Shown here in pieces: positions 1-64,000 of a DNA stretch of 64,000 bases; within the stretch, counting starts at the first letter, position 1, and the number at the start of each line of letters is the position of its first letter. The stretch is from Bifidobacterium pullorum DSM 20433. GTDB taxonomy: Bacteria; Actinomycetota; Actinomycetes; Actinomycetales; Bifidobacteriaceae. The stretch spans positions 124,001 through 188,000 of the forward strand of contig NZ_JDUI01000008.1 of the NCBI RefSeq assembly GCF_000771405.1. The letters are read 5' to 3'. Position numbers and translations under genes: made by a program. The notes beneath the pieces were generated by a model. The model searched no databases. It was not told the origin of the DNA and worked only from the letters and a program-made list of their open reading frames with translations.

Positions 1-2545
1 TCACGATGCGGCGGAACGCGTTGTCCGCGTCGGCGTGGGCCTCAAGCCAGGCGTCGCCCTGCTCGACCAACTTGGCCGGGTCGGCGTACACCGGCCACAG
101 GCCCTCGAGCAGCGCCTCGGCCATGTGGAAAGTGCGGTTCGTCCAGATCCAATCGGCCTCGGCGAAGTAACGCTCCACATACGGGTCGGCCAGTTCCGGC
201 TTGGCGCCGGCGAAGCCGCGGGCCACCGCCTCGAGCTGCATGTTGGTCAGCTCCTCATTGCGGATGGCCTCGTTCCACGCCCACTCCTTGGCCTCGGCGG
301 TGGCGCGGCTGGCGCGGGCGCCCATCGCGAACTCGCGGTTGGCGGTGGTGTCGCGCTTGGCAAGCTCCGCGTCGATGCCGGCCTCGGCGATCTCGTTGAC
401 GGAGGCGAGGGCCTTGATCAGCGCCCAGCGCATGTCGTTGTCGATGTCCAGACCGTCCAGGCTCACGGTGCCGTCGAGCAGGCCGCGCACGTTCGCGGCG
501 AACTCGGCGTCGCCCTCCTCGCCATAGCCCAGGTAGGCGTTGACGAGCTGGAACTGGTTGTCGGAGCCGGCCTCGGCGGCGTTCGCCAGCGTCCACAGCT
601 CGGCGGCCACATGGCGCAGCACGTCGTCGCGGCGGGCCGGGGCCACGTAGTGGTGCGCGGTGGTGCCCATGCAGGCGATCGCATAGCGGAACGTGGTGGA
701 CTCGGTCTCGTGCGCCAGCAGCTTCAGGGTCGCGTCGATGAACCGCTCGGCCGGCAGTTCGGCGTCACGGGTCATATCCCACAGCGCCAGCCAGATCACG
801 GCGCGGGCCAGCGCGTCGTCGAAGCGGTACAGGTTCTCGACGGCGAACTCCAGTGAGGCGGCGTCGAAACGCAGCTTCGTGTAGGTCAGGTCGTCGTCGT
901 TGACCATCAGGAACGACGGGCACGGCTTGCCGGCGGCCTGCTCGACCACGGTGGTCTCGCCGTCCACGTCGAGTTCAATGCGGTCGGTGCGCACCACCTT
1001 GCCGGTGGCCGGATCCTCGTTGTAGAAGCCGACGGCCAGACGATGCGGACGCAGCACCGGATGCTCGGCCGGCGCACTCTGGGTCAGGGTCAAGGAGGCG
1101 ATGGTGCCGTCCTCGTTCCGATCGACGTTCGCGGCGATCGTGTTGATGCCGGCCTGCTCGAGCCACAAGGCGCTCCAGGCCTTCATGTCGCGGCCGGAGG
1201 TGGCCTCCAGCTCGTTGAGCAGGTCGTCGAGCGTGGCGTTGGCGAACGCGTGACGGGTCAGGTAGCGGTGGATGCCGTCGAAGAAGCGCTCACGGCCGAC
1301 GTAGGCGACGAGCTGCTTCAACACGGAGGCGCCCTTGGCGTAGGTGATGCCGTCGAAGTTCACATACGTGTCGTTCAGGTCGTTGATCGGGGCGACGATC
1401 GGGTGCGTGGTCGGCAGCTGGTCCTGGTTCTGACCCCAGCTCTTCTCGCCGGAGCAGAACGTGGCCCAGGCGTCATGCCATTCGGTGGCCTCGGCGGTGG
1501 CGAGCGTGGAGGTGAACTCGGCGAAGGACTCGTTGAGCCACAGGTCGTTCCACCACTTCATCGTCACGTAGTCGCCGAACCACATGTGGGCCAGCTCGTG
1601 CAGCACGGTCACCACGCGGCGCTCGGCCAGGGCGTCGGTGACCTTGGAGTCGAACACGTACTGGTCGCGGATCGTGACCAGGCCGATGTTCTCCATCGCG
1701 CCCGCGTTGTATTCGGGCACGTAGATCTGGTCGTACTTGGCGTACGGGTACGGGATGCCCCAGGTCTTGGCGTAGAACGCGAAGCCCTTCTTGGTGATGT
1801 CGAACAGGTAGTCCACATCCTTGGCGAAGGCCTCGGCCAGGGACTGGCGGCAGAACTGGCCCATCGGCACGATGCGGCCGTCCTCGTTCTCGTACTCGGT
1901 GTGCCACTGCGCGTACGGGCCGGCGCAGATCGCGGTCAGGTAGGAGCTCATTGTCACGGTCGGCTCGAACACCCAGCGCTTGACGCGCTCGGCCGGACGG
2001 TCGCCCAGCGTGCCGTCCAGGGTCATGCCGTCCACGGACTCCACCGTGTGCGCCGGCTGGTTCGACAGCACAATCCAGCTTTCCGGGGCGGTCACGTCGA
2101 AGTCGAACACGGCCTTCAGGTCGGGCTGGTCGAACACGGCGTAGACGCGGCGGGCGTCCGGCACCTCGAACTGGGAGTACAGGTACACGTTGCCGTCGGC
2201 GGGGTCCACGCTGCGGTGCAGGCCTTCGCCGGTGTTGGAGTACTGGCAGGTGGCCTTGACGACGACCTCGTTGTGATCCTTGAGGTTGTTCAGTTCGATG
2301 CGGCTGTCGATGAACACGGCGGCGGGGTCGAGGCTTTCGCCGTTCAGCACGACCTCGCTCACCTCGTCGGCGATCAGGTCAAGGAACGTCGAGGAACCCG
2401 GCTGTGCGTCGAACGTGACCTTGGTGGCCGAACCGAAGTTCTTGGCACCGACGGTCAGATCAAGCGAAACCCAGTAGTGGATGGGCGCCGAGACGACGGC
2501 CTTGCGCTCCCCGGCTTCGATCCGGGTGAGATTTGCTCCTGGCAT
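1..2545 (-). CDS. pepN: Aminopeptidase N (M1 metallopeptidase), 3' end cut by window
   Basis: Cytosolic zinc aminopeptidase that removes N-terminal residues from peptides. The frame starts with ATG at 2545 and runs off the left edge after 848 codons, so only a short C-terminal piece should be missing, since actinobacterial PepN is about 850-870 residues. The M1 exopeptidase signature GAMEN lies at residues 282-286. The zinc site HELAH is at 316-320, with the third ligand Glu 18 residues further on, inside the sequence LWLNESFAE. The gene lies about 100 bases downstream of the RNase J gene, in the same direction, and is probably the last member of the dapB-dapA-rnj-pepN group. Identification is secure from the motifs and overall length. 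Confidence 0.95.
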   Translation of the reverse strand, partial: MPGANLTRIEAGERKAVVSAPIHYWVSLDLTVGAKNFGSATKVTFDAQPGSSTFLDLIADEVSEVVLNGESLDPAAVFIDSRIELNNLKDHNEVVVKATCQYSNTGEGLHRSVDPADGNVYLYSQFEVPDARRVYAVFDQPDLKAVFDFDVTAPESWIVLSNQPAHTVESVDGMTLDGTLGDRPAERVKRWVFEPTVTMSSYLTAICAGPYAQWHTEYENEDGRIVPMGQFCRQSLAEAFAKDVDYLFDITKKGFAFYAKTWGIPYPYAKYDQIYVPEYNAGAMENIGLVTIRDQYVFDSKVTDALAERRVVTVLHELAHMWFGDYVTMKWWNDLWLNESFAEFTSTLATAEATEWHDAWATFCSGEKSWGQNQDQLPTTHPIVAPINDLNDTYVNFDGITYAKGASVLKQLVAYVGRERFFDGIHRYLTRHAFANATLDDLLNELEATSGRDMKAWSALWLEQAGINTIAANVDRNEDGTIASLTLTQSAPAEHPVLRPHRLAVGFYNEDPATGKVVRTDRIELDVDGETTVVEQAAGKPCPSFLMVNDDDLTYTKLRFDAASLEFAVENLYRFDDALARAVIWLALWDMTRDAELPAERFIDATLKLLAHETESTTFRYAIACMGTTAHHYVAPARRDDVLRHVAAELWTLANAAEAGSDNQFQLVNAYLGYGEEGDAEFAANVRGLLDGTVSLDGLDIDNDMRWALIKALASVNEIAEAGIDAELAKRDTTANREFAMGARASRATAEAKEWAWNEAIRNEELTNMQLEAVARGFAGAKPELADPYVERYFAEADWIWTNRTFHMAEALLEGLWPVYADPAKLVEQGDAWLEAHADADNAFRRIV

Positions 2546-2608
2546 TGTGTACCTTTCTGGCTTGCTGGGGTGATGGCATCCGCCGTGCGGCGGACGCCGG
2601 ACATGGAA

Positions 2609-2639
2609 GCCCGCGACGGCCTTGTGAACCGGCGCGGGC
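2609..2639 (-). terminator. Imperfect hairpin between RNase J gene and pepN
   Basis: Arms gcccgcgacgg and ccggcgcgggc can pair with one mismatch around a loop of about 9 bases, just after the RNase J stop codon at 2650. There is no T-run on the minus strand, so it could be a weak terminator, an RNA processing site or a 3'-end stabiliser. Confidence 0.35.
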
Positions 2640-2649
2640 GGTGGTTTGG

Positions 2650-4638
2650 TTATTGCTTGTTGGAATCCTCAACGGCGGCGATGTCGGCTACGACGGGCAC
2701 GATCATCGGCTTGCGGTGCAGCTGCCGGGCGACCCATCCGCCGAGCGTGCGGCGCATGATCTGCTGCAGCTTGTAGGTGTCGCGGGTGCCGTGGATCATC
2801 GCGTCCTCGAGCTGGTCGACGATCTGGTGGCGCACCTTGTCGAACTCGCTCTCGTCCTCGGCCACGGCGTTCAGGAAGATCTTCGGGCCGGTCACGACCT
2901 CGCTGGCCTCGGTGTCGACGACCACGAAGCTGGAGACGAAGCCTTCGGTGCCGAGGATGCGGCGCTTCTCGAGCACGTCGTCGGTCAGCTCGCCGACCGA
3001 GTCGCCGTCCACATACACGTAGCCGCACGGCACCGAGCCGACGATGGCGGCCTTGCCGTGGTAGAGGTCCACCACGTCGCCGTCCTGGGCGAGCACCACG
3101 CCGTTCGGGTCCACACCCGTCTTGACGGCGATCAGGCCGTTGGCGATCAGGTGGCGGTTCTCGCCGTGGATCGGCATCGCGCACTTCGGCTTGACGATGT
3201 TGTACAGATACAGCAGCTCGCCCTCGTTGCAGTGTCCGGAGACGTGGACGGCCGCGTTCTCCTTGTTGATGACGCGGGCGCCCATCTGCACGAGCTTGTT
3301 GATGACCTTGTAGACCCCGTGCTCGTTGCCGGGAATCAGGGAGCTGGCCAGGATCACCGTATCGAACTCGTTAATCGTGATGTCACGGTGGTTGCCGTCG
3401 GCGATGCGGCCGAGCGCGGCCATCGGCTCGCCCTGCGAACCGGTGCACATGTAGACCAGATGGCGGTCATCCACGTCGGCGGCCTGCTTCAGGTCGATGA
3501 CGGTGCCTTCGGGGATGTGCAGATAGCCGAGTTCGGCGGCGATGGACATGTTGCGCACCATCGACCGGCCGACGAAGACGACCTTGCGGCCATACTTGTG
3601 CGCGGCGTCCACGACCTGCTGCACGCGGTGCACGTGACTGGAGAAGCTGGCGACGATGATCTTGCGGGTCGCTTCGGCAAAGACGCGGTCGAGCGCCGGG
3701 CCGATGGTGGTCTCGGGCTTGACGAAGCCGGGCACCTCGGCGTTGGTGGAATCGGCCATCAGCAGGTCCACGCCCTGCTCGCCGAGCTTGCCGAACTCCA
3801 CCAGGTCGGTGATCTTGTGGTCCAGCGGCAGCTGGTCCAGCTTGATGTCGCCGGTGTCGATCAGGCTGCCGGCCGGGGTCTTGACGAACACGGCCAGGGC
3901 GTCCGGGATGGAATGCGTGACGGTCACGAATTCCAGGTTGAACGGGCCGACCTTGAGCTTGTCGCGCCCCTCGACCACGGTCATGACCGGGTTGATGCGG
4001 TGCTCCTTGCACTTGGCCTCCACGAAGGCCAGGGTGAGCTTGGAGCCGATCAGCGGGATGTCCGGACGCAGCTTGAGCAGATAGGGCACGCCGCCGATGT
4101 GGTCCTCGTGGCCGTGCGTGAGCACCAGCGCCTCGACCTTGTCGAGACGATCCTTGATGTAGTGGAAGTCGGGCAGGATCAGGTCGACGCCCGGCTGCTC
4201 CTCTTCGGGGAACAGCACGCCGCAGTCGATGAGCAGGATGTGCCCGTTGTATTCGACCACGTTCATGTTGCGGCCGATCTCACCCAGACCGCCGAGCGGT
4301 ACGATGCGCATCGTACCCCTGCGGTACTTCGGCGGCGGGATCAGGCCGCCGTCATGCTCGCCGTCGCGCTTGCCGCCCTGACGATTGCGGGCGGGCGAGG
4401 ATTTGCGGGACGCGGTACCGGAATCGGCCTTCTTGCCCTGGTCGTTGCCGGCGGCGGACTTGCCTGACGCGCCGCGCTTGGAAGCGTTGGCCGCGGGCTG
4501 TTTGCCCGTGGCCTCGGCGATGATCTCGTCCATGATGGCCTCGACGGCCGGGTCCGCTCCGTTGGTGCGGGTGCGGGAGGCCTTGCCTTCACGGGGTTGC
4601 GCGGCGTCAAGCGCCGCGAGTTCTTCTTCTAATGCCAT
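2650..4638 (-). CDS. rnj: Ribonuclease J
   Basis: Metallo-beta-lactamase/beta-CASP ribonuclease with endo- and 5'-exonuclease activity, acting in mRNA decay and RNA maturation. The protein has 662 residues. Residues 1 to about 107 form a low-complexity, Lys/Ala/Ser-rich extension typical of actinobacterial RNase J. The catalytic core follows, with the zinc motif THGHEDH at 174-180 and the beta-CASP region with SSLIPGNE and HVSGHCNEGE. ATG at 4638 is the only reasonable start. The neighbours dapB and dapA upstream match a conserved actinobacterial dapB-dapA-rnj arrangement. The N-terminal extension is the least conserved part, and its role is not evident from sequence. Confidence 0.95.
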   Translation of the reverse strand: MALEEELAALDAAQPREGKASRTRTNGADPAVEAIMDEIIAEATGKQPAANASKRGASGKSAAGNDQGKKADSGTASRKSSPARNRQGGKRDGEHDGGLIPPPKYRRGTMRIVPLGGLGEIGRNMNVVEYNGHILLIDCGVLFPEEEQPGVDLILPDFHYIKDRLDKVEALVLTHGHEDHIGGVPYLLKLRPDIPLIGSKLTLAFVEAKCKEHRINPVMTVVEGRDKLKVGPFNLEFVTVTHSIPDALAVFVKTPAGSLIDTGDIKLDQLPLDHKITDLVEFGKLGEQGVDLLMADSTNAEVPGFVKPETTIGPALDRVFAEATRKIIVASFSSHVHRVQQVVDAAHKYGRKVVFVGRSMVRNMSIAAELGYLHIPEGTVIDLKQAADVDDRHLVYMCTGSQGEPMAALGRIADGNHRDITINEFDTVILASSLIPGNEHGVYKVINKLVQMGARVINKENAAVHVSGHCNEGELLYLYNIVKPKCAMPIHGENRHLIANGLIAVKTGVDPNGVVLAQDGDVVDLYHGKAAIVGSVPCGYVYVDGDSVGELTDDVLEKRRILGTEGFVSSFVVVDTEASEVVTGPKIFLNAVAEDESEFDKVRHQIVDQLEDAMIHGTRDTYKLQQIMRRTLGGWVARQLHRKPMIVPVVADIAAVEDSNKQ

Positions 4639-4709
4639 TGGTTCTTTTCTATCTTGGTGTTCCCGCCTCTACGGGAACAAGGTCTTGGTCACTGCGCCGG
4701 ACACAGTGC

Positions 4710-4739
4710 GCCCGCCAGTTCGTTTCCACGCTGGCGGGC
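4710..4739 (-). terminator. Hairpin after dapA
   Basis: Perfect 9-bp arms gcccgccag and ctggcgggc with a 12-base loop lie 48 bases beyond the dapA stop. No U-tract follows on the minus strand, so this is a probable but weak intrinsic terminator. Confidence 0.45.
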
Positions 4740-4786
4740 CGAACTCGATCCGGCGGCGCGATGCCGCGTCCGGGGCTCCGAACCGT

Positions 4787-5692
4787 TCAGAGCAGCCCGG
4801 AGGCGCGCATGCCGGCCTCGGCGCGGGCGATCTCATCCGCCCCCGGGCCGACGTTCGGCAGACGCATGCTGGTGTCGTCCAACAGGCCGCGCACGTTCAG
4901 TGCGGCCTTGGCCATGACGGCCTGGAATCCGTTGCCGTTGAGTGCCTCGACCAGCGGTGCGAGCTGCACGGCCAGACGCTGCGCCTGGTGGATGTCACCG
5001 TGATCGAATGCGGTGGCAAGGTCGCGCATCGGGCCGGCCGCGGCGTGCGCGATCACGGAGATGATGCCGACCGCTCCCACCGACAGGAACGGCAGGAACA
5101 GGCCGTCGTCGCCGGAATACCAATCGAGGCCGGTTTCCATGCGCTTGCGCACCGCACCGGCGATGTCTCCGGTGGCGTCCTTGACGGCGGTGACGTGGTC
5201 GAGCTCCGCGAGACGACGGTAGGTGTCCAGCTGGATGCGCACGCCGGTGCGACCGGGCACGTCGTAGACGATGATCGGCTTGTCGGCGGAGGCGTTGACC
5301 GCCTGGTAATGCTGGAAAATGCCCTCCTGCGAGGGACGCGAGTAGTAGGGGGCCACGACGAGCACCGCGTCCACGCCGGCCTCCTGGGTCTGTTCGGCCA
5401 TGCGCACGGAGTGTGCGGTGTCGTTCGAGCCGGCGCCGGAGATCACCGGCACGTCGACGACCTCCTTGACGGCCCGGACCAGATCGACCTTCTCATCCAT
5501 ATGGGTGACCGGGGATTCGCCGGTCGTGCCATTGACCAGAATGCCGTCGGCACCATCCGCGACCAGCTGTTTGGCCACGCGCTGCGCGGCGTCGAAATCG
5601 ATAGTTCCGTCGGCCCTCATCGGCGTGATCATCGCCGGGATGATGCGCCCGAACGGGGCAGAGTCAAGAAGATGCATGGTACCGTCACTCAT
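4787..5692 (-). CDS. dapA: 4-hydroxy-tetrahydrodipicolinate synthase
   Basis: Condenses pyruvate with aspartate semialdehyde, the first committed step of the lysine/diaminopimelate pathway that feeds peptidoglycan. The protein is about 301 residues and follows the DapA TIM-barrel pattern. Visible motifs are the N-terminal GRIIPAMITPM, the substrate-site NGTTGESPV and the region VYDVPGRTGV. The lysine in AVKDATGD fits the Schiff-base position. I chose ATG at 5692. An in-frame GTG at 5701 would add three residues and an ATG at 5677 would remove five; no strong Shine-Dalgarno distinguishes them. It follows dapB in the same direction with a gap of about 70 bases, so the two successive enzymes are adjacent. 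Confidence 0.95.
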   Translation of the reverse strand: MSDGTMHLLDSAPFGRIIPAMITPMRADGTIDFDAAQRVAKQLVADGADGILVNGTTGESPVTHMDEKVDLVRAVKEVVDVPVISGAGSNDTAHSVRMAEQTQEAGVDAVLVVAPYYSRPSQEGIFQHYQAVNASADKPIIVYDVPGRTGVRIQLDTYRRLAELDHVTAVKDATGDIAGAVRKRMETGLDWYSGDDGLFLPFLSVGAVGIISVIAHAAAGPMRDLATAFDHGDIHQAQRLAVQLAPLVEALNGNGFQAVMAKAALNVRGLLDDTSMRLPNVGPGADEIARAEAGMRASGLL

Positions 5693-5760
5693 AGTGTCCA
5701 CGGTACTTCGCGGGCGGGACGCATGGCCCCGCCCGTCCGGTATCCGCGACGGCGTTGATT

Positions 5761-10608
<4,848 letters not shown>

Positions 10609-10612
<4 letters not shown>

Positions 10613-13600
10613 GATGCTTGCCTCGTTTCGTATACGGTGTTGAGCTGGCCGGCGCAGGCGGGGCAGCTGAGGGTCATGCGGCAATTCTCCATATGGTCGG
10701 ATGTGGGATGGGCAAGCAGCCGGTACGACCGGCTGGCCGCGGCCGCGTAGAACACCCGCGACACCATGTTCAGCGCCCACAACGTCTGGGTGCCACGCAA
10801 CCGCATGAGCTGGTCCCATACCGCAGGGCGTACACCCTCGGGCGGGGTTTCGTGCAGCTCGGGGATATCCAGCTTTATGGGATTCGGATAATGGTTTCGC
10901 TTGACATACGGTTCCGTGGTCCACCCCCCGTTACACAGCAATGCCGGCTGGTGGAGGCCCTCCACCTCATAGCTCTTAGCCGGACCATCGTGCTCCTTGA
11001 CGAAGAACAGTCCGCTTTGCGCGATGTACGGCATCCGCTGGGACGGTCCGGTGCAGCCCCGATCCTCGGGGAACGCCAGACCGAGCTGATAGCAGACCAG
11101 CTGCAGATTGTTGAAGTTCCATGCGACGGAGTGCGTATTCCCCGTTTTGTAATCGATGAGCCGCACTGCTTCGCGCCCGTCCTTAAGCCGGCGATGTTCG
11201 AGCCGGTCGATTCTGCCGGATAGCCGGATCGTCAAATCGTCCCGCATGCCTTCGGGCCACCCGCCGACCATCATGCCCATCACGGCCAGCAGCTCGTCAC
11301 GCGTCATCGGTTCGATGCCCAGTATGGCGTTATAGGCGGCCAGGATGTCGTCGGCGTTGAACCGGGCGGCGAAACCGACTTCGCATTCCACGCGCTCCAA
11401 CTCGCCGATGGAAAAGTGTTTGGCGTTGCTGAACGGATACGCGCTGTCGCACCCGTTGACGAAATACCAGGCGATATGGGTGAGCATGCCTTCGGCCGAC
11501 TGGTCGAGCGTCATCGCCGTATAGCGGTCCGTCGGGGATTCGATGGCCTGCGGATCGCCACGCAGCGAACGGTAGATCGCCATCAGATGTTCCGTGACCG
11601 CCGTGATGCGCGTCTCAGCGCTCTCCCCTGGCACGCCCCCCGGCATGTCGAGGTGTTCCTCGCTGCCACGTTGCGCCACCTCGTGGATGAGGCTGCCGAA
11701 GCCGGCGTGCATACCGCTCGACTGAGGTCCTGAACACTGCTTTTCCAACAGCCAGCAGACAGGACACCCCCAGAGGTCATCAACAGAGGATGGCGACAAT
11801 GCCACGACCGGAGACTGTTCATCCGCCGATGCGGAACGCACCCGCATATCCGCATCCGGGGTACCGGTCCCCGTGTCGCTGCGATTGCCTTGAGCGTCTG
11901 CAGCGTCTTGATCGTTGCCATCGTTGCGACTTGAGATGTCGGTGAAGAACCAGTTCGTGGGATCGGCCGATTCCACCCCATGGTCCGCCAACAACGCGAG
12001 CGCCGCAGCGGCGTCACGGCCTTCGGTTGAATCGGCGCCGCGGCAGGCCAGGGCGATGCGTGCGGCGGTCACCAGCCCGCGAGGGTCGGCGTCAAGTCCC
12101 AGTCGGGAGTCTGCGCTATCGCCATCATCCGTCGCTGCGTTGCCGGGGTGAGCGAACACCACGTCGTCACGCTTGCGGGTGAAGCGTTCCGGCAGATACC
12201 CGTACAGGAAGTCCGATGGCGCGAGATCCTCGTTCCATGTCGCGCTGATGGACAGCGTCTCGTCGGCGCGCGTCACCGCCACGAGCAGATTCTTCTTCTC
12301 GCTGGACAGCACGGCCGCCAGGCGGGGGTCGTATCCCGCCGGCGCGGAGCCACCCACCTGCCCGTGCAGCATGAGGTCCGCCAGATCCTCGCCGCCGAAC
12401 AGCGTGCCGCGTTCCGCGAGATTCGGCCAGACATCCTGCTGGACCGCGGGCAGCCACACATACCGCCAATGGTTTCCGGCCGCACCGGCCGGGGTGGTCA
12501 GCGTCACGGCCTGTTCGACCGGTCCGACGTGCGCCAGCGAATCCGCTTCGATCTGCATCGAACGGACCTGATCCATGAACGAGACGATGTCCTCGCCCGC
12601 CATGCCATTCGAGGCGAGCTGAAACAGCCGCATCGCAGCGTCAAGCCGGTCGTTGGCCGCGCGCCCCTCCGCATCGTTCCGCAATGCGGCGCGCTGCCAG
12701 ACACGAGCCACACCGGTTTCATCCCAGGCCAACGCCAAGGTGTATTGGGCCTCATGGCTGGCCAACCTGTCGATGCCGCCCGCCACACGACCGACCATGT
12801 CCCAGAGCCTTTGGAATGCGACGCACTGCGGGTCACGCCCCAGAATCGCGCCAAGGGACTCCAGTACGGGTGCCGCGGGGGCTTCGGGCGAATCGAACGC
12901 CAACATCAGATACATCGCCCGCTGCCCAAAGGGAAGATCATCCTCTGCGGACGTGCCCGTCAGCACGGTATCGTCCACCAATACCTCGGTCGCGCCCTGC
13001 GCGCCCCGGCGGCGTTCGTTCACCGCGTCACGGTAATGCTCCCATCGGTCGATGAGCTGGGCGAGATGCCGACCATCGCTCTCGTCCGCGCCATTCCCTT
13101 CGCGTGCGCCCTCACGCCCATCGCCGTTGCCATCGGGGGCGTGCGAGCCCTCCCGGATGACCGCGGTCAATGATTCGAGCGCGCCCATTGCGGATTCCAC
13201 CGGTTCCAATCGTGCAGGCCTGCCCTCTCCTGCCTGCGCTCCCGCGGTGATCAACGGGCAGGACATCAACGTATTCACCCGCGCCCGGACGTAGGCGGCC
13301 AGCGATTCCCAAGGCAGATCCACGGCATCGATGCCGCGACGGCGTAGCAGGGCAAGCTCGATCAGACTGAACAATCCCTGAACGAACGGCTCCTCCCTTA
13401 ACGGGCGGGTCACCGACGAATACCGGACCGGCACCCCGTCCCGGCGCAGCCGTTCGCCGAACGCGCGCACCGTGGCGTTGTCATGGGCGATAATCGCCAT
13501 GTCATTCCATGCGACATGCTCATCCAGATGCCGGCGCTTCATGCGCCACACCACATCATCCATCTCCTCGCGAGGCGATTGGTACAACGCCGTGCACACC

Positions 13601-14826
13601 GTGCCATCACCAGGCACGGAATCTCCGGACTGTCCCGGCAAGCCCTCCAGCCTTCGGATGGGCAGACACCCCGGATACTGCGGCAGCTTGCCGGGACGCT
13701 GAGCGATCGGCATATCGTCCGGCTCCGGAGACGGAATCGACAGCGAGACGCGCGCCGCCACCACATCCCGATAGGCCGGAGCGCCGGACTCCCCCGTACC
13801 AGCCGCTGGCATGCGCAACAACATCGCATGCAACGGCCCACGCACCGCGCGGCCCATCAGATACTCCGGGTAGGAGCCTCGGAACGTCTGCACGGCCTCG
13901 TCCGGATTCCCGACCAGCACCAGCCGCACGCCGACAGACGCCAGCGCCTCGAGGAACCGCAACCCAGCCAGCGTGGCGTCGTGGAAGTCATCCACCACCA
14001 GCACCGAAGGCACGGTCTGCGCCTGCAGCCGCACCTCCCCGTCCCGCACGCGGTTGAGTACCGCAGCCGCCTCAACCAGCAGACGCGAGGCATCCAGACG
14101 GTATTCCCCCGGATACGCGCGTTCGATGGCCTGCACATACTCGCGCCGCAAGGCGAACGCCAACCGCCACTGCACCCTGATACGGTCGGCGTTCCGCCCG
14201 GCACCGCCCAGTCCCGCCAGATACTCGTCTTCATGGGCGAACGATGCGCCCAACTCGTTGATGCGGGCCAGCATATCCCGCAATTGGTCAACGAATGATG
14301 ACGACACCCCGCGCTCGAACATGGCGGCCGTGGTCGCATCATCCGTCTGCTCCTGTGCGGGTGCCACAGCTTCGGACCAGTGGTCGTCAGCGAAATACTC
14401 CCGCAGCAGCAGGCAGGTATCGCACAGATCCCCGGTGGCGGCATGACCGAGATGCTGTGCCATCACCCGACGCAGCAGGGCATCCTGCTCGGCGCCGTTC
14501 AACAGGCGGGGCGCAGGCAGGTCATCATACCGACGGGCATCGGCGATGACCGCGAAGGCCAGCGCGGACAGCGTCGTCACCGGACGGGCCCTCATCGATG
14601 CACCGATGCGGCGAATCGCGAGATTGCCCAGCCTGTCCGCCGCCACGCGTCCGGACACCGTCATCATGGCACCGATGCCATGACCGCCTTCCAGCACCCG
14701 CATCATCGTCTCGAACGCGAACTCCGTCTTGCCGCACCGCGGAGGCCCCACCACCAGCAGCGCGGTGGGTTCGCCGTCCCCAATCAGCGCGTCGAACGCC
14801 TGCCATAGTTCCTGTGTCCCAGTCAT
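10609..14826 (-). CDS. adnA: AdnA-like helicase-nuclease subunit
   Basis: Predicted partner of the downstream AdnB-like protein in break resection. The protein has 1405 residues. Walker A GPPRCGKT is at 27-34, a Walker B-like VVDDFHD near 279 and motif VI-like VAVTRAD. The C-terminal RecB-family nuclease has GSLIHE, GRIDRL and LIDYKTG near 1225. Cysteines in GCPVCW near 1020 and C-x5-C-x2-C at 1382-1391 bracket the nuclease, recalling the Fe-S ligands of AddB and Cas4 but with reversed spacing in the second part. The ATG at 14826 has no Shine-Dalgarno. TAGGCT six bases upstream could be a -10 box giving a leaderless transcript, and a 22-bp palindrome lies at the -35 position. Its stop overlaps the adnB start. 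Confidence 0.85.
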
Positions 14827-14832
14827 GGCTCA

Positions 14833-14875
14833 AGCCTAACCACGCTCGACGCGGAACGGTAGATATCTACCGTTC
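14833..14875 (-). promoter_or_regulatory. Putative adnAB promoter with 22-bp palindromic operator
   Basis: A perfect 22-bp palindrome occupies 14854-14875, with half-site GAACGGTAGAT. A TANNNT-type -10 (TAGGCT, 14838-14833) ends six bases before the adnA ATG, which places the palindrome across the expected -35 region. It is not the GAAC-N4-GTTC SOS box known from Bacillus and mycobacteria. A dimeric regulator binding here is inference. Confidence 0.5.
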
Positions 14876-14971
14876 ATACCCACCGTCAGCGTGTTGCCAT
14901 GCCGCAGCGGCACGCCCATCGGCATTCCGGCGGCATTCCGTCTGATGTCCCAACGCGCCGGACCACGCGGA

Positions 14972-16039
14972 CTACGGCTCCATCGCCTCCCACACCACGC
15001 CGGACAATTCACGGATCCCGGCCTGCGCCGTCTCCGAATCGGGGACATCCTCGGTCAGCACCGTCAACACATAATCGCCTTCGGTGGCGGTGCCGTCGAT
15101 CGCGGCGGAGGTGTCGGCGGACGCGAACACGATCGCCGCATCGTTCTCCACGCCGTCGATCTCGCCGGTTTTGTTGGCCGTCACCGTCCCTTCGGGCACG
15201 CCGCCGGGAATCTTGGTCACTCTGGTCTGTGTCAGCAGCAGGTCGAGCATGCTTCTGCTCGCGTCTTCGCTGACCAGTTCCCCGCGATACACGGCGGCCA
15301 TGAACCGGCCGCAGTCCTCGGCGCTGGTCCGTTTCCGCGACGGGTCGCCGCTGATATCGCCGAGGTACTGGGTGATGAACGAGTCCTGGAACCCGTAGCG
15401 TTTCGCGGTATCGTTGACGATCGCGAAACCGGTGTCGCCGTCACCTCCGCCGATGATGTCCACCAGCGTGTTCGTGGCTTCATTGGAGCTGACGGTGATC
15501 ATCTGCCGCAGCAGTTCGTCGATGGTCTCGTCCTCGGCGAGTGCCCCGTCATGAATCCGCTGATAGACGGCCAGCATGACATACAGCTTGATCGCCGACG
15601 CCGAATAGCCCTGATGGTTGTTAATCGTCAACGATGCGCCGGTGGCCAGATCCTGGCAGTACACCTGCCAGTTGCCCGAATACCCGGCGATCAGCGTCTC
15701 CAATTCGTCACGCAGCGCATCCATCCGGAGCTGTACGAGTCGACCGGCGTCCGGATCCGGTACCGCTTGCCGCTGCATGGCATCATGTTCTGGCGTGGCA
15801 TCGGCCTCTTCCGCAGCGACCGGCCGCTCCGGCACCCCGCTGTCGCTCGGCATGCCACGCCATGCCATCACACCGATGCCGCCTGCGGCGACCAACGCCA
15901 CAGCCACGGCAGCCGCCACGATGGCGACCGTTGTCCCCCGCACGCGCGCCGATGCGTGCTTCGCCGCACCGGTCCGGGAGGAACCGGCCCCGGCAGTCCG
16001 GTCGCCGTCCGAATCCGAAGCGCTCCGCCCAGCCGTCAT
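14972..16039 (-). CDS. Membrane-anchored beta-lactamase-fold serine hydrolase
   Basis: Class A beta-lactamase/penicillin-interacting fold placed outside the membrane. The protein has 355 residues: a short basic cytoplasmic tail, one transmembrane segment at 36-60, a linker, then the catalytic domain. All three motifs of active-site serine penicillin-recognising enzymes are present: SAIK at 148-151, SSN at 184-186 and KTG at 290-292. It could be a DD-peptidase-like enzyme, an esterase or a beta-lactam-binding sensor; sequence alone does not decide. The start overlaps the stop of the preceding gene by ATGA, making it the last cistron of a six-gene operon. The preceding gene encodes a degenerate relative of the same fold, suggesting duplication and functional split. 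Confidence 0.8.
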   Translation of the reverse strand: MTAGRSASDSDGDRTAGAGSSRTGAAKHASARVRGTTVAIVAAAVAVALVAAGGIGVMAWRGMPSDSGVPERPVAAEEADATPEHDAMQRQAVPDPDAGRLVQLRMDALRDELETLIAGYSGNWQVYCQDLATGASLTINNHQGYSASAIKLYVMLAVYQRIHDGALAEDETIDELLRQMITVSSNEATNTLVDIIGGGDGDTGFAIVNDTAKRYGFQDSFITQYLGDISGDPSRKRTSAEDCGRFMAAVYRGELVSEDASRSMLDLLLTQTRVTKIPGGVPEGTVTANKTGEIDGVENDAAIVFASADTSAAIDGTATEGDYVLTVLTEDVPDSETAQAGIRELSGVVWEAMEP

Positions 16040-17277
16040 TGGTCGGTGCCTTCGAACATCGTGTCCCAGACCGTCGCCAACATCTGCGAGGTCAGGTCGG
16101 CGGCCTGCTCCTGGCCCATGCCTTCGGTCATGACGGCAACACCGACCTTGGAGCGGCCATCGGAGATCACGACGAAATAGTTGTAGGAGTCCTGAATGCC
16201 CATACCGCGGTGGGCGTGCACCGTGGCGCCTTCCGGTACGTCCACGCCTTCGGAGGCGATGTCGAAGGACATCAGCTCGTCCGCGCCGTCGGCCGCGATC
16301 TGAGACAGCATGCGCGCCGCGTCATCCGATGAGGCGTAGTTCTCGTATCCGTTCTCCGAAGCGGCCACATCACCGTATTTACGTTCGAAACGGCTGGTGG
16401 TGTACTGATTGTCCGACAGCCATGAATCGACCGCATCCACGCCGCCGAGCGAATCGATGACTAGGTTGGCGGCCTCATTGTCCATCGAACGCATCATCTC
16501 GCCCGCCGCATCGCTGGGCTGCCCCTCATGGGCGTCGTAATAGGCCAGGTACACCGGCAGATACAGGCCGGCCGACACCATCATGGTCGAGGCGTTCGAC
16601 GATGAGTAGCTGCGCAGGCCGTCCTCGGTCATCACCGACACGGCCACATCGGTGGTCGAGAACGCATCGACGATGCGATCGGTGGATTCCTGGTCCAGCG
16701 TGCGCGCCGACAACCCCTGCTCATCCTCGTCGGGATCCTGTTCCTCGGACGCTTCGGTGTCCCGATCGTCGGATTCGTCGTCCGGAACCGTCTGCCCATT
16801 GGAGGACGACGGTCCCTGCGGCGCGGACGTGCCGCCATCCGACGGGTTGTTCCGTGTCGCCAGCGTCACACCGGCGATGACCAAAGCCACGACCACCAGC
16901 ACCGCCGCGATGATGATCGCGATCCGTCCCTTGCCGTGTCGCCCCGCGGCCTGCCCCGACGCCTGTCCGGGAACCGGTCCGAATCCCGGACCGGACGCCT
17001 GTCCGGGATAATGCTGCGGCTGCACCGGGGGCATCATCATCGTCGGCGCCTCCATGGAGGCAGGCGCAGCCGATTCGGGAACCACAGGGGCCGGTGAGGC
17101 CGATTCGGGAACCACGGGGGCAGGCGAGGCCGCCGCAGGTGCGGCCGGGCCAGGCACCGCCTGCGCCGGCGCAGCCGATTCGGGCGCACCCTGGGCGGGG
17201 GCCGTCAACGGCGCGCCGCACGAGATGCAGAACCGGAAGCCCTCGTCATTGGCATTGCCGCATCGCCCACAGATCAT
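16036..17277 (-). CDS. Zinc-ribbon membrane protein with degenerate beta-lactamase-fold domain
   Basis: Function unknown. An N-terminal zinc ribbon uses Cys3, Cys6, Cys17 and Cys20. A Pro/Ala-rich linker with duplicated SPAPVVPESA follows, then a transmembrane helix at about 118-141, an acidic linker and an extracellular domain. That domain aligns by eye with the serine hydrolase encoded next, but its motifs are altered: SAGL at 235-238 instead of SxxK, MDN at 265-267 instead of SxN and HRG at 356-358 instead of KTG. It is therefore likely a ligand-binding or regulatory pseudoenzyme. The chosen ATG at 17277 has GGAGG five bases upstream; in-frame ATGs at 17280 and 17289 are possible. The 3' end overlaps the next gene by four bases. 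Confidence 0.72.
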   Translation of the reverse strand: MICGRCGNANDEGFRFCISCGAPLTAPAQGAPESAAPAQAVPGPAAPAAASPAPVVPESASPAPVVPESAAPASMEAPTMMMPPVQPQHYPGQASGPGFGPVPGQASGQAAGRHGKGRIAIIIAAVLVVVALVIAGVTLATRNNPSDGGTSAPQGPSSSNGQTVPDDESDDRDTEASEEQDPDEDEQGLSARTLDQESTDRIVDAFSTTDVAVSVMTEDGLRSYSSSNASTMMVSAGLYLPVYLAYYDAHEGQPSDAAGEMMRSMDNEAANLVIDSLGGVDAVDSWLSDNQYTTSRFERKYGDVAASENGYENYASSDDAARMLSQIAADGADELMSFDIASEGVDVPEGATVHAHRGMGIQDSYNYFVVISDGRSKVGVAVMTEGMGQEQAADLTSQMLATVWDTMFEGTDQ

Positions 17278-18947
17278 CATGTCCTCCATTCGTCGTCCTG
17301 AACGTATCCATTATCGACCATGCCGCCCGCCGCCGCATCGACACGTCGCCCGGGACTCGTGTCGGCGCGGACGAGACCATGTTCCGCCCATGCCGCCAAT
17401 GTCGCCGCGTCGGCTGACCGCAGTGCGGTGAAACGCAGCGTATTGATTCCGTTGGATACGAACAGCGGCAGCGTCAGGCTTTCCACACCACGCCGTTGAC
17501 GCCACGGCGTGGTGGACCGTTCCACCGACTGGATGCGGGAACGCCGCGTGAATACCGTGAACAATGTCAGCATCGTCGCCCCGGCGGCGACAATGCGCTT
17601 GCCGTCCGGCAGCATGTATCCTTCCGCCGCGGCCTTCAGGCATCGGCACAAGCCCCACCAGACCATCAACGCCGCAGGTGCCAGCATCCACAGCCAGGCC
17701 ATGGCGTCGCCGGACGCCAACGCCCAGATCGCGGCACCGACCATACCGATTGTGGACACCGCCAGCAGAGTGAACAGGTAGTAGCGAAGCAGCCCCCGGC
17801 CGGTTCTCCGCATCCGCGGCGGGACCAGTTCCCATTCGGGCAGCATGCGTTGCAGCACGGCGTATACGCGATCGTCGCCGATGACCGGCAGCACATCGGC
17901 ACCCGTGGAATCGGCGTCCTCCCCTTCCGCGGTGGCGACCGCCCCCAATCCCAACCGGACCGAGCACAGGTGCAGGGCACGGCGTATCAGCGTGCGACGG
18001 ATGGCCACGGTTTGGATGCGGTCGACGGCGATGGTGGTGATCCTGCGCGTGAATGCGCCGCGCACCACGACCAGATCGCCACCGCGACGCCACACCTCGA
18101 ACCCGTGGAAGCGCAGCAGGGATCCGATGATGCTGGCGCCGACGAGCACCGCGAACACGACGGCCACCGTTCCGATGAACGCGACCACGCTGCCGGTGGC
18201 GAATCGAACGACCGAATCCTGGGCGTTGTCCATCATGGCTTCGGGCACCACGTCGCGCAGCTGTTCGATGAAGCCGTAGACCACGATCAGCGCGGCGAAC
18301 AATCCCAGATCGGTGACGGCGAACAGCAGGATATCCCTCACGGAGGCACGAAACACCAATTCGCCTTCGATAACGGGCCGCCCGCCCGGCACCTGCACCT
18401 CATCCTCGGCCGCCGCCGCGGGCACGGGCCCCGCGCACCAGCCTTGGCCTCCCGTTTCTCGTGTTCCCGCCGCCACCGCAGGCGCGGGACCCGCGGGCGT
18501 CCCACTCGCCTGCCTGGCAACCTCAAGTTCCAACTGCACGCTTGAGGGAACGCCTCTGAGCGTTATGCCCGATTCCCCTCCGGCGGCCGTGATGTCCAGG
18601 GTCACGACCTGGAACGGCCGCATATAGATCGGCGAACTGCTGGATATCGCGTGGATGTGGTCGTAGGAGATCGTCGTCCGCTTGCGGTTGAGCATCCCGG
18701 AGCGTTGGGTCACACCGTTTTCGTCCAGACGATACCTGGTGGTCAGCCATCGCAGCACCGGGAACACGAGCATGCACGCCACCAGCAGCGCGATGACCAC
18801 GCCGATGATCGTCAGGACAATCGGCGCATCACGATTCGGCAGCGCGATGGCCAGCATGGCGAGTATCAGCGCGACGGTATCCTTCACCGAATCGATCAGC
18901 GCGGCCACCAGTGCAACCGGATGCGATCGGCGCCACGCCGTGTTCAC
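17277..18947 (-). CDS. Large membrane protein with bacterial PH (DUF304-type) domains
   Basis: Function unknown; it belongs to the YdbT/YdbS-like bPH2 group. The protein has 556 residues. Two transmembrane helices at about 12-36 and 41-65 precede a first PH-like domain (TRYRLDENGVTQRSGMLNRK, then HIHAISSSSPIYMRPF). A Pro/Ala-rich linker, another membrane pair and a second PH-like unit (GFEVWRRGGDLVVVRGAF, then VDRIQTVAIRR) follow. After further helices comes a third partial unit (GVESLTLPLFVSNGINTLRF). The start is a GTG that overlaps the preceding stop as GTGA. Its stop overlaps the next start region, so translation is coupled on both sides. It probably works with the smaller bPH2 protein encoded immediately before it. 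Confidence 0.75.
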   Translation of the reverse strand: MNTAWRRSHPVALVAALIDSVKDTVALILAMLAIALPNRDAPIVLTIIGVVIALLVACMLVFPVLRWLTTRYRLDENGVTQRSGMLNRKRTTISYDHIHAISSSSPIYMRPFQVVTLDITAAGGESGITLRGVPSSVQLELEVARQASGTPAGPAPAVAAGTRETGGQGWCAGPVPAAAAEDEVQVPGGRPVIEGELVFRASVRDILLFAVTDLGLFAALIVVYGFIEQLRDVVPEAMMDNAQDSVVRFATGSVVAFIGTVAVVFAVLVGASIIGSLLRFHGFEVWRRGGDLVVVRGAFTRRITTIAVDRIQTVAIRRTLIRRALHLCSVRLGLGAVATAEGEDADSTGADVLPVIGDDRVYAVLQRMLPEWELVPPRMRRTGRGLLRYYLFTLLAVSTIGMVGAAIWALASGDAMAWLWMLAPAALMVWWGLCRCLKAAAEGYMLPDGKRIVAAGATMLTLFTVFTRRSRIQSVERSTTPWRQRRGVESLTLPLFVSNGINTLRFTALRSADAATLAAWAEHGLVRADTSPGRRVDAAAGGMVDNGYVQDDEWRT

Positions 18948-19459
18948 AGGTCCTCCTTCACCGCGAGCACACGCGAGGTGATCAGCTCCACGATTCGCAT
19001 GGCCTCGGCGTCATCGACTGCCTCGATCTCATGCTCGCCCACCGCGGTGTGCACGCTAACCGATGTCATGGCGAACGAACGGAGTAACGGACCCTGTTTG
19101 GTGTCGACATGCTGGACGCGATTGAACGGCACCGTCACCGATTTGCGGAACAGCCACCCCGTATGCAGTTTCAGATCCCGCTCGCCGATGGAGAATCTGG
19201 TGAACCTGTATGCGTATCGGGTCTGCAGCGGCTGGGTCGCCAGTTCAAGCACCGCCCATGCCGCAATCAGGCCCAGAACAAGCGCCTGCCAGAACCCCCA
19301 CCAGTCGGAGGCGATGAAGATGCTCGCCAAAACCGCGCAGACCAGCACCACCGCCGTGTCCGTCAACACCGACCGCAGCAGCCACACCCGTTTGATGCGT
19401 TCAGGCAAGGAGCGCCATTCCCGTTGGGTGTGCAAACCATCCGTTCCGTTTTCGCCCAT
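18944..19459 (-). CDS. Small bacterial PH-domain membrane protein
   Basis: YdbS-like bPH2 protein of unknown function, about 171 residues. A transmembrane pair (SVLTDTAVVLVCAVLASIFI and WGFWQALVLGLIAAWAVL) is followed by a single PH-like domain with RYAYRFTRFSIGERDLKLHT and VPFNRVQHVDTKQGPLLRSF, the conserved core of the family. In Bacillus-type ydbS-ydbT pairs a small and a large bPH2 protein are encoded side by side, as here. I chose the ATG at 19459, which has GATGAGG just upstream; an ATG three codons earlier at 19468 is also possible. The open frame continues to 19708, but that would overlap the previous gene. The 3' end overlaps the next gene as GTGA. Confidence 0.72.
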   Translation of the reverse strand: MGENGTDGLHTQREWRSLPERIKRVWLLRSVLTDTAVVLVCAVLASIFIASDWWGFWQALVLGLIAAWAVLELATQPLQTRYAYRFTRFSIGERDLKLHTGWLFRKSVTVPFNRVQHVDTKQGPLLRSFAMTSVSVHTAVGEHEIEAVDDAEAMRIVELITSRVLAVKEDL

Positions 19460-19469
19460 ACGCCTCATC

Positions 19470-22400
19470 CTAGCGTTTCCGTATCGGCAATCCCATAAAT
19501 CCCATAGTCCTCCTTCTCGCGTGACGGCCGACGGTCCGCCTGCGCCGGATGGCGGCCACCGCAACGGCACCCGCCGCCGACATGAGGCCGATGACGCACG
19601 GTATGACGGGAAGCCGGCCGTGCTCCGCTGCCGCGCCCACCGTGACCGCATCATAGGTGGCGCTCGTCTGGTTTCCGGCTTTGTCGGCGACCGACACCGT
19701 GACGTCATGGGCGATCCCGTCGGCCTTCAGTTCGTATCGGGGCATCTCGCCGAGTGACGTGTCCCCGTTCCATTCACGGACCACACGCCCGTCGATGCGC
19801 AACTCGGCATGGTCCACACCCAGATTGTCCTTGGCGTCGATGGCGATCGCCCTCCCCGTGCCGCCGGTATACGTCGCCCCGGAGGCCAGGCCGGGCACCG
19901 ACACGGTCGGCACGGTCGAGTCGACGGCGAAGCTCACCTCCGCACTCTCGCGGCGATCCGCGTCCTTGCCTTCCATGGTGTTCTCCGACACGTTGCCCGC
20001 CAAGTCCACGGACCGTACGAGGACCCGGTAGAAGCCGTCGCCGGCGAACCGCCGCGCCGGAATCGTATAGGTGGTTCTGCAGTATCCGTCCTCCCTATCC
20101 GTACGTGTGTCGAATTCGTCGGGCGACAGGGTTTCGGCCCGATCGTTGTGTACCACCGTGATCCGGCTTTCGCCTGACTGAAGGCCGGAGACGTTGAATT
20201 CCCGAATCTCCACATCCCGCGCCTGCGACAGGTAGGTGCCACGCAGCTGCCGTGTCCCTTCGTCGAACGCGTAGGTGGAGCCGAAACGGTTCACGGAGAA
20301 CGTCGTGGAGGCTTCAGTCACATTGCCCGCCGCATCGGTGGCCGTTGCGGTGAGCGTGTAGACGTCGTCGGCTTCGGGGTGCCGCGCGAAATCCCGGAAG
20401 GTCACGTTCATGCCGGCATCCGTATGGGACACGTCATGCGATGGCATGGCATCGCCCTCCAACGCCCCCTGCCGTGCACCGCTGAGACTGACGGCACACC
20501 CCTGTTCGTCGAGATTCGCGTCGGCGCAGCCGATGAGGGGCGCGACCGCCCCCGAGTAGGCGGCGCCTTCCGCCACCCCTTCGAACTCGATGCGCGGCGG
20601 CGTCAGGTCGATGACGAAATGCGCATCGTCCATCAGCGACTCCCCGGACACGCCGGCGGAGACGGCGCTATCATGCAGCCCCCGATAGGAGAACCGCAGC
20701 GCGTATCTCCCTTCCGTCACGACGTCCGCGCCCCGAGCCCGCACCGGCACGGTGATGGTCCATCGTTCGCCGTCGCGGCGCTCCCACCCTTCGCTCTGCA
20801 GCGTCAATGGCGACAACGGCCCCGTGCCGCCTGCGCGTTCCACCGTGCTGCCGGCGAACAGATCGACCGTTTCGGCGCCATCGGCGTTGCGGGCGAGCGG
20901 GAACCATGGATCGCGTACGGTGCAGGTCACGGCCACGTCTGTGCGGAAGTATCCTTGCCGCGCGTTCGACTGCGACCGGGCGGCAGCGGCCGTCAGCGTC
21001 ATCGCGTCGACCTGCGCGGGCCCGCCGGCGATGATGGCCAACGCGGAGGCGTCCTCGTCGCCCAGCAGCGCCCGCACTGTTGATGCGACGGTGTTGCCGG
21101 CATGGTCCACGCCCACGAGCCGCACCGCATTCAGGTCATACAGCCCTTCCTGCGTGAGCGTGATGATGGCCTGACCGGTTTGCGGATCAACGGCAATGGT
21201 CTGTTCCGTGACATCGCCGCCCGGCATGGGTTCGCCCTGCAGGTCGGTCGGCGCGGGGACCGTGACCCGGACCGTGGCCGGGCCGGAAGAAACGCCGCCC
21301 GTATGCTGCGCCGACGGGGCATCCTCGAGCGCGACGGTCAGTCTGGCCTCGCCCACTGCGGCGTGGATGCGCCTGTTGCCATAGGTGGTGTTCGGCTGTG
21401 GTCCGGACGCCTCATGCCAGGCCGGGGCGGTGGCGTCGACGCCGAATTCGATTCCCGCCGGGTCCGCCGTTCCGAACAGATAGCCGATGATCCCCTCCTC
21501 CGGTTGATCGTGGAGCGAATAGGCATACCATCCTTCGGCGTGCGGTTGCGACACCGCCCAGGTAAGTCGTCCGTCATTGCCCGTGCGCAGGTCCGCAATC
21601 GTCACCGCGTCCTGCTCGACGCCGTTGCAGGTCGAGGACACCACCGACGTGGCGGTTTCGCCGCGCTGCTGCAGGATGGCGAGGATTCGGGACAGCAGTC
21701 GATTGCCTGAAACGGTGATGCCGACCTGAGGCGCCTCGGCATGCCAAGCGGCATCGGTGTCACCGGATGGCGCATCGACCGTCAGCGCGGCGGTGATCTT
21801 CGCCGCCGGTTCGCCGATGGTCAACGGATCAGGGAGCGTTCCCGCGCCGACAAGATCGCACATGGCGATCACCGCATCTTCCGCGGTCCGGATGGCGATA
21901 TGGCTGAAGTCATAGCTGCCGGGCGTCCGCAAGGTCACGTTCACCGCCGTGGTTCCGGTCTCTTTGTCCCCAGGCTTCTCCGATTCGGCTGCCGTGATGA
22001 GGTAGTCCCGCGGTTCGAGCGCTCGTTCCGCGCCGGTCAGATCATGATAGGTGCCGCTCAGGCTCAGGGAATCGACGTCGACATCGGACAGAATGACCCG
22101 TACCGCGCGTGACGGGTCATCGCCCCAAGCGATGACCTCATCGCCATCCCGCAGGTCGTACGCATCATTGCCTTGATAAGCGATGTATCCCATGGCCGTT
22201 TCCTTGGTCGGGATCGTCCGGCGTTCCTCCTCATCGGCGGGCGTCTGAGCCGATATGACGACCTGTGATTCGTCCACGGCCGCTTCCGACGCGCAGGCCG
22301 TCGCCACGGCGGAGCCCATCGCCGTCATGGTGACGGCTGCGGACGCCACGGCCACCGACGCGCGTATGGTGCCGCCACGCCGCCTCCTACCCCCACCGAC

Positions 22401-22979
22401 GCCGGAGATCACCGTACCATCGGAGATCACCGTGCTGTCCGATACCACGGTATCGTCGGAAATCACCGCGTGGTCAGAACACACCGCGTGGTCAGAACAC
22501 ACCGTATTGTCAGAGATCACCGTGTGGTCAGAACACACCGTATTGTCAGAGATCACTGTGTGGTCAGAACACACCGTATTGTCAGACGACGCCGTCTGTT
22601 CGAACTTCTTGGGACCAGCGACCGGCGTGCCACCCGTCTCAGGCCTCACCCCCGCCTGCGCCGCCGCCATCGCCTGCTTCCCCGCTGAAGGAACCTGCGC
22701 GGCAGGCCGAACCGCCGACGTCTGCAGCGATCCGCCCGGCCGCGTCACCGATGCGGATGGGCGGCGGCTCCCCCGCACGGCCAGCGCTTCGGCGTACCGC
22801 CACGAGCCCGGTCTGCTCCCACGCAGCCGGGCGATCTGACAGCGGGCCGTCTCCCCGTTCAGTATGCGCCGCACGGCCGGTATGTCGAATCCGTGATGCA
22901 TGGCGATCGCCGTCAGCATCAGCGCCACCGCCAGGACCAACCATCCCGCGGCAACCAGTCGCAACGTTTCATAGCTCAT
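19470..22979 (-). CDS. Large Ig-like membrane protein with hexapeptide repeat segment
   Basis: Function unknown. The protein has 1169 residues. Helix 1 spans about 7-27. A basic, probably cytoplasmic segment of about 170 residues follows and ends in ten hexads of the form [VA]-[CIVS]-S-D-x-[TA] at 131-192. Helix 2 is at about 205-228. A long extracytoplasmic stretch then shows bacterial Ig-like features: DGFYRVLVRSVDLAGNVSE and VYTLTATATDAAGNVTEAST are typical closing strands, and AGN recurs several times. A C-terminal helix near 1125-1143 leads to an Arg-rich tail. It is the second cistron of the kinase operon, 14 bases after the kinase stop, so it is a candidate kinase substrate or receptor partner. 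No LPXTG signal is present. Confidence 0.72.
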   Translation of the reverse strand: MSYETLRLVAAGWLVLAVALMLTAIAMHHGFDIPAVRRILNGETARCQIARLRGSRPGSWRYAEALAVRGSRRPSASVTRPGGSLQTSAVRPAAQVPSAGKQAMAAAQAGVRPETGGTPVAGPKKFEQTASSDNTVCSDHTVISDNTVCSDHTVISDNTVCSDHAVCSDHAVISDDTVVSDSTVISDGTVISGVGGGRRRRGGTIRASVAVASAAVTMTAMGSAVATACASEAAVDESQVVISAQTPADEEERRTIPTKETAMGYIAYQGNDAYDLRDGDEVIAWGDDPSRAVRVILSDVDVDSLSLSGTYHDLTGAERALEPRDYLITAAESEKPGDKETGTTAVNVTLRTPGSYDFSHIAIRTAEDAVIAMCDLVGAGTLPDPLTIGEPAAKITAALTVDAPSGDTDAAWHAEAPQVGITVSGNRLLSRILAILQQRGETATSVVSSTCNGVEQDAVTIADLRTGNDGRLTWAVSQPHAEGWYAYSLHDQPEEGIIGYLFGTADPAGIEFGVDATAPAWHEASGPQPNTTYGNRRIHAAVGEARLTVALEDAPSAQHTGGVSSGPATVRVTVPAPTDLQGEPMPGGDVTEQTIAVDPQTGQAIITLTQEGLYDLNAVRLVGVDHAGNTVASTVRALLGDEDASALAIIAGGPAQVDAMTLTAAAARSQSNARQGYFRTDVAVTCTVRDPWFPLARNADGAETVDLFAGSTVERAGGTGPLSPLTLQSEGWERRDGERWTITVPVRARGADVVTEGRYALRFSYRGLHDSAVSAGVSGESLMDDAHFVIDLTPPRIEFEGVAEGAAYSGAVAPLIGCADANLDEQGCAVSLSGARQGALEGDAMPSHDVSHTDAGMNVTFRDFARHPEADDVYTLTATATDAAGNVTEASTTFSVNRFGSTYAFDEGTRQLRGTYLSQARDVEIREFNVSGLQSGESRITVVHNDRAETLSPDEFDTRTDREDGYCRTTYTIPARRFAGDGFYRVLVRSVDLAGNVSENTMEGKDADRRESAEVSFAVDSTVPTVSVPGLASGATYTGGTGRAIAIDAKDNLGVDHAELRIDGRVVREWNGDTSLGEMPRYELKADGIAHDVTVSVADKAGNQTSATYDAVTVGAAAEHGRLPVIPCVIGLMSAAGAVAVAAIRRRRTVGRHARRRTMGFMGLPIRKR
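22404..22589 (-). repeat. 18-bp-unit tandem repeat encoding SD-x-T hexapeptides
   Basis: About ten 18-base units, several arranged as a 36-base higher-order unit, encode hexads such as VISDNT and VCSDHT in residues 131-192 of the Ig-like protein. Codon use inside the repeat is less GC-rich than in the rest of the gene. The periodicity resembles left-handed beta-helix hexapeptides such as IGDNTV. Confidence 0.85.
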
Positions 22980-22993
22980 CGAATATCCCCCTA

Positions 22994-24688
22994 CTAACTG
23001 TCGGTGAAGGCGCCCTCCACGGCCTGCCTTGCGGCAGCCACGTTCCCCAACGCCCGGTTTCTGGCCGCATCATGCGCCTCATCGGTGGCACCGGTCGTTT
23101 CGGCCAGACGCCCCGCCGCATCGCATAATCCCGCCATGTCTTCCATCGGCACGCCATCCGCGCGGAATTTCCGCGGATAGGCGCGCATGGCGTCCAGCGC
23201 CAGATTCGCGGCCTCCAGACGCATCACTTCGTTGTCCTGTCCCGCCGCCGTGTTGACGAGGCTGCGCAGCATCACGAAATACGGTCCGTATCGGCCCGCA
23301 TCGTCGCCGGAATCGATCAGCGGCACGATCCGCACATTGAATTCGGCGATCCCCGCGTACATGCCGGCCAATTCCGAACGTCCGAACGTCTCGACCCCGG
23401 CGGCGTCCCGCATCCAGGGCGCCGCCGCCCGTATCCGCGTCAGCCGCCGATCCCCGTCGTCTTCGGCATCGGACGAGCCGGACGCATAGTAGTACCAGTA
23501 GAGCCGTCCGGTATCGAAGCACAGTGCCGCCCACGCGGTCTCGTCGGACCGCAGCGCGTCGGCATGGCGGTCCATCAACGCCAGATAGGTGCGTTCCTCA
23601 TCCGCGGAGTACACGCCATCGGCCTCATACCGTTCGATCAGATGCAAATACGGTTCGATTGCGCCGGGCAGAATCCCGGCGGCGCGAGCGCACGCCCGTT
23701 CCGCGGCGTATCGGTCCGGGGCGCGTTCGGCCTGCGTCATCCAATGGGCGTAATCGCCGTCCCTGACGCGGTCGGACGCCAGCAACGTTCCACCGGACAA
23801 GGCCAGGCATGCCGCGGAGGCTGAGACCGTTCCCACGAAGGCACGCCACCGCCGCCGGAGCATGTTCCGTCTGGCCGGCTCATCGTCCAGACTGTGGCCG
23901 AGCGCATAGGCGAATTCGGCGCACGTCCGGTACCGACGATCCGGGTCCGCCGATGTGGCCTTGGCGATGACCCGTTCCAACCCCTCGGACAGGTCCGGTC
24001 TGATGCGGCGGATCGGCACGATGCCATCCCGCGGATGCCTCCCCGTCAACAGGTGGAACAGCGTGGCGCCCAACGCGTGGATGTCGGCCCGCGCGTCCAC
24101 GGTGCCGTCCCGATCGAACTGCTCCGGAGCGCCGTATCCCGGCGTGCCCATGCGCAGACCGTCCCCGAAGGCGGGACGGGCCGTGCCGGCATCACCGGTT
24201 TCGAGGGCGATGCCGAAATCGATGAGTCTGATCGACCCGTCCGGCGTCAGCATGATATTGGACGGCTTCAGATCGCGGTACACCACCATCGGCGTCCGCC
24301 GATGCAGATAGTCCAGCACATCGCACAGTTGGATGCCCCAGTCCACCGCCTGCGCCTCGCTCCGGGGCCCTTCGCGTTCCAGTAGGGCGCGCAGCGTCTC
24401 GCCCTCCACGAAATCCATGACCACGAACACCTCCGAGGCGTCGGCGATCAGGTCGACGATGCGTGGAATGGCGGGATGGTCGAGCCGCGCGATCAGCGCG
24501 GACTCCGCACGCAGACCGCGCATCATCGCGTCATGCCGCGCCGGCGAGCCGACGTCGCGCATCTGCTTGACCGCCCACCGTCTGTTCAACGCCACGTCCA
24601 TCGCCAGATAGACCGTGGCCATGCCTCCGGCACCGATTTGTGCCAGGATGCGGTACCGTCCCCCGATCAGGGCCCCTTCAGCCACCAT
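22994..24688 (-). CDS. Serine/threonine protein kinase with transmembrane and extracellular helical domain
   Basis: Hanks-type receptor-like kinase of 564 residues. The Gly-rich loop IGAGGMATV is at 18-26, ATP-binding Lys41 in WAVKQM, catalytic loop YRDLKPSN at 137-144 (Tyr replaces the usual His of HRD), DFG at 157-159 and the APE-like GAPEQ at 186-190. A transmembrane helix at about 283-305 follows. The outer 260 residues lack PASTA repeats and look all-helical and TPR-like (WAALCFDTGRLYWYYYAS, LEAANLALDAMRAYP). The frame reaches upstream to 24826, but MVAEGALIGGRYRI at 24688 is the natural kinase start, with AAGG upstream. It heads the six-gene envelope operon. Autophosphorylation and targets are inferred, not seen. 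Confidence 0.88.
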   Translation of the reverse strand: MVAEGALIGGRYRILAQIGAGGMATVYLAMDVALNRRWAVKQMRDVGSPARHDAMMRGLRAESALIARLDHPAIPRIVDLIADASEVFVVMDFVEGETLRALLEREGPRSEAQAVDWGIQLCDVLDYLHRRTPMVVYRDLKPSNIMLTPDGSIRLIDFGIALETGDAGTARPAFGDGLRMGTPGYGAPEQFDRDGTVDARADIHALGATLFHLLTGRHPRDGIVPIRRIRPDLSEGLERVIAKATSADPDRRYRTCAEFAYALGHSLDDEPARRNMLRRRWRAFVGTVSASAACLALSGGTLLASDRVRDGDYAHWMTQAERAPDRYAAERACARAAGILPGAIEPYLHLIERYEADGVYSADEERTYLALMDRHADALRSDETAWAALCFDTGRLYWYYYASGSSDAEDDGDRRLTRIRAAAPWMRDAAGVETFGRSELAGMYAGIAEFNVRIVPLIDSGDDAGRYGPYFVMLRSLVNTAAGQDNEVMRLEAANLALDAMRAYPRKFRADGVPMEDMAGLCDAAGRLAETTGATDEAHDAARNRALGNVAAARQAVEGAFTDS

Positions 24689-25085
24689 TGCGAATGCCTT
24701 TCCCCATGCGTTGCCTGCCTCGTGGCTCCACATGGGACCGGCCGAACGCCGGCACCGGCACCATGTCTTTCCCCCTCCCCCAATGTACGGTCCCGTCCGA
24801 CGTCGTGTCAACCGGACGCCGGCCACCGTCCGGGAAACCCCGGCCGTTCAACGCCCCGACGCCGACACGCCGCGTTCCCCTCGCACGTCGGCATCCGGAC
24901 ACCACCCGGGCACCGCCCGGATACCGTTCAGCCCCCCAAAAAACACCCGAAACCACCTGAAGCTTGCCACATACCAGCCAAAACCGCGCCCGCAATACGC
25001 CAAGGGGCGCCTCCCTGCAGGGAGGCGCCCCTTGGTGCAACGGTTCAACGCTCGGCCGTCAACCGGCCGTATGCGTCGGCAGACG
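24689..25085. other. Intergenic region between rpoC and kinase operon
   Basis: 397 bases without a convincing gene. It holds the rpoC 3' palindrome at 25001-25034 and must contain the promoter of the kinase operon. A possible -10-like TACATT can be read on the minus strand near 24785, without a clear -35. The rest is GC-rich single-copy sequence with nothing I recognise. Confidence 0.5.
25001..25034 (-). terminator. 34-bp perfect palindrome downstream of rpoC
   Basis: A perfect inverted repeat with half-site caaggggcgcctccctg lies about 50 bases after the rpoC stop codon. The centre is CTGCAG, so the RNA hairpin would have a very small loop. There is no U-tract on the minus strand. It is most likely the terminator or 3' barrier of the rpoBC transcript. 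Confidence 0.6.
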
Positions 25086-29129
<4,044 letters not shown>

Positions 29130-29207
29130 TTGTATTCCTGTCTTTTGAAGTTGAGTTTCGTACGTTCATGGGGTCGCCGACCGGCGCACGGCCGGCGACC
29201 CGGGGAA

Positions 29208-32774
<3,567 letters not shown>

Positions 32775-32956
32775 TGGACGTTTCCTTATCGCTCGCTAGG
32801 TTCTTCGGTGTTCGTTACCCCGGAAGCGCTGGAACGGCCGCCATATGCCTGTACGCGGGCGCTTCCTCCTTGTCAGCATGCCCGCCATATGACATGCGTA
32901 TACGCAAAGATAAAATGATACCACCACGCAACACGCCGCGCAAGCGGACGACGCGC

Positions 32957-33598
32957 CTACTGCACGATGAACGGCACCTGCTGGCTGACCACCTCGGGGT
33001 GGTCCCGCAAGCTCAGCTGCGCCACATACGTGCCCGCGGCCACCTTCGGCAGTTCGGAATCCTTCACGCATTCGCCGCCGGAACGGTTCGTGTTCCACTT
33101 CATGCCCTGAACGTCCTTGTCGCCGCTGGCCATCAGCAGCATCCGGGCATCGGCCGGACACGCGTCCGAACGCCAGATCTGGTCGGAACCCGACGTGATG
33201 GTCAGCACGCGGCTCGAGTCCGAGCCGTCCACCAGGCAGCTCTTCTCGCCGGTGTACACGATGCCGGCCGAGAAGGTGATCGATCCGCCGACTTCAACCG
33301 TTCCGGACGATACGGACAGCTCCAACGCCAAATCCTCGCCGGAACAATCACGTACCCCCGTCCCCGAAATCGGATCCGGGATGGCGGAGCGCGAGATCGA
33401 AGGCCGGTCGTCGGTCACCATCGCCCCGACGGACCAGATTCCACGGCCCAGACTGTAGACGCAGAACACCACCAGGGCAAGCACCAGTAGCGCCGCGACA
33501 CCCACCACCACACGGCGGCGACGATAAATCCGGCGCTGCTTCTCGCTCAGCTTACGCTTGCGCCGCTTCATGCCCCCTGATGTTCTCTGCGTGACCAT
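32957..33598 (-). CDS. Membrane-anchored protein of unknown function
   Basis: I do not recognise the family. About 213 residues: a strongly basic N-terminus (KRRKRKLSEKQRRIYRRRR), one transmembrane helix (VVVGVAALLVLALVVFCVYSL), then an extracytoplasmic domain of about 150 residues. That domain has four or more cysteines (VRDCSGED, KSCLVDG, DACPAD, GECVKD) and beta-strand-rich segments such as SVSSGTVEVGGSITFSAGI. The layout resembles single-pass actinobacterial envelope proteins with a small beta-sandwich domain. The start is uncertain: ATG at 33598 and ATG at 33571 both have purine-rich sequence very close upstream, and the open frame extends to 33676. It lies between rpoB and mutY in the same direction as both. 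Confidence 0.6.
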   Translation of the reverse strand: MVTQRTSGGMKRRKRKLSEKQRRIYRRRRVVVGVAALLVLALVVFCVYSLGRGIWSVGAMVTDDRPSISRSAIPDPISGTGVRDCSGEDLALELSVSSGTVEVGGSITFSAGIVYTGEKSCLVDGSDSSRVLTITSGSDQIWRSDACPADARMLLMASGDKDVQGMKWNTNRSGGECVKDSELPKVAAGTYVAQLSLRDHPEVVSQQVPFIVQ

Positions 33599-33689
33599 AA
33601 CTCCCCAGTCTAAGCGTCCGCCCGGTACATCATACCCCCGTGACAGCACATACCTCCATTTTTGCGCCATATGCAACGTTAGTCACCGG

Positions 33690-34760
33690 TCACCCCACAG
33701 GCAACCGCAGCGAGCCGTCCGGCATCATCTCCAGCAGACCGTCCTCATCCAACGAGGCGATGCAGGCGTCCAACTGCACCTGATCCGGCCACAACCGTTC
33801 GATGCGCGACCTCGGCACGGCACCCGACGCCCCCGCCCCGGACGACTGGCCGCCCGCGACACCGCGCGCCGCCTGCACGGCGGACCGGCGCAAGGCGTTC
33901 AGGACAATGCCCCGCACCTGACGATCCGTACCCTGGAACCGTTGACGCGGCCGGGTGCGGCTCTCCCCCAGACCGGGCAGCCCCGCCGCCAGGAACGCGC
34001 ACATATCCCGCAACGGGCAGTCCCCGCACTGCGGTGCCTGGGCCGTGCAGACCGTGGCCCCCAACTCCATAACCGCCTGGTTCCATATCGCCGACGGTTC
34101 ATGCGGCACATGCCGGACATTGCACGCGACACCCGCGTCCGCATTCGCGCACACGCCCGACGACGAGCCCGGCGCCTCACGCTCCCGCCCCTCCCCCGGC
34201 AGCACGCGCGCGGCCAATTCACGCTCGGCGCGGGAGGCCGCACCCCCACGCGACTCCACCCCGAGGAAGACCCTGCTCAGCACGCGGCGGATATTCGTGT
34301 CGATGACCGCGATGCGCTCGCCGAAGGCGAAGCTCAGCACGGCGGACGCCGTGTAATCGCCCACGCCGGGCAACGCCACCAGCTCCTCATACGTACGAGG
34401 CAGCTCGTTACCGTATTGTTCGGCCACCACGCGGGCGCACTCCTGCAATCGCAACGCGCGCCGCGGATAACCGAGCCGCCCCCAGGCCGTGATCACCTCG
34501 GCGGTCGGGGCCTCGGCGAGCGCCGCCGCATCCGGCCATACCCGCATCCAGTCCATCCAGTACGGTACCACGCGGCTCATCTGCGTCTGCTGGCTCATCA
34601 CCTCGGAGACCAGCACGCCCCACGGCGTGGCGCGCCCGAACCGCCACGGCAGATCGCGCGCATTCAGCTCCCACCACGCGGCCAGACGACGGTACACCGC
34701 GGCGGCTCGGTTGCGCAGTTGTTCCTCGGTTCCACGTTCAGACACCCCACCATTGTGCAC
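33690..34760 (-). CDS. mutY: A/G-specific adenine glycosylase
   Basis: Base-excision repair enzyme removing adenine mispaired with 8-oxoguanine. The helix-hairpin-helix LPGVGDYTASAV and the catalytic Asp in VIDTNIRR are present. The Fe-S cluster ligands C-x6-C-x2-C-x5-C (CTAQAPQCGDCPLRDMC) lie at about 237-253. SEVMSQQTQ is the family motif near the N-terminus. I chose GTG at 34760 because GGGGAGG precedes it by four bases; the open frame to 34979 has no support. An insertion of about 30 residues, rich in Gly/Ser/Glu and carrying two extra cysteines, separates the Asp region from the cluster. The C-terminal 8-oxoG-recognition domain is short, as in other actinobacterial MutY. Confidence 0.9.
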   Translation of the reverse strand: MHNGGVSERGTEEQLRNRAAAVYRRLAAWWELNARDLPWRFGRATPWGVLVSEVMSQQTQMSRVVPYWMDWMRVWPDAAALAEAPTAEVITAWGRLGYPRRALRLQECARVVAEQYGNELPRTYEELVALPGVGDYTASAVLSFAFGERIAVIDTNIRRVLSRVFLGVESRGGAASRAERELAARVLPGEGREREAPGSSSGVCANADAGVACNVRHVPHEPSAIWNQAVMELGATVCTAQAPQCGDCPLRDMCAFLAAGLPGLGESRTRPRQRFQGTDRQVRGIVLNALRRSAVQAARGVAGGQSSGAGASGAVPRSRIERLWPDQVQLDACIASLDEDGLLEMMPDGSLRLPVG

Positions 34761-34981
34761 GACACCTCCCCACCGTCTCAGGGGGCTCCCGTCGAGGCCC
34801 GCGCCGATGCCCGCGGCAGAGGGAGGATAACGGCCCGCCCTCCCCGTCAAAGGACAGTCGGCGCCGACGACGGAGGGAACGCACGGCCCGTTCCGGAATG
34901 CCCGGGGCCACACGTCCGCCGGAAACGACGGCCGAGAGAGCATCGCGCACCTGTCGGCTTGCGTCCCTAATGTTGGCAATC

Positions 34982-35638
34982 ATGACGAACGAAGCAGCGC
35001 AACCGAACGAGAACACTCCCGAAGCGCGGGTCGAGCGGATGTACGAGTACGGCTACCGCAAGTCGAACTACGGGCCGGACGAACTGGTGACCGACGCGCA
35101 CGGCAACCCGATCAGCGTGGTGGACGCCATGCTTTCGGCCGAGGCCGCCGCCCAGGCCGAAACCGTGACCCCGCACCTGTGCTACTACTCGCCGCGCATC
35201 CCGGGCAACACCGGTTCGGCGATCCGCCTGTGCGCGGTGACCGGCACGATCCTGCATCTGGTGGAGCCGCTGGGGTTCAACCTGCACGACACCAAACTGC
35301 GCCGCGCCGGATTGGACTATCACGACATGGCGCATGTGGTCATGCACCCGAACTTCGAGAATCTGGTGGAGTCGATGCCGAACTCGCGCATCATCGCGTT
35401 CACGGCGCACGCCACCAAGCTGTATACCGAGATCGAGTACAAGCCGACCGACATCCTGCTGTTCGGCCCGGAGCCGGGCGACATCCCGGACCCGGTGGAC
35501 ATCATGTTCGGCCCGCATGTGGCCGAGCAGGTCCGTCTGCCGATGCGCCCGAGCCTGCGCAGCCTGAACCTGACGAACTGCGCCTCGATCGCGATCTACG
35601 AGGCCTGGCGTCAGCTGAACTTCGAAGGCGGCAGGTAA
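34982..35638 (+). CDS. trmL: tRNA (cytidine/uridine-2'-O-)-methyltransferase, TrmL type
   Basis: SpoU-family SAM-dependent enzyme predicted to 2'-O-methylate the wobble nucleotide of leucine tRNAs. The protein has 218 residues: an N-terminal extension of about 60 residues, then the knotted methyltransferase core. Motifs are PRIPGNTGSAIRLC, LHLVEPLGFNLHDTKLRRAG and ILLFGPEPGD, with SLNLTNCASIAIYEAWRQ at the C-terminus, matching E. coli TrmL closely. I chose ATG at 34982 (MTNEAAQPNEN). The frame opens further upstream, but that part overlaps the region before mutY. No Shine-Dalgarno is visible; TAATGT lies eight bases before the ATG. Confidence 0.9.
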   Translation: MTNEAAQPNENTPEARVERMYEYGYRKSNYGPDELVTDAHGNPISVVDAMLSAEAAAQAETVTPHLCYYSPRIPGNTGSAIRLCAVTGTILHLVEPLGFNLHDTKLRRAGLDYHDMAHVVMHPNFENLVESMPNSRIIAFTAHATKLYTEIEYKPTDILLFGPEPGDIPDPVDIMFGPHVAEQVRLPMRPSLRSLNLTNCASIAIYEAWRQLNFEGGR

Positions 35639-35693
35639 AGCGCCGACGGCTGCGGACCACAGTTCCTTGCGCCAGTCATCTATAACGCACAAA

Positions 35694-35753
35694 CGCTCAC
35701 CTTTTGCTTGACGTCGGTCAAGTACTTGACCGACGTCAAGCAAAAGGTGAGCG
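35694..35753. repeat. 60-bp perfect palindrome (copy 1 of a dispersed element)
   Basis: A perfect inverted repeat with centre AAGTACTT and outer arms beginning CGCTCACCTTTTGCTTGACG lies between the convergent ends of trmL and the UPF0210 gene. It could act as a bidirectional terminator (each strand has TTTT near the arm end). Its 54-base core recurs at 43329-43382 with 46 identical positions, so it also belongs to a repeat family. Confidence 0.85.
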
Positions 35754-35865
35754 CAACTACGAGTAAGGCGTCAGGCTACAGCTGCAACCGCACCGCAATT
35801 TAGAACCCCTCGAAGGGCGCAGACAGGTACCCGTACGAGAGCCGCCGCGCTGCACAGCAAGTTAA

Positions 35866-37230
35866 CTAGTTCTTGAAGCTGTGGATCGGGGCGGGGATGC
35901 GGCCGCCGCGGGTCACGAAGGCCTCGCAGCTGGTCTGGTTGACCGGCATGATCGGCGCGTAGCCCATCAGGCCGCCGAATTCCGCCGAATCGCCCACGCC
36001 CTTGCCATACACCGGGATGATGCGCACGGCCGTGGTCTTCTGGTTGACCATGCCGATGGCCGCCTCATCGGCGATGATGCCGGAGATCGTGGCCGCGGTG
36101 GTGTCGCCGGGGATGGCGATCATGTCCAGGCCGACCGAGCACACGCAGGTCATGGCCTCCAGCTTCTCGATGGTCAGGCACCCGGCGCCGGCCGCGTCGA
36201 TCATGTTCTTGTCCTCGGAGACCGGGATGAACGCGCCCGACAGGCCGCCCACGTACGAGGACGCCATGATGCCGCCCTTCTTGACCTGGTCGTTGAGCAT
36301 GGCGAGCGCCGCGGTGGTGCCGGGGGCGCCGACCCGCTCCAGACCGATCTTCTCCAGCACCTCGCCGACCGAATCGCCGACGGCCGGGGTGGGTGCCAGC
36401 GACAGGTCGATGATGCCGAACGGGATGCCGAGCCGGCGGGAGGCCTCCTGCGCCACGAGCTGGCCGACGCGGGTGATCTTGAACGCGGTGCGCTTGATCG
36501 TCTCACACAGGAATTCGAAGTCGCGGCCCTTCGCCTCGTCGAGCGCACGGGAAACCACGCCGGGGCCGGAGACGCCGACGTTGATGACCGCGTCGCCCTC
36601 GGTGACGCCGTGGAAGCCGCCGGCCATGAACGGGTTGTCGTCCGGGGCGTTGCAGAACGCCACGAACTTGACACAGCCGTAGCTGTCGTTGTCGCGCGTG
36701 TTGTAGGCGATGTCCTTGATGATGTGGCCGAGCAGTTCGACCGCGTTCATGTCGATACCGGTTTTGGTGGAGCCTACGTTGACCGACGAGCAGACGATGT
36801 CGGTTTCGCTCAGCGCCTGCGGCAACGAGCGGATGAGCATCTCCTCGGCCGGGGTCATGGACTTGGAGACCAGCGCCGAGTAGCCGCCGATCAGGTCGAC
36901 GCCGACTTCCTTGGCTGCGCGATCGAGTGCGTGCGCGAGCTTGACGAAGTCCTCGGAGGACTTGCAGGCGCTGGCGCCGACCAGCGAGATCGGGGTGACG
37001 GTGATGCGCTTGTTGACGATCGGGATGCCGTAGTCGCGTTCGATGGCCTCGCCGGTGGCGACCAGGTCCTTGGCGTATGTGGTGATCTTGCGATAGATGT
37101 TGTCTGCGACCACGTCCACGTTGGCGTCGGCGCAGTCGAGCAGCGAGATGCCCATCGTGATGGTGCGGACGTCGAGCTTCTCCTGCTCGATCATCTGATT
37201 GGTCTCGTGGACCTCCATGATGTTCAGCAT
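35866..37230 (-). CDS. UPF0210 (PFL family, DUF711) protein
   Basis: Conserved protein of unknown biochemical role, 454 residues. It has the glycyl-radical-like PFL-family fold signature seen in this group ([43 protein letters not shown]). Start ATG at 37230 is preceded by AAGGGA at about nine bases; an ATG four codons later is possible. A small ACT-domain gene lies 69 bases upstream in the same direction. This pairing is conserved across many bacteria and suggests allosteric control of the larger protein by an amino-acid-binding partner. I recall the equivalent pair in Bifidobacterium longum directly beside galK. The substrate is unknown. Confidence 0.88.
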
Positions 37231-37299
37231 GTGCGTGTTCCCTTCGGTGCGATCTTCGGATTGGATGGGTGCGTGACGAGCTGCCGGACCGGACAGCCG

Positions 37300-37572
37300 T
37301 CAGACGCGGTGCATCTTGGTGAAGATCTCCTCACGCTGGCAGCGGATCTTGACGCCGATTTCGTCGCCGAGGGCGTCCAGATCGGTGACCATGGTACCGA
37401 ATTCGGTGTCGACGTTCGCGTAGTCGACGATCATCATCATGTTGAAGAAGCCGTCGATGATGGTCTGGGAAATGTCGAGCACGTTGACGTGGTGCTCGGC
37501 CAGATACGTGCAGACGCGGGCGATGATGCCGACCGTATCCTGACCGACGACGGTGATGATGGCCTTGTTCAT
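37300..37572 (-). CDS. ACT-domain protein (UPF0237)
   Basis: A 90-residue single ACT domain starting MNKAIITVVGQDTVGIIARV and ending EIFTKMHRV. The motif GQDTVGIIARVCTYLAEHHVN is the usual ligand-binding beta-alpha unit. ACT domains bind amino acids and regulate partner enzymes. This one is immediately upstream of the UPF0210 gene and is presumably its regulator. A longer open frame reaches 38178, but the conserved domain begins at the ATG at 37572. It is distantly similar to GcvR-type regulators; no DNA-binding domain is present. Confidence 0.88.
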   Translation of the reverse strand: MNKAIITVVGQDTVGIIARVCTYLAEHHVNVLDISQTIIDGFFNMMMIVDYANVDTEFGTMVTDLDALGDEIGVKIRCQREEIFTKMHRV

Positions 37573-37649
37573 GCGATGGACTCCCTGTTCTCGCGAGATG
37601 CCGATTGGTTGGATGCCCCCAGTATAGGGACTGCCGCCGTCAAGCCGGG

Positions 37650-38456
37650 TCAGTGCGACCGCATGCGGCGGTTGAGGTCGCTGACCTTGTCGGAGATCAT
37701 TTCGAGCTTGCGTTCCAGTTTGTCGGCCTGGCCCTTGGTGACGGGCGCGTCCTTCTCGTCGTTGATGCCGACCTCGCGGATGACCCAGGCCACGCAGGAA
37801 CCGGTGATGACACCGACGATGGCGATGCCCGCCAGCACGAGCACGACGGTAATCAGACGGCCGGTGACGGTGACCGGATAGTAGACGCCGTAGCCGATGG
37901 TGGTCATGGAGACGAACGCCCACCACAGGGCGTCCGGATAGGAGGTGATGAGGGCGCCGGGCACGTAGCGCTCCGCTTCGAGCGCGACCATGGCGCCCAT
38001 GGATATGACCAGCGCGCATGCGCCGATGATGTACAGGTTGAGGTGTCCGCGCACCCACCCGCGCACACCGGTGTGGATGGCGTAGGCGGCGGAGACGACG
38101 CGCGCGAACCGCATGCCGGGCACCAGCGGCAGCAGCAGGATGATGAATCCGAGGATATGTCCGCTCAGCCATCGCCAACTGTGTTCGGCCACGTACATGG
38201 TCAGCGCATAGTCGATGGCGTAGAACGCCCAGATGATGTCGAGCGCCACCTCGATGGCCAGCGAGACGCCGCTCGGCGGTTCAAGCAGCACGTTCACCGA
38301 GTATAGGATCAGGAACAGCGCCGAAGCCCCAAGCAGCCACCAGCGGTTGCCCCGCTCCCACTCCTCCATCGGCATGTCGTGCAACGTCTTGGGCAGCGTC
38401 TTCAGCCAGGCGATGATCTTCTCCACACTCCGCACTCTAACGTAGAGCCCGCCCAT
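37650..38456 (-). CDS. Potassium channel family protein
   Basis: Voltage-gated-like ion channel subunit of about 268 residues with several transmembrane helices. The selectivity filter TTIGYG is at about 185-190 between pore helix DALWWAFVSM and the last helix LITVVLVLAGIAIVGVI. An Arg-containing helix (GMRFARVVSAAY) may correspond to S4. The C-terminus is charged and coiled-coil-like (KLERKLEMISDKVSDLNRRM), suggesting tetramer assembly. The start is uncertain: ATG at 38456 or GTG at 38426. The open frame to 38669 is not supported by sequence character. It is transcribed towards the ACT-domain gene, with a short gap of 77 bases on the downstream side. Confidence 0.82.
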   Translation of the reverse strand: MGGLYVRVRSVEKIIAWLKTLPKTLHDMPMEEWERGNRWWLLGASALFLILYSVNVLLEPPSGVSLAIEVALDIIWAFYAIDYALTMYVAEHSWRWLSGHILGFIILLLPLVPGMRFARVVSAAYAIHTGVRGWVRGHLNLYIIGACALVISMGAMVALEAERYVPGALITSYPDALWWAFVSMTTIGYGVYYPVTVTGRLITVVLVLAGIAIVGVITGSCVAWVIREVGINDEKDAPVTKGQADKLERKLEMISDKVSDLNRRMRSH

Positions 38457-38595
38457 CAGACCGAGCCCGTCAGCCATCATCGGCGCAAAAGAAGCATGCC
38501 GTCCGCAATCGCACCCGCCTCCACGCTCGACGGCGCCATCGCGCCACACCGTCAAGAAGACCGCTTCCAAGAGTCTTCCGCTAGGCACGGCAACG

Positions 38596-39018
38596 CTACA
38601 GCATCGCCTCCAGACACTCCCTCGCGGTTTTGCGGGGAATGGACGAACCCTCAAACGCCGCGCCGTCACGGGAGACGATCACATCAACCCCGGCATCTTC
38701 GGCCACGGCACGAATCAGACCGTCCTCGAAATCCGGCTCGTCCGATGCCAGCGAACGACGCGCATGACGCGGCAACAGCGGCCGTACGTCGAACAGCTCC
38801 ATCAGTTTGCCCACATACTGCCGAGCCTGCCTCTCACTACCATAATGGCGACGCAGCACGTAATACACGTCGTTGAGCGAGGCGACGCACACCATCATCT
38901 CCACGTCCCCTCTGCGCACACAACGGCCCAGCAAATCCAAAGAATCCTGATGGAACGGCGCCCTGTTCGCATTACACAGGTCCAACAGGATATTGGTATC
39001 GAACAACAGCTTCACCAT
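38596..39018 (-). CDS. PIN-domain toxin (VapC-like ribonuclease)
   Basis: Predicted toxin of a type II toxin-antitoxin system, 140 residues. PIN-domain acidic residues are recognisable: Asp7 in LLFDTN, the cluster DFEDGLIRAVA around 96-99 and Asp118 in VIVSRDG; these normally hold Mg/Mn for RNA cleavage. ATG at 39018 overlaps the 3' end of the upstream antitoxin gene by seven bases (ATGGTGA), which couples translation. No membrane or secretion signal is seen. The RNA target cannot be told from sequence. Confidence 0.85.
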   Translation of the reverse strand: MVKLLFDTNILLDLCNANRAPFHQDSLDLLGRCVRRGDVEMMVCVASLNDVYYVLRRHYGSERQARQYVGKLMELFDVRPLLPRHARRSLASDEPDFEDGLIRAVAEDAGVDVIVSRDGAAFEGSSIPRKTARECLEAML

Positions 39019-39320
39019 GGTTCACCCGCCTTGCGCAGACGTTCCTGTTCGATGATCTCCTCATCAGACAGGCCACCCTCCACTGCGGGCAGCTCGGCGT
39101 TGGCGAACATTTCGATGATCGCCAATTTGCGCTCCATCTCCCGCCGACGCACCAGGTCCAACGTAATCCGTTCGAATTCCGGCAGTTCCCCGGTATCCGC
39201 CAGATAATTCGTCAGATCACGAATCACGTCGGAGTATGTCAGACCGTGCCGCTTGAGCACTGCCTCCGCTTCACGTTTGCGCTCCGCATCCACGCGGGCC
39301 GTCACCATCGCCATCGTCAT
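39012..39320 (-). CDS. RelB/DinJ-like antitoxin
   Basis: Predicted antitoxin of about 102 residues. The N-terminus TARVDAERKREAEAVLKRHG followed by LTYSDVIRDL is a typical RelB/DinJ ribbon-helix-helix DNA-binding segment. The acidic C-terminus (ELPAVEGGLSDEEIIEQERL) would wrap the toxin. I chose ATG at 39320 with GGGGTGA upstream; the open frame to 39581 is not credible. In-frame ATGs at 39314 and 39308 are alternatives. RelB/DinJ-type antitoxins normally accompany RelE/YafQ toxins; here the partner is a PIN protein, so the pair is a mixed type. It is probably autoregulated through the TGTAATAC repeats just upstream. Confidence 0.8.
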   Translation of the reverse strand: MTMAMVTARVDAERKREAEAVLKRHGLTYSDVIRDLTNYLADTGELPEFERITLDLVRRREMERKLAIIEMFANAELPAVEGGLSDEEIIEQERLRKAGEPW

Positions 39321-39337
39321 AGCAATCACCCCACACA

Positions 39338-39358
39338 GTATTGTAATACGTGTAATAC
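39338..39358 (-). promoter_or_regulatory. Putative operator/promoter of the toxin-antitoxin pair
   Basis: Two direct TGTAATAC units (39342-39349 and 39351-39358) plus the inverted GTATTGTAATAC sit 20-40 bases before the antitoxin start. TACAAT on the minus strand (39345-39340) fits a -10 box. The AT-rich patch stands out from its GC-rich surroundings. Binding by the antitoxin is inference. Confidence 0.55.
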
Positions 39359-39488
39359 ACCAGAATATCACCTGACGATTCACAACACGTCGGAGGCACA
39401 GGCCGTATCGCCGCAGTCGCAGACTCGGACGCAAGCGCAGACTCAGACGAAACACATCCACGCGCCCAAGGCACAACACATACGAAAA

Positions 39489-39526
39489 CGACTGGGGAAG
39501 GACCTTATCAGGCCCTTCCCCAGTCG
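39489..39526 (-). terminator. Intrinsic terminator of gal operon
   Basis: A 13-bp stem (cgactggggaagg with ccttccccagtcg) and a loop of about 12 bases are followed on the minus strand by TTTTCG. It lies about 130 bases past the galK stop and upstream of the toxin-antitoxin promoter. The remaining intergenic DNA (39527-39653) also holds a weaker TCCCG/CGGGA hairpin at 39622-39640. Confidence 0.7.
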
Positions 39527-39653
39527 CATACTTCAGCGCAAAAGCCGTGGAAACCCGAGAAACATCACGGGATTCCATCAATCCGCAAACACCGAGACGG
39601 AGACCCCGTATTCCCGTAGAATCCCGTGGACTCCTCGGGATACCAGGTGGAAC

Positions 39654-40904
39654 TCAGTCTTCGCGGCTGGCGGAGGCGGAGGCGACGGCGGCGAGCGCGC
39701 GCGGCGCATGGAAGCCGCGGACCTCGAACTCGTCGGCGATCAGCTGGGCCACTTCGCGGCCGCGACCCTTGTCGACCAAGGCGATGATCGAACCGCCGAA
39801 GCCGCCGCCCGTCATACGGGCGCCATACGCGCCGTTGGCGCGGGCCATGTCCACGGCCACGTCGAGCTCGGGCACGGTGACCTCGTAGTCGTCGCGCAGC
39901 GAATCGTGCGAGGCGTTGAACAGGCGACCGGACTCGGCGATGTCGCCGGCGGCGAATGCCTTGACGAACTCATCCACGCGGCCGATCTCGGTGATGACGT
40001 GGCGCACACGCTTCTTCATCGTCTCATCGTTCAGGCAGTTGAGCAGCGCAGCGAGCGAACCTTCCGAATCGGTGGAGTAGGCGACCGCCTCGGCCGCGGC
40101 GCGCAGATGTTCGTAGCCGAGCAGTTCCGCGGCCTGCTCGCAGGTGCGGCGGCGCTGCTCGTACTGGCCGTCGTTGAGCTGGTGATGCGCCTGGGTGTCG
40201 ACCACCAGCAGCTCCAGACCGTACTTATCCAGGTCGAACTCCTGCTGGGAGACGCTGTCCACCGCGCTCAGCCCAGGCATGCAGTCCAGGCGGATCGCGT
40301 GGCCCGGGGTGCAACGCATCGAGGCGTTCTGGTCCAGACCGCCGGTGGAGGCGCCGGCCATGTCGTTCTCCGACTTGATGGCCATGGTGATCAGCGTGAC
40401 GCGCCCCTCGTCGGTGGCACCGTAGCCCAGGCCATACACGTCGTCCAGCGCGAGCGCGGTGGAGCAGGTCATGGCGGCGGAGGAGCTCAGCCCGGAGCCA
40501 AGCGGCACGCAGGAGACGAACGCCGCATCGAAGCCGCGCACCTGGTCGTAGCCGGCCTCGCGCATGGCCCAGGCCACACCGGTCGGATAGGCGGCCCAGC
40601 CGTCCACGCCGCGGGCCTTGAGGCCGTCGAGTTCGGCTTCGGCCACGGCGGTCGGGTTCACGTCGGAGACGAGGCGGACCGCGGTGTCCTCGCGCGGCTT
40701 CAGGGCCAGGAAGGTGCGGTGCGGCAGCGCGATCGGCAGGCACAGGCCCGCGTTGTAGTCGGTGTGCTCGCCGATCAGGTTCACGCGGCCCGGCGCGGCC
40801 CACACGCCGGCCGGCTCCTCGCCATAGGTGGCGCGGAACAGCTCGGTGGCGCGGGCGACGCCGTCCTCACGGCTGATCGGTTCGATGAATTCAACGGAAG
40901 ACAT
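39654..40904 (-). CDS. galK: Galactokinase
   Basis: GHMP-family kinase phosphorylating galactose to galactose-1-phosphate in the Leloir pathway. The protein has 416 residues. The galactokinase signature GRVNLIGEHTDYN is at 39-51, the ATP-binding PLGSGLSSSAAM follows in the middle, and the C-terminal GARMTGGGFGGS motif is present. ATG at 40904 has AAGGA about nine bases upstream. It lies directly after galT (gap 26 bases), whose product uses galactose-1-phosphate, so galT-galK form one transcription unit under the DeoR-type regulator. Confidence 0.97.
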   Translation of the reverse strand: MSSVEFIEPISREDGVARATELFRATYGEEPAGVWAAPGRVNLIGEHTDYNAGLCLPIALPHRTFLALKPREDTAVRLVSDVNPTAVAEAELDGLKARGVDGWAAYPTGVAWAMREAGYDQVRGFDAAFVSCVPLGSGLSSSAAMTCSTALALDDVYGLGYGATDEGRVTLITMAIKSENDMAGASTGGLDQNASMRCTPGHAIRLDCMPGLSAVDSVSQQEFDLDKYGLELLVVDTQAHHQLNDGQYEQRRRTCEQAAELLGYEHLRAAAEAVAYSTDSEGSLAALLNCLNDETMKKRVRHVITEIGRVDEFVKAFAAGDIAESGRLFNASHDSLRDDYEVTVPELDVAVDMARANGAYGARMTGGGFGGSIIALVDKGRGREVAQLIADEFEVRGFHAPRALAAVASASASRED

Positions 40905-40930
40905 GGAATCGTCCTTTTTCCTTTTCTGTC

Positions 40931-42181
40931 TCAGTCGGCGATGTCGATCGGACCGAGCTCGTGGAAACGCTGGGCGATGAGCTCGGGGGTGGTGTCGGAG
41001 ATCCAGGCGGCCATGCCGGATTCGGAGCCGGCCAGATACTTGATCTTGTTGGCGGCGCGGCGGAACGAGAAGAACTGCAGGTTCAGGCGGTAGTGCTCGC
41101 GGCGGGCGTCGTGGATCGGGGCCTGGTGCCAGGCGGCGATGTACGGCAGGTCCATGCCCAGGCCGTCACCCTTGTCGAAGAACGCGTTGCCGCGCTTCAA
41201 GAGGGTGGAGTACATCTCGGCCAGATCCCAGCGCTCCTGGTCGTCCAGCTGGTCCAGGGTGAGCACGTCGCGCACCGGGGCCACATGCACCTCCAGGGGC
41301 CAGCGGGCGGCGGCCGGCACGTAGGCCACCCAGCTGTGGTTGCGCAGCACGATGCGCTCCTCGGCCTCGATCTCGGCGTTCATAATGTCCTTCAGGAGGT
41401 TGCCGCCGGTCTTCTCGAAGTAGGCTTCGGTGTGCTGCAGCTCGGCCTCCATCTTCGGGGCGATGAACGGATAGCAGTACACCTGGCCGTGCGGGTGGGC
41501 CAGCGAGACGCCGATCTCCTGGCCATGGTTCTCGAACGGGAAAATCTGCTCGATGCCCTCCATCGTGGAGATCTCGGCGGTGCGGAAGGCCCAGGCCTCG
41601 ACCACGGTGCGCAGACGCTTGACCGGCAGGTTGGCGGGCAGCCCGTCCTCATCCGGGTCGAAGCAGATGACCTCGCAGCGGCCGGCGGCCATCTTCTTCT
41701 CCCACAGCGGGTTGCCGTCCACGTATTCCACGGCGTCGGAACGGCCGGGCACGCGCACCATCGAGGGGAAGCGGTTCTCGAAGACCACCACATTGTAGTC
41801 GGTGTCCGGCACCTCACCGTCCTGGTACGGGTCGCCGGGCTTGCGCGCGGCCAGCGGGTTGCCCTTGGCGGTGGCGCCGGGGCCGGCGGTGATCGGACGG
41901 TTCATGCGGGCCGTGGCCATCGGGATCCAGTCGCCGGTCAGCGGGTCGCGGCGCATCTCCGGGGCCGCGTACGGCACCTCCTCGCCGGCGGCGTTCAGCT
42001 GGTTGGCGAACCGGTACGCCAGCTGGCGCGGATCGTTGAGCTCACGCGTCTTCGCGCCGCTCACGTATTCCGGATCGTCGTCCAGATAGAAGAAATCACG
42101 GCCGTCCGCCAACGTGGTTGGCGTGATGCGAATATGCTCCTGAGCGTAGGCGCCGGGAGTGTAATTCGCGAATTCACTCAT
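40931..42181 (-). CDS. galT: Galactose-1-phosphate uridylyltransferase
   Basis: Leloir-pathway enzyme exchanging UMP between UDP-glucose and galactose-1-phosphate. The protein has 416 residues. The active-site His motif AHPHGQVYCYPF lies near residue 227, and VPAAARWPLEVHVAP is also characteristic. The ATG at 42181 (MSEFANYTPG) is preferred; a GTG at 42190 overlaps the regulator's stop codon and would add three residues. The regulator stop is at 42187, so only five bases separate the two coding regions and co-transcription is nearly certain. Confidence 0.95.
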   Translation of the reverse strand: MSEFANYTPGAYAQEHIRITPTTLADGRDFFYLDDDPEYVSGAKTRELNDPRQLAYRFANQLNAAGEEVPYAAPEMRRDPLTGDWIPMATARMNRPITAGPGATAKGNPLAARKPGDPYQDGEVPDTDYNVVVFENRFPSMVRVPGRSDAVEYVDGNPLWEKKMAAGRCEVICFDPDEDGLPANLPVKRLRTVVEAWAFRTAEISTMEGIEQIFPFENHGQEIGVSLAHPHGQVYCYPFIAPKMEAELQHTEAYFEKTGGNLLKDIMNAEIEAEERIVLRNHSWVAYVPAAARWPLEVHVAPVRDVLTLDQLDDQERWDLAEMYSTLLKRGNAFFDKGDGLGMDLPYIAAWHQAPIHDARREHYRLNLQFFSFRRAANKIKYLAGSESGMAAWISDTTPELIAQRFHELGPIDIAD

Positions 42182-42186
42182 GGTGA

Positions 42187-42990
42187 TCACTCACTTTCCT
42201 CGGTAGGTTCGCTCTGGTGGGCCAGAACGAGTTCTTTTACCAAATCTCGGGTCTTGGCGACGGAGTCGGGGTCGAGTCCATCGTCGGTGATGACCGTGTC
42301 CACCTGGTCGAAACGGGCGAACAGCGACAGCGACGTGCTGCTCCACTTGGTGTGGTCGGTCAGGATGATGGTGCGGTCGGCGATGTCCATCATCGCCATG
42401 TCGGTGGCGGCCTCCAGCGAGTTCGGCATCAGGAAGCCGCGCGGCACGGACACCGAATGGGTGCCCAGGAACACGGTGTTCACGCGCAGGGATGCGATGA
42501 CCTTGTCCGCGATGGGGCCGACCAGCGAGTTCGAGCGGGTGATGACGCCGCCGGTGACGATGACCTCGACATCCTTGGATTCCAGCGCCTGCACGAGCTC
42601 GGCGACGGGGATCGAGTTGGTCAGGATGGTGATGCCGCTGGCCTGCTGGGATTCCAGCAGGTGCTGGGCGAAGACGTACGCGGTTGTGCCGCCGCCGATG
42701 GCGATGACGTCGCCGGGGGCGACGTAGGCGACGGCCTCCTGCGCGATGGCGTCCTTCAGGCCGACATCCATCTGCGATTTGACGGAGAACAGCGGCTCGC
42801 TCAGCAGGGTGCTGGTCGTCACGGCGCCTCCATGCACACGTTTGAGCAGACCCTTATCGGCGAGTTCGGCGATGTCACGGCGGATGGTCATCGCGGAGAC
42901 GCCCAGCTCCTTGGACAATGCGGTGATGCGCACGGCGCCCCGGGTGCGCAGCCGACTCAGGATGAGATGCTGTCGTTGCGATGAAATCAT
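42187..42990 (-). CDS. DeoR-family transcriptional regulator of the gal genes
   Basis: Sugar-phosphate-responsive repressor of 267 residues. The N-terminal winged helix-turn-helix ([22 protein letters not shown] followed by KRVHGGAV) is the DeoR signature. The C-terminal ISOCOT-like effector domain includes [11 protein letters not shown] and [14 protein letters not shown] at 42990 ([11 protein letters not shown]) is the family start; the frame upstream to 43056 is not credible. No Shine-Dalgarno exists, and a -10 box six bases upstream suggests a leaderless mRNA. Being first in the galT-galK unit, it likely controls its own operon in response to a galactose-derived phosphate. Confidence 0.92.
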
Positions 42991-43005
42991 GCGAACATTA
43001 TCGCA
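42990..43005 (-). promoter_or_regulatory. Overlapping promoter, start codon and operator of the DeoR-gal operon
   Basis: An inverted repeat TGCGA-N6-TCGCA spans 42990-43005. It overlaps a GATAAT -10 box (43002-42997) and touches the ATG at 42990. With only six bases between the -10 box and the ATG, transcription should start at or next to the A of the ATG. Autorepression through this repeat is inferred. Confidence 0.6.
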
Positions 43006-43226
43006 CATCTTCACCCAAAACAACAACTTTCGACGGCGAAATTCACACCACGACACGCCGAAACTACCACAACCATCGAAAAATCAATCAAAACCGAACA
43101 TTCACCCCGGCTGCCGGCCGGCACCCATTGGCCGGCACCGGCCGCGACGGTCCGGGTCTCACGTCGTCCGACGCCACATGCCCACCGAATCCCGACAGAC
43201 ATCAAACCGTCGCCATTTCACCCCCA

Positions 43227-43324
43227 CACTCCCAACCACCGCACTCCCAACCACCGCACTCCCAACCACCACACTCCCTACCACCGCAGTCCCTACCACC
43301 GCAGTCCCTACCACCGCACTCCCA
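43227..43324. repeat. 15-bp tandem repeat (six full units plus partial)
   Basis: Six complete 15-base units of consensus CACTCCCAACCACCG (later copies read CCCTACC, and CAGT replaces CACT in two) are followed by a partial copy. They lie in the 459-base gap between the divergent DeoR-family gene and pyrD, immediately before the second copy of the palindromic element. No gene is credible here. The rest of the gap (43006-43226) contains nothing I recognise. Confidence 0.9.
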
Positions 43325-43328
43325 GTCA

Positions 43329-43382
43329 TCACCTTTTGCTTGACGATTGTCAAGTACTTTACGATTGTCAAGCAAAAGGTGA
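43329..43382. repeat. 54-bp palindromic element, copy 2
   Basis: It matches the 54-base core of the 35694-35753 palindrome at 46 of 54 positions. The outer 16-base arms (TCACCTTTTGCTTGAC and its complement) are conserved exactly, while the inner arms have changed so that ACGATTGTCAAG is present as a direct repeat. It is about 70 bases before pyrD, between divergent genes, so it is unlikely to serve as a terminator here. Confidence 0.85.
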
Positions 43383-43449
43383 CTGCGAGGAAGCGGCATC
43401 CGGCAGTCGCCCGCTGGCGTACGCCCACCGGAAGTGACACAATGGATGC

Positions 43450-44598
43450 ATGACATACGTTTCCGAGAGCTTTTGGCACGACGCCGTCAACAAAGCCACC
43501 ACCGACCTGTTCACGTTCGGATACAAGCACGTCATCAAACCGCACTTCGTGTTCAACCACACGCCGGACGTGGCGCACGACCAGATGATCCAGTTCTGCC
43601 GCGTCACCGGCAAGATCCCGCCGCTGATGTGGCTGCTGCACGAGATGCTGGACTACACCGACCCGGTGCTGGAGACCTCGGTGATGGGCGTGGAATTCGC
43701 CAATCCGTTCGGACTGTCCGCAGGATTGGACAAGAACTGCGACATGCCCGTGCTGCTCGACAACGCCGGCTTCGGATTCGAGACGGTCGGCTCGACTACC
43801 TCCCGTCCCTGCGCCGGCAATCCGAAGCCGTGGTTCCACCGTCTGCCCGAATACGATTCGATGATGGTGCACGTGGGTCTGGCCAACGACGGCAGCGAGA
43901 AGGTCATCGCCCGCGCCGAACAGGCGTGGACCAAGGCCCGTTCGATGCAGGTCTCGATCTCGATCGCCCGCACCAACGACGATCTGGCAGGGGACATCGA
44001 CGAGGGCATCGAAGACTACCGCATCTCCCTGGAACGCGCCGCGGGCCGCAGCGCGATGGTGGAGGTCAACGTGTCCTGCCCCAACACCCGTGCCGGCGAA
44101 CCGTTCACCGAAAGCCCCGAGAACCTCGACCGGCTGTTCACCGCGCTCGACACGGTCGACCGCCCGCAGCCCATGCTCGTCAAGATGCCGCTGAACAGGA
44201 GCTGGGAGGAATTCCGCGACCTGGTGGCGGTGCTCGCCGAACACAACGTGCAGGGTGTGAGCATCGCCAACCTGCAGAAGGACCGCACCGGCCTCGAGAT
44301 TCCGCGCGATTGGGAGGGCGGCCTGTCCGGAGGCCCCACCTACCGCGCCAGCAACGACCTGATCCGCCGCACCTACCGCGAATTCGGCGACAAGCTCGCC
44401 ATCGCGGGCATCGGCGGCGTGTTCACCCCGGAGCAGGCCTACGCCAAGATCCGCAGCGGCGCCAGCCTGGTCATGTTCATCAGTTCACTGATGTACCGCG
44501 GACCGCAGCAGATCACCGTGCTCAAGCGCGGTCTGGCCGAACTGCTCAGGCGCGACGGCTTCGACCACGTCCACGACGCCGTCGGCATCGACGCCTGA
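43450..44598 (+). CDS. pyrD: Dihydroorotate dehydrogenase, class 2 type
   Basis: Flavoenzyme of pyrimidine biosynthesis oxidising dihydroorotate to orotate. The protein has 382 residues. FMN/substrate motifs include NPFGLSAGLDKN, VEVNVSCPNT (catalytic-base Ser near 211), VKMPLN and FTPEQAYAKIRSGAS. The N-terminal helical segment (ESFWHDAVNKATTDLFTFGY) and general layout fit class 2, membrane-associated enzymes that pass electrons to quinone. That is unexpected in a fermentative organism and may mean another acceptor. ATG at 43450 has no clear Shine-Dalgarno. The stop is only 12 bases from the convergent oxidoreductase gene. Confidence 0.92.
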   Translation: MTYVSESFWHDAVNKATTDLFTFGYKHVIKPHFVFNHTPDVAHDQMIQFCRVTGKIPPLMWLLHEMLDYTDPVLETSVMGVEFANPFGLSAGLDKNCDMPVLLDNAGFGFETVGSTTSRPCAGNPKPWFHRLPEYDSMMVHVGLANDGSEKVIARAEQAWTKARSMQVSISIARTNDDLAGDIDEGIEDYRISLERAAGRSAMVEVNVSCPNTRAGEPFTESPENLDRLFTALDTVDRPQPMLVKMPLNRSWEEFRDLVAVLAEHNVQGVSIANLQKDRTGLEIPRDWEGGLSGGPTYRASNDLIRRTYREFGDKLAIAGIGGVFTPEQAYAKIRSGASLVMFISSLMYRGPQQITVLKRGLAELLRRDGFDHVHDAVGIDA

Positions 44599-44610
44599 CA
44601 GAAGCAGTCG

Positions 44611-45966
44611 TCAGTAGGCGCCGCGGATGTACTGGTCCGGATACGGCACGTCGGACGGCGCCACACCCAGCTTATGGGCGGCGCGCATAGGCCATGCGGG
44701 GTCACGCAATGCGGCTCGACCGATCTCGACCGCGTCGGCGGCACCATCGCGCAGAATCCGCTCCGCCTGCTTCGGCTTGGTGATCAATCCGACGGCCGTG
44801 GTGGGCACAGCGGCATGGGCTCGCACTTGCGAGGCGAACGGCACCTGATAGTTGGGACCGACCGGAATCGTCACATCCGGCACGATGCCGCCGGTCGACA
44901 CATCCACCAGGTCCACGCCATGCTCCTTGAGCGCCCGCGAAACCATGACCGTCTGGCCCAGGTCCCAACCTCCGGCCGCCCAATCGGTCGCCGAGATGCG
45001 CACCAGCAGGGGCATATCCTCGGGAATCACGGAACGCACCGCGTCGACGATCTCGATCAGGAAACGCATACGGCCTTCAAGGTCGCCGCCATATTCATCC
45101 GTACGCTCGTTGACCAGCGGGTCGAGGAACTGGGAGATCAGGTATCCGTGGGCGGCGTGGATCTCCACGGCCTGGAACCCGGCGGCCACGGCACGACCGG
45201 CGGCGGCGGCGAATTGCCCAACGATGGCATGGATCTCGTCCACACCCAGTTCGCGGGGCGCGGCATAGGAACCATACGCGTTGGGGCTGGGGGCCACCGT
45301 CTGCCAGCCGCCCTCGTCGAACGGCACGCTTTCGCCGTCATGGCCGACGCCGAAGCAGCCCGTAGACCCCTTGCGCCCGGCATGGTTGAGCTGAACCGCA
45401 ACGGCGGCACCGGCGTCCTTGACACCCTGCACGATCCAACGCCAGGCTTCGATCTGATCGTCACTCCACAGGCCCACATCCTTGGGGCTGATACGCCCCT
45501 CCGGGCAGACCGCGGTCGCCTCGACGATGATCAGGCCGAATCCACCCAACGCACGCGACACGTAGTGCTGATAGTGGAACGGGGTCGGTTTGCCGTCCCG
45601 GGCGTACGCCGAATACATGTCCATCGGAGGCAGCCAGATGCGGTTGCGTATGGTCAGGCCGCGCAGCTGCATCGGCGTGAACAGCAGCGGACGCTTGTCC
45701 GATGCGGCCCGATCCGCGGACTTGTCGGGCAGGGCGACGGAGACGTCACCGCCCTTGCCGGCCTTGTCCTTGCCTCCCTTGGCTTTCGCGGACTTGACCT
45801 TGCCGGGCTTGCCGGGCTTATCGGCCTTGCCGGATTTGCCGGCCTTGGCCCTGGCCTTCTTCTTCGCCGAACGCTCCTCCTCGTCGCGCCGCAGCTCGGT
45901 CTCGTGCCGGTTCTCCACGGAGAATCCCCGGAAGTCGAAATTGTCGTGGGTGATATCGTCCTGCAT
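44611..45966 (-). CDS. Old-yellow-enzyme family NADH:flavin oxidoreductase with Lys-rich N-terminal tail
   Basis: FMN-dependent ene-reductase of the YqjM-like group, 451 residues. TIM-barrel motifs are RNRIWLPPMDMYSA, VQLNHAGRKG, EIHAAHGYLISQFLDPLVN and VEIGRAALRDPAWP. The first 95 residues are not part of the fold. They contain about 40 residues of Lys/Ala/Gly/Pro repeats (KKKARAKAGKSGKADKPGK and similar) resembling histone-H1-like tails. ATG at 45966 is consistent with a purine-rich upstream sequence. It is convergent with pyrD. Natural substrates are unknown; detoxification of electrophiles is typical of the family. Confidence 0.88.
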   Translation of the reverse strand: MQDDITHDNFDFRGFSVENRHETELRRDEEERSAKKKARAKAGKSGKADKPGKPGKVKSAKAKGGKDKAGKGGDVSVALPDKSADRAASDKRPLLFTPMQLRGLTIRNRIWLPPMDMYSAYARDGKPTPFHYQHYVSRALGGFGLIIVEATAVCPEGRISPKDVGLWSDDQIEAWRWIVQGVKDAGAAVAVQLNHAGRKGSTGCFGVGHDGESVPFDEGGWQTVAPSPNAYGSYAAPRELGVDEIHAIVGQFAAAAGRAVAAGFQAVEIHAAHGYLISQFLDPLVNERTDEYGGDLEGRMRFLIEIVDAVRSVIPEDMPLLVRISATDWAAGGWDLGQTVMVSRALKEHGVDLVDVSTGGIVPDVTIPVGPNYQVPFASQVRAHAAVPTTAVGLITKPKQAERILRDGAADAVEIGRAALRDPAWPMRAAHKLGVAPSDVPYPDQYIRGAY

Positions 45967-46060
45967 CGCTCTGCCTCCCTTCGCAGCAATGTATCCATTG
46001 TATGCGGAACGCCCACCGGAACCGGCGGGCGTTCGTCAACTACGTAATCCTGAATCGGAA

Positions 46061-48280
46061 CTATTGAACGTTCTGATTCTGGCTCTGTTCCTGATTCCGG
46101 TTGGCGTTGGCGTTGGCATTGGTGTTGGCTTGCACGCCGCCGGCCGTCAGGTACTTCTGCGCCGGTTGGCCGTAGTCGTTATCTATCGGCGCATCGATGG
46201 CGTTCAGATACGTGTTCATGAACTGCTTCCACGCCGGGGTGGCGATGTACATGCCGAACCATTCGGAGCGGTACACGCCATTGATGGTCTTGTTGTCGAA
46301 GGTGTTGTTGAGCGGATCCTGCGCGTCGCCGACGGCCACGAACGCAGACACCACATTCGGCACGAAACCTGCGGTCAACATGTATGTGTTCTCGTTCGTA
46401 CCGGTTTTGGCGAAGGTCTTGCGGCCGTTGTCCAGCTGGGTCGTCGCGGCCTCGCCTCCGGCGGTCACGACGCCCTGGTTGAGCGCGTACGCGGTGGTCT
46501 GCGCGATCTCCGGGTCGATGGCCTGATGGCAGTCGGCCTGCGGAACGTCGATCTCGTCGCCGTTCTTATCGGTCACGCGGGTCATGGCGATCGGGGTGCA
46601 GGCCACACCGTTCGCGCCCAACGTGGCGTAGACGTTGGCCATGGTCAGCGGGGACGCCTGTACGGCGCCGATGGTCATCGGCGGGTTGAACGAGTTGGAC
46701 GAGTATACGTCCATGGCCGAGGACGGCGAGTTGTGGTAGCCGAGGGCCGTGGCCGCGTCGGCGATCGCGCACAGGCCGATCTGCGAGGCCATCGACGCCT
46801 GCGTGGTGTTATGCGAACGGATCAGGCCCTGCAACGGGGTCTCCGGATTCACGGTGCCACCGCCTGAATTCTCAACCTCCCAGTCGGGGCCGCCGAAGCT
46901 GTACTCGCCGCAGCTGAACGAGGTCTGCTGATATCGGGTGCTGGTGCGCAGGCCTTCGTTGATCGAACGGCCCTGCTGCATCCAGGCCACCATGTTGATC
47001 GGCTTCCAGGTGGAGCCGACCTGCACGCCCCAGCCGCCGCCGTCGACCTGATCGACCATGTAGTTCATCGAGGTCTTGGTCTGGTCGCTGGCCGCCGCGT
47101 CGGTGGCGTCGTACGTACGGTTGATGCCGAAACCGAGCACTTCGCCGGTGCCGGGCTTAATCGCCGCGATCATGACCTCCAGCCCGGAGGGGTCGTCGGC
47201 CGGAATCGTGTCGTTCGCCGCCTGCATGGCCGCGTTGTTGGCCTCCACGTCCATCGTGGTGTAGATGTCGAGACCGCCCTCGTTGAGCAGCTTCTGGCGG
47301 TCCTCCTCGGTTTCGCCGAACTCCTCCGAATTGAGGATCTTGGTGGTCACGTACGCACAGAAGAAGCCCGCGTTGCCGGCCGACTGGCAGCCCTGATTCA
47401 CCGACTGGATATCAAGCGTATCCACAAGCGGGGTGTTCACGGCCTCGTCATATTCGGCCTGCTCGATCAGCCCCTGATCCAGCATGAGCTGCAGCACGAT
47501 GTCACGCTCGTCCTGCGCACGTTCCTGGTTCTCGGGGATCGAGGGGTCGATCTCCGACGGGTTCTTGGTGATGGCGGCGATCGTGGCCGACTGCACCAGG
47601 TTCAGGTCCTTGGCGTTCACGTTGAAATAGCGGTGCGCGGCCGTCTCCACGCCGTACAGGTTGTTGGAGCCGAACTGCGCGATGTTCAGATACCCCTGAA
47701 GGATCTCCGGCTTGGAATACATCTTCTCCATCTGCACGGCGATCAGCATCTCACGCAGCTTGCGGGCGATGGTCTGCTCCTGCGCATGGTATTCGGCGAT
47801 CGGGTCATCGTCCTCGCGCGCCTGCACCATCAGCACGTTCTTGACGTACTGCTGGGTCAGCGAGGAGCCGCCCTGCGTATCGCCCTCGGCGATGTAGGTC
47901 TGCACGAACGCACGCATCACGCCCTGCACGTCCACGCCCGAATGTTCGAAGAAACGACGGTCCTCACGGGCCACGATGGCCTTCTGCATATACTCGGACA
48001 CGTCCTTGATCGGCACCACGATGCGGTTCTGCGAATAGAACGTCGCAATCACCGAGCCGTCGGACGCGTACATGCGCGACTGCTGCGGCAGGCTCGTCAC
48101 GTCGAAATCGATACCCTCCACCTGCAGCGAGGGCATCACCGCCTTGGCCACGGTGTTCGCGCCGAACACCGCAGGCAGGAACAGCAGGCTTGCCACCACG
48201 CCGCCGGCGACGCACAGCACGACGTAGGACAAAGCCAGCGACAAGGCGCGGCGAATGGTCATCGAGTTCTTCTTGGGCAT
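46061..48280 (-). CDS. Class A penicillin-binding protein
   Basis: Bifunctional peptidoglycan synthase anchored by an N-terminal helix (ALSLALSYVVLCVAGGVVAS). The GT51 glycosyltransferase domain shows EDRRFFEHSGVD near residue 104 and GGSSLTQQYVKN. The transpeptidase domain has STWK (Ser nucleophile near 422), SHN and KTG near 623. The C-terminus ends in an Asn/Ala/Gln-rich stretch (NTNANANANRNQEQSQNQN). I chose ATG at 48280; ATG at 48289 adds three residues. It is separated from the Crp-family gene by 179 bases and is in the same orientation. Confidence 0.94.
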   Translation of the reverse strand: MPKKNSMTIRRALSLALSYVVLCVAGGVVASLLFLPAVFGANTVAKAVMPSLQVEGIDFDVTSLPQQSRMYASDGSVIATFYSQNRIVVPIKDVSEYMQKAIVAREDRRFFEHSGVDVQGVMRAFVQTYIAEGDTQGGSSLTQQYVKNVLMVQAREDDDPIAEYHAQEQTIARKLREMLIAVQMEKMYSKPEILQGYLNIAQFGSNNLYGVETAAHRYFNVNAKDLNLVQSATIAAITKNPSEIDPSIPENQERAQDERDIVLQLMLDQGLIEQAEYDEAVNTPLVDTLDIQSVNQGCQSAGNAGFFCAYVTTKILNSEEFGETEEDRQKLLNEGGLDIYTTMDVEANNAAMQAANDTIPADDPSGLEVMIAAIKPGTGEVLGFGINRTYDATDAAASDQTKTSMNYMVDQVDGGGWGVQVGSTWKPINMVAWMQQGRSINEGLRTSTRYQQTSFSCGEYSFGGPDWEVENSGGGTVNPETPLQGLIRSHNTTQASMASQIGLCAIADAATALGYHNSPSSAMDVYSSNSFNPPMTIGAVQASPLTMANVYATLGANGVACTPIAMTRVTDKNGDEIDVPQADCHQAIDPEIAQTTAYALNQGVVTAGGEAATTQLDNGRKTFAKTGTNENTYMLTAGFVPNVVSAFVAVGDAQDPLNNTFDNKTINGVYRSEWFGMYIATPAWKQFMNTYLNAIDAPIDNDYGQPAQKYLTAGGVQANTNANANANRNQEQSQNQNVQ

Positions 48281-48459
48281 GGTGCCCATTCTAAAGAGGA
48301 GCCTCTACCTCGCCCCGGTTTATCCGCACCCATCGTCATTTCATCACATCCTGCGCCGATGTCTGGAAAACCGCTGTAAACCGTCTGCGCACGCCCCGAA
48401 CCTTCACCGAAAACAGAGGCCTCCGTGTACCCCGAATGCGCCATGCCGCGTCACGGCGG

Positions 48460-49173
48460 CTACCGGCGGGAGCGGCGGATCAGCATACCCGGCTGATAGA
48501 TGACGATCGAGCGTCCATCACGTGCGATCCAGCCACGGTTCGAGAAATCCATCAGCGCCTTGTTCACGGTCTCACGCGAGGACCCGACCAGCTGCGCCAA
48601 CTCCTCCTGCGTCAGATCATGCGGCACCTTGAGTCCGGCCTCCACGGGCTCGCCGAATCGCGAGGCCAGGTCCAGCAGGGTCTTGGCCAGCCGCGCCGGC
48701 ACATCCATGAACACCAGGTCGGTGATCCGCTCGTTGTTGCTGCGCATGCGGTTCGCCAGAACCTGCAGCATGTCCACGGCCACGCGCGGGTACTTGTTCA
48801 ACCAGGCGAACAGCGCGTCATGCTCCAGCCACACCACGCGGGTGCCGGCCGTCATCGCCACCGCGGAGGCGGTCCGCGGGCCGCCCGCGGGATCGAACAC
48901 CGGAATCTCCCCCAGCACTTCACCACGCGCATGAATGCTCAGCAGCTGCACGCGCCCGTCGATCGACTCGCGAATCAGCTTGACCCGGCCCTTCTCCAGC
49001 AATCCCATGCGATGGTCGGTGTCCCCCTGCGTGAAGATGTGCTCGCCCTTGTCATACACCGATTCACGGAGCGTGGGCAGCAGTTCCTCCGCCTGCTCCG
49101 GGGAGACCTGCTTGAACAATGCCGTGTGCAGCAGCGTGTTCTCGTCATGGGGAACCGCATTCGGTGTCGCCAT
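48460..49173 (-). CDS. Crp/Fnr-family transcriptional regulator
   Basis: 237-residue regulator. The cyclic-nucleotide-binding-like beta barrel covers about 15-130 (GEHIFTQGDTDHRMGLLEKG, GEVLGEIPVFDP), followed by a long dimerisation helix (LQVLANRMRSNNERI). The helix-turn-helix at about 180-215 includes LTQEELAQLVGSSRETVNKAL. It resembles actinobacterial Crp/GlxR proteins and lacks the N-terminal Cys cluster of Fnr. ATG at 49173 has GGAGGAG about nine bases upstream. Its upstream region contains a 47-bp tandem repeat. Whether it binds cAMP is not visible from sequence. Confidence 0.92.
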   Translation of the reverse strand: MATPNAVPHDENTLLHTALFKQVSPEQAEELLPTLRESVYDKGEHIFTQGDTDHRMGLLEKGRVKLIRESIDGRVQLLSIHARGEVLGEIPVFDPAGGPRTASAVAMTAGTRVVWLEHDALFAWLNKYPRVAVDMLQVLANRMRSNNERITDLVFMDVPARLAKTLLDLASRFGEPVEAGLKVPHDLTQEELAQLVGSSRETVNKALMDFSNRGWIARDGRSIVIYQPGMLIRRSRR

Positions 49174-49311
49174 TGCCAGTCGCTCCTCCCGCCCGTTACT
49201 GTGCCGGCTCCCGATCAGCCCACGGCATGCCGGCGACGGTTGTCCTCATTCGCATTGCCCAATATTGTATCCCCATCCGCCAACCCTCCCACCCATACAT
49301 GTTGGCCGACT

Positions 49312-49453
49312 GTTGAAAAACCTGCGGAAACGGGGCCGCCCGCGCACACAACCCAACAGTTGAAAAACAACAAACAAACCCGCACACACAACCCCCACCC
49401 CCGACTGTCGAAAAACCTGCGCAAACAAAGCCACCCGCGCACACAACCCAACA
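49312..49453. repeat. 47-bp tandem repeat (three units) upstream of the Crp-family gene
   Basis: Units at 49312-49358 (47), 49359-49406 (48, diverged) and 49407-49453 (47), followed by the start of a fourth. Each begins GTTGAAAAAC or GTCGAAAAAC and carries CGCACACAACCC. They fill the 305-base gap between the lipoate ligase stop and the regulator start. Short frames across them look non-coding. The remaining 49174-49311 shows no recognisable element apart from the regulator's ribosome-binding site. Confidence 0.85.
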
Positions 49454-49478
49454 GTTGAAAAGTGGACGGCAGGATGGG

Positions 49479-50816
49479 TCAGCTGTCGGCGGACAACAGT
49501 TGCCGCAGGGAATCGGCCAGGGTACGAAGCAGCACGTCCCGTCCAACGTTCCGCAACGCAGGCTGCAAGCACAGCGGCGACACCCGCTTGGCCGCCGAAC
49601 GCACGGCCTTGTCATGCATCTTCTCCGGTGACGTGTTCAGCAACCGCGCCATCAGGGCGCCATCCAGGTCGAAGGCCAACGTCGTATGATGGAGCACCGC
49701 GCCCGGCCCGCCGCTGCCCGCCGGCGCGGGGAACCGTCGCTGCGCGGCCCCGCCCGCCTTGCCCCACGGCACAACGGACGCTATGGAATCACCGTCGGCC
49801 GACCCTTGAACCATCCCGCCAACCGGCACGGCGATATCGTTCAATCCTTGGAATCGCGCGTCGACCCCGATTCTTTGCAGAGCGTCGACCAGCCAGCTGT
49901 CGCATAGCCGATAGGCCTCCGCCGCGTCCAACCCGTCCACGAACCACTGCGGCGCGTACAGGGAATACGTGATCGCACCGTGTGGTTGGACCACCATCGT
50001 GCCGCCTCCCGTGCATCGGCGGACCACCGTGAATCCCAGGCGTTCCGCCTCGTCCGTATGCACCTCGTCGGGTATCGACTGGAACCGTCCGACCACCACT
50101 GCCGGCGATGTCCATTCCCAGAAGCGCACGCTGGCCGGTCGCGCCCCCGCCGCCACCTCGCGCGCCCACTGCCGGTCGACCGTCATCTGTTCGATGGGAC
50201 TGCGGGGGCGATCGTGGATGACGACCGGTGCGAGTGCACGCCAGCGGTCACGCCAATCCTCCAGCCAATCGGTATTCGGGCGCGGCGCGGCGCATGACGG
50301 ATCGGATTCGCGGCCATCTGCCGATTCCACCGCCTTACCGGTTTCAGTAGAGGCATCGCCCGATGCGTCGTTCAGCCCCGGCCCCGCAGGTTCCAATCCC
50401 ATCGCCCGAGCCAATGCCCACGCCATGGCCCCGGCATCGGTGCCGACCAGTCGTGCCCCGCCGTGCCGCATGCAAGTCCGTCGCAGCGCGTCGCTCCAGC
50501 CATCGATATCCGCGCATTTCTCATCGCCATATGTTTCGGACTGTGCGGTCCTTCCCCGCGGCAGGCGCGATTTCCCGGCAGACGCCGGCGCATCCCCGTC
50601 CTGTGTGCCGGTCACGCGGGCAGCCGCTCCGCGGGCGCACGCCAGCAACGTACGCTCAAGATCATCCAGCAGCGAGCGCGACCGTACCTCATCGCCGTCG
50701 ATGAAGAAGTCGCCGTCCAACCGGCATTCGCTCACCGCCCCCATCGGGTCGGTTGCCACGGTGACGGCGACGAGTTTCCCGCCGGGTGTCTTGACCACTC
50801 CACGCCGAACGCCCAT
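49479..50816 (-). CDS. lplA: Lipoate-protein ligase, circularly permuted form
   Basis: Activates lipoate with ATP and attaches it to lipoyl domains. The protein has 445 residues in permuted order. The accessory domain that is C-terminal in E. coli LplA comes first (KTPGGKLVAVTV and GDFFIDGDEV at about 9-43). A variable linker of about 100-200 residues follows, then the catalytic domain with VVRRCTGGGTMV near 267, GLNDIAV near 323 and HHTTLAFDLD. This arrangement is known from Streptomyces lipoate ligase. ATG at 50816 has GGGGG upstream. The only lipoyl acceptor visible in the window is GcvH at 56477-56881. The upstream region contains a cluster of GTGGTAC boxes. Confidence 0.88.
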   Translation of the reverse strand: MGVRRGVVKTPGGKLVAVTVATDPMGAVSECRLDGDFFIDGDEVRSRSLLDDLERTLLACARGAAARVTGTQDGDAPASAGKSRLPRGRTAQSETYGDEKCADIDGWSDALRRTCMRHGGARLVGTDAGAMAWALARAMGLEPAGPGLNDASGDASTETGKAVESADGRESDPSCAAPRPNTDWLEDWRDRWRALAPVVIHDRPRSPIEQMTVDRQWAREVAAGARPASVRFWEWTSPAVVVGRFQSIPDEVHTDEAERLGFTVVRRCTGGGTMVVQPHGAITYSLYAPQWFVDGLDAAEAYRLCDSWLVDALQRIGVDARFQGLNDIAVPVGGMVQGSADGDSIASVVPWGKAGGAAQRRFPAPAGSGGPGAVLHHTTLAFDLDGALMARLLNTSPEKMHDKAVRSAAKRVSPLCLQPALRNVGRDVLLRTLADSLRQLLSADS

Positions 50817-50846
50817 GGCACCCCCTGGTAATCCCGCTGCCGCGAT

Positions 50847-51006
50847 GTGGTACGAAACCGACCAAAGGCCCTTTTGTGGATTCCGTACCGTACCACACGG
50901 CAGTCTTCAGCCAGCAAATGGCTTGTTTTCAACGTTCTGTTCCGTACCACACGGGCGTGGTACGGTACGAAATCAGTATAAAACGTTTCACTTGATTGAG
51001 TACCAC
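50847..51006. promoter_or_regulatory. Array of GTGGTAC/GTACCAC boxes upstream of lplA
   Basis: Boxes GTGGTAC at 50847-50853 and 50957-50963, and GTACCAC at 50890-50896, 50944-50950 and 51000-51006. The last three extend to GTACCACAC and are spaced 54 and 56 bases apart. One pair forms a perfect hairpin, CCGTACCAC-N6-GTGGTACGG, at 50942-50965. The array lies 30-190 bases before the lplA start. It may be an operator cluster or a structured repeat element; nothing in the window tells which protein would bind. Confidence 0.5.
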
Positions 51007-51056
51007 ACAGAGGTGGGTACCCGCGGTTGGGAGAAGCTTCGATTCAGTGTTCCGCA

Positions 51057-51243
51057 CCGTCCGCGAGCCAGGTCGGCCATACTCCACGCCGTCCGTATAC
51101 CTGTAGACGCCGTTCCGATTCTGCTCCGTAAACCAAACTGCCGCACTTCAGAACACCCGTAGCTAGGTCGGCCACACTCCGGTCCGTAGACCAGGTTGGA
51201 CACACTCCATACCGTCCGCGAGCCAGGTCGACCATACTCCACG
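51057..51243. repeat. Degenerate repeats of about 28 bp between lplA and leuB
   Basis: A 32-base unit at 51057-51088 recurs at 51212-51243 with one mismatch. Related shorter copies at about 51156-51180 and 51184-51208 share C-AGGT-G--CA-ACTCC, giving a spacing near 28 bases. The sequence looks non-coding. Together with the GTGGTAC array it fills most of a 592-base gene-free gap. Confidence 0.75.
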
Positions 51244-51282
51244 CCGCCCGCGAACCTGGCTGACCTTGCGATCCATACGACA

Positions 51283-51314
51283 ATGCGCCGTGTCCATGGT
51301 GGTACACGGCGCAT
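51283..51314 (-). terminator. Hairpin downstream of leuB
   Basis: Perfect 11-bp arms atgcgccgtgt and acacggcgcat around a 10-base loop, about 95 bases after the leuB stop on the minus strand. A weak T-containing stretch follows. It is the probable leuB terminator. Confidence 0.55.
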
Positions 51315-51408
51315 GGCCCTCATGTGCGACGGAGGCTGCCATCATGCATGACTTGCCGATAGCGCGTCTCCACACGTTTGTCTGCTACGGGTTGGCGACT
51401 CCGCGGCG

Positions 51409-52449
51409 TTACAGACGCGCGAGGATGTCACGGCCGATTTCGTCGGTGTTGCGCGGCGTGGAGCCGAGCTCGGCGATGTCGGCTTCGACCGCCGCGTCAA
51501 TGCGGGCCGCATCCTCGTCGAATCCGAGATGACGCAGCAGCATGGCGGCGGACAGGATCGCGGCCGTCGGGTTGGCGAGCCCCTTGCCGGCGATGTCCGG
51601 CGCGGAACCGTGGATCGGCTCGAACATGGACGGGAACTCGTTGCAGGCGTTGATGCAGCCGGACGCCGAATAGCCGACGCCGCCGACCACCGCACCGGCC
51701 TCGTCGGTCAGGATGTCGCCGAAGAGGTTGTCGGTCAGGATCACGTCGAAGCGCGAGGGGTCGGAGACCATGTAGATGGTGGCCGCGTCGATGTGGCAGT
51801 AGTCGTGCGTGACCTCGGGGTATTCCTGTCCCACGCGGTCCACGATGCGCTGCCACATGTCGCCCGCGTTGACGAGCACGTTCTTCTTGTGCACGAGGGT
51901 CACATGCTTGCGGCGCTTCATGGCCAGGTCGAAGGCGTAACGCACCACGCGCTCCACGCCGTAGGCCGTGTTGATCGAGACCTCGGTGGCCACTTCGGCC
52001 GGGGTGTCGCGGCGGACCGCGCCGCCCGCGCCGCAGTACAGGCCTTCGGTGCCCTCGCGCACGACCACGAAGTCGATCTCGCCCGGGTTGGCGAGCGGCG
52101 AGGTGACGCCCTTGTACAGCTTGGAGGGGCGCAGGTTCACGTACTGGTCGAGTTCGAAGCGCAGGCGCAGCAGCAGGCCGCGCTCCAGGATGCCCGCCTT
52201 GATGCGCGGGTCGCCGACCGCGCCGAGCAGGATCGCGTCGGTAGTCTTGATGCGCTCGAGCTCCTCGTCCGGCAGGATCGCCCCGTCACGCAGGTAGCGT
52301 TCGGCGCCGAGGTCGAAGTCCTCGTATTCGAAATCCGCCGCGCCTCGCACTGCCTGTTCCAGCGCCTTCTGGGCCCACGGGGTGACTTCCTTGCCGATGC
52401 CGTCGCCGGGGATGACGGCGATCCGATACTTCTTCGTTGTTTCGCTCAT
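51409..52449 (-). CDS. leuB: 3-isopropylmalate dehydrogenase
   Basis: NAD-dependent oxidative decarboxylase of leucine biosynthesis, 346 residues. Motifs include [51 protein letters not shown] and the NAD-site [18 protein letters not shown]. The alternative start at 52461 is a GTG four codons upstream. The ATG at 52449 ([10 protein letters not shown]) has no Shine-Dalgarno, and TAGTGT lies eight bases before it. The sequence [19 protein letters not shown] supports isopropylmalate rather than isocitrate or tartrate dehydrogenase. It stands alone, with no other leu gene in the window. Confidence 0.93.
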
Positions 52450-52563
52450 AGTGTGCGACACTACCCCGGTCGAGGGGACACAGTTCCGTATGGTTCAGCA
52501 AGTGGACAGGGGCGCATTGCGCGGAAACGGACATCGCGACACGGCGGGATATGCGTCCGCGCG

Positions 52564-55047
52564 CTAGGCCACGCCCATGGTGCGCAGGCACCACGCGTTC
52601 TCGAAGGAGAGCTCCTCCCATTGCCGGTACCGGCCGGTGGTGCCGCCATGCCCCGCCTCGACCTCGATCTTGGCGATGACGTCCACGCCCGCCGCCTGCA
52701 GCCGCGCCATCCATTTGAGTGGTTCGACGACGAGCACGCGCGTATCGTTCATCGACGTGGTGATCAGGATCTTCGGGAAATGCGCCACCCGCGGATCGTC
52801 CGGCGATTCCGGCGCGTTCTCGTACGGCGTGTACGCCTTCATCGCCCGGTAGACCTCGGGGTCGTGCAACGGGTCGCCCCACTCGTCCCATTCGGTCACG
52901 GTCAGCGGCAGCGAGGGGTCCAGGATCGAGGTCAGTGCGTCCACGAACGGCACGTCCGCCTCGATGCCGGCGAACCGTTCGGGCGCCAGATTCGCCACGG
53001 CGCCCATGAGCAGACCGCCCGCCGACCCGCCGACGGCCACGGTGCGCCGCGCATCGGCGAGACCGGCGTCCTGCAACGCCGCCGCCGCGTCGACGAAATC
53101 CTCGAAGGTATGCCGTTTGGCCAGACGGCGTCCCTGCTCGTACCAGGCGCGTCCCATCTCGCCGCCGCCGCGGATGTGCGGCACCGCGTACAGCACGCCG
53201 CGGTCGAGCATGCTGAGACGGGAGACCGAGAATCCCGGATCGGAGCTGATCTCGTACGCGCCGTAGCCGGTGACGAACATCGGGAGGCGATCGAGCGCCA
53301 CGCCGCGCCGCCAGACCAGGGAGACGGGGATGCGTTCGCCGTCGCGTGCGGTCACCCAGACGCGACGTTCCATATAATCACGCGGATCGAAGTCGCCCAG
53401 CACGCGCGCCCGCTTGAGCAGCAGGTCCTCGCCGGTGGCCGGGTCGATCTCGTGCAGTTCGCCCGGCCTCGTGTAGCTGGAGAAGGTGTACCGCATGCGC
53501 GGCGCGTCATAGGTGGGGTTGCCGCCGGCCACGATGGTGTACAGCCGACGCGTGACGCCCGGAAGCGCGTCACCGGACTTCGTGAAACACCCTGTGGAAC
53601 ATAGATCAGAGTCCGTGGAATCGACCGCGGGAACAGGGACCGAGGAATCGACCGCGGGAACGGAGGCCGTGGAACCGGCCGCCGCGTCCCAATCGCCTTC
53701 GAGGGCGGGCGGCAGCAGTTCACGGAACCGCCACGGACGCCCTGCTAGGAAATCCTCGGCGGCATCCCGCTTGGTCATCACAGCCAGGTGGGGCAACCCG
53801 TCAGCCCGGTAGCTGAGTGCCACATAGTGCCGGTGCAGGGCGATGCCCTCGATGCCTAGCCCGCACGAGCCCTGCAGGATCGCCGGGTTGCAGGGATTGC
53901 GATACGCCGTGCCGATCGGCAGGGTCGACGCGCCGGCTTCGACGCGGTCGCCCCGCTCGCACCCGTAGGGCGAGCCCTGCGCGACGCGCACGCCCTCGCC
54001 CAGCCGGTACGGCGGCTCGTGGGTTCGCATATCGATGACGTCGATCTCGAAATTCGGATTGAACGCATTGTGGTAGACGACGGCCAGCGGAATATCGCCG
54101 CCGTCCGGCGCCGCCCCCTCGAATCGCGCGAAGCTGACGTCGTATTCGATATCGGGTTCGCGCGGAATGATCGCACGGAACTCGCCCTCCGGGGTATCGA
54201 TCGGCAGCATGAGCACCTCGGTGGTGGTCTTCGACCCGGTGCCGATGACGACATTACGCTCGTCGAAGCTCAGGCCGACGCCCAGCCAGAACCGTTCATC
54301 GTCCTCGCGGAACACCTCCACGTCATCGGCCACCGGCGTACCGACCCGATGCCGGCGCACCGCGCAGGGTCGCCACGCCTCGTCCAGCACCGCGTAGAAC
54401 ACCCAACGCGCGTCCGGCGTGATGCAAGCGCCCGCGATGCCCTCCAACACGTCGGGCAGCTCCTCGCCGGTTTCCAGATCACGGATGCGGAAGTCATAGC
54501 GTTCATCGCCGTGGGTGTCGACGCCGTAGAGCATCCACCGCCCGTCGCGGCTCAGGTCCATGCCGCCGACTTGGAAGAAATCATGCCCTTCGGCCTCGCG
54601 GTTGGTGTCGAACACCACCTGCTCCCCCGGCATCGATCCGGGCTCGCCCATCGGGTCGACGTCGGGCGGGGTCCAGTCGTCCTCCCCGCGGATCGGCAGA
54701 CGGCACTGCACCGCGTACTGCGCGCCCTCGCGCGTGCGGGTGAAGTACCAGTAGCCGTCCATGCGGGTGGGCACGGACATGTCGGTCTGCTGGATGCGGG
54801 ACTTGAGTTCGTTCAGGAGCGTGTCGCGCAGCGGCGCGAGCGCGGCGGTGCGGCGCTCGCAGTAGGCATTCTGCGCGGCCACGTAGTCGCGGACTTCGGG
54901 ATCGTCCTTGTCGCGCAGCCATTCATAGGGGTCGGTGAACGTGTCACCGTGGAACGTGCGTTCGTACGGCACCCGCTTGGCCGCGGGCGGCGTCATGCGT
55001 TCCGCGCCGTCCTCGGCCGGAATCGCGCCCATCTTCTCTTCGGTCAT
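52564..55047 (-). CDS. S9A-family oligopeptidase (oligopeptidase B-like)
   Basis: Cytosolic serine peptidase cleaving short peptides, 827 residues. An N-terminal beta-propeller (starting VPYERTFHGDTFTDPYEWL) is followed by an alpha/beta-hydrolase domain with the nucleophile motif GGSAGG near 675, the Asp region SMNDTRVLVVEPLKW and the His in EAGHGGTTGRYRQW. A low-complexity insertion of about 35 residues with repeated VPAVDS sits near the middle. ATG at 55047 has no Shine-Dalgarno. A perfect TATAAT seven bases before it implies a leaderless transcript. Cleavage preference (basic residues, as in protease II) is presumed from the family. Confidence 0.9.
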   Translation of the reverse strand: MTEEKMGAIPAEDGAERMTPPAAKRVPYERTFHGDTFTDPYEWLRDKDDPEVRDYVAAQNAYCERRTAALAPLRDTLLNELKSRIQQTDMSVPTRMDGYWYFTRTREGAQYAVQCRLPIRGEDDWTPPDVDPMGEPGSMPGEQVVFDTNREAEGHDFFQVGGMDLSRDGRWMLYGVDTHGDERYDFRIRDLETGEELPDVLEGIAGACITPDARWVFYAVLDEAWRPCAVRRHRVGTPVADDVEVFREDDERFWLGVGLSFDERNVVIGTGSKTTTEVLMLPIDTPEGEFRAIIPREPDIEYDVSFARFEGAAPDGGDIPLAVVYHNAFNPNFEIDVIDMRTHEPPYRLGEGVRVAQGSPYGCERGDRVEAGASTLPIGTAYRNPCNPAILQGSCGLGIEGIALHRHYVALSYRADGLPHLAVMTKRDAAEDFLAGRPWRFRELLPPALEGDWDAAAGSTASVPAVDSSVPVPAVDSTDSDLCSTGCFTKSGDALPGVTRRLYTIVAGGNPTYDAPRMRYTFSSYTRPGELHEIDPATGEDLLLKRARVLGDFDPRDYMERRVWVTARDGERIPVSLVWRRGVALDRLPMFVTGYGAYEISSDPGFSVSRLSMLDRGVLYAVPHIRGGGEMGRAWYEQGRRLAKRHTFEDFVDAAAALQDAGLADARRTVAVGGSAGGLLMGAVANLAPERFAGIEADVPFVDALTSILDPSLPLTVTEWDEWGDPLHDPEVYRAMKAYTPYENAPESPDDPRVAHFPKILITTSMNDTRVLVVEPLKWMARLQAAGVDVIAKIEVEAGHGGTTGRYRQWEELSFENAWCLRTMGVA

Positions 55048-55054
55048 GCAGGCG

Positions 55055-55060
55055 ATTATA
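55055..55060 (-). promoter_or_regulatory. -10 box for a leaderless oligopeptidase mRNA
   Basis: TATAAT on the minus strand (55060-55055) ends seven bases before the ATG at 55047. There is no ribosome-binding site between them, and the gap to the upstream gene is only 29 bases. Confidence 0.55.
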
Positions 55061-55076
55061 TGCGTTCCCGCGTCCG

Positions 55077-56297
55077 TCAGGCGAACCGCTCGAGGTACGG
55101 GAGCATGGTTTTCATCAGGTTCGCGCCGGTGGTGCCGGTGAACACGGGCACGTCGGTGACGGGCATCGGCTGGGTGGCGGAGATGCCGGCGACCGATCCG
55201 AGCGGCGAGGCCTCGCGCGGAGAAAGCTGGCGGATGCCGATGGCGATGACGCGGCCGGGATACCGGCGTGCGATGGTGGCGTAGGTGGTCGGGTCCTTCT
55301 GTCCGTCGTCGCCGATGAGGATGAACTTCATATCAGGGAAGTCGCCCATGAGCTGTTCGGCGAATTCCAGCTTGTGCTGGACGCCGGTGGGCACGAAGGT
55401 CTTGGGACGCGGGTCCAGGTCGCGCAGCAGCAGCGGTCCGGCGGGGTAGCCGTGATCGTTGATGAAATGGCGGATCGAGCTTTCCACGTTCCACGGCGAG
55501 GTGGACAGGTAGAAGAACGGCGCGTCCGGGAAGAGCGCGGCGAGCTTGGTGAACAGCACGCTCATGCCGGGCACGGGCGCGCGCTTCTTCGGGTTGGCGA
55601 ACAACACGTTGTATGCGGCTTTCCACAACGTGGGCACCTGGGTGATCATGATGGTGTCGTCCACATCCGAGATGATGCCGACCTTCGAACCGCCGGGAAT
55701 GGTGAACAGCCGGGACGCCACCGGTTTGCGACGGTCCACCTCGCAGGTGACCTGATGGATGCCCGGGCTCAGGCGGTGTTCGGCCACCAGGTCCAGATAC
55801 CCCGCCGAATCCGATATCGCGTAATCGGCATCCCGCCGGCGCTTGCGATCCGGACGGTCGTAGGTTTCCGACGACCCGACCTGCACGGTTTCCAGCGGCG
55901 TGCCGTCGATGCGGACCCGGACCCGGCATCGCGGCGCGGGGATGGCCAGCATCCCCCAGATGCCCCGGACGCGCGCGCCCGGACTGCGGTGTTCCGGCGC
56001 GTACACGGTTCTGCAGATCAGGCGCGAATACGATTCGGTGCCGTAGCCCACGTACGGTTCGACCTGCTCGTACCAGCCCAGTTGTTTCACCACCGGGGTC
56101 GAGATGGTCATCCACAGGTTCACCGCGGCGGAGACCGTGCGACGGAACAGCCGGGTCAGCGGGGGTTTGGCCTCGAACCGTTCGTGCCGTGACGCCGCGT
56201 CGAACGTCGTGACGGCGCGCCGTGCCGGAATGGGCACGGTAGGCATGTCGTCCCCCACCGGTTGCGCTTGTGCTGCCGTTCGCCGTCGATCACTCAT
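55077..56297 (-). CDS. App1-like phosphatidate phosphatase (DUF2183) protein
   Basis: 406-residue protein with the conserved C-terminal phosphatase-like domain of the App1 family. It has GIISDVDDTIMITQVPT (HAD-type DxDxT near 211), FFYLSTSPWNVESSIRHFI, LEFAEQLMGDFPDMKFILIGDDGQKDP and RVIAIGIRQL. The N-terminal 200 residues contain a beta-rich region (RCRVRVRIDGTPLETVQV). In yeast App1 dephosphorylates phosphatidate; the role in bacteria is not established. ATG at 56297 (MSDRRRTAAQ) is chosen because TATAGT ends six bases upstream; the frame to 56387 lacks support. The product probably acts on phospholipid or a similar phosphate ester. Confidence 0.82.
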   Translation of the reverse strand: MSDRRRTAAQAQPVGDDMPTVPIPARRAVTTFDAASRHERFEAKPPLTRLFRRTVSAAVNLWMTISTPVVKQLGWYEQVEPYVGYGTESYSRLICRTVYAPEHRSPGARVRGIWGMLAIPAPRCRVRVRIDGTPLETVQVGSSETYDRPDRKRRRDADYAISDSAGYLDLVAEHRLSPGIHQVTCEVDRRKPVASRLFTIPGGSKVGIISDVDDTIMITQVPTLWKAAYNVLFANPKKRAPVPGMSVLFTKLAALFPDAPFFYLSTSPWNVESSIRHFINDHGYPAGPLLLRDLDPRPKTFVPTGVQHKLEFAEQLMGDFPDMKFILIGDDGQKDPTTYATIARRYPGRVIAIGIRQLSPREASPLGSVAGISATQPMPVTDVPVFTGTTGANLMKTMLPYLERFA

Positions 56298-56303
56298 ATA
56301 TTC

Positions 56304-56309
56304 ACTATA
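56304..56309 (-). promoter_or_regulatory. -10 box for leaderless App1-like gene
   Basis: TATAGT (56309-56304, minus strand) ends six bases before the ATG at 56297. No Shine-Dalgarno is present. Confidence 0.5.
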
Positions 56310-56476
56310 CCCGCACAATACGGCAACGCGGTGCCTCACCCGGGAGACGACGTCGGCATGGCCGTGCGCACGTCGTCGCGTGCGCAACGCGATACCACCC
56401 GGCAGGGGAACGCCCGCAAGCCGGACGCGCCGACGCGGAACGCCCGGCGGGCGCCGCGGTTCCGGAGCCCGGACGG

Positions 56477-56881
56477 TCAGCGGATTATCTTGGCGTATTC
56501 CTCGGAGGTCAGCAGACCGGGCTCGTCGTCATCGAGCTCGATCTTGAGGATCCAGCCCTCGCCGTACGGGTCGTTGGTGATGACCGACGGATCCTCGCTG
56601 GCCTCACGGTTGACATACCGCACCGTACCGGCGACCGGGCAGACCAGCGGCTGCACCGCCTTCTGGGATTCCAGCTCCACGATCTCGTCGCCGGCCTCCA
56701 CACGGGTGCCCGGTTCAGGCAGGTCCACGAACACCAGCTCGCCCAGTTGGCTCACCGCATATTCGGTCAGGCCGACCATCGCGGGATCGACGGAGGCGTC
56801 GACCCACACATGCTCCTCGGAATATTCGAGGTGCTCGGGCACGTCAAGATTCATCGGTTGGGGGTCATGCGTTTCGTTCAT
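56477..56881 (-). CDS. gcvH: Glycine cleavage H-like lipoyl protein
   Basis: Small lipoyl-carrier protein of 134 residues. The lipoyl-lysine is Lys74 in VELESQKAVQ, matching the ES-x-K-A pattern of GcvH. LGELVFVDLPEPGTRVEAGDE and the C-terminal YGEGWILKIEL are family features. No gcvT or gcvP gene lies nearby, so it may serve as lipoyl donor or redox carrier outside a complete glycine cleavage system. The permuted lipoate ligase about 6 kb away is the obvious modifying enzyme. It is 42 bases downstream of the L,D-transpeptidase gene in the same direction. Confidence 0.92.
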   Translation of the reverse strand: MNETHDPQPMNLDVPEHLEYSEEHVWVDASVDPAMVGLTEYAVSQLGELVFVDLPEPGTRVEAGDEIVELESQKAVQPLVCPVAGTVRYVNREASEDPSVITNDPYGEGWILKIELDDDEPGLLTSEEYAKIIR

Positions 56882-56923
56882 GCGTCAAGCGTACAACGCG
56901 TGGCCCGCGCCACGCGCCGTGGA

Positions 56924-58528
56924 TCAGCGCACCGGGCCGGACGGGGTGGCGCCCACCACCTGGACCAGCGTGCCCTCGGGGCAGTTGTTGTAGATCCACT
57001 GCGCGTCCGCCTCATACATGTTCACGCAGCCGTGCGAACCGTAGTTGGCCGGGTCGCCATGCTCGATGCCGTAATAGTTCCAGTTCGCCGTGTGGAAGCC
57101 CTCGCCGCCGTTGAAGTAGCTGACCCACTTGACGCCCTTGGACAGGTACTTGGAACCGTCCTCGTTCAGGCCGCGCATGTCCTGCACCGAATACTTGAGG
57201 TAGATGGAGAACGTGCCGTTGTCGGTTTCGCCGAATGCGCCGGGCGTACCGGTGCACACGGGGAAGGTGCGCACCACCTGACTGCCGTTGTACACGGTGG
57301 CGGTCTGCGAGCTCTTGTCCACCACGATGCGCATCTCCGCCTTCTTCTGCGTGGTCTTGTGCTCGGTGACGTCGGCCTTGACCGAGATCAGGCCGCCCTC
57401 GCCCTCCTGCAGCGCCTTGATCACGTCGCCGGCGGCGGCGTCGGTGTCCTTGACGCTCACGCCGTACACGCGGGTGAGGATCACGTTGCCGTTGTCGTCG
57501 ACGATATCCTCCTGATCGACCTGCTCCTGGTTGAGCTGGTTCGGCAGCTCGGCGGCCAGATACTCCTTGATGGCCGCCTCGTCGTAGTTCAGGGTGATCG
57601 TGCCCTGTTCCAAGTCGCTGGTCGGCTTGATCCAGGAGGCCACCACATTCACCGGCAGTTCGAAGTTGCGGTCGCGGTCGTTGGTGAGCACGATGCGGTT
57701 GTCCAGCCGCTTGTTGGCTTCAGTGGCGGCCTGGTTGGCGGCGTCCACGCCGACGGGCATCTTCACGTCCTCGTATTCGAGCGTCACCGAGGCGCCATGC
57801 CCCGGCGTGGCGATGGCGTTGTTGACCGCCTGGTTCACCGCCTCGATCTTCGCCGCACGCCCGGTGCGTCCCTCGGACACGGTGAACCGCTGGCTCGCCT
57901 CGTCATAGCCGATCGATGAGGCCACGGCCTTCTGGTCGTCCGCGATGAACCGGTCGGTCAGGAACGTGTTGGCCGTCGACTCATCGTATTCGGCGGTCAG
58001 TCCCATGTCCTTCTTGGAGAACGGATTGATCCTAGCGAAGTCGGCCAGCAGCCCGTCCAGCACGCCGGTCGCGGAGCCGTCGGCCTTGGCCTGCAGCAGG
58101 GAGTCCACCGTGGCGTCCACATCCACGTTCACGCCCAGTTCCTCCAGCGAGGCCTTGACCGGCGCGCCGTCGCCCCCGTCCACGGTCACGGCGGAATCGG
58201 CGACGGCCCGGTTGACGGTGTCGGTCAGCTGGTCGCGGTTCTGCCCGGCCACGCTGACCTGCCCGAACGTCACGCCCGGGGCGGCCTTGTCGGAGTAGTA
58301 CCAGCGCGCGGCGAACAGCCCGGCGGCGGCCAGCACCAGCAGCGCGCCGATCACGCTGAGCGCGATGATCCACGGCAGATTGCGGTTCGGTCCCTTCTCC
58401 TCGTCGGCGGGCAGGATGAACGCGGATTCTCCCCCGTCGATCCCCTCGGGGATGGGGAGCTGCCCCATCACCATGGTCCGCTCGCCGTCACCGGAGATGG
58501 GCGCTTCCAACTGGTACTCGTCAGACAT
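56924..58528 (-). CDS. L,D-transpeptidase with peptidoglycan-binding (VanW-type) repeats
   Basis: Membrane-anchored cell-wall cross-linking enzyme, 534 residues. A cytoplasmic tail of about 50 residues and a transmembrane helix at 51-76 precede two PG-binding-4-like domains (VTFGQVSVAGQNRDQLTDTV starts the first). A C-terminal YkuD domain follows, with His in FHTANWNYYGIEH and the catalytic SHGCVN near 498. ATG at 58528 has AAGGA seven bases upstream; the frame to 58624 overlaps the preceding gene. In actinobacteria such enzymes make 3-3 cross-links insensitive to most penicillins. The long acidic N-terminal tail might be a phosphorylation site, but that is speculation. Confidence 0.93.
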   Translation of the reverse strand: MSDEYQLEAPISGDGERTMVMGQLPIPEGIDGGESAFILPADEEKGPNRNLPWIIALSVIGALLVLAAAGLFAARWYYSDKAAPGVTFGQVSVAGQNRDQLTDTVNRAVADSAVTVDGGDGAPVKASLEELGVNVDVDATVDSLLQAKADGSATGVLDGLLADFARINPFSKKDMGLTAEYDESTANTFLTDRFIADDQKAVASSIGYDEASQRFTVSEGRTGRAAKIEAVNQAVNNAIATPGHGASVTLEYEDVKMPVGVDAANQAATEANKRLDNRIVLTNDRDRNFELPVNVVASWIKPTSDLEQGTITLNYDEAAIKEYLAAELPNQLNQEQVDQEDIVDDNGNVILTRVYGVSVKDTDAAAGDVIKALQEGEGGLISVKADVTEHKTTQKKAEMRIVVDKSSQTATVYNGSQVVRTFPVCTGTPGAFGETDNGTFSIYLKYSVQDMRGLNEDGSKYLSKGVKWVSYFNGGEGFHTANWNYYGIEHGDPANYGSHGCVNMYEADAQWIYNNCPEGTLVQVVGATPSGPVR

Positions 58529-58595
58529 TGCCGTTCCTTGCGAAATCAACTGTTTCCGTCGAACACTATACGCGACCAAACCGACGAGTCCGCCG

Positions 58596-59687
58596 CTACA
58601 GCGAACGCCCGTACCATTCCTCAATCATGTACCGTGCGATGGCGGCGCGGTTCGGCATCGTGATCCGGCCGCGCACCAGCTCGTCGGTCAGCTCGTCGCG
58701 GCTCACCCAACGGGCGTCCACCGTTTCGTCGCCGTCCGTGCGGATGCGTGTATCCAGCGCGTAGGCCTTGAACGCCACCATGAGCGAGGCGGGGAACGGC
58801 CAGGGCTGCGATCCCAGGTAACGCACCTCGCCCAGCGTGATGCCGACCTCCTCCCTGGCTTCGCGCCGGCAGGCGTGCTCCAGGTTCTCGCCGGCCTCCA
58901 CGAACCCCGCGGACACCGAGTACAGCGTCGGATCGTTCCAGGCGCGGTTGTGCTGCAGCAGCAGACGGTCCTGCGCGTCGACGATCGCGGTGATGACGGC
59001 CGGTTCGACGCGGGGGAACAGCAGACGGTTGCCGTCGTCGCGGTTGGTGCAGCGCTGCGCCCAGCCCGCCATGGCCGGTTCCGTGGGCGCCCCGCAGGTC
59101 GGGCAGTGCCGCTGCGTGGCGTGCCAAAGGCCCAGCGATACGGCCGTGACGGCCTGTCCGGCCTCACGCGCCGAGGCGTGGGGGACGAAGCCGCGCAGGT
59201 CGACCCAGTCGAAGCGCTCGACGGTGCGGGCGAACAGCGAGCGCCGGCCCGCGGTGTCGTCGTGCGGCAGGGTGCGTCCGAATGCGTCGTCCGCGCCCGT
59301 GCCGCCCGCATCGGGCACGGGGACGACGTCCTGCACCGGCACGCGGGAGATGTCGACGGCGATGACGTGCGTGCCGCGGTACCCCTCGTAGCCGCCGAGG
59401 AACATGGCGACCGCATCCGGCGAGGCGGCCAGGGCCTGCGCCGCGTACGTTCCGGGCAGGGTGGCGAGGCGCATGGAAGCGGATTCGCGTTCGGTCAGGC
59501 GGCCCTGGCCGCGCGGCACGGCGAGCAGGCCGTTGCGCACCAGGATCACGGTGGTCGTCGGCTCGAGCAGAAGACCGTCGATCAATCCGGGTTCGCCGCG
59601 GCGCTCGGACTGGTAGTCGATGTCGCCCTGGGCCAGCGGCAGGAAGGGCAGCACCTGGGTGAGGGCCAATGGTGAGAATGCGGGCAT
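58596..59687 (-). CDS. nudC: NAD(+) diphosphatase / NAD-decapping hydrolase
   Basis: Nudix enzyme of 363 residues hydrolysing NADH/NAD-capped RNA. The zinc-ribbon pair CPTCGAP with QRCTN lies near 194-215. The Nudix box GFVEAGENLEHACRREAREEVG is near 260. The NudC-specific SQPWPFPASLM directly follows, which is diagnostic. The N-terminal 180 residues are the variable NudC domain. The start ATG at 59687 is one base after the stop of the alpha/beta-hydrolase gene, so the two are co-translated. Confidence 0.94.
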   Translation of the reverse strand: MPAFSPLALTQVLPFLPLAQGDIDYQSERRGEPGLIDGLLLEPTTTVILVRNGLLAVPRGQGRLTERESASMRLATLPGTYAAQALAASPDAVAMFLGGYEGYRGTHVIAVDISRVPVQDVVPVPDAGGTGADDAFGRTLPHDDTAGRRSLFARTVERFDWVDLRGFVPHASAREAGQAVTAVSLGLWHATQRHCPTCGAPTEPAMAGWAQRCTNRDDGNRLLFPRVEPAVITAIVDAQDRLLLQHNRAWNDPTLYSVSAGFVEAGENLEHACRREAREEVGITLGEVRYLGSQPWPFPASLMVAFKAYALDTRIRTDGDETVDARWVSRDELTDELVRGRITMPNRAAIARYMIEEWYGRSL

Positions 59688-59688
59688 C

Positions 59689-60546
59689 TCAGGCCTCCGC
59701 CTGTGCGCGGCGGATCAGGTCGAGCAGGGCCGCGGCCACCTGGTCGGGGTGTTCGTAGGCGCTGAAGTGACCGCAGTCGGGGATGGTGGTGAACGCCGCG
59801 TCGGTGCCGGTCATGGCCTGCGCGATCGGCCCCATGACGGCGGGCGAACTGGATGGATCGTTTTCGCCGCAGATGACGGCGGCGGGCGCGGTGATGAGCG
59901 GCAGTTGGTCGTTCAGGTCGGGGCGGCCGGCGGCCATGCGTTCGCGCCAGGCGACGCCTTCGGGCCGCTGGGCGTGGATCCACGCGGTGAACTGGTCGAT
60001 GAACCGCTGCGATTGCTTGATGGTGGAGTCGCCGGGCTGCGGTTCGGCGAAGTGCATGACGGGGTCCACGGTGTGTTCGGTTTCGCAGATGTCCGCGATG
60101 CGCAGGCGGTTGGCGCGGGATGCGGGCGAATCGGCGTCGGCCTTCGTGTCGCACAGGGCCAGGCCGGCCACCGCCTCGGGGTGCAGGCGCTGGATGTCCA
60201 GCACCAGATAGCCGCCCATCGACAGTCCCACCCAGACGGCCTTGCTGTAGCCGGCGTCGCGGATCAGCCGCACGTAGGCGTCGGCCATGCGGTCGAGGGC
60301 CTGCGTGTACGCGCCGTCCTCGGCCACGGCGCCGGTGTCTTCGGCCGTGGGGATCGGTCCTTCGCCGGCGCCCGGCATGTCCGGGGCCCACAGCGGGAAG
60401 TTCTGGTTCGGCAGTCCGGCGGCGTCCGCGCGGGCGATGAGTTCGGCGGCGCAGTCGTCCCACAGATGATGGTCGATCGGGAAGGCGTGCACGAGCACGA
60501 CCGGCAGGCCTTCGCCCTCACGATAGATGGTGGTGTTCAGTTCCAT
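59689..60546 (-). CDS. Alpha/beta hydrolase
   Basis: 285-residue hydrolase of unknown substrate. The oxyanion segment VVLVHAFPIDHHLWDD, nucleophile elbow GLSMGG (Ser near 107), acid region AVICGENDPSS and the His in IPDCGHFSAYEHP form a complete triad. It resembles 3-oxoadipate enol-lactonase/esterase-like members, but no pathway context supports a specific name. ATG at 60546 (MELNTTIYREG) is chosen; the frame upstream to 60774 overlaps the next gene and looks non-coding. It is followed immediately by nudC. Confidence 0.85.
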   Translation of the reverse strand: MELNTTIYREGEGLPVVLVHAFPIDHHLWDDCAAELIARADAAGLPNQNFPLWAPDMPGAGEGPIPTAEDTGAVAEDGAYTQALDRMADAYVRLIRDAGYSKAVWVGLSMGGYLVLDIQRLHPEAVAGLALCDTKADADSPASRANRLRIADICETEHTVDPVMHFAEPQPGDSTIKQSQRFIDQFTAWIHAQRPEGVAWRERMAAGRPDLNDQLPLITAPAAVICGENDPSSSPAVMGPIAQAMTGTDAAFTTIPDCGHFSAYEHPDQVAAALLDLIRRAQAEA

Positions 60547-60614
60547 TGCGGTTCCTCTCGTATGTATTGGCGTTACGTCCGCGTCCGGCACGGCCGCGGA
60601 GCCGTGGACCGCCC

Positions 60615-61238
60615 CTATTCGGTCCAGGACAGGGCGCGCCGCACGATGCGGCCGTGCCCGCCGGGCATCTGGTCCAGCATGGTGCCGAGCGTCGGGCCGT
60701 TGACGTCCACCCATTCCACGTCCAGCGTCTCGTCCTGCGGCTGGCAGTCGCCGCCGATCGGCACCACATAGCACAGGGCGATCGCATGCTGGCGAGGGTC
60801 GTAGAACTCGCTCAGGCCGGGCGTGGGGAAGAACTCGGCCACCGTGAACGGCTGGAGATTGGACGGCAGCGCCGGCAGGGCCAACGGTCCCAGATCCTTG
60901 GCGATATTGCGGGCGATGGCCTCGCGCAGCGTCTCGTGATACAGCACGCGGCCCGCCACCAGCGTGCGTTCCACCGAACCGTCGTCCGAGACGCGCAGCA
61001 GCGTGCCGACCTGCAGCACACAGCCGAAATCATCGGTGTGCACCGGCACGACCTCCACATAGACCATCGGCACCTGACGGCGGATGTCGTTCACGCGGTC
61101 CGCATCCAGCCAACCTGGCGGATTGCCGCCGGGGGTTCCGCTCACGAAATCCTCGGGCGTGATGTCGTCGAACTCGCCGCGGCGGCGGCCGGCGTCGAAA
61201 TCGCCCTCGTCGGGCACCTCATCGTTCAGCACTGGCAT
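60615..61238 (-). CDS. Nudix-like protein (DUF4916 type) with degenerate Nudix box
   Basis: 207-residue protein resembling Nudix-like DUF4916 proteins. The segment GRVLYHETLREAIARNIAKDLG sits where a Nudix box would be, but it lacks the REUXEE core, so classical pyrophosphohydrolase activity is doubtful. The C-terminal part (HAIALCYVVPIGGDCQPQDE, LDVEWVDVN) retains Nudix-fold character. The ATG at 61238 is preferred because GATAAT ends seven bases before it; an ATG three codons upstream exists. It starts a probable unit with the alpha/beta hydrolase and nudC, separated by 68 bases and 1 base respectively. Confidence 0.78.
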   Translation of the reverse strand: MPVLNDEVPDEGDFDAGRRRGEFDDITPEDFVSGTPGGNPPGWLDADRVNDIRRQVPMVYVEVVPVHTDDFGCVLQVGTLLRVSDDGSVERTLVAGRVLYHETLREAIARNIAKDLGPLALPALPSNLQPFTVAEFFPTPGLSEFYDPRQHAIALCYVVPIGGDCQPQDETLDVEWVDVNGPTLGTMLDQMPGGHGRIVRRALSWTE

Positions 61239-61572
61239 GTTCCCCATTATCCGCCGAACAGATGACCGGCGCATGACCGTTCCGTAACCGTTGCATGAGC
61301 ATTGGCGGGAAATCCGCCGATGAGTCTTCCTCAGCGGACGCGGAATCAGGCGGATCGCAGGCGTCGCCGTCGTCGCCGTTGCCGTGCGTCCGGACGCGAG
61401 TTCCGGGCGACGCGTTCCTCCGTGGGCGCAAGGTGTTGCGCGTTGTTGGGTGCTGCTGGGATGCTGGTAGCACGGCAATCCGGCGAGCCGCATGCGCGGC
61501 GGCCGGAGGGACGATCCCTGACCGTCGGCGGAATGGACGGGTCATGGACAGGCAGACAGGTAAGGAGCGATT
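61239..61572. other. Divergent intergenic region, Nudix-like gene / trxA
   Basis: 334 bases without a credible gene. It contains a GATAAT -10 box at 61251-61246 for the minus-strand gene and AAGGAG before trxA at 61561-61566. A short open frame across the middle is Arg- and Ser-rich and looks like non-coding translation. No repeat was seen. Confidence 0.6.
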
Positions 61573-61935
61573 ATGGCGACCCATGCGGTGAGCTCGGCCG
61601 AATTCGAGCAGGTCATCAACGGCAACGAACTGGTGTTCGTGGATTTCTGGGCCACCTGGTGCGGGCCGTGCCGCGCCTTCGGACCGGTGTTCGAGCAGGC
61701 CAGCGAACAGCATCCGGATGTGTACTTCGCCAAGGTGGACATCGACCAGAACCAGGATCTGGCGGCGGCCGCCGGCGTGCAGGCCGTGCCGACGCTGATG
61801 ATCGCCAAGCAGGGCAGGATCGTGTTCCAGCAGGCGGGCGCGTTGCGCGCCTCCGATCTGGAGGATCTGATCGGCCAGGCCAAGGCGTTGGACCTCGAGG
61901 CCGCGGAGGCCGACGCCGCGGGCGACCAGCAGTGA
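61573..61935 (+). CDS. trxA: Thioredoxin
   Basis: Cytosolic disulfide reductase of 120 residues. The redox-active WCGPC is at residues 29-33, followed by the cis-Pro segment AVPTLMIAKQG. Start ATG at 61573 has AAGGAG about six bases upstream. The C-terminal 15 residues (DLEAAEADAAGDQQ) are acidic and beyond the fold. The gene is monocistronic as judged by the hairpin at 61978-62015. The reductase partner is not in the window. Confidence 0.95.
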   Translation: MATHAVSSAEFEQVINGNELVFVDFWATWCGPCRAFGPVFEQASEQHPDVYFAKVDIDQNQDLAAAAGVQAVPTLMIAKQGRIVFQQAGALRASDLEDLIGQAKALDLEAAEADAAGDQQ

Positions 61936-61977
61936 TCCGGCGGTAGCCCGGCAACGACACGACAACGACGTTCCCCT

Positions 61978-62015
61978 TTCCGGCCATCGGCACCCGTCAG
62001 AGGCGATGGCCGGAA
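61978..62015 (+). terminator. Hairpin after trxA
   Basis: Perfect 12-bp arms ttccggccatcg and cgatggccggaa around a 14-base loop, 43 bases past the trxA stop. No T-run follows, so termination may be incomplete. Confidence 0.5.
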
Positions 62016-62135
62016 CATCCCAACGGTCCGCACAGACCGTGATATACGGGCGTTCCGTCGCCCTTGCGGGCAACGTCACACTCCCGGCGGATATCGGTGC
62101 TTTGTCGTAAACTTGAAGGCAGTGTGAACAGCGGC

Positions 62136-62154
62136 CCGACGCCACAAGCGTCGG
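62136..62154 (+). promoter_or_regulatory. Leader hairpin before the Rpf-like gene
   Basis: CCGACGC-CACAA-GCGTCGG forms a 7-bp stem that ends a few bases before the GAGGAG ribosome-binding site at 62162-62167. It could modulate translation or simply be part of the 5' leader. No known riboswitch was recognised in 61936-62171. Confidence 0.35.
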
Positions 62155-62171
62155 AATGCAAGAGGAGTGCA

Positions 62172-63206
62172 ATGGCCAATCATCGCAGGAAGCGCACGCT
62201 CAGCCTACCTTCGTTAACCAAGCGTCACTGGATTCGTATCGCCGCGGCGGCGGCCGCACTGGCACTGGCGGCGACCGGCGGCATCACGGCCCGTCATTTC
62301 TGGGTTTCCGCGCACGCCGGCGACGAGGCGCAGCAGATCACATCGTTCTCCGCCACCGACCCGCTGGCCGTCTCCCGTGGCAACGAGCGCACCAACGGCG
62401 GCGAGACCTCCTATGTCACCGTCAAACTCGACGGCGAATCGCGCACCGTGCTCGGCACGGACTTCACCACCGTCAAATCCGTGCTGGAGGCCGGCAACAT
62501 CACGCTGGGACCGGACGACACCGTCGACCCGGCGCTCGACACCGAAGTCGACGAATCCACCGTCATCACCATCGAGACCGCCGGATCCGCGCTGGAAACC
62601 TCCGAGGAGCCGATCGCGTTCAGCACGGTCAAGAAGGAGACCTCCGCACTGCCCGAAGGCACCGAGCAGGTGCAGACCGAGGGCGAGGAAGGCGTGATGG
62701 AGACCACGAGCCTGGTCACCCGCGCCGGGGACAAGGTCATCTCCTCCAACGTGTTCGCCTCGTACGTCAAGAAGGAGCCCGTGGACAAGGTGATCCTGGT
62801 GGGCACCGGCGCCACCGCCTCGTCGACGGCCTCCGACTCCTCCAGCTCGAGCGGTTCCGGCAGCTCCTCGTCCGCCGGCGCCTCGATCGGCACCACCGTG
62901 CCGGCCGGCGAGATGCAGCAGTGGGCGCACGACTACCTGCTGGCCAACGGCTACACCGAGGCCGACTTCTCCGCCACCGTGTACATCATCAACCACGAGT
63001 CCGGATGGCGCGTGAACGCCACCAACGCCAGCTCCGGCGCGTACGGCCTGCCGCAGGCGCTGCCCGGCAACAAGATGGCCTCCGCCGGCGCCGACTGGGC
63101 CACCAACTACCAGACGCAGCTCAAATGGTTCTGGAGCTACTGCAACAGCCGCTACGGCTCGGTGCAGGGCGCCTACAACTTCTGGGTCGCCAACCACTGG
63201 TACTGA
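62172..63206 (+). CDS. Rpf-like secreted transglycosylase with G5 domain
   Basis: Secreted or anchored cell-wall hydrolase of 344 residues. An N-terminal helix at about 21-41 acts as signal/anchor. A DUF348-like and G5 region follows (TEQVQTEGEEGVMETTSLVTR, then VFASYVKKEPVDKVILVGT), then a Ser-rich linker near 225-258 (SSSSSGSGSSSSAG) and a C-terminal lytic-transglycosylase-like domain. That domain has the putative catalytic Glu276 in IINHESGWRVNATN and the motif GAYGLPQALPGNKM. ATG at 62172 has GAGGAG five bases upstream. It resembles actinobacterial resuscitation-promoting factors and Bifidobacterium TgaA-type enzymes. It ends in a strong terminator and is monocistronic. Confidence 0.88.
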   Translation: MANHRRKRTLSLPSLTKRHWIRIAAAAAALALAATGGITARHFWVSAHAGDEAQQITSFSATDPLAVSRGNERTNGGETSYVTVKLDGESRTVLGTDFTTVKSVLEAGNITLGPDDTVDPALDTEVDESTVITIETAGSALETSEEPIAFSTVKKETSALPEGTEQVQTEGEEGVMETTSLVTRAGDKVISSNVFASYVKKEPVDKVILVGTGATASSTASDSSSSSGSGSSSSAGASIGTTVPAGEMQQWAHDYLLANGYTEADFSATVYIINHESGWRVNATNASSGAYGLPQALPGNKMASAGADWATNYQTQLKWFWSYCNSRYGSVQGAYNFWVANHWY

Positions 63207-63219
63207 TCGACACGTTACG

Positions 63220-63254
63220 GACGAAGCCCGGGAAATCCCGGGCTTCGTCTTTTT
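63220..63254 (+). terminator. Intrinsic terminator after Rpf-like gene
   Basis: A 13-bp perfect stem (gacgaagcccggg with cccgggcttcgtc), a 4-base loop AAAT and a TTTTT tail. This is the clearest Rho-independent terminator in the window. Confidence 0.92.
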
Positions 63255-63386
63255 ACCTCGATTCCGCCTATCCTCCACGTAGGTTCGGTCACGTTGCCTA
63301 TGCATAGGAGTAGGCTGTTGGGGTCACTTCGGCGGATGGGACCGCCCACCCGCCTCCGTCCGAAGAGCAAGAGAGAAGGGCTCGGC

Positions 63387-64000
63387 ATGACCGCTGCCAC
63401 GAAACGCAATCTGAGCACGCCGCTGACACCTGAGGAGTCGTTCGTCAACGGGCACCTGTCCCATGCGGCCATGGTGTCCATCGCCATCCTGACGTTCATC
63501 ACATTCTGCGGCAACTTCACCCAGCTGCAGCTGAGCGCCGCCCTGCCGACGATCGTCTCCGAATTCGGCATCTCGGTGACCACCGGCCAATGGCTGACCT
63601 CCATCTTCCAGCTGGTCATGGGCGTGATGGTGCCGCTGACCGCCTACCTGACCCGCCGCTTCTCCACCCGCCAGATCGTGATCACGTCGATGGCGGTGTT
63701 CACCGCGGGTTCGCTGATGGCCTGGCTCTCCCCCACGTTCATCCTGGTGCTGATGGGCCGCATGCTGGAGGCGATCGGCACGGGCGTGATGTGGCCGGTG
63801 CTGCAGATCACCGTGTTCTCGATCTATCCGCTCTCCCGCCGAGGCATGGCCATGGGCATGGTGGGCATGGCCATGAGCGTGGCTCCGGCCATCGGTCCGA
63901 CCTTCGGCGGCTGGCAGACCGATGCGAACGGCTGGCGCTCCATCTTCCTGACGCTCACCCTGATCGGCGCGTTCGCGCTGGTGCTCGCCACGTTCTGGCT
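63387..64000 (+). CDS. MFS exporter, DHA2 (EmrB/QacA) type, 5' part
   Basis: Drug:H+ antiporter family membrane protein cut by the right edge; 204 codons are present. Several transmembrane helices are visible (SIAILTFITFCGNFTQLQLS, WLTSIFQLVMGVMVPLTAYL, IVITSMAVFTAGSLMAWLSP). The DHA2-like motif GRMLEAIGTGVMWPVLQ and motif C-like MSVAPAIGPTFGGW support an exporter with 14 helices. ATG at 63387 has AGAAGG about six bases upstream. Substrates are unknown. It starts 133 bases after the terminator of the previous gene, so it has its own promoter. Confidence 0.9.
   Translation, partial: MTAATKRNLSTPLTPEESFVNGHLSHAAMVSIAILTFITFCGNFTQLQLSAALPTIVSEFGISVTTGQWLTSIFQLVMGVMVPLTAYLTRRFSTRQIVITSMAVFTAGSLMAWLSPTFILVLMGRMLEAIGTGVMWPVLQITVFSIYPLSRRGMAMGMVGMAMSVAPAIGPTFGGWQTDANGWRSIFLTLTLIGAFALVLATFW

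Follow-up and report, generated by a model that had tools for sequence, protein, structure and literature searches.

Homologues of type VIId secretion components in a six-gene envelope run of Bifidobacterium pullorum with no TsdC among the six genes

Type VIId secretion (T7SSd) is the described system closest to the locus reported here. Its parts list, as far as the excerpt of Garrett et al. (2024, PMC11217815) goes, matches the set of kinase, TsdH and TsdI found at the locus, and the three families come in the same order. Unlike T7SSd, the run is without the TsdC motor and without a WXG100 gene, TsdH and TsdI are fused, and four extra envelope genes are present. TsdH, which in T7SSd has one TM segment and a short cytoplasmic tail, thus occurs as a fused domain and not as a gene. 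TsdD of T7SSd is an active-type kinase with one TM segment and a helical outer domain, and TsdI a large Ig protein with a C-terminal TM. Among the literature matches listed, the T7SSd name occurs only in the paper proposing it, and we found no experimental work published on TsdD, TsdH or TsdI. EssB/YukC of T7SSb likewise has a kinase-fold inner domain, one TM segment and a helical outer domain, but EssB is a pseudokinase whereas the kinase studied here keeps its catalytic residues (excerpt of PMC9600267). The PASTA kinases (Stk1/PknB) share a membrane Ser/Thr kinase with the locus, and differ in the PASTA repeats, which are absent here. The bifidobacterial PFNA cluster also places a large modular surface protein beside a membrane Ser/Thr kinase. 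However, no fn3, MoxR, DUF58 or transglutaminase family is found among the six genes, whose neighbors are rpoC and a helicase/nuclease gene. The locus is therefore distinct from both the PASTA loci and the PFNA cluster, as the sequence-only reading had held.

The window, a stretch of 64,000 nucleotides, carries the six genes on its minus strand between 14972 and 24688. From upstream to downstream these encode the kinase, the Ig protein, two bacterial PH proteins (PH1 and PH2), a zinc-ribbon protein (ZR) and a beta-lactamase-fold protein (BL). The features are as follows:

25086..29129, minus strand: rpoC, upstream neighbor (context), with RNA_pol_Rpb1 domains (Pfam)
25000..25035, minus strand: candidate terminator, a perfect GC-rich palindrome of 36 bases following rpoC
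24782..24811, minus strand: candidate sigma-70-type promoter, TTGACA-18-TACATT (consensus match only)
22994..24688, minus strand: TsdD-type Ser/Thr kinase, 564 aa; Hanks kinase at 12-225, weak TM at about 285-303, helical C-terminal domain predicted outside
19470..22979, minus strand: TsdH-TsdI fusion, 1169 aa; TM1 at 8-26, cytoplasmic loop, second hydrophobic segment at 209-227, Ig ectodomain, C-terminal TM at 1126-1144
22404..22583, minus strand: ten hexapeptide repeats DxTVxS in the predicted cytoplasmic loop of the fusion; residues 133-192, period 6, eight with Thr and two with Ala
19530..20627, minus strand: TsdI C-terminal region conserved in relatives, residues about 785-1150 of the fusion; 32-56% identity in family genomes
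18944..19468, minus strand: PH1, YdbS-like, 174 aa; one bPH_2 (PF03703, 61.7 bits), two TM segments, at 34 and 59 (hydropathy)
17277..18947, minus strand: PH2, YdbT-like, 556 aa; six hydrophobic segments, PF03703 at 101.3 bits with two bPH_2 stretches over threshold
16036..17289, minus strand: ZR, 417 aa; cytoplasmic zinc ribbon (PF13240, 28.1 bits), TM, extracellular beta-lactamase-fold pseudoenzyme (PF13354, 37.6 bits)
14972..16039, minus strand: BL, TM-anchored PBP-A-like serine peptidase, 355 aa; PF13354 at 123.8 bits, S148-A-I-K151, S184-S-N186 and K290-T-G
10609..14826, minus strand: UvrD-helicase/PD-(D/E)XK nuclease gene, downstream neighbor (context), which we take to be addB

The compactness claimed in the sequence-only reading holds, in that the junctions measure +14, +1, -4, -13 and -4 bases from upstream to downstream. 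An alternative PH1 start at 19459, with GAGG in front, would widen the fusion/PH1 gap from +1 to +10. The order of all six genes is identical in B. pullorum subsp. gallinarum (L038, the same as L130), where the junctions are -4, +1, -4, -16 and -4, so that four of the five agree within three bases. Between the two, the six proteins are 54-83% identical, with dN (0.12-0.37) below dS (0.63-0.87) in each gene. The conservation of order and junctions, together with dN < dS, goes beyond what chance open frames would give, and the six-gene run is real. We infer that it forms one transcript. The kinase starts 397 bases past rpoC. The palindrome in this interval was not picked up by a scan for T-run terminators, and the promoter call is weak, as the stretch has four promoter-like sites where 1.5 would be expected.

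The kinase is 42-70% identical, over its full length including the outer domain, to 20 kinases encoded beside TsdI homologues, and its outer domain is 41-45% identical to those of Olsenella and Atopobiaceae. When loci were selected by the outer domain, TsdI was present in 62 of 80. By these homologies the kinase is a TsdD homologue, a component of the type VIId system. The catalytic residues K41, D139, N144 and D157 are kept. The family search of the six genes found no PASTA match in it, in agreement with the description of a non-PASTA kinase, and NF033483, which has a cut-off of 450 bits, scores 216 and covers residues 5-277 only. Structural comparison of the outer domain gave no confident match.

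The protein encoded next was described earlier as a single Ig-like membrane protein. The Ig part of that description stands (PF19077, 36.5 bits), whereas the assignment to a single family does not. The first ~120 residues align with stand-alone TsdH genes of relatives, for example at E 1.8e-13 in G119. The C-terminal 330-400 residues match TsdI at the identity listed above, with Ig families and the C-terminal TM present. The protein is, by these matches, a TsdH-TsdI fusion of type VIId secretion. The segment at 209-227 resembles a signal peptide by hydropathy, and the topology given in the list is a predicted one. The sister protein of subsp. gallinarum is fused too. In 24 of 30 other loci compared, TsdH and TsdI are separate genes, and the remaining six gave no TsdH match. 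That the first two genes are those of TsdD and of TsdH-TsdI of the type VIId system, as the homologies indicate, was missed by the sequence-only reading.

The family search found no WXG100 (TsdA) gene in the run, nor any TsdC (an FtsK-type ATPase with FHA domains) among the six genes. The genome has no TsdC-sized match among the matches listed; the one match to the TsdC query there is a frame of ~699-705 aa. The only other FtsK-family gene of this genome is, by its alpha and gamma domains, cell-division FtsK. The kinase and fusion might still work with this small ATPase and a lone WXG100 protein as a type VII system scattered over the genome. The small ATPase shares 44% identity with the first ATPase domain of TsdC, and a single WXG100 protein (97 aa) is encoded elsewhere, beside a gene reading as groEL by inspection. 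Moreover, in seven of nine same-contig cases (33 small-ATPase places compared) the distance from the small ATPase to ZR homologues is at most 4.1 kb. However, at least 134 of 151 family genomes match the TsdC query, most rows shown being small frames, yet TsdD, by an outer-domain profile that takes in the window's own row, is found in only 35. The small ATPase is without an FHA match, its gene comes after a LytR-CpsA-Psr gene, and TsdDHI of relatives accompany a TsdC of ~1500 aa or have none adjacent. We consider a scattered secretion system unlikely.

The kinase, TsdH and TsdI could instead be an ancient independent sensor, taken over later by type VIId secretion, with the window keeping the original state and the PH and ZR-BL pairs added. 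TsdC adjoins TsdI in 14 of 32 loci chosen by Ig match; the other 18 TsdD loci have no adjacent TsdC, and 10 of the genomes behind them have only one small TsdC-query match each, among the matches listed. On the TsdD tree, however, the window and its sister fall within a 14-row group (96/96) that also holds TsdC-linked loci of Bombiscardovia, the asteroides group, Winkia and B. colobi. In this unrooted tree, where the forks inside the group are open, B. colobi with its TsdC is nested among TsdC-less relatives. In addition, the site downstream of rpoC, where the run lies in the window, is occupied by TsdD, TsdI and TsdC in B. colobi and in an Atopobiaceae bacterium. Such an order of events seems to us improbable.

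That the run is a decaying type VIId remnant beside unrelated envelope genes without joint function is very improbable: TsdC is missing and the fusion is short (1169 aa vs 1492 aa in the sister) with the highest dN/dS of the six, but all six frames are open in both species at dN/dS of ~0.2-0.46, four of the five junctions are kept and the kinase residues are intact.

The PH genes resemble YdbS/YdbT, likewise an adjacent pair of a small 2-TM protein with one bPH_2 domain and a large 6-TM protein with several, three in the large partner (excerpt of PMC8657885). In PH2, two stretches lie over threshold. The same excerpt has DdE/DdF as needed for leaderless bacteriocin export. Unlike both pairs, the one in the window belongs to a kinase operon, in which inspection brought no bacteriocin gene to notice. 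PH1 lies beside PH2 in all 11 loci fetched for PH2.

The solved chain nearest to BL is Tll2115. Alignment to it places Leu226 at the position of Glu166, where the aligned rows have L in 17, M in 5, I in 1 and a gap in 1 (n=24). SxxK, SxN and KTG are kept in 24/24 rows, and none of the 23 ungapped rows has Glu at that position. The active-looking hydrolase of the sequence-only reading thus stands as to fold and motifs, but BL is not a classical class A beta-lactamase, as it lacks the general base of these enzymes, Glu166. BL looks like a PBP-A-like serine peptidase, with DD-carboxypeptidase activity predicted. PBP-A of Thermosynechococcus has in common with BL the three motifs and a Leu at the Glu166 place (Leu158 equivalent; excerpt of PMC11189452). 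Unlike PBP-A, BL is anchored by a predicted TM segment and paired with an inactive paralogue, ZR. In ZR the SxxK Lys is Tyr in 27/27 aligned family rows, with the catalytic lysine lost and the serine mostly lost. These losses support the pseudo-hydrolase named earlier, and the Ig ectodomain and PH pair named with it are borne out by the family matches. The two genes are adjacent in 25 of 36 genomes with BL. Sources call ZR homologues 'serine hydrolase' and BL homologues 'beta-lactamase'; the former name is misleading for proteins missing the lysine and mostly the serine, and the latter for proteins resembling PBP-A.

The sequence-only reading took scattering of the six genes in relatives as the evidence against its unit. 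In the family, many of whose genomes are drafts, the three modules (kinase-H-I, PH pair and ZR-BL pair) mostly occur apart, PH2 homologues being found in 41 of 151 genomes. The three adjoin in only two of the 151 (G000, the window's, and G077), and the six-gene unit is narrow for that reason.

What the analysis shows is the homologies, the gene order, the missing TsdC-sized match, intact kinase and BL residues, ZR residue loss and dN < dS. On the predicted reading, to which we give even chances, the three modules, found also apart, would form a single self-contained system that senses and protects the envelope under control of the kinase. The direct link from kinase to PH and zinc-ribbon proteins drawn in the sequence-only reading is a putative one. 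Outside, the Ig ectodomain and the helical outer domain of the kinase would contact wall or membrane damage. The kinase would phosphorylate the threonines of the DxTVxS array in the cytoplasmic loop of the fusion, and a phosphothreonine reader would bind the array. The reader may be an FHA protein encoded elsewhere, ZR or a PH protein. Unlike five other TsdC-less loci, the run has no FHA protein, and the FHA proteins of the genome are encoded at other places. Searching the genome for DUF6382 gave nothing, a weak test given that the relatives' own matches fall below the cut-off. The outputs would be the two pairs. Relatives of the PH pair export membrane-active peptides or give protection from them, and the ZR-BL pair would cut back the stem peptides of peptidoglycan. 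More tentatively, and with the odds against it, a secretion machine may have turned receptor: the kinase and wall-spanning Ig arm would have been freed from the motor and the arm fused to its own phosphorylation tail, the phospho-switch driving a PH pair for defence against peptides and a peptidase that trims the wall and is held by its dead twin. A natural motor-less version lets the kinase and Ig arm be studied alone, in a gut commensal genus, and the arrays of threonines that many relatives have in their TsdH tails offer a direct biochemical test of their role.

The hexapeptide array is overlapped by a tandem DNA repeat (22446-22586), and the subsp. gallinarum fusion has nine similar units in the same 6-residue register. 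Other TsdH tails have a threonine motif in acidic context, for which the loop of the window shows no enrichment (355 of 1000 shuffles were as high). The hexapeptide period could instead build a beta-solenoid, an option raised by a weak LpxD match (E 0.0017, 17.4 bits).

The genes discussed here run in the order kinase, Ig protein, PH1, PH2, ZR and BL, where PH1 and PH2 are YdbS/YdbT-like bPH_2 proteins, ZR is a zinc-ribbon protein of beta-lactamase fold and BL is a PBP-A-like serine peptidase. The features of the region are:

14972-24688, minus strand: six-gene run, between rpoC (before) and a UvrD-helicase/PD-(D/E)XK nuclease gene (after)
24811-24782, minus strand: promoter-like site
25000-25035: perfect 36-base palindrome, within the 397 bases separating rpoC and the kinase gene

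The sequence-only reading had described gaps of 14 bases or less, or overlaps; the junctions from kinase to BL measure +14, +1, -4, -13 and -4, as described. Its domain calls (kinase, Ig-like, two PH, zinc ribbon, beta-lactamase fold) are all matched by Pfam, which finds, in gene order, a protein kinase, Ig-like domains, one bPH_2, two bPH_2, a zinc ribbon with Beta-lactamase2, and Beta-lactamase2.

By homology, the kinase and the Ig protein are components of a type VIId secretion system (T7SSd), TsdD and a TsdH-TsdI fusion, respectively. The proposing paper gives as T7SSd parts the WXG100 protein TsdA, the ATPase TsdC, the kinase TsdD, the single-TM protein TsdH, whose cytoplasmic tail is short, and the large Ig protein TsdI (PMC11217815), and the genes seen together in the relatives' loci, as in L045 below, make up that set. 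The Ig protein has matches at E 0.001 in 41 of the 151 Bifidobacteriaceae genomes compared, 32 of these at 1e-20 or better; in the weaker ones mainly the repeat region is aligned. A kinase homologue lies near the Ig homologue in 32 loci (window counted), every one selected via its Ig-protein match. The N-terminal TsdH part is a separate small one-TM gene in the kinase-to-Ig position in 24 of the 31 other loci, is fused in one (B. pullorum) and is without a match in six. TsdC comes after TsdI in 14 of all 32, a 45-bit scrap in locus L042 being left out of the count. In locus L045, TsdI is followed by genes for, among others, a 1523-aa FtsK/SpoIIIE protein, an FHA protein and a protein resembling WXG100 (26.1 bits; Pfam cut-off 27.3). 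Alignment of the kinase with its homologues spans the whole protein, the outer domain too, and gives 42-70% identity. A scan that used just the outer domain, independent of the Ig match, yielded 80 of 110 confirmed loci, from Bifidobacteriaceae, Olsenella, other Coriobacteriia, Winkia and Bacillota; within the fetched stretches, some cut by contig ends, TsdI is matched in 62 and TsdC in 32. The outer domain occurs in 35 of the 151 genomes, and 31 of these also show TsdI at 1e-20 or better. In a literature search that mostly does not reach subscription papers, the name T7SSd appears, among the matches listed, only in the proposing paper, and titles and abstract openings mention no such operon.

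In loci L054 and L055 TsdI is broken into two or three frames, with TsdD, TsdH and TsdC apparently whole. Very divergent TsdD-like kinases occur in small bifidobacterial genomes (L125, L126, L127; G067, G073, G133, G141); three adjoin a short TsdI-like protein, and no TsdC is nearby. A seventh kinase-family match of the window's genome, G000, is a partial domain in a 556-aa frame (C36:127044-127466).

The TsdC motor is absent from the window's system, as judged from searches of G000. The 1523-aa TsdC query gives one match there, in a 705-aa frame, and an FtsK family search gives two genes, this one and one other. The latter has the alpha, gamma and 4TM domains of FtsK and is thus the cell-division FtsK. 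Among the matches listed for the 35 genomes that have the outer domain of TsdD, a TsdC match lies in a frame of at least 1000 aa in 19, and 14, including G000, have one match, in a 609-797-aa frame. Genomes G114 and G119 each have a second FtsK-like match, that of G114 in a 1635-aa frame, the only one among the matches listed. Five other bifidobacterial loci without TsdC (L039, L040, L042, L043, L118) have an FHA protein after TsdI, with DUF6382 matches below cut-off in L042 and L043. Next comes a zinc-ribbon-type membrane protein in L039, L043 and L118, with no Beta-lactamase2 match in those of L039 and L043. G000 has four FHA matches, all outside the run, and no DUF6382 match.

Elsewhere in G000, contig C12 (about 47.6-49.7 kb; L109:4607-6706) encodes, in a 699-aa frame after a LytR-CpsA-Psr gene, a small FtsK/EssC-like ATPase that has a single strong ATPase domain. 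The kind is present in most family genomes, among the matches listed, and a ZR homologue lies at most 4.1 kb from it in 7 of 9 same-contig cases. The sole WXG100 match is a lone 97-aa protein on contig C1 (L110:6215-6508) that adjoins a groEL-like gene.

The distance from rpoC to a downstream TsdD is at most 3.5 kb in the window, B. pullorum subsp. gallinarum (the sister), B. saguinibicoloris, B. scaligerum, B. olomucense, B. colobi and an Atopobiaceae bacterium, with TsdC following in the last two. In these members of two families, B. colobi (L131) and Atopobiaceae bacterium UBA1367 (L150), the genes downstream of rpoC include TsdD, TsdI and TsdC. The PH pair without the kinase follows rpoC in G110; in G094 and G086 it is flanked by rpoC and the helicase/nuclease gene, called addB here. 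A TsdD tree of 43 rows joins the window to B. pullorum (100/100) within a 14-row group (96/96) in which TsdC-linked and TsdC-less loci are mixed. Such mixing would fit repeated loss of the TsdC link, in an unrooted tree whose inner forks are not settled.

PH1, PH2, ZR and BL make up, by the same kind of comparison, two further modules, the PH pair and the ZR-BL pair. The six genes had been read as one signalling unit; a neighbourhood check for co-occurrence of the six families across Bifidobacteriaceae shows that such a unit is narrowly distributed, the PH pair adjoining the kinase set, by position, only in G000 and the sister (G077). At E 1e-5, 41 of 151 genomes have PH2 homologues, partial ones included, and PH1 adjoins PH2 in all 11 loci fetched for PH2. 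ZR is matched in 39 genomes and BL in 36; 25 of the latter have the two side by side, with ZR leading. An alignment of ZR with 26 homologues (27 rows) upholds the earlier view of a pseudo-hydrolase: 25 rows have Ala for the SxxK serine, all 27 have Tyr for its lysine, 25 have Arg-Gly in place of the Lys-Thr of KTG, and the sole motif residue kept is Asn of SxN (27/27). Across BL and its 23 homologues both catalytic-motif residues of SxxK (Ser, Lys), both of SxN (Ser, Asn) and the whole of KTG are conserved, 24/24 in each case. The best solved relative of BL is Tll2115 (2j7v, E 8e-14), and the second-best chain differs from it at a single aligned letter, with Glu for Leu at the position of Leu226 of BL; we take the former to be PBP-A, the protein of PMC11189452, and the latter presumably to be its Glu mutant. 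PBP-A has DD-carboxypeptidase and endopeptidase activity, and Leu158 is counted among its active-site residues, according to that paper (PMC11189452). Two ZR homologues, P0032 and P0034, carry a PASTA domain. The Pro/Ala-rich linker of ZR contains a 30-base tandem repeat (17059-17132); the B. pullorum linker is shorter.

TsdH tails of many relatives repeat Thr in acidic, hydrophobic-flanked contexts (e.g. DDAPTVLAG, DEPSTTLLG, DDESRTILV). Among those of L045-L057, many have acidic-flanked TT[VL]L arrays of up to six units (L056), and such arrays look like kinase and FHA sites. The window and sister have instead hexapeptides of period 6, mostly Thr-Val, ten in the window. By post hoc statistics, which are mixed, T[VILT][VILM] stands out in 10 of 21 tails, the window's included, and the acidic pattern in 7 of 21, the window's excluded. 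A weak LpxD match leaves room for a beta-solenoid in the window's repeats. Because TsdC FHA domains retain the phosphothreonine site, according to PMC11217815, we infer that TsdH tails are putative kinase substrates and FHA ligands. The predicted structure of the kinase outer domain has a pLDDT of 91.9, and a fold search with it gives no confident match. In the working proposed, the Ig arm and the kinase outer domain would make contact outside, the repeat-bearing loop of the fusion would be phosphorylated, and the PH and ZR-BL pairs would then carry the effects. As output we would prefer protection against membrane-active peptides, because the PH relatives DdE/DdF are required to export a leaderless bacteriocin (PMC8657885) and PH proteins are reported from such clusters of Actinomycetota.

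Between the window and the sister, protein identities in gene order are 70, 54, 83, 70, 70 and 68%; the corresponding dN/dS values are about 0.29, 0.46, 0.19, 0.32, 0.25 and 0.29, the ratios being dN divided by dS from a simple counting method.
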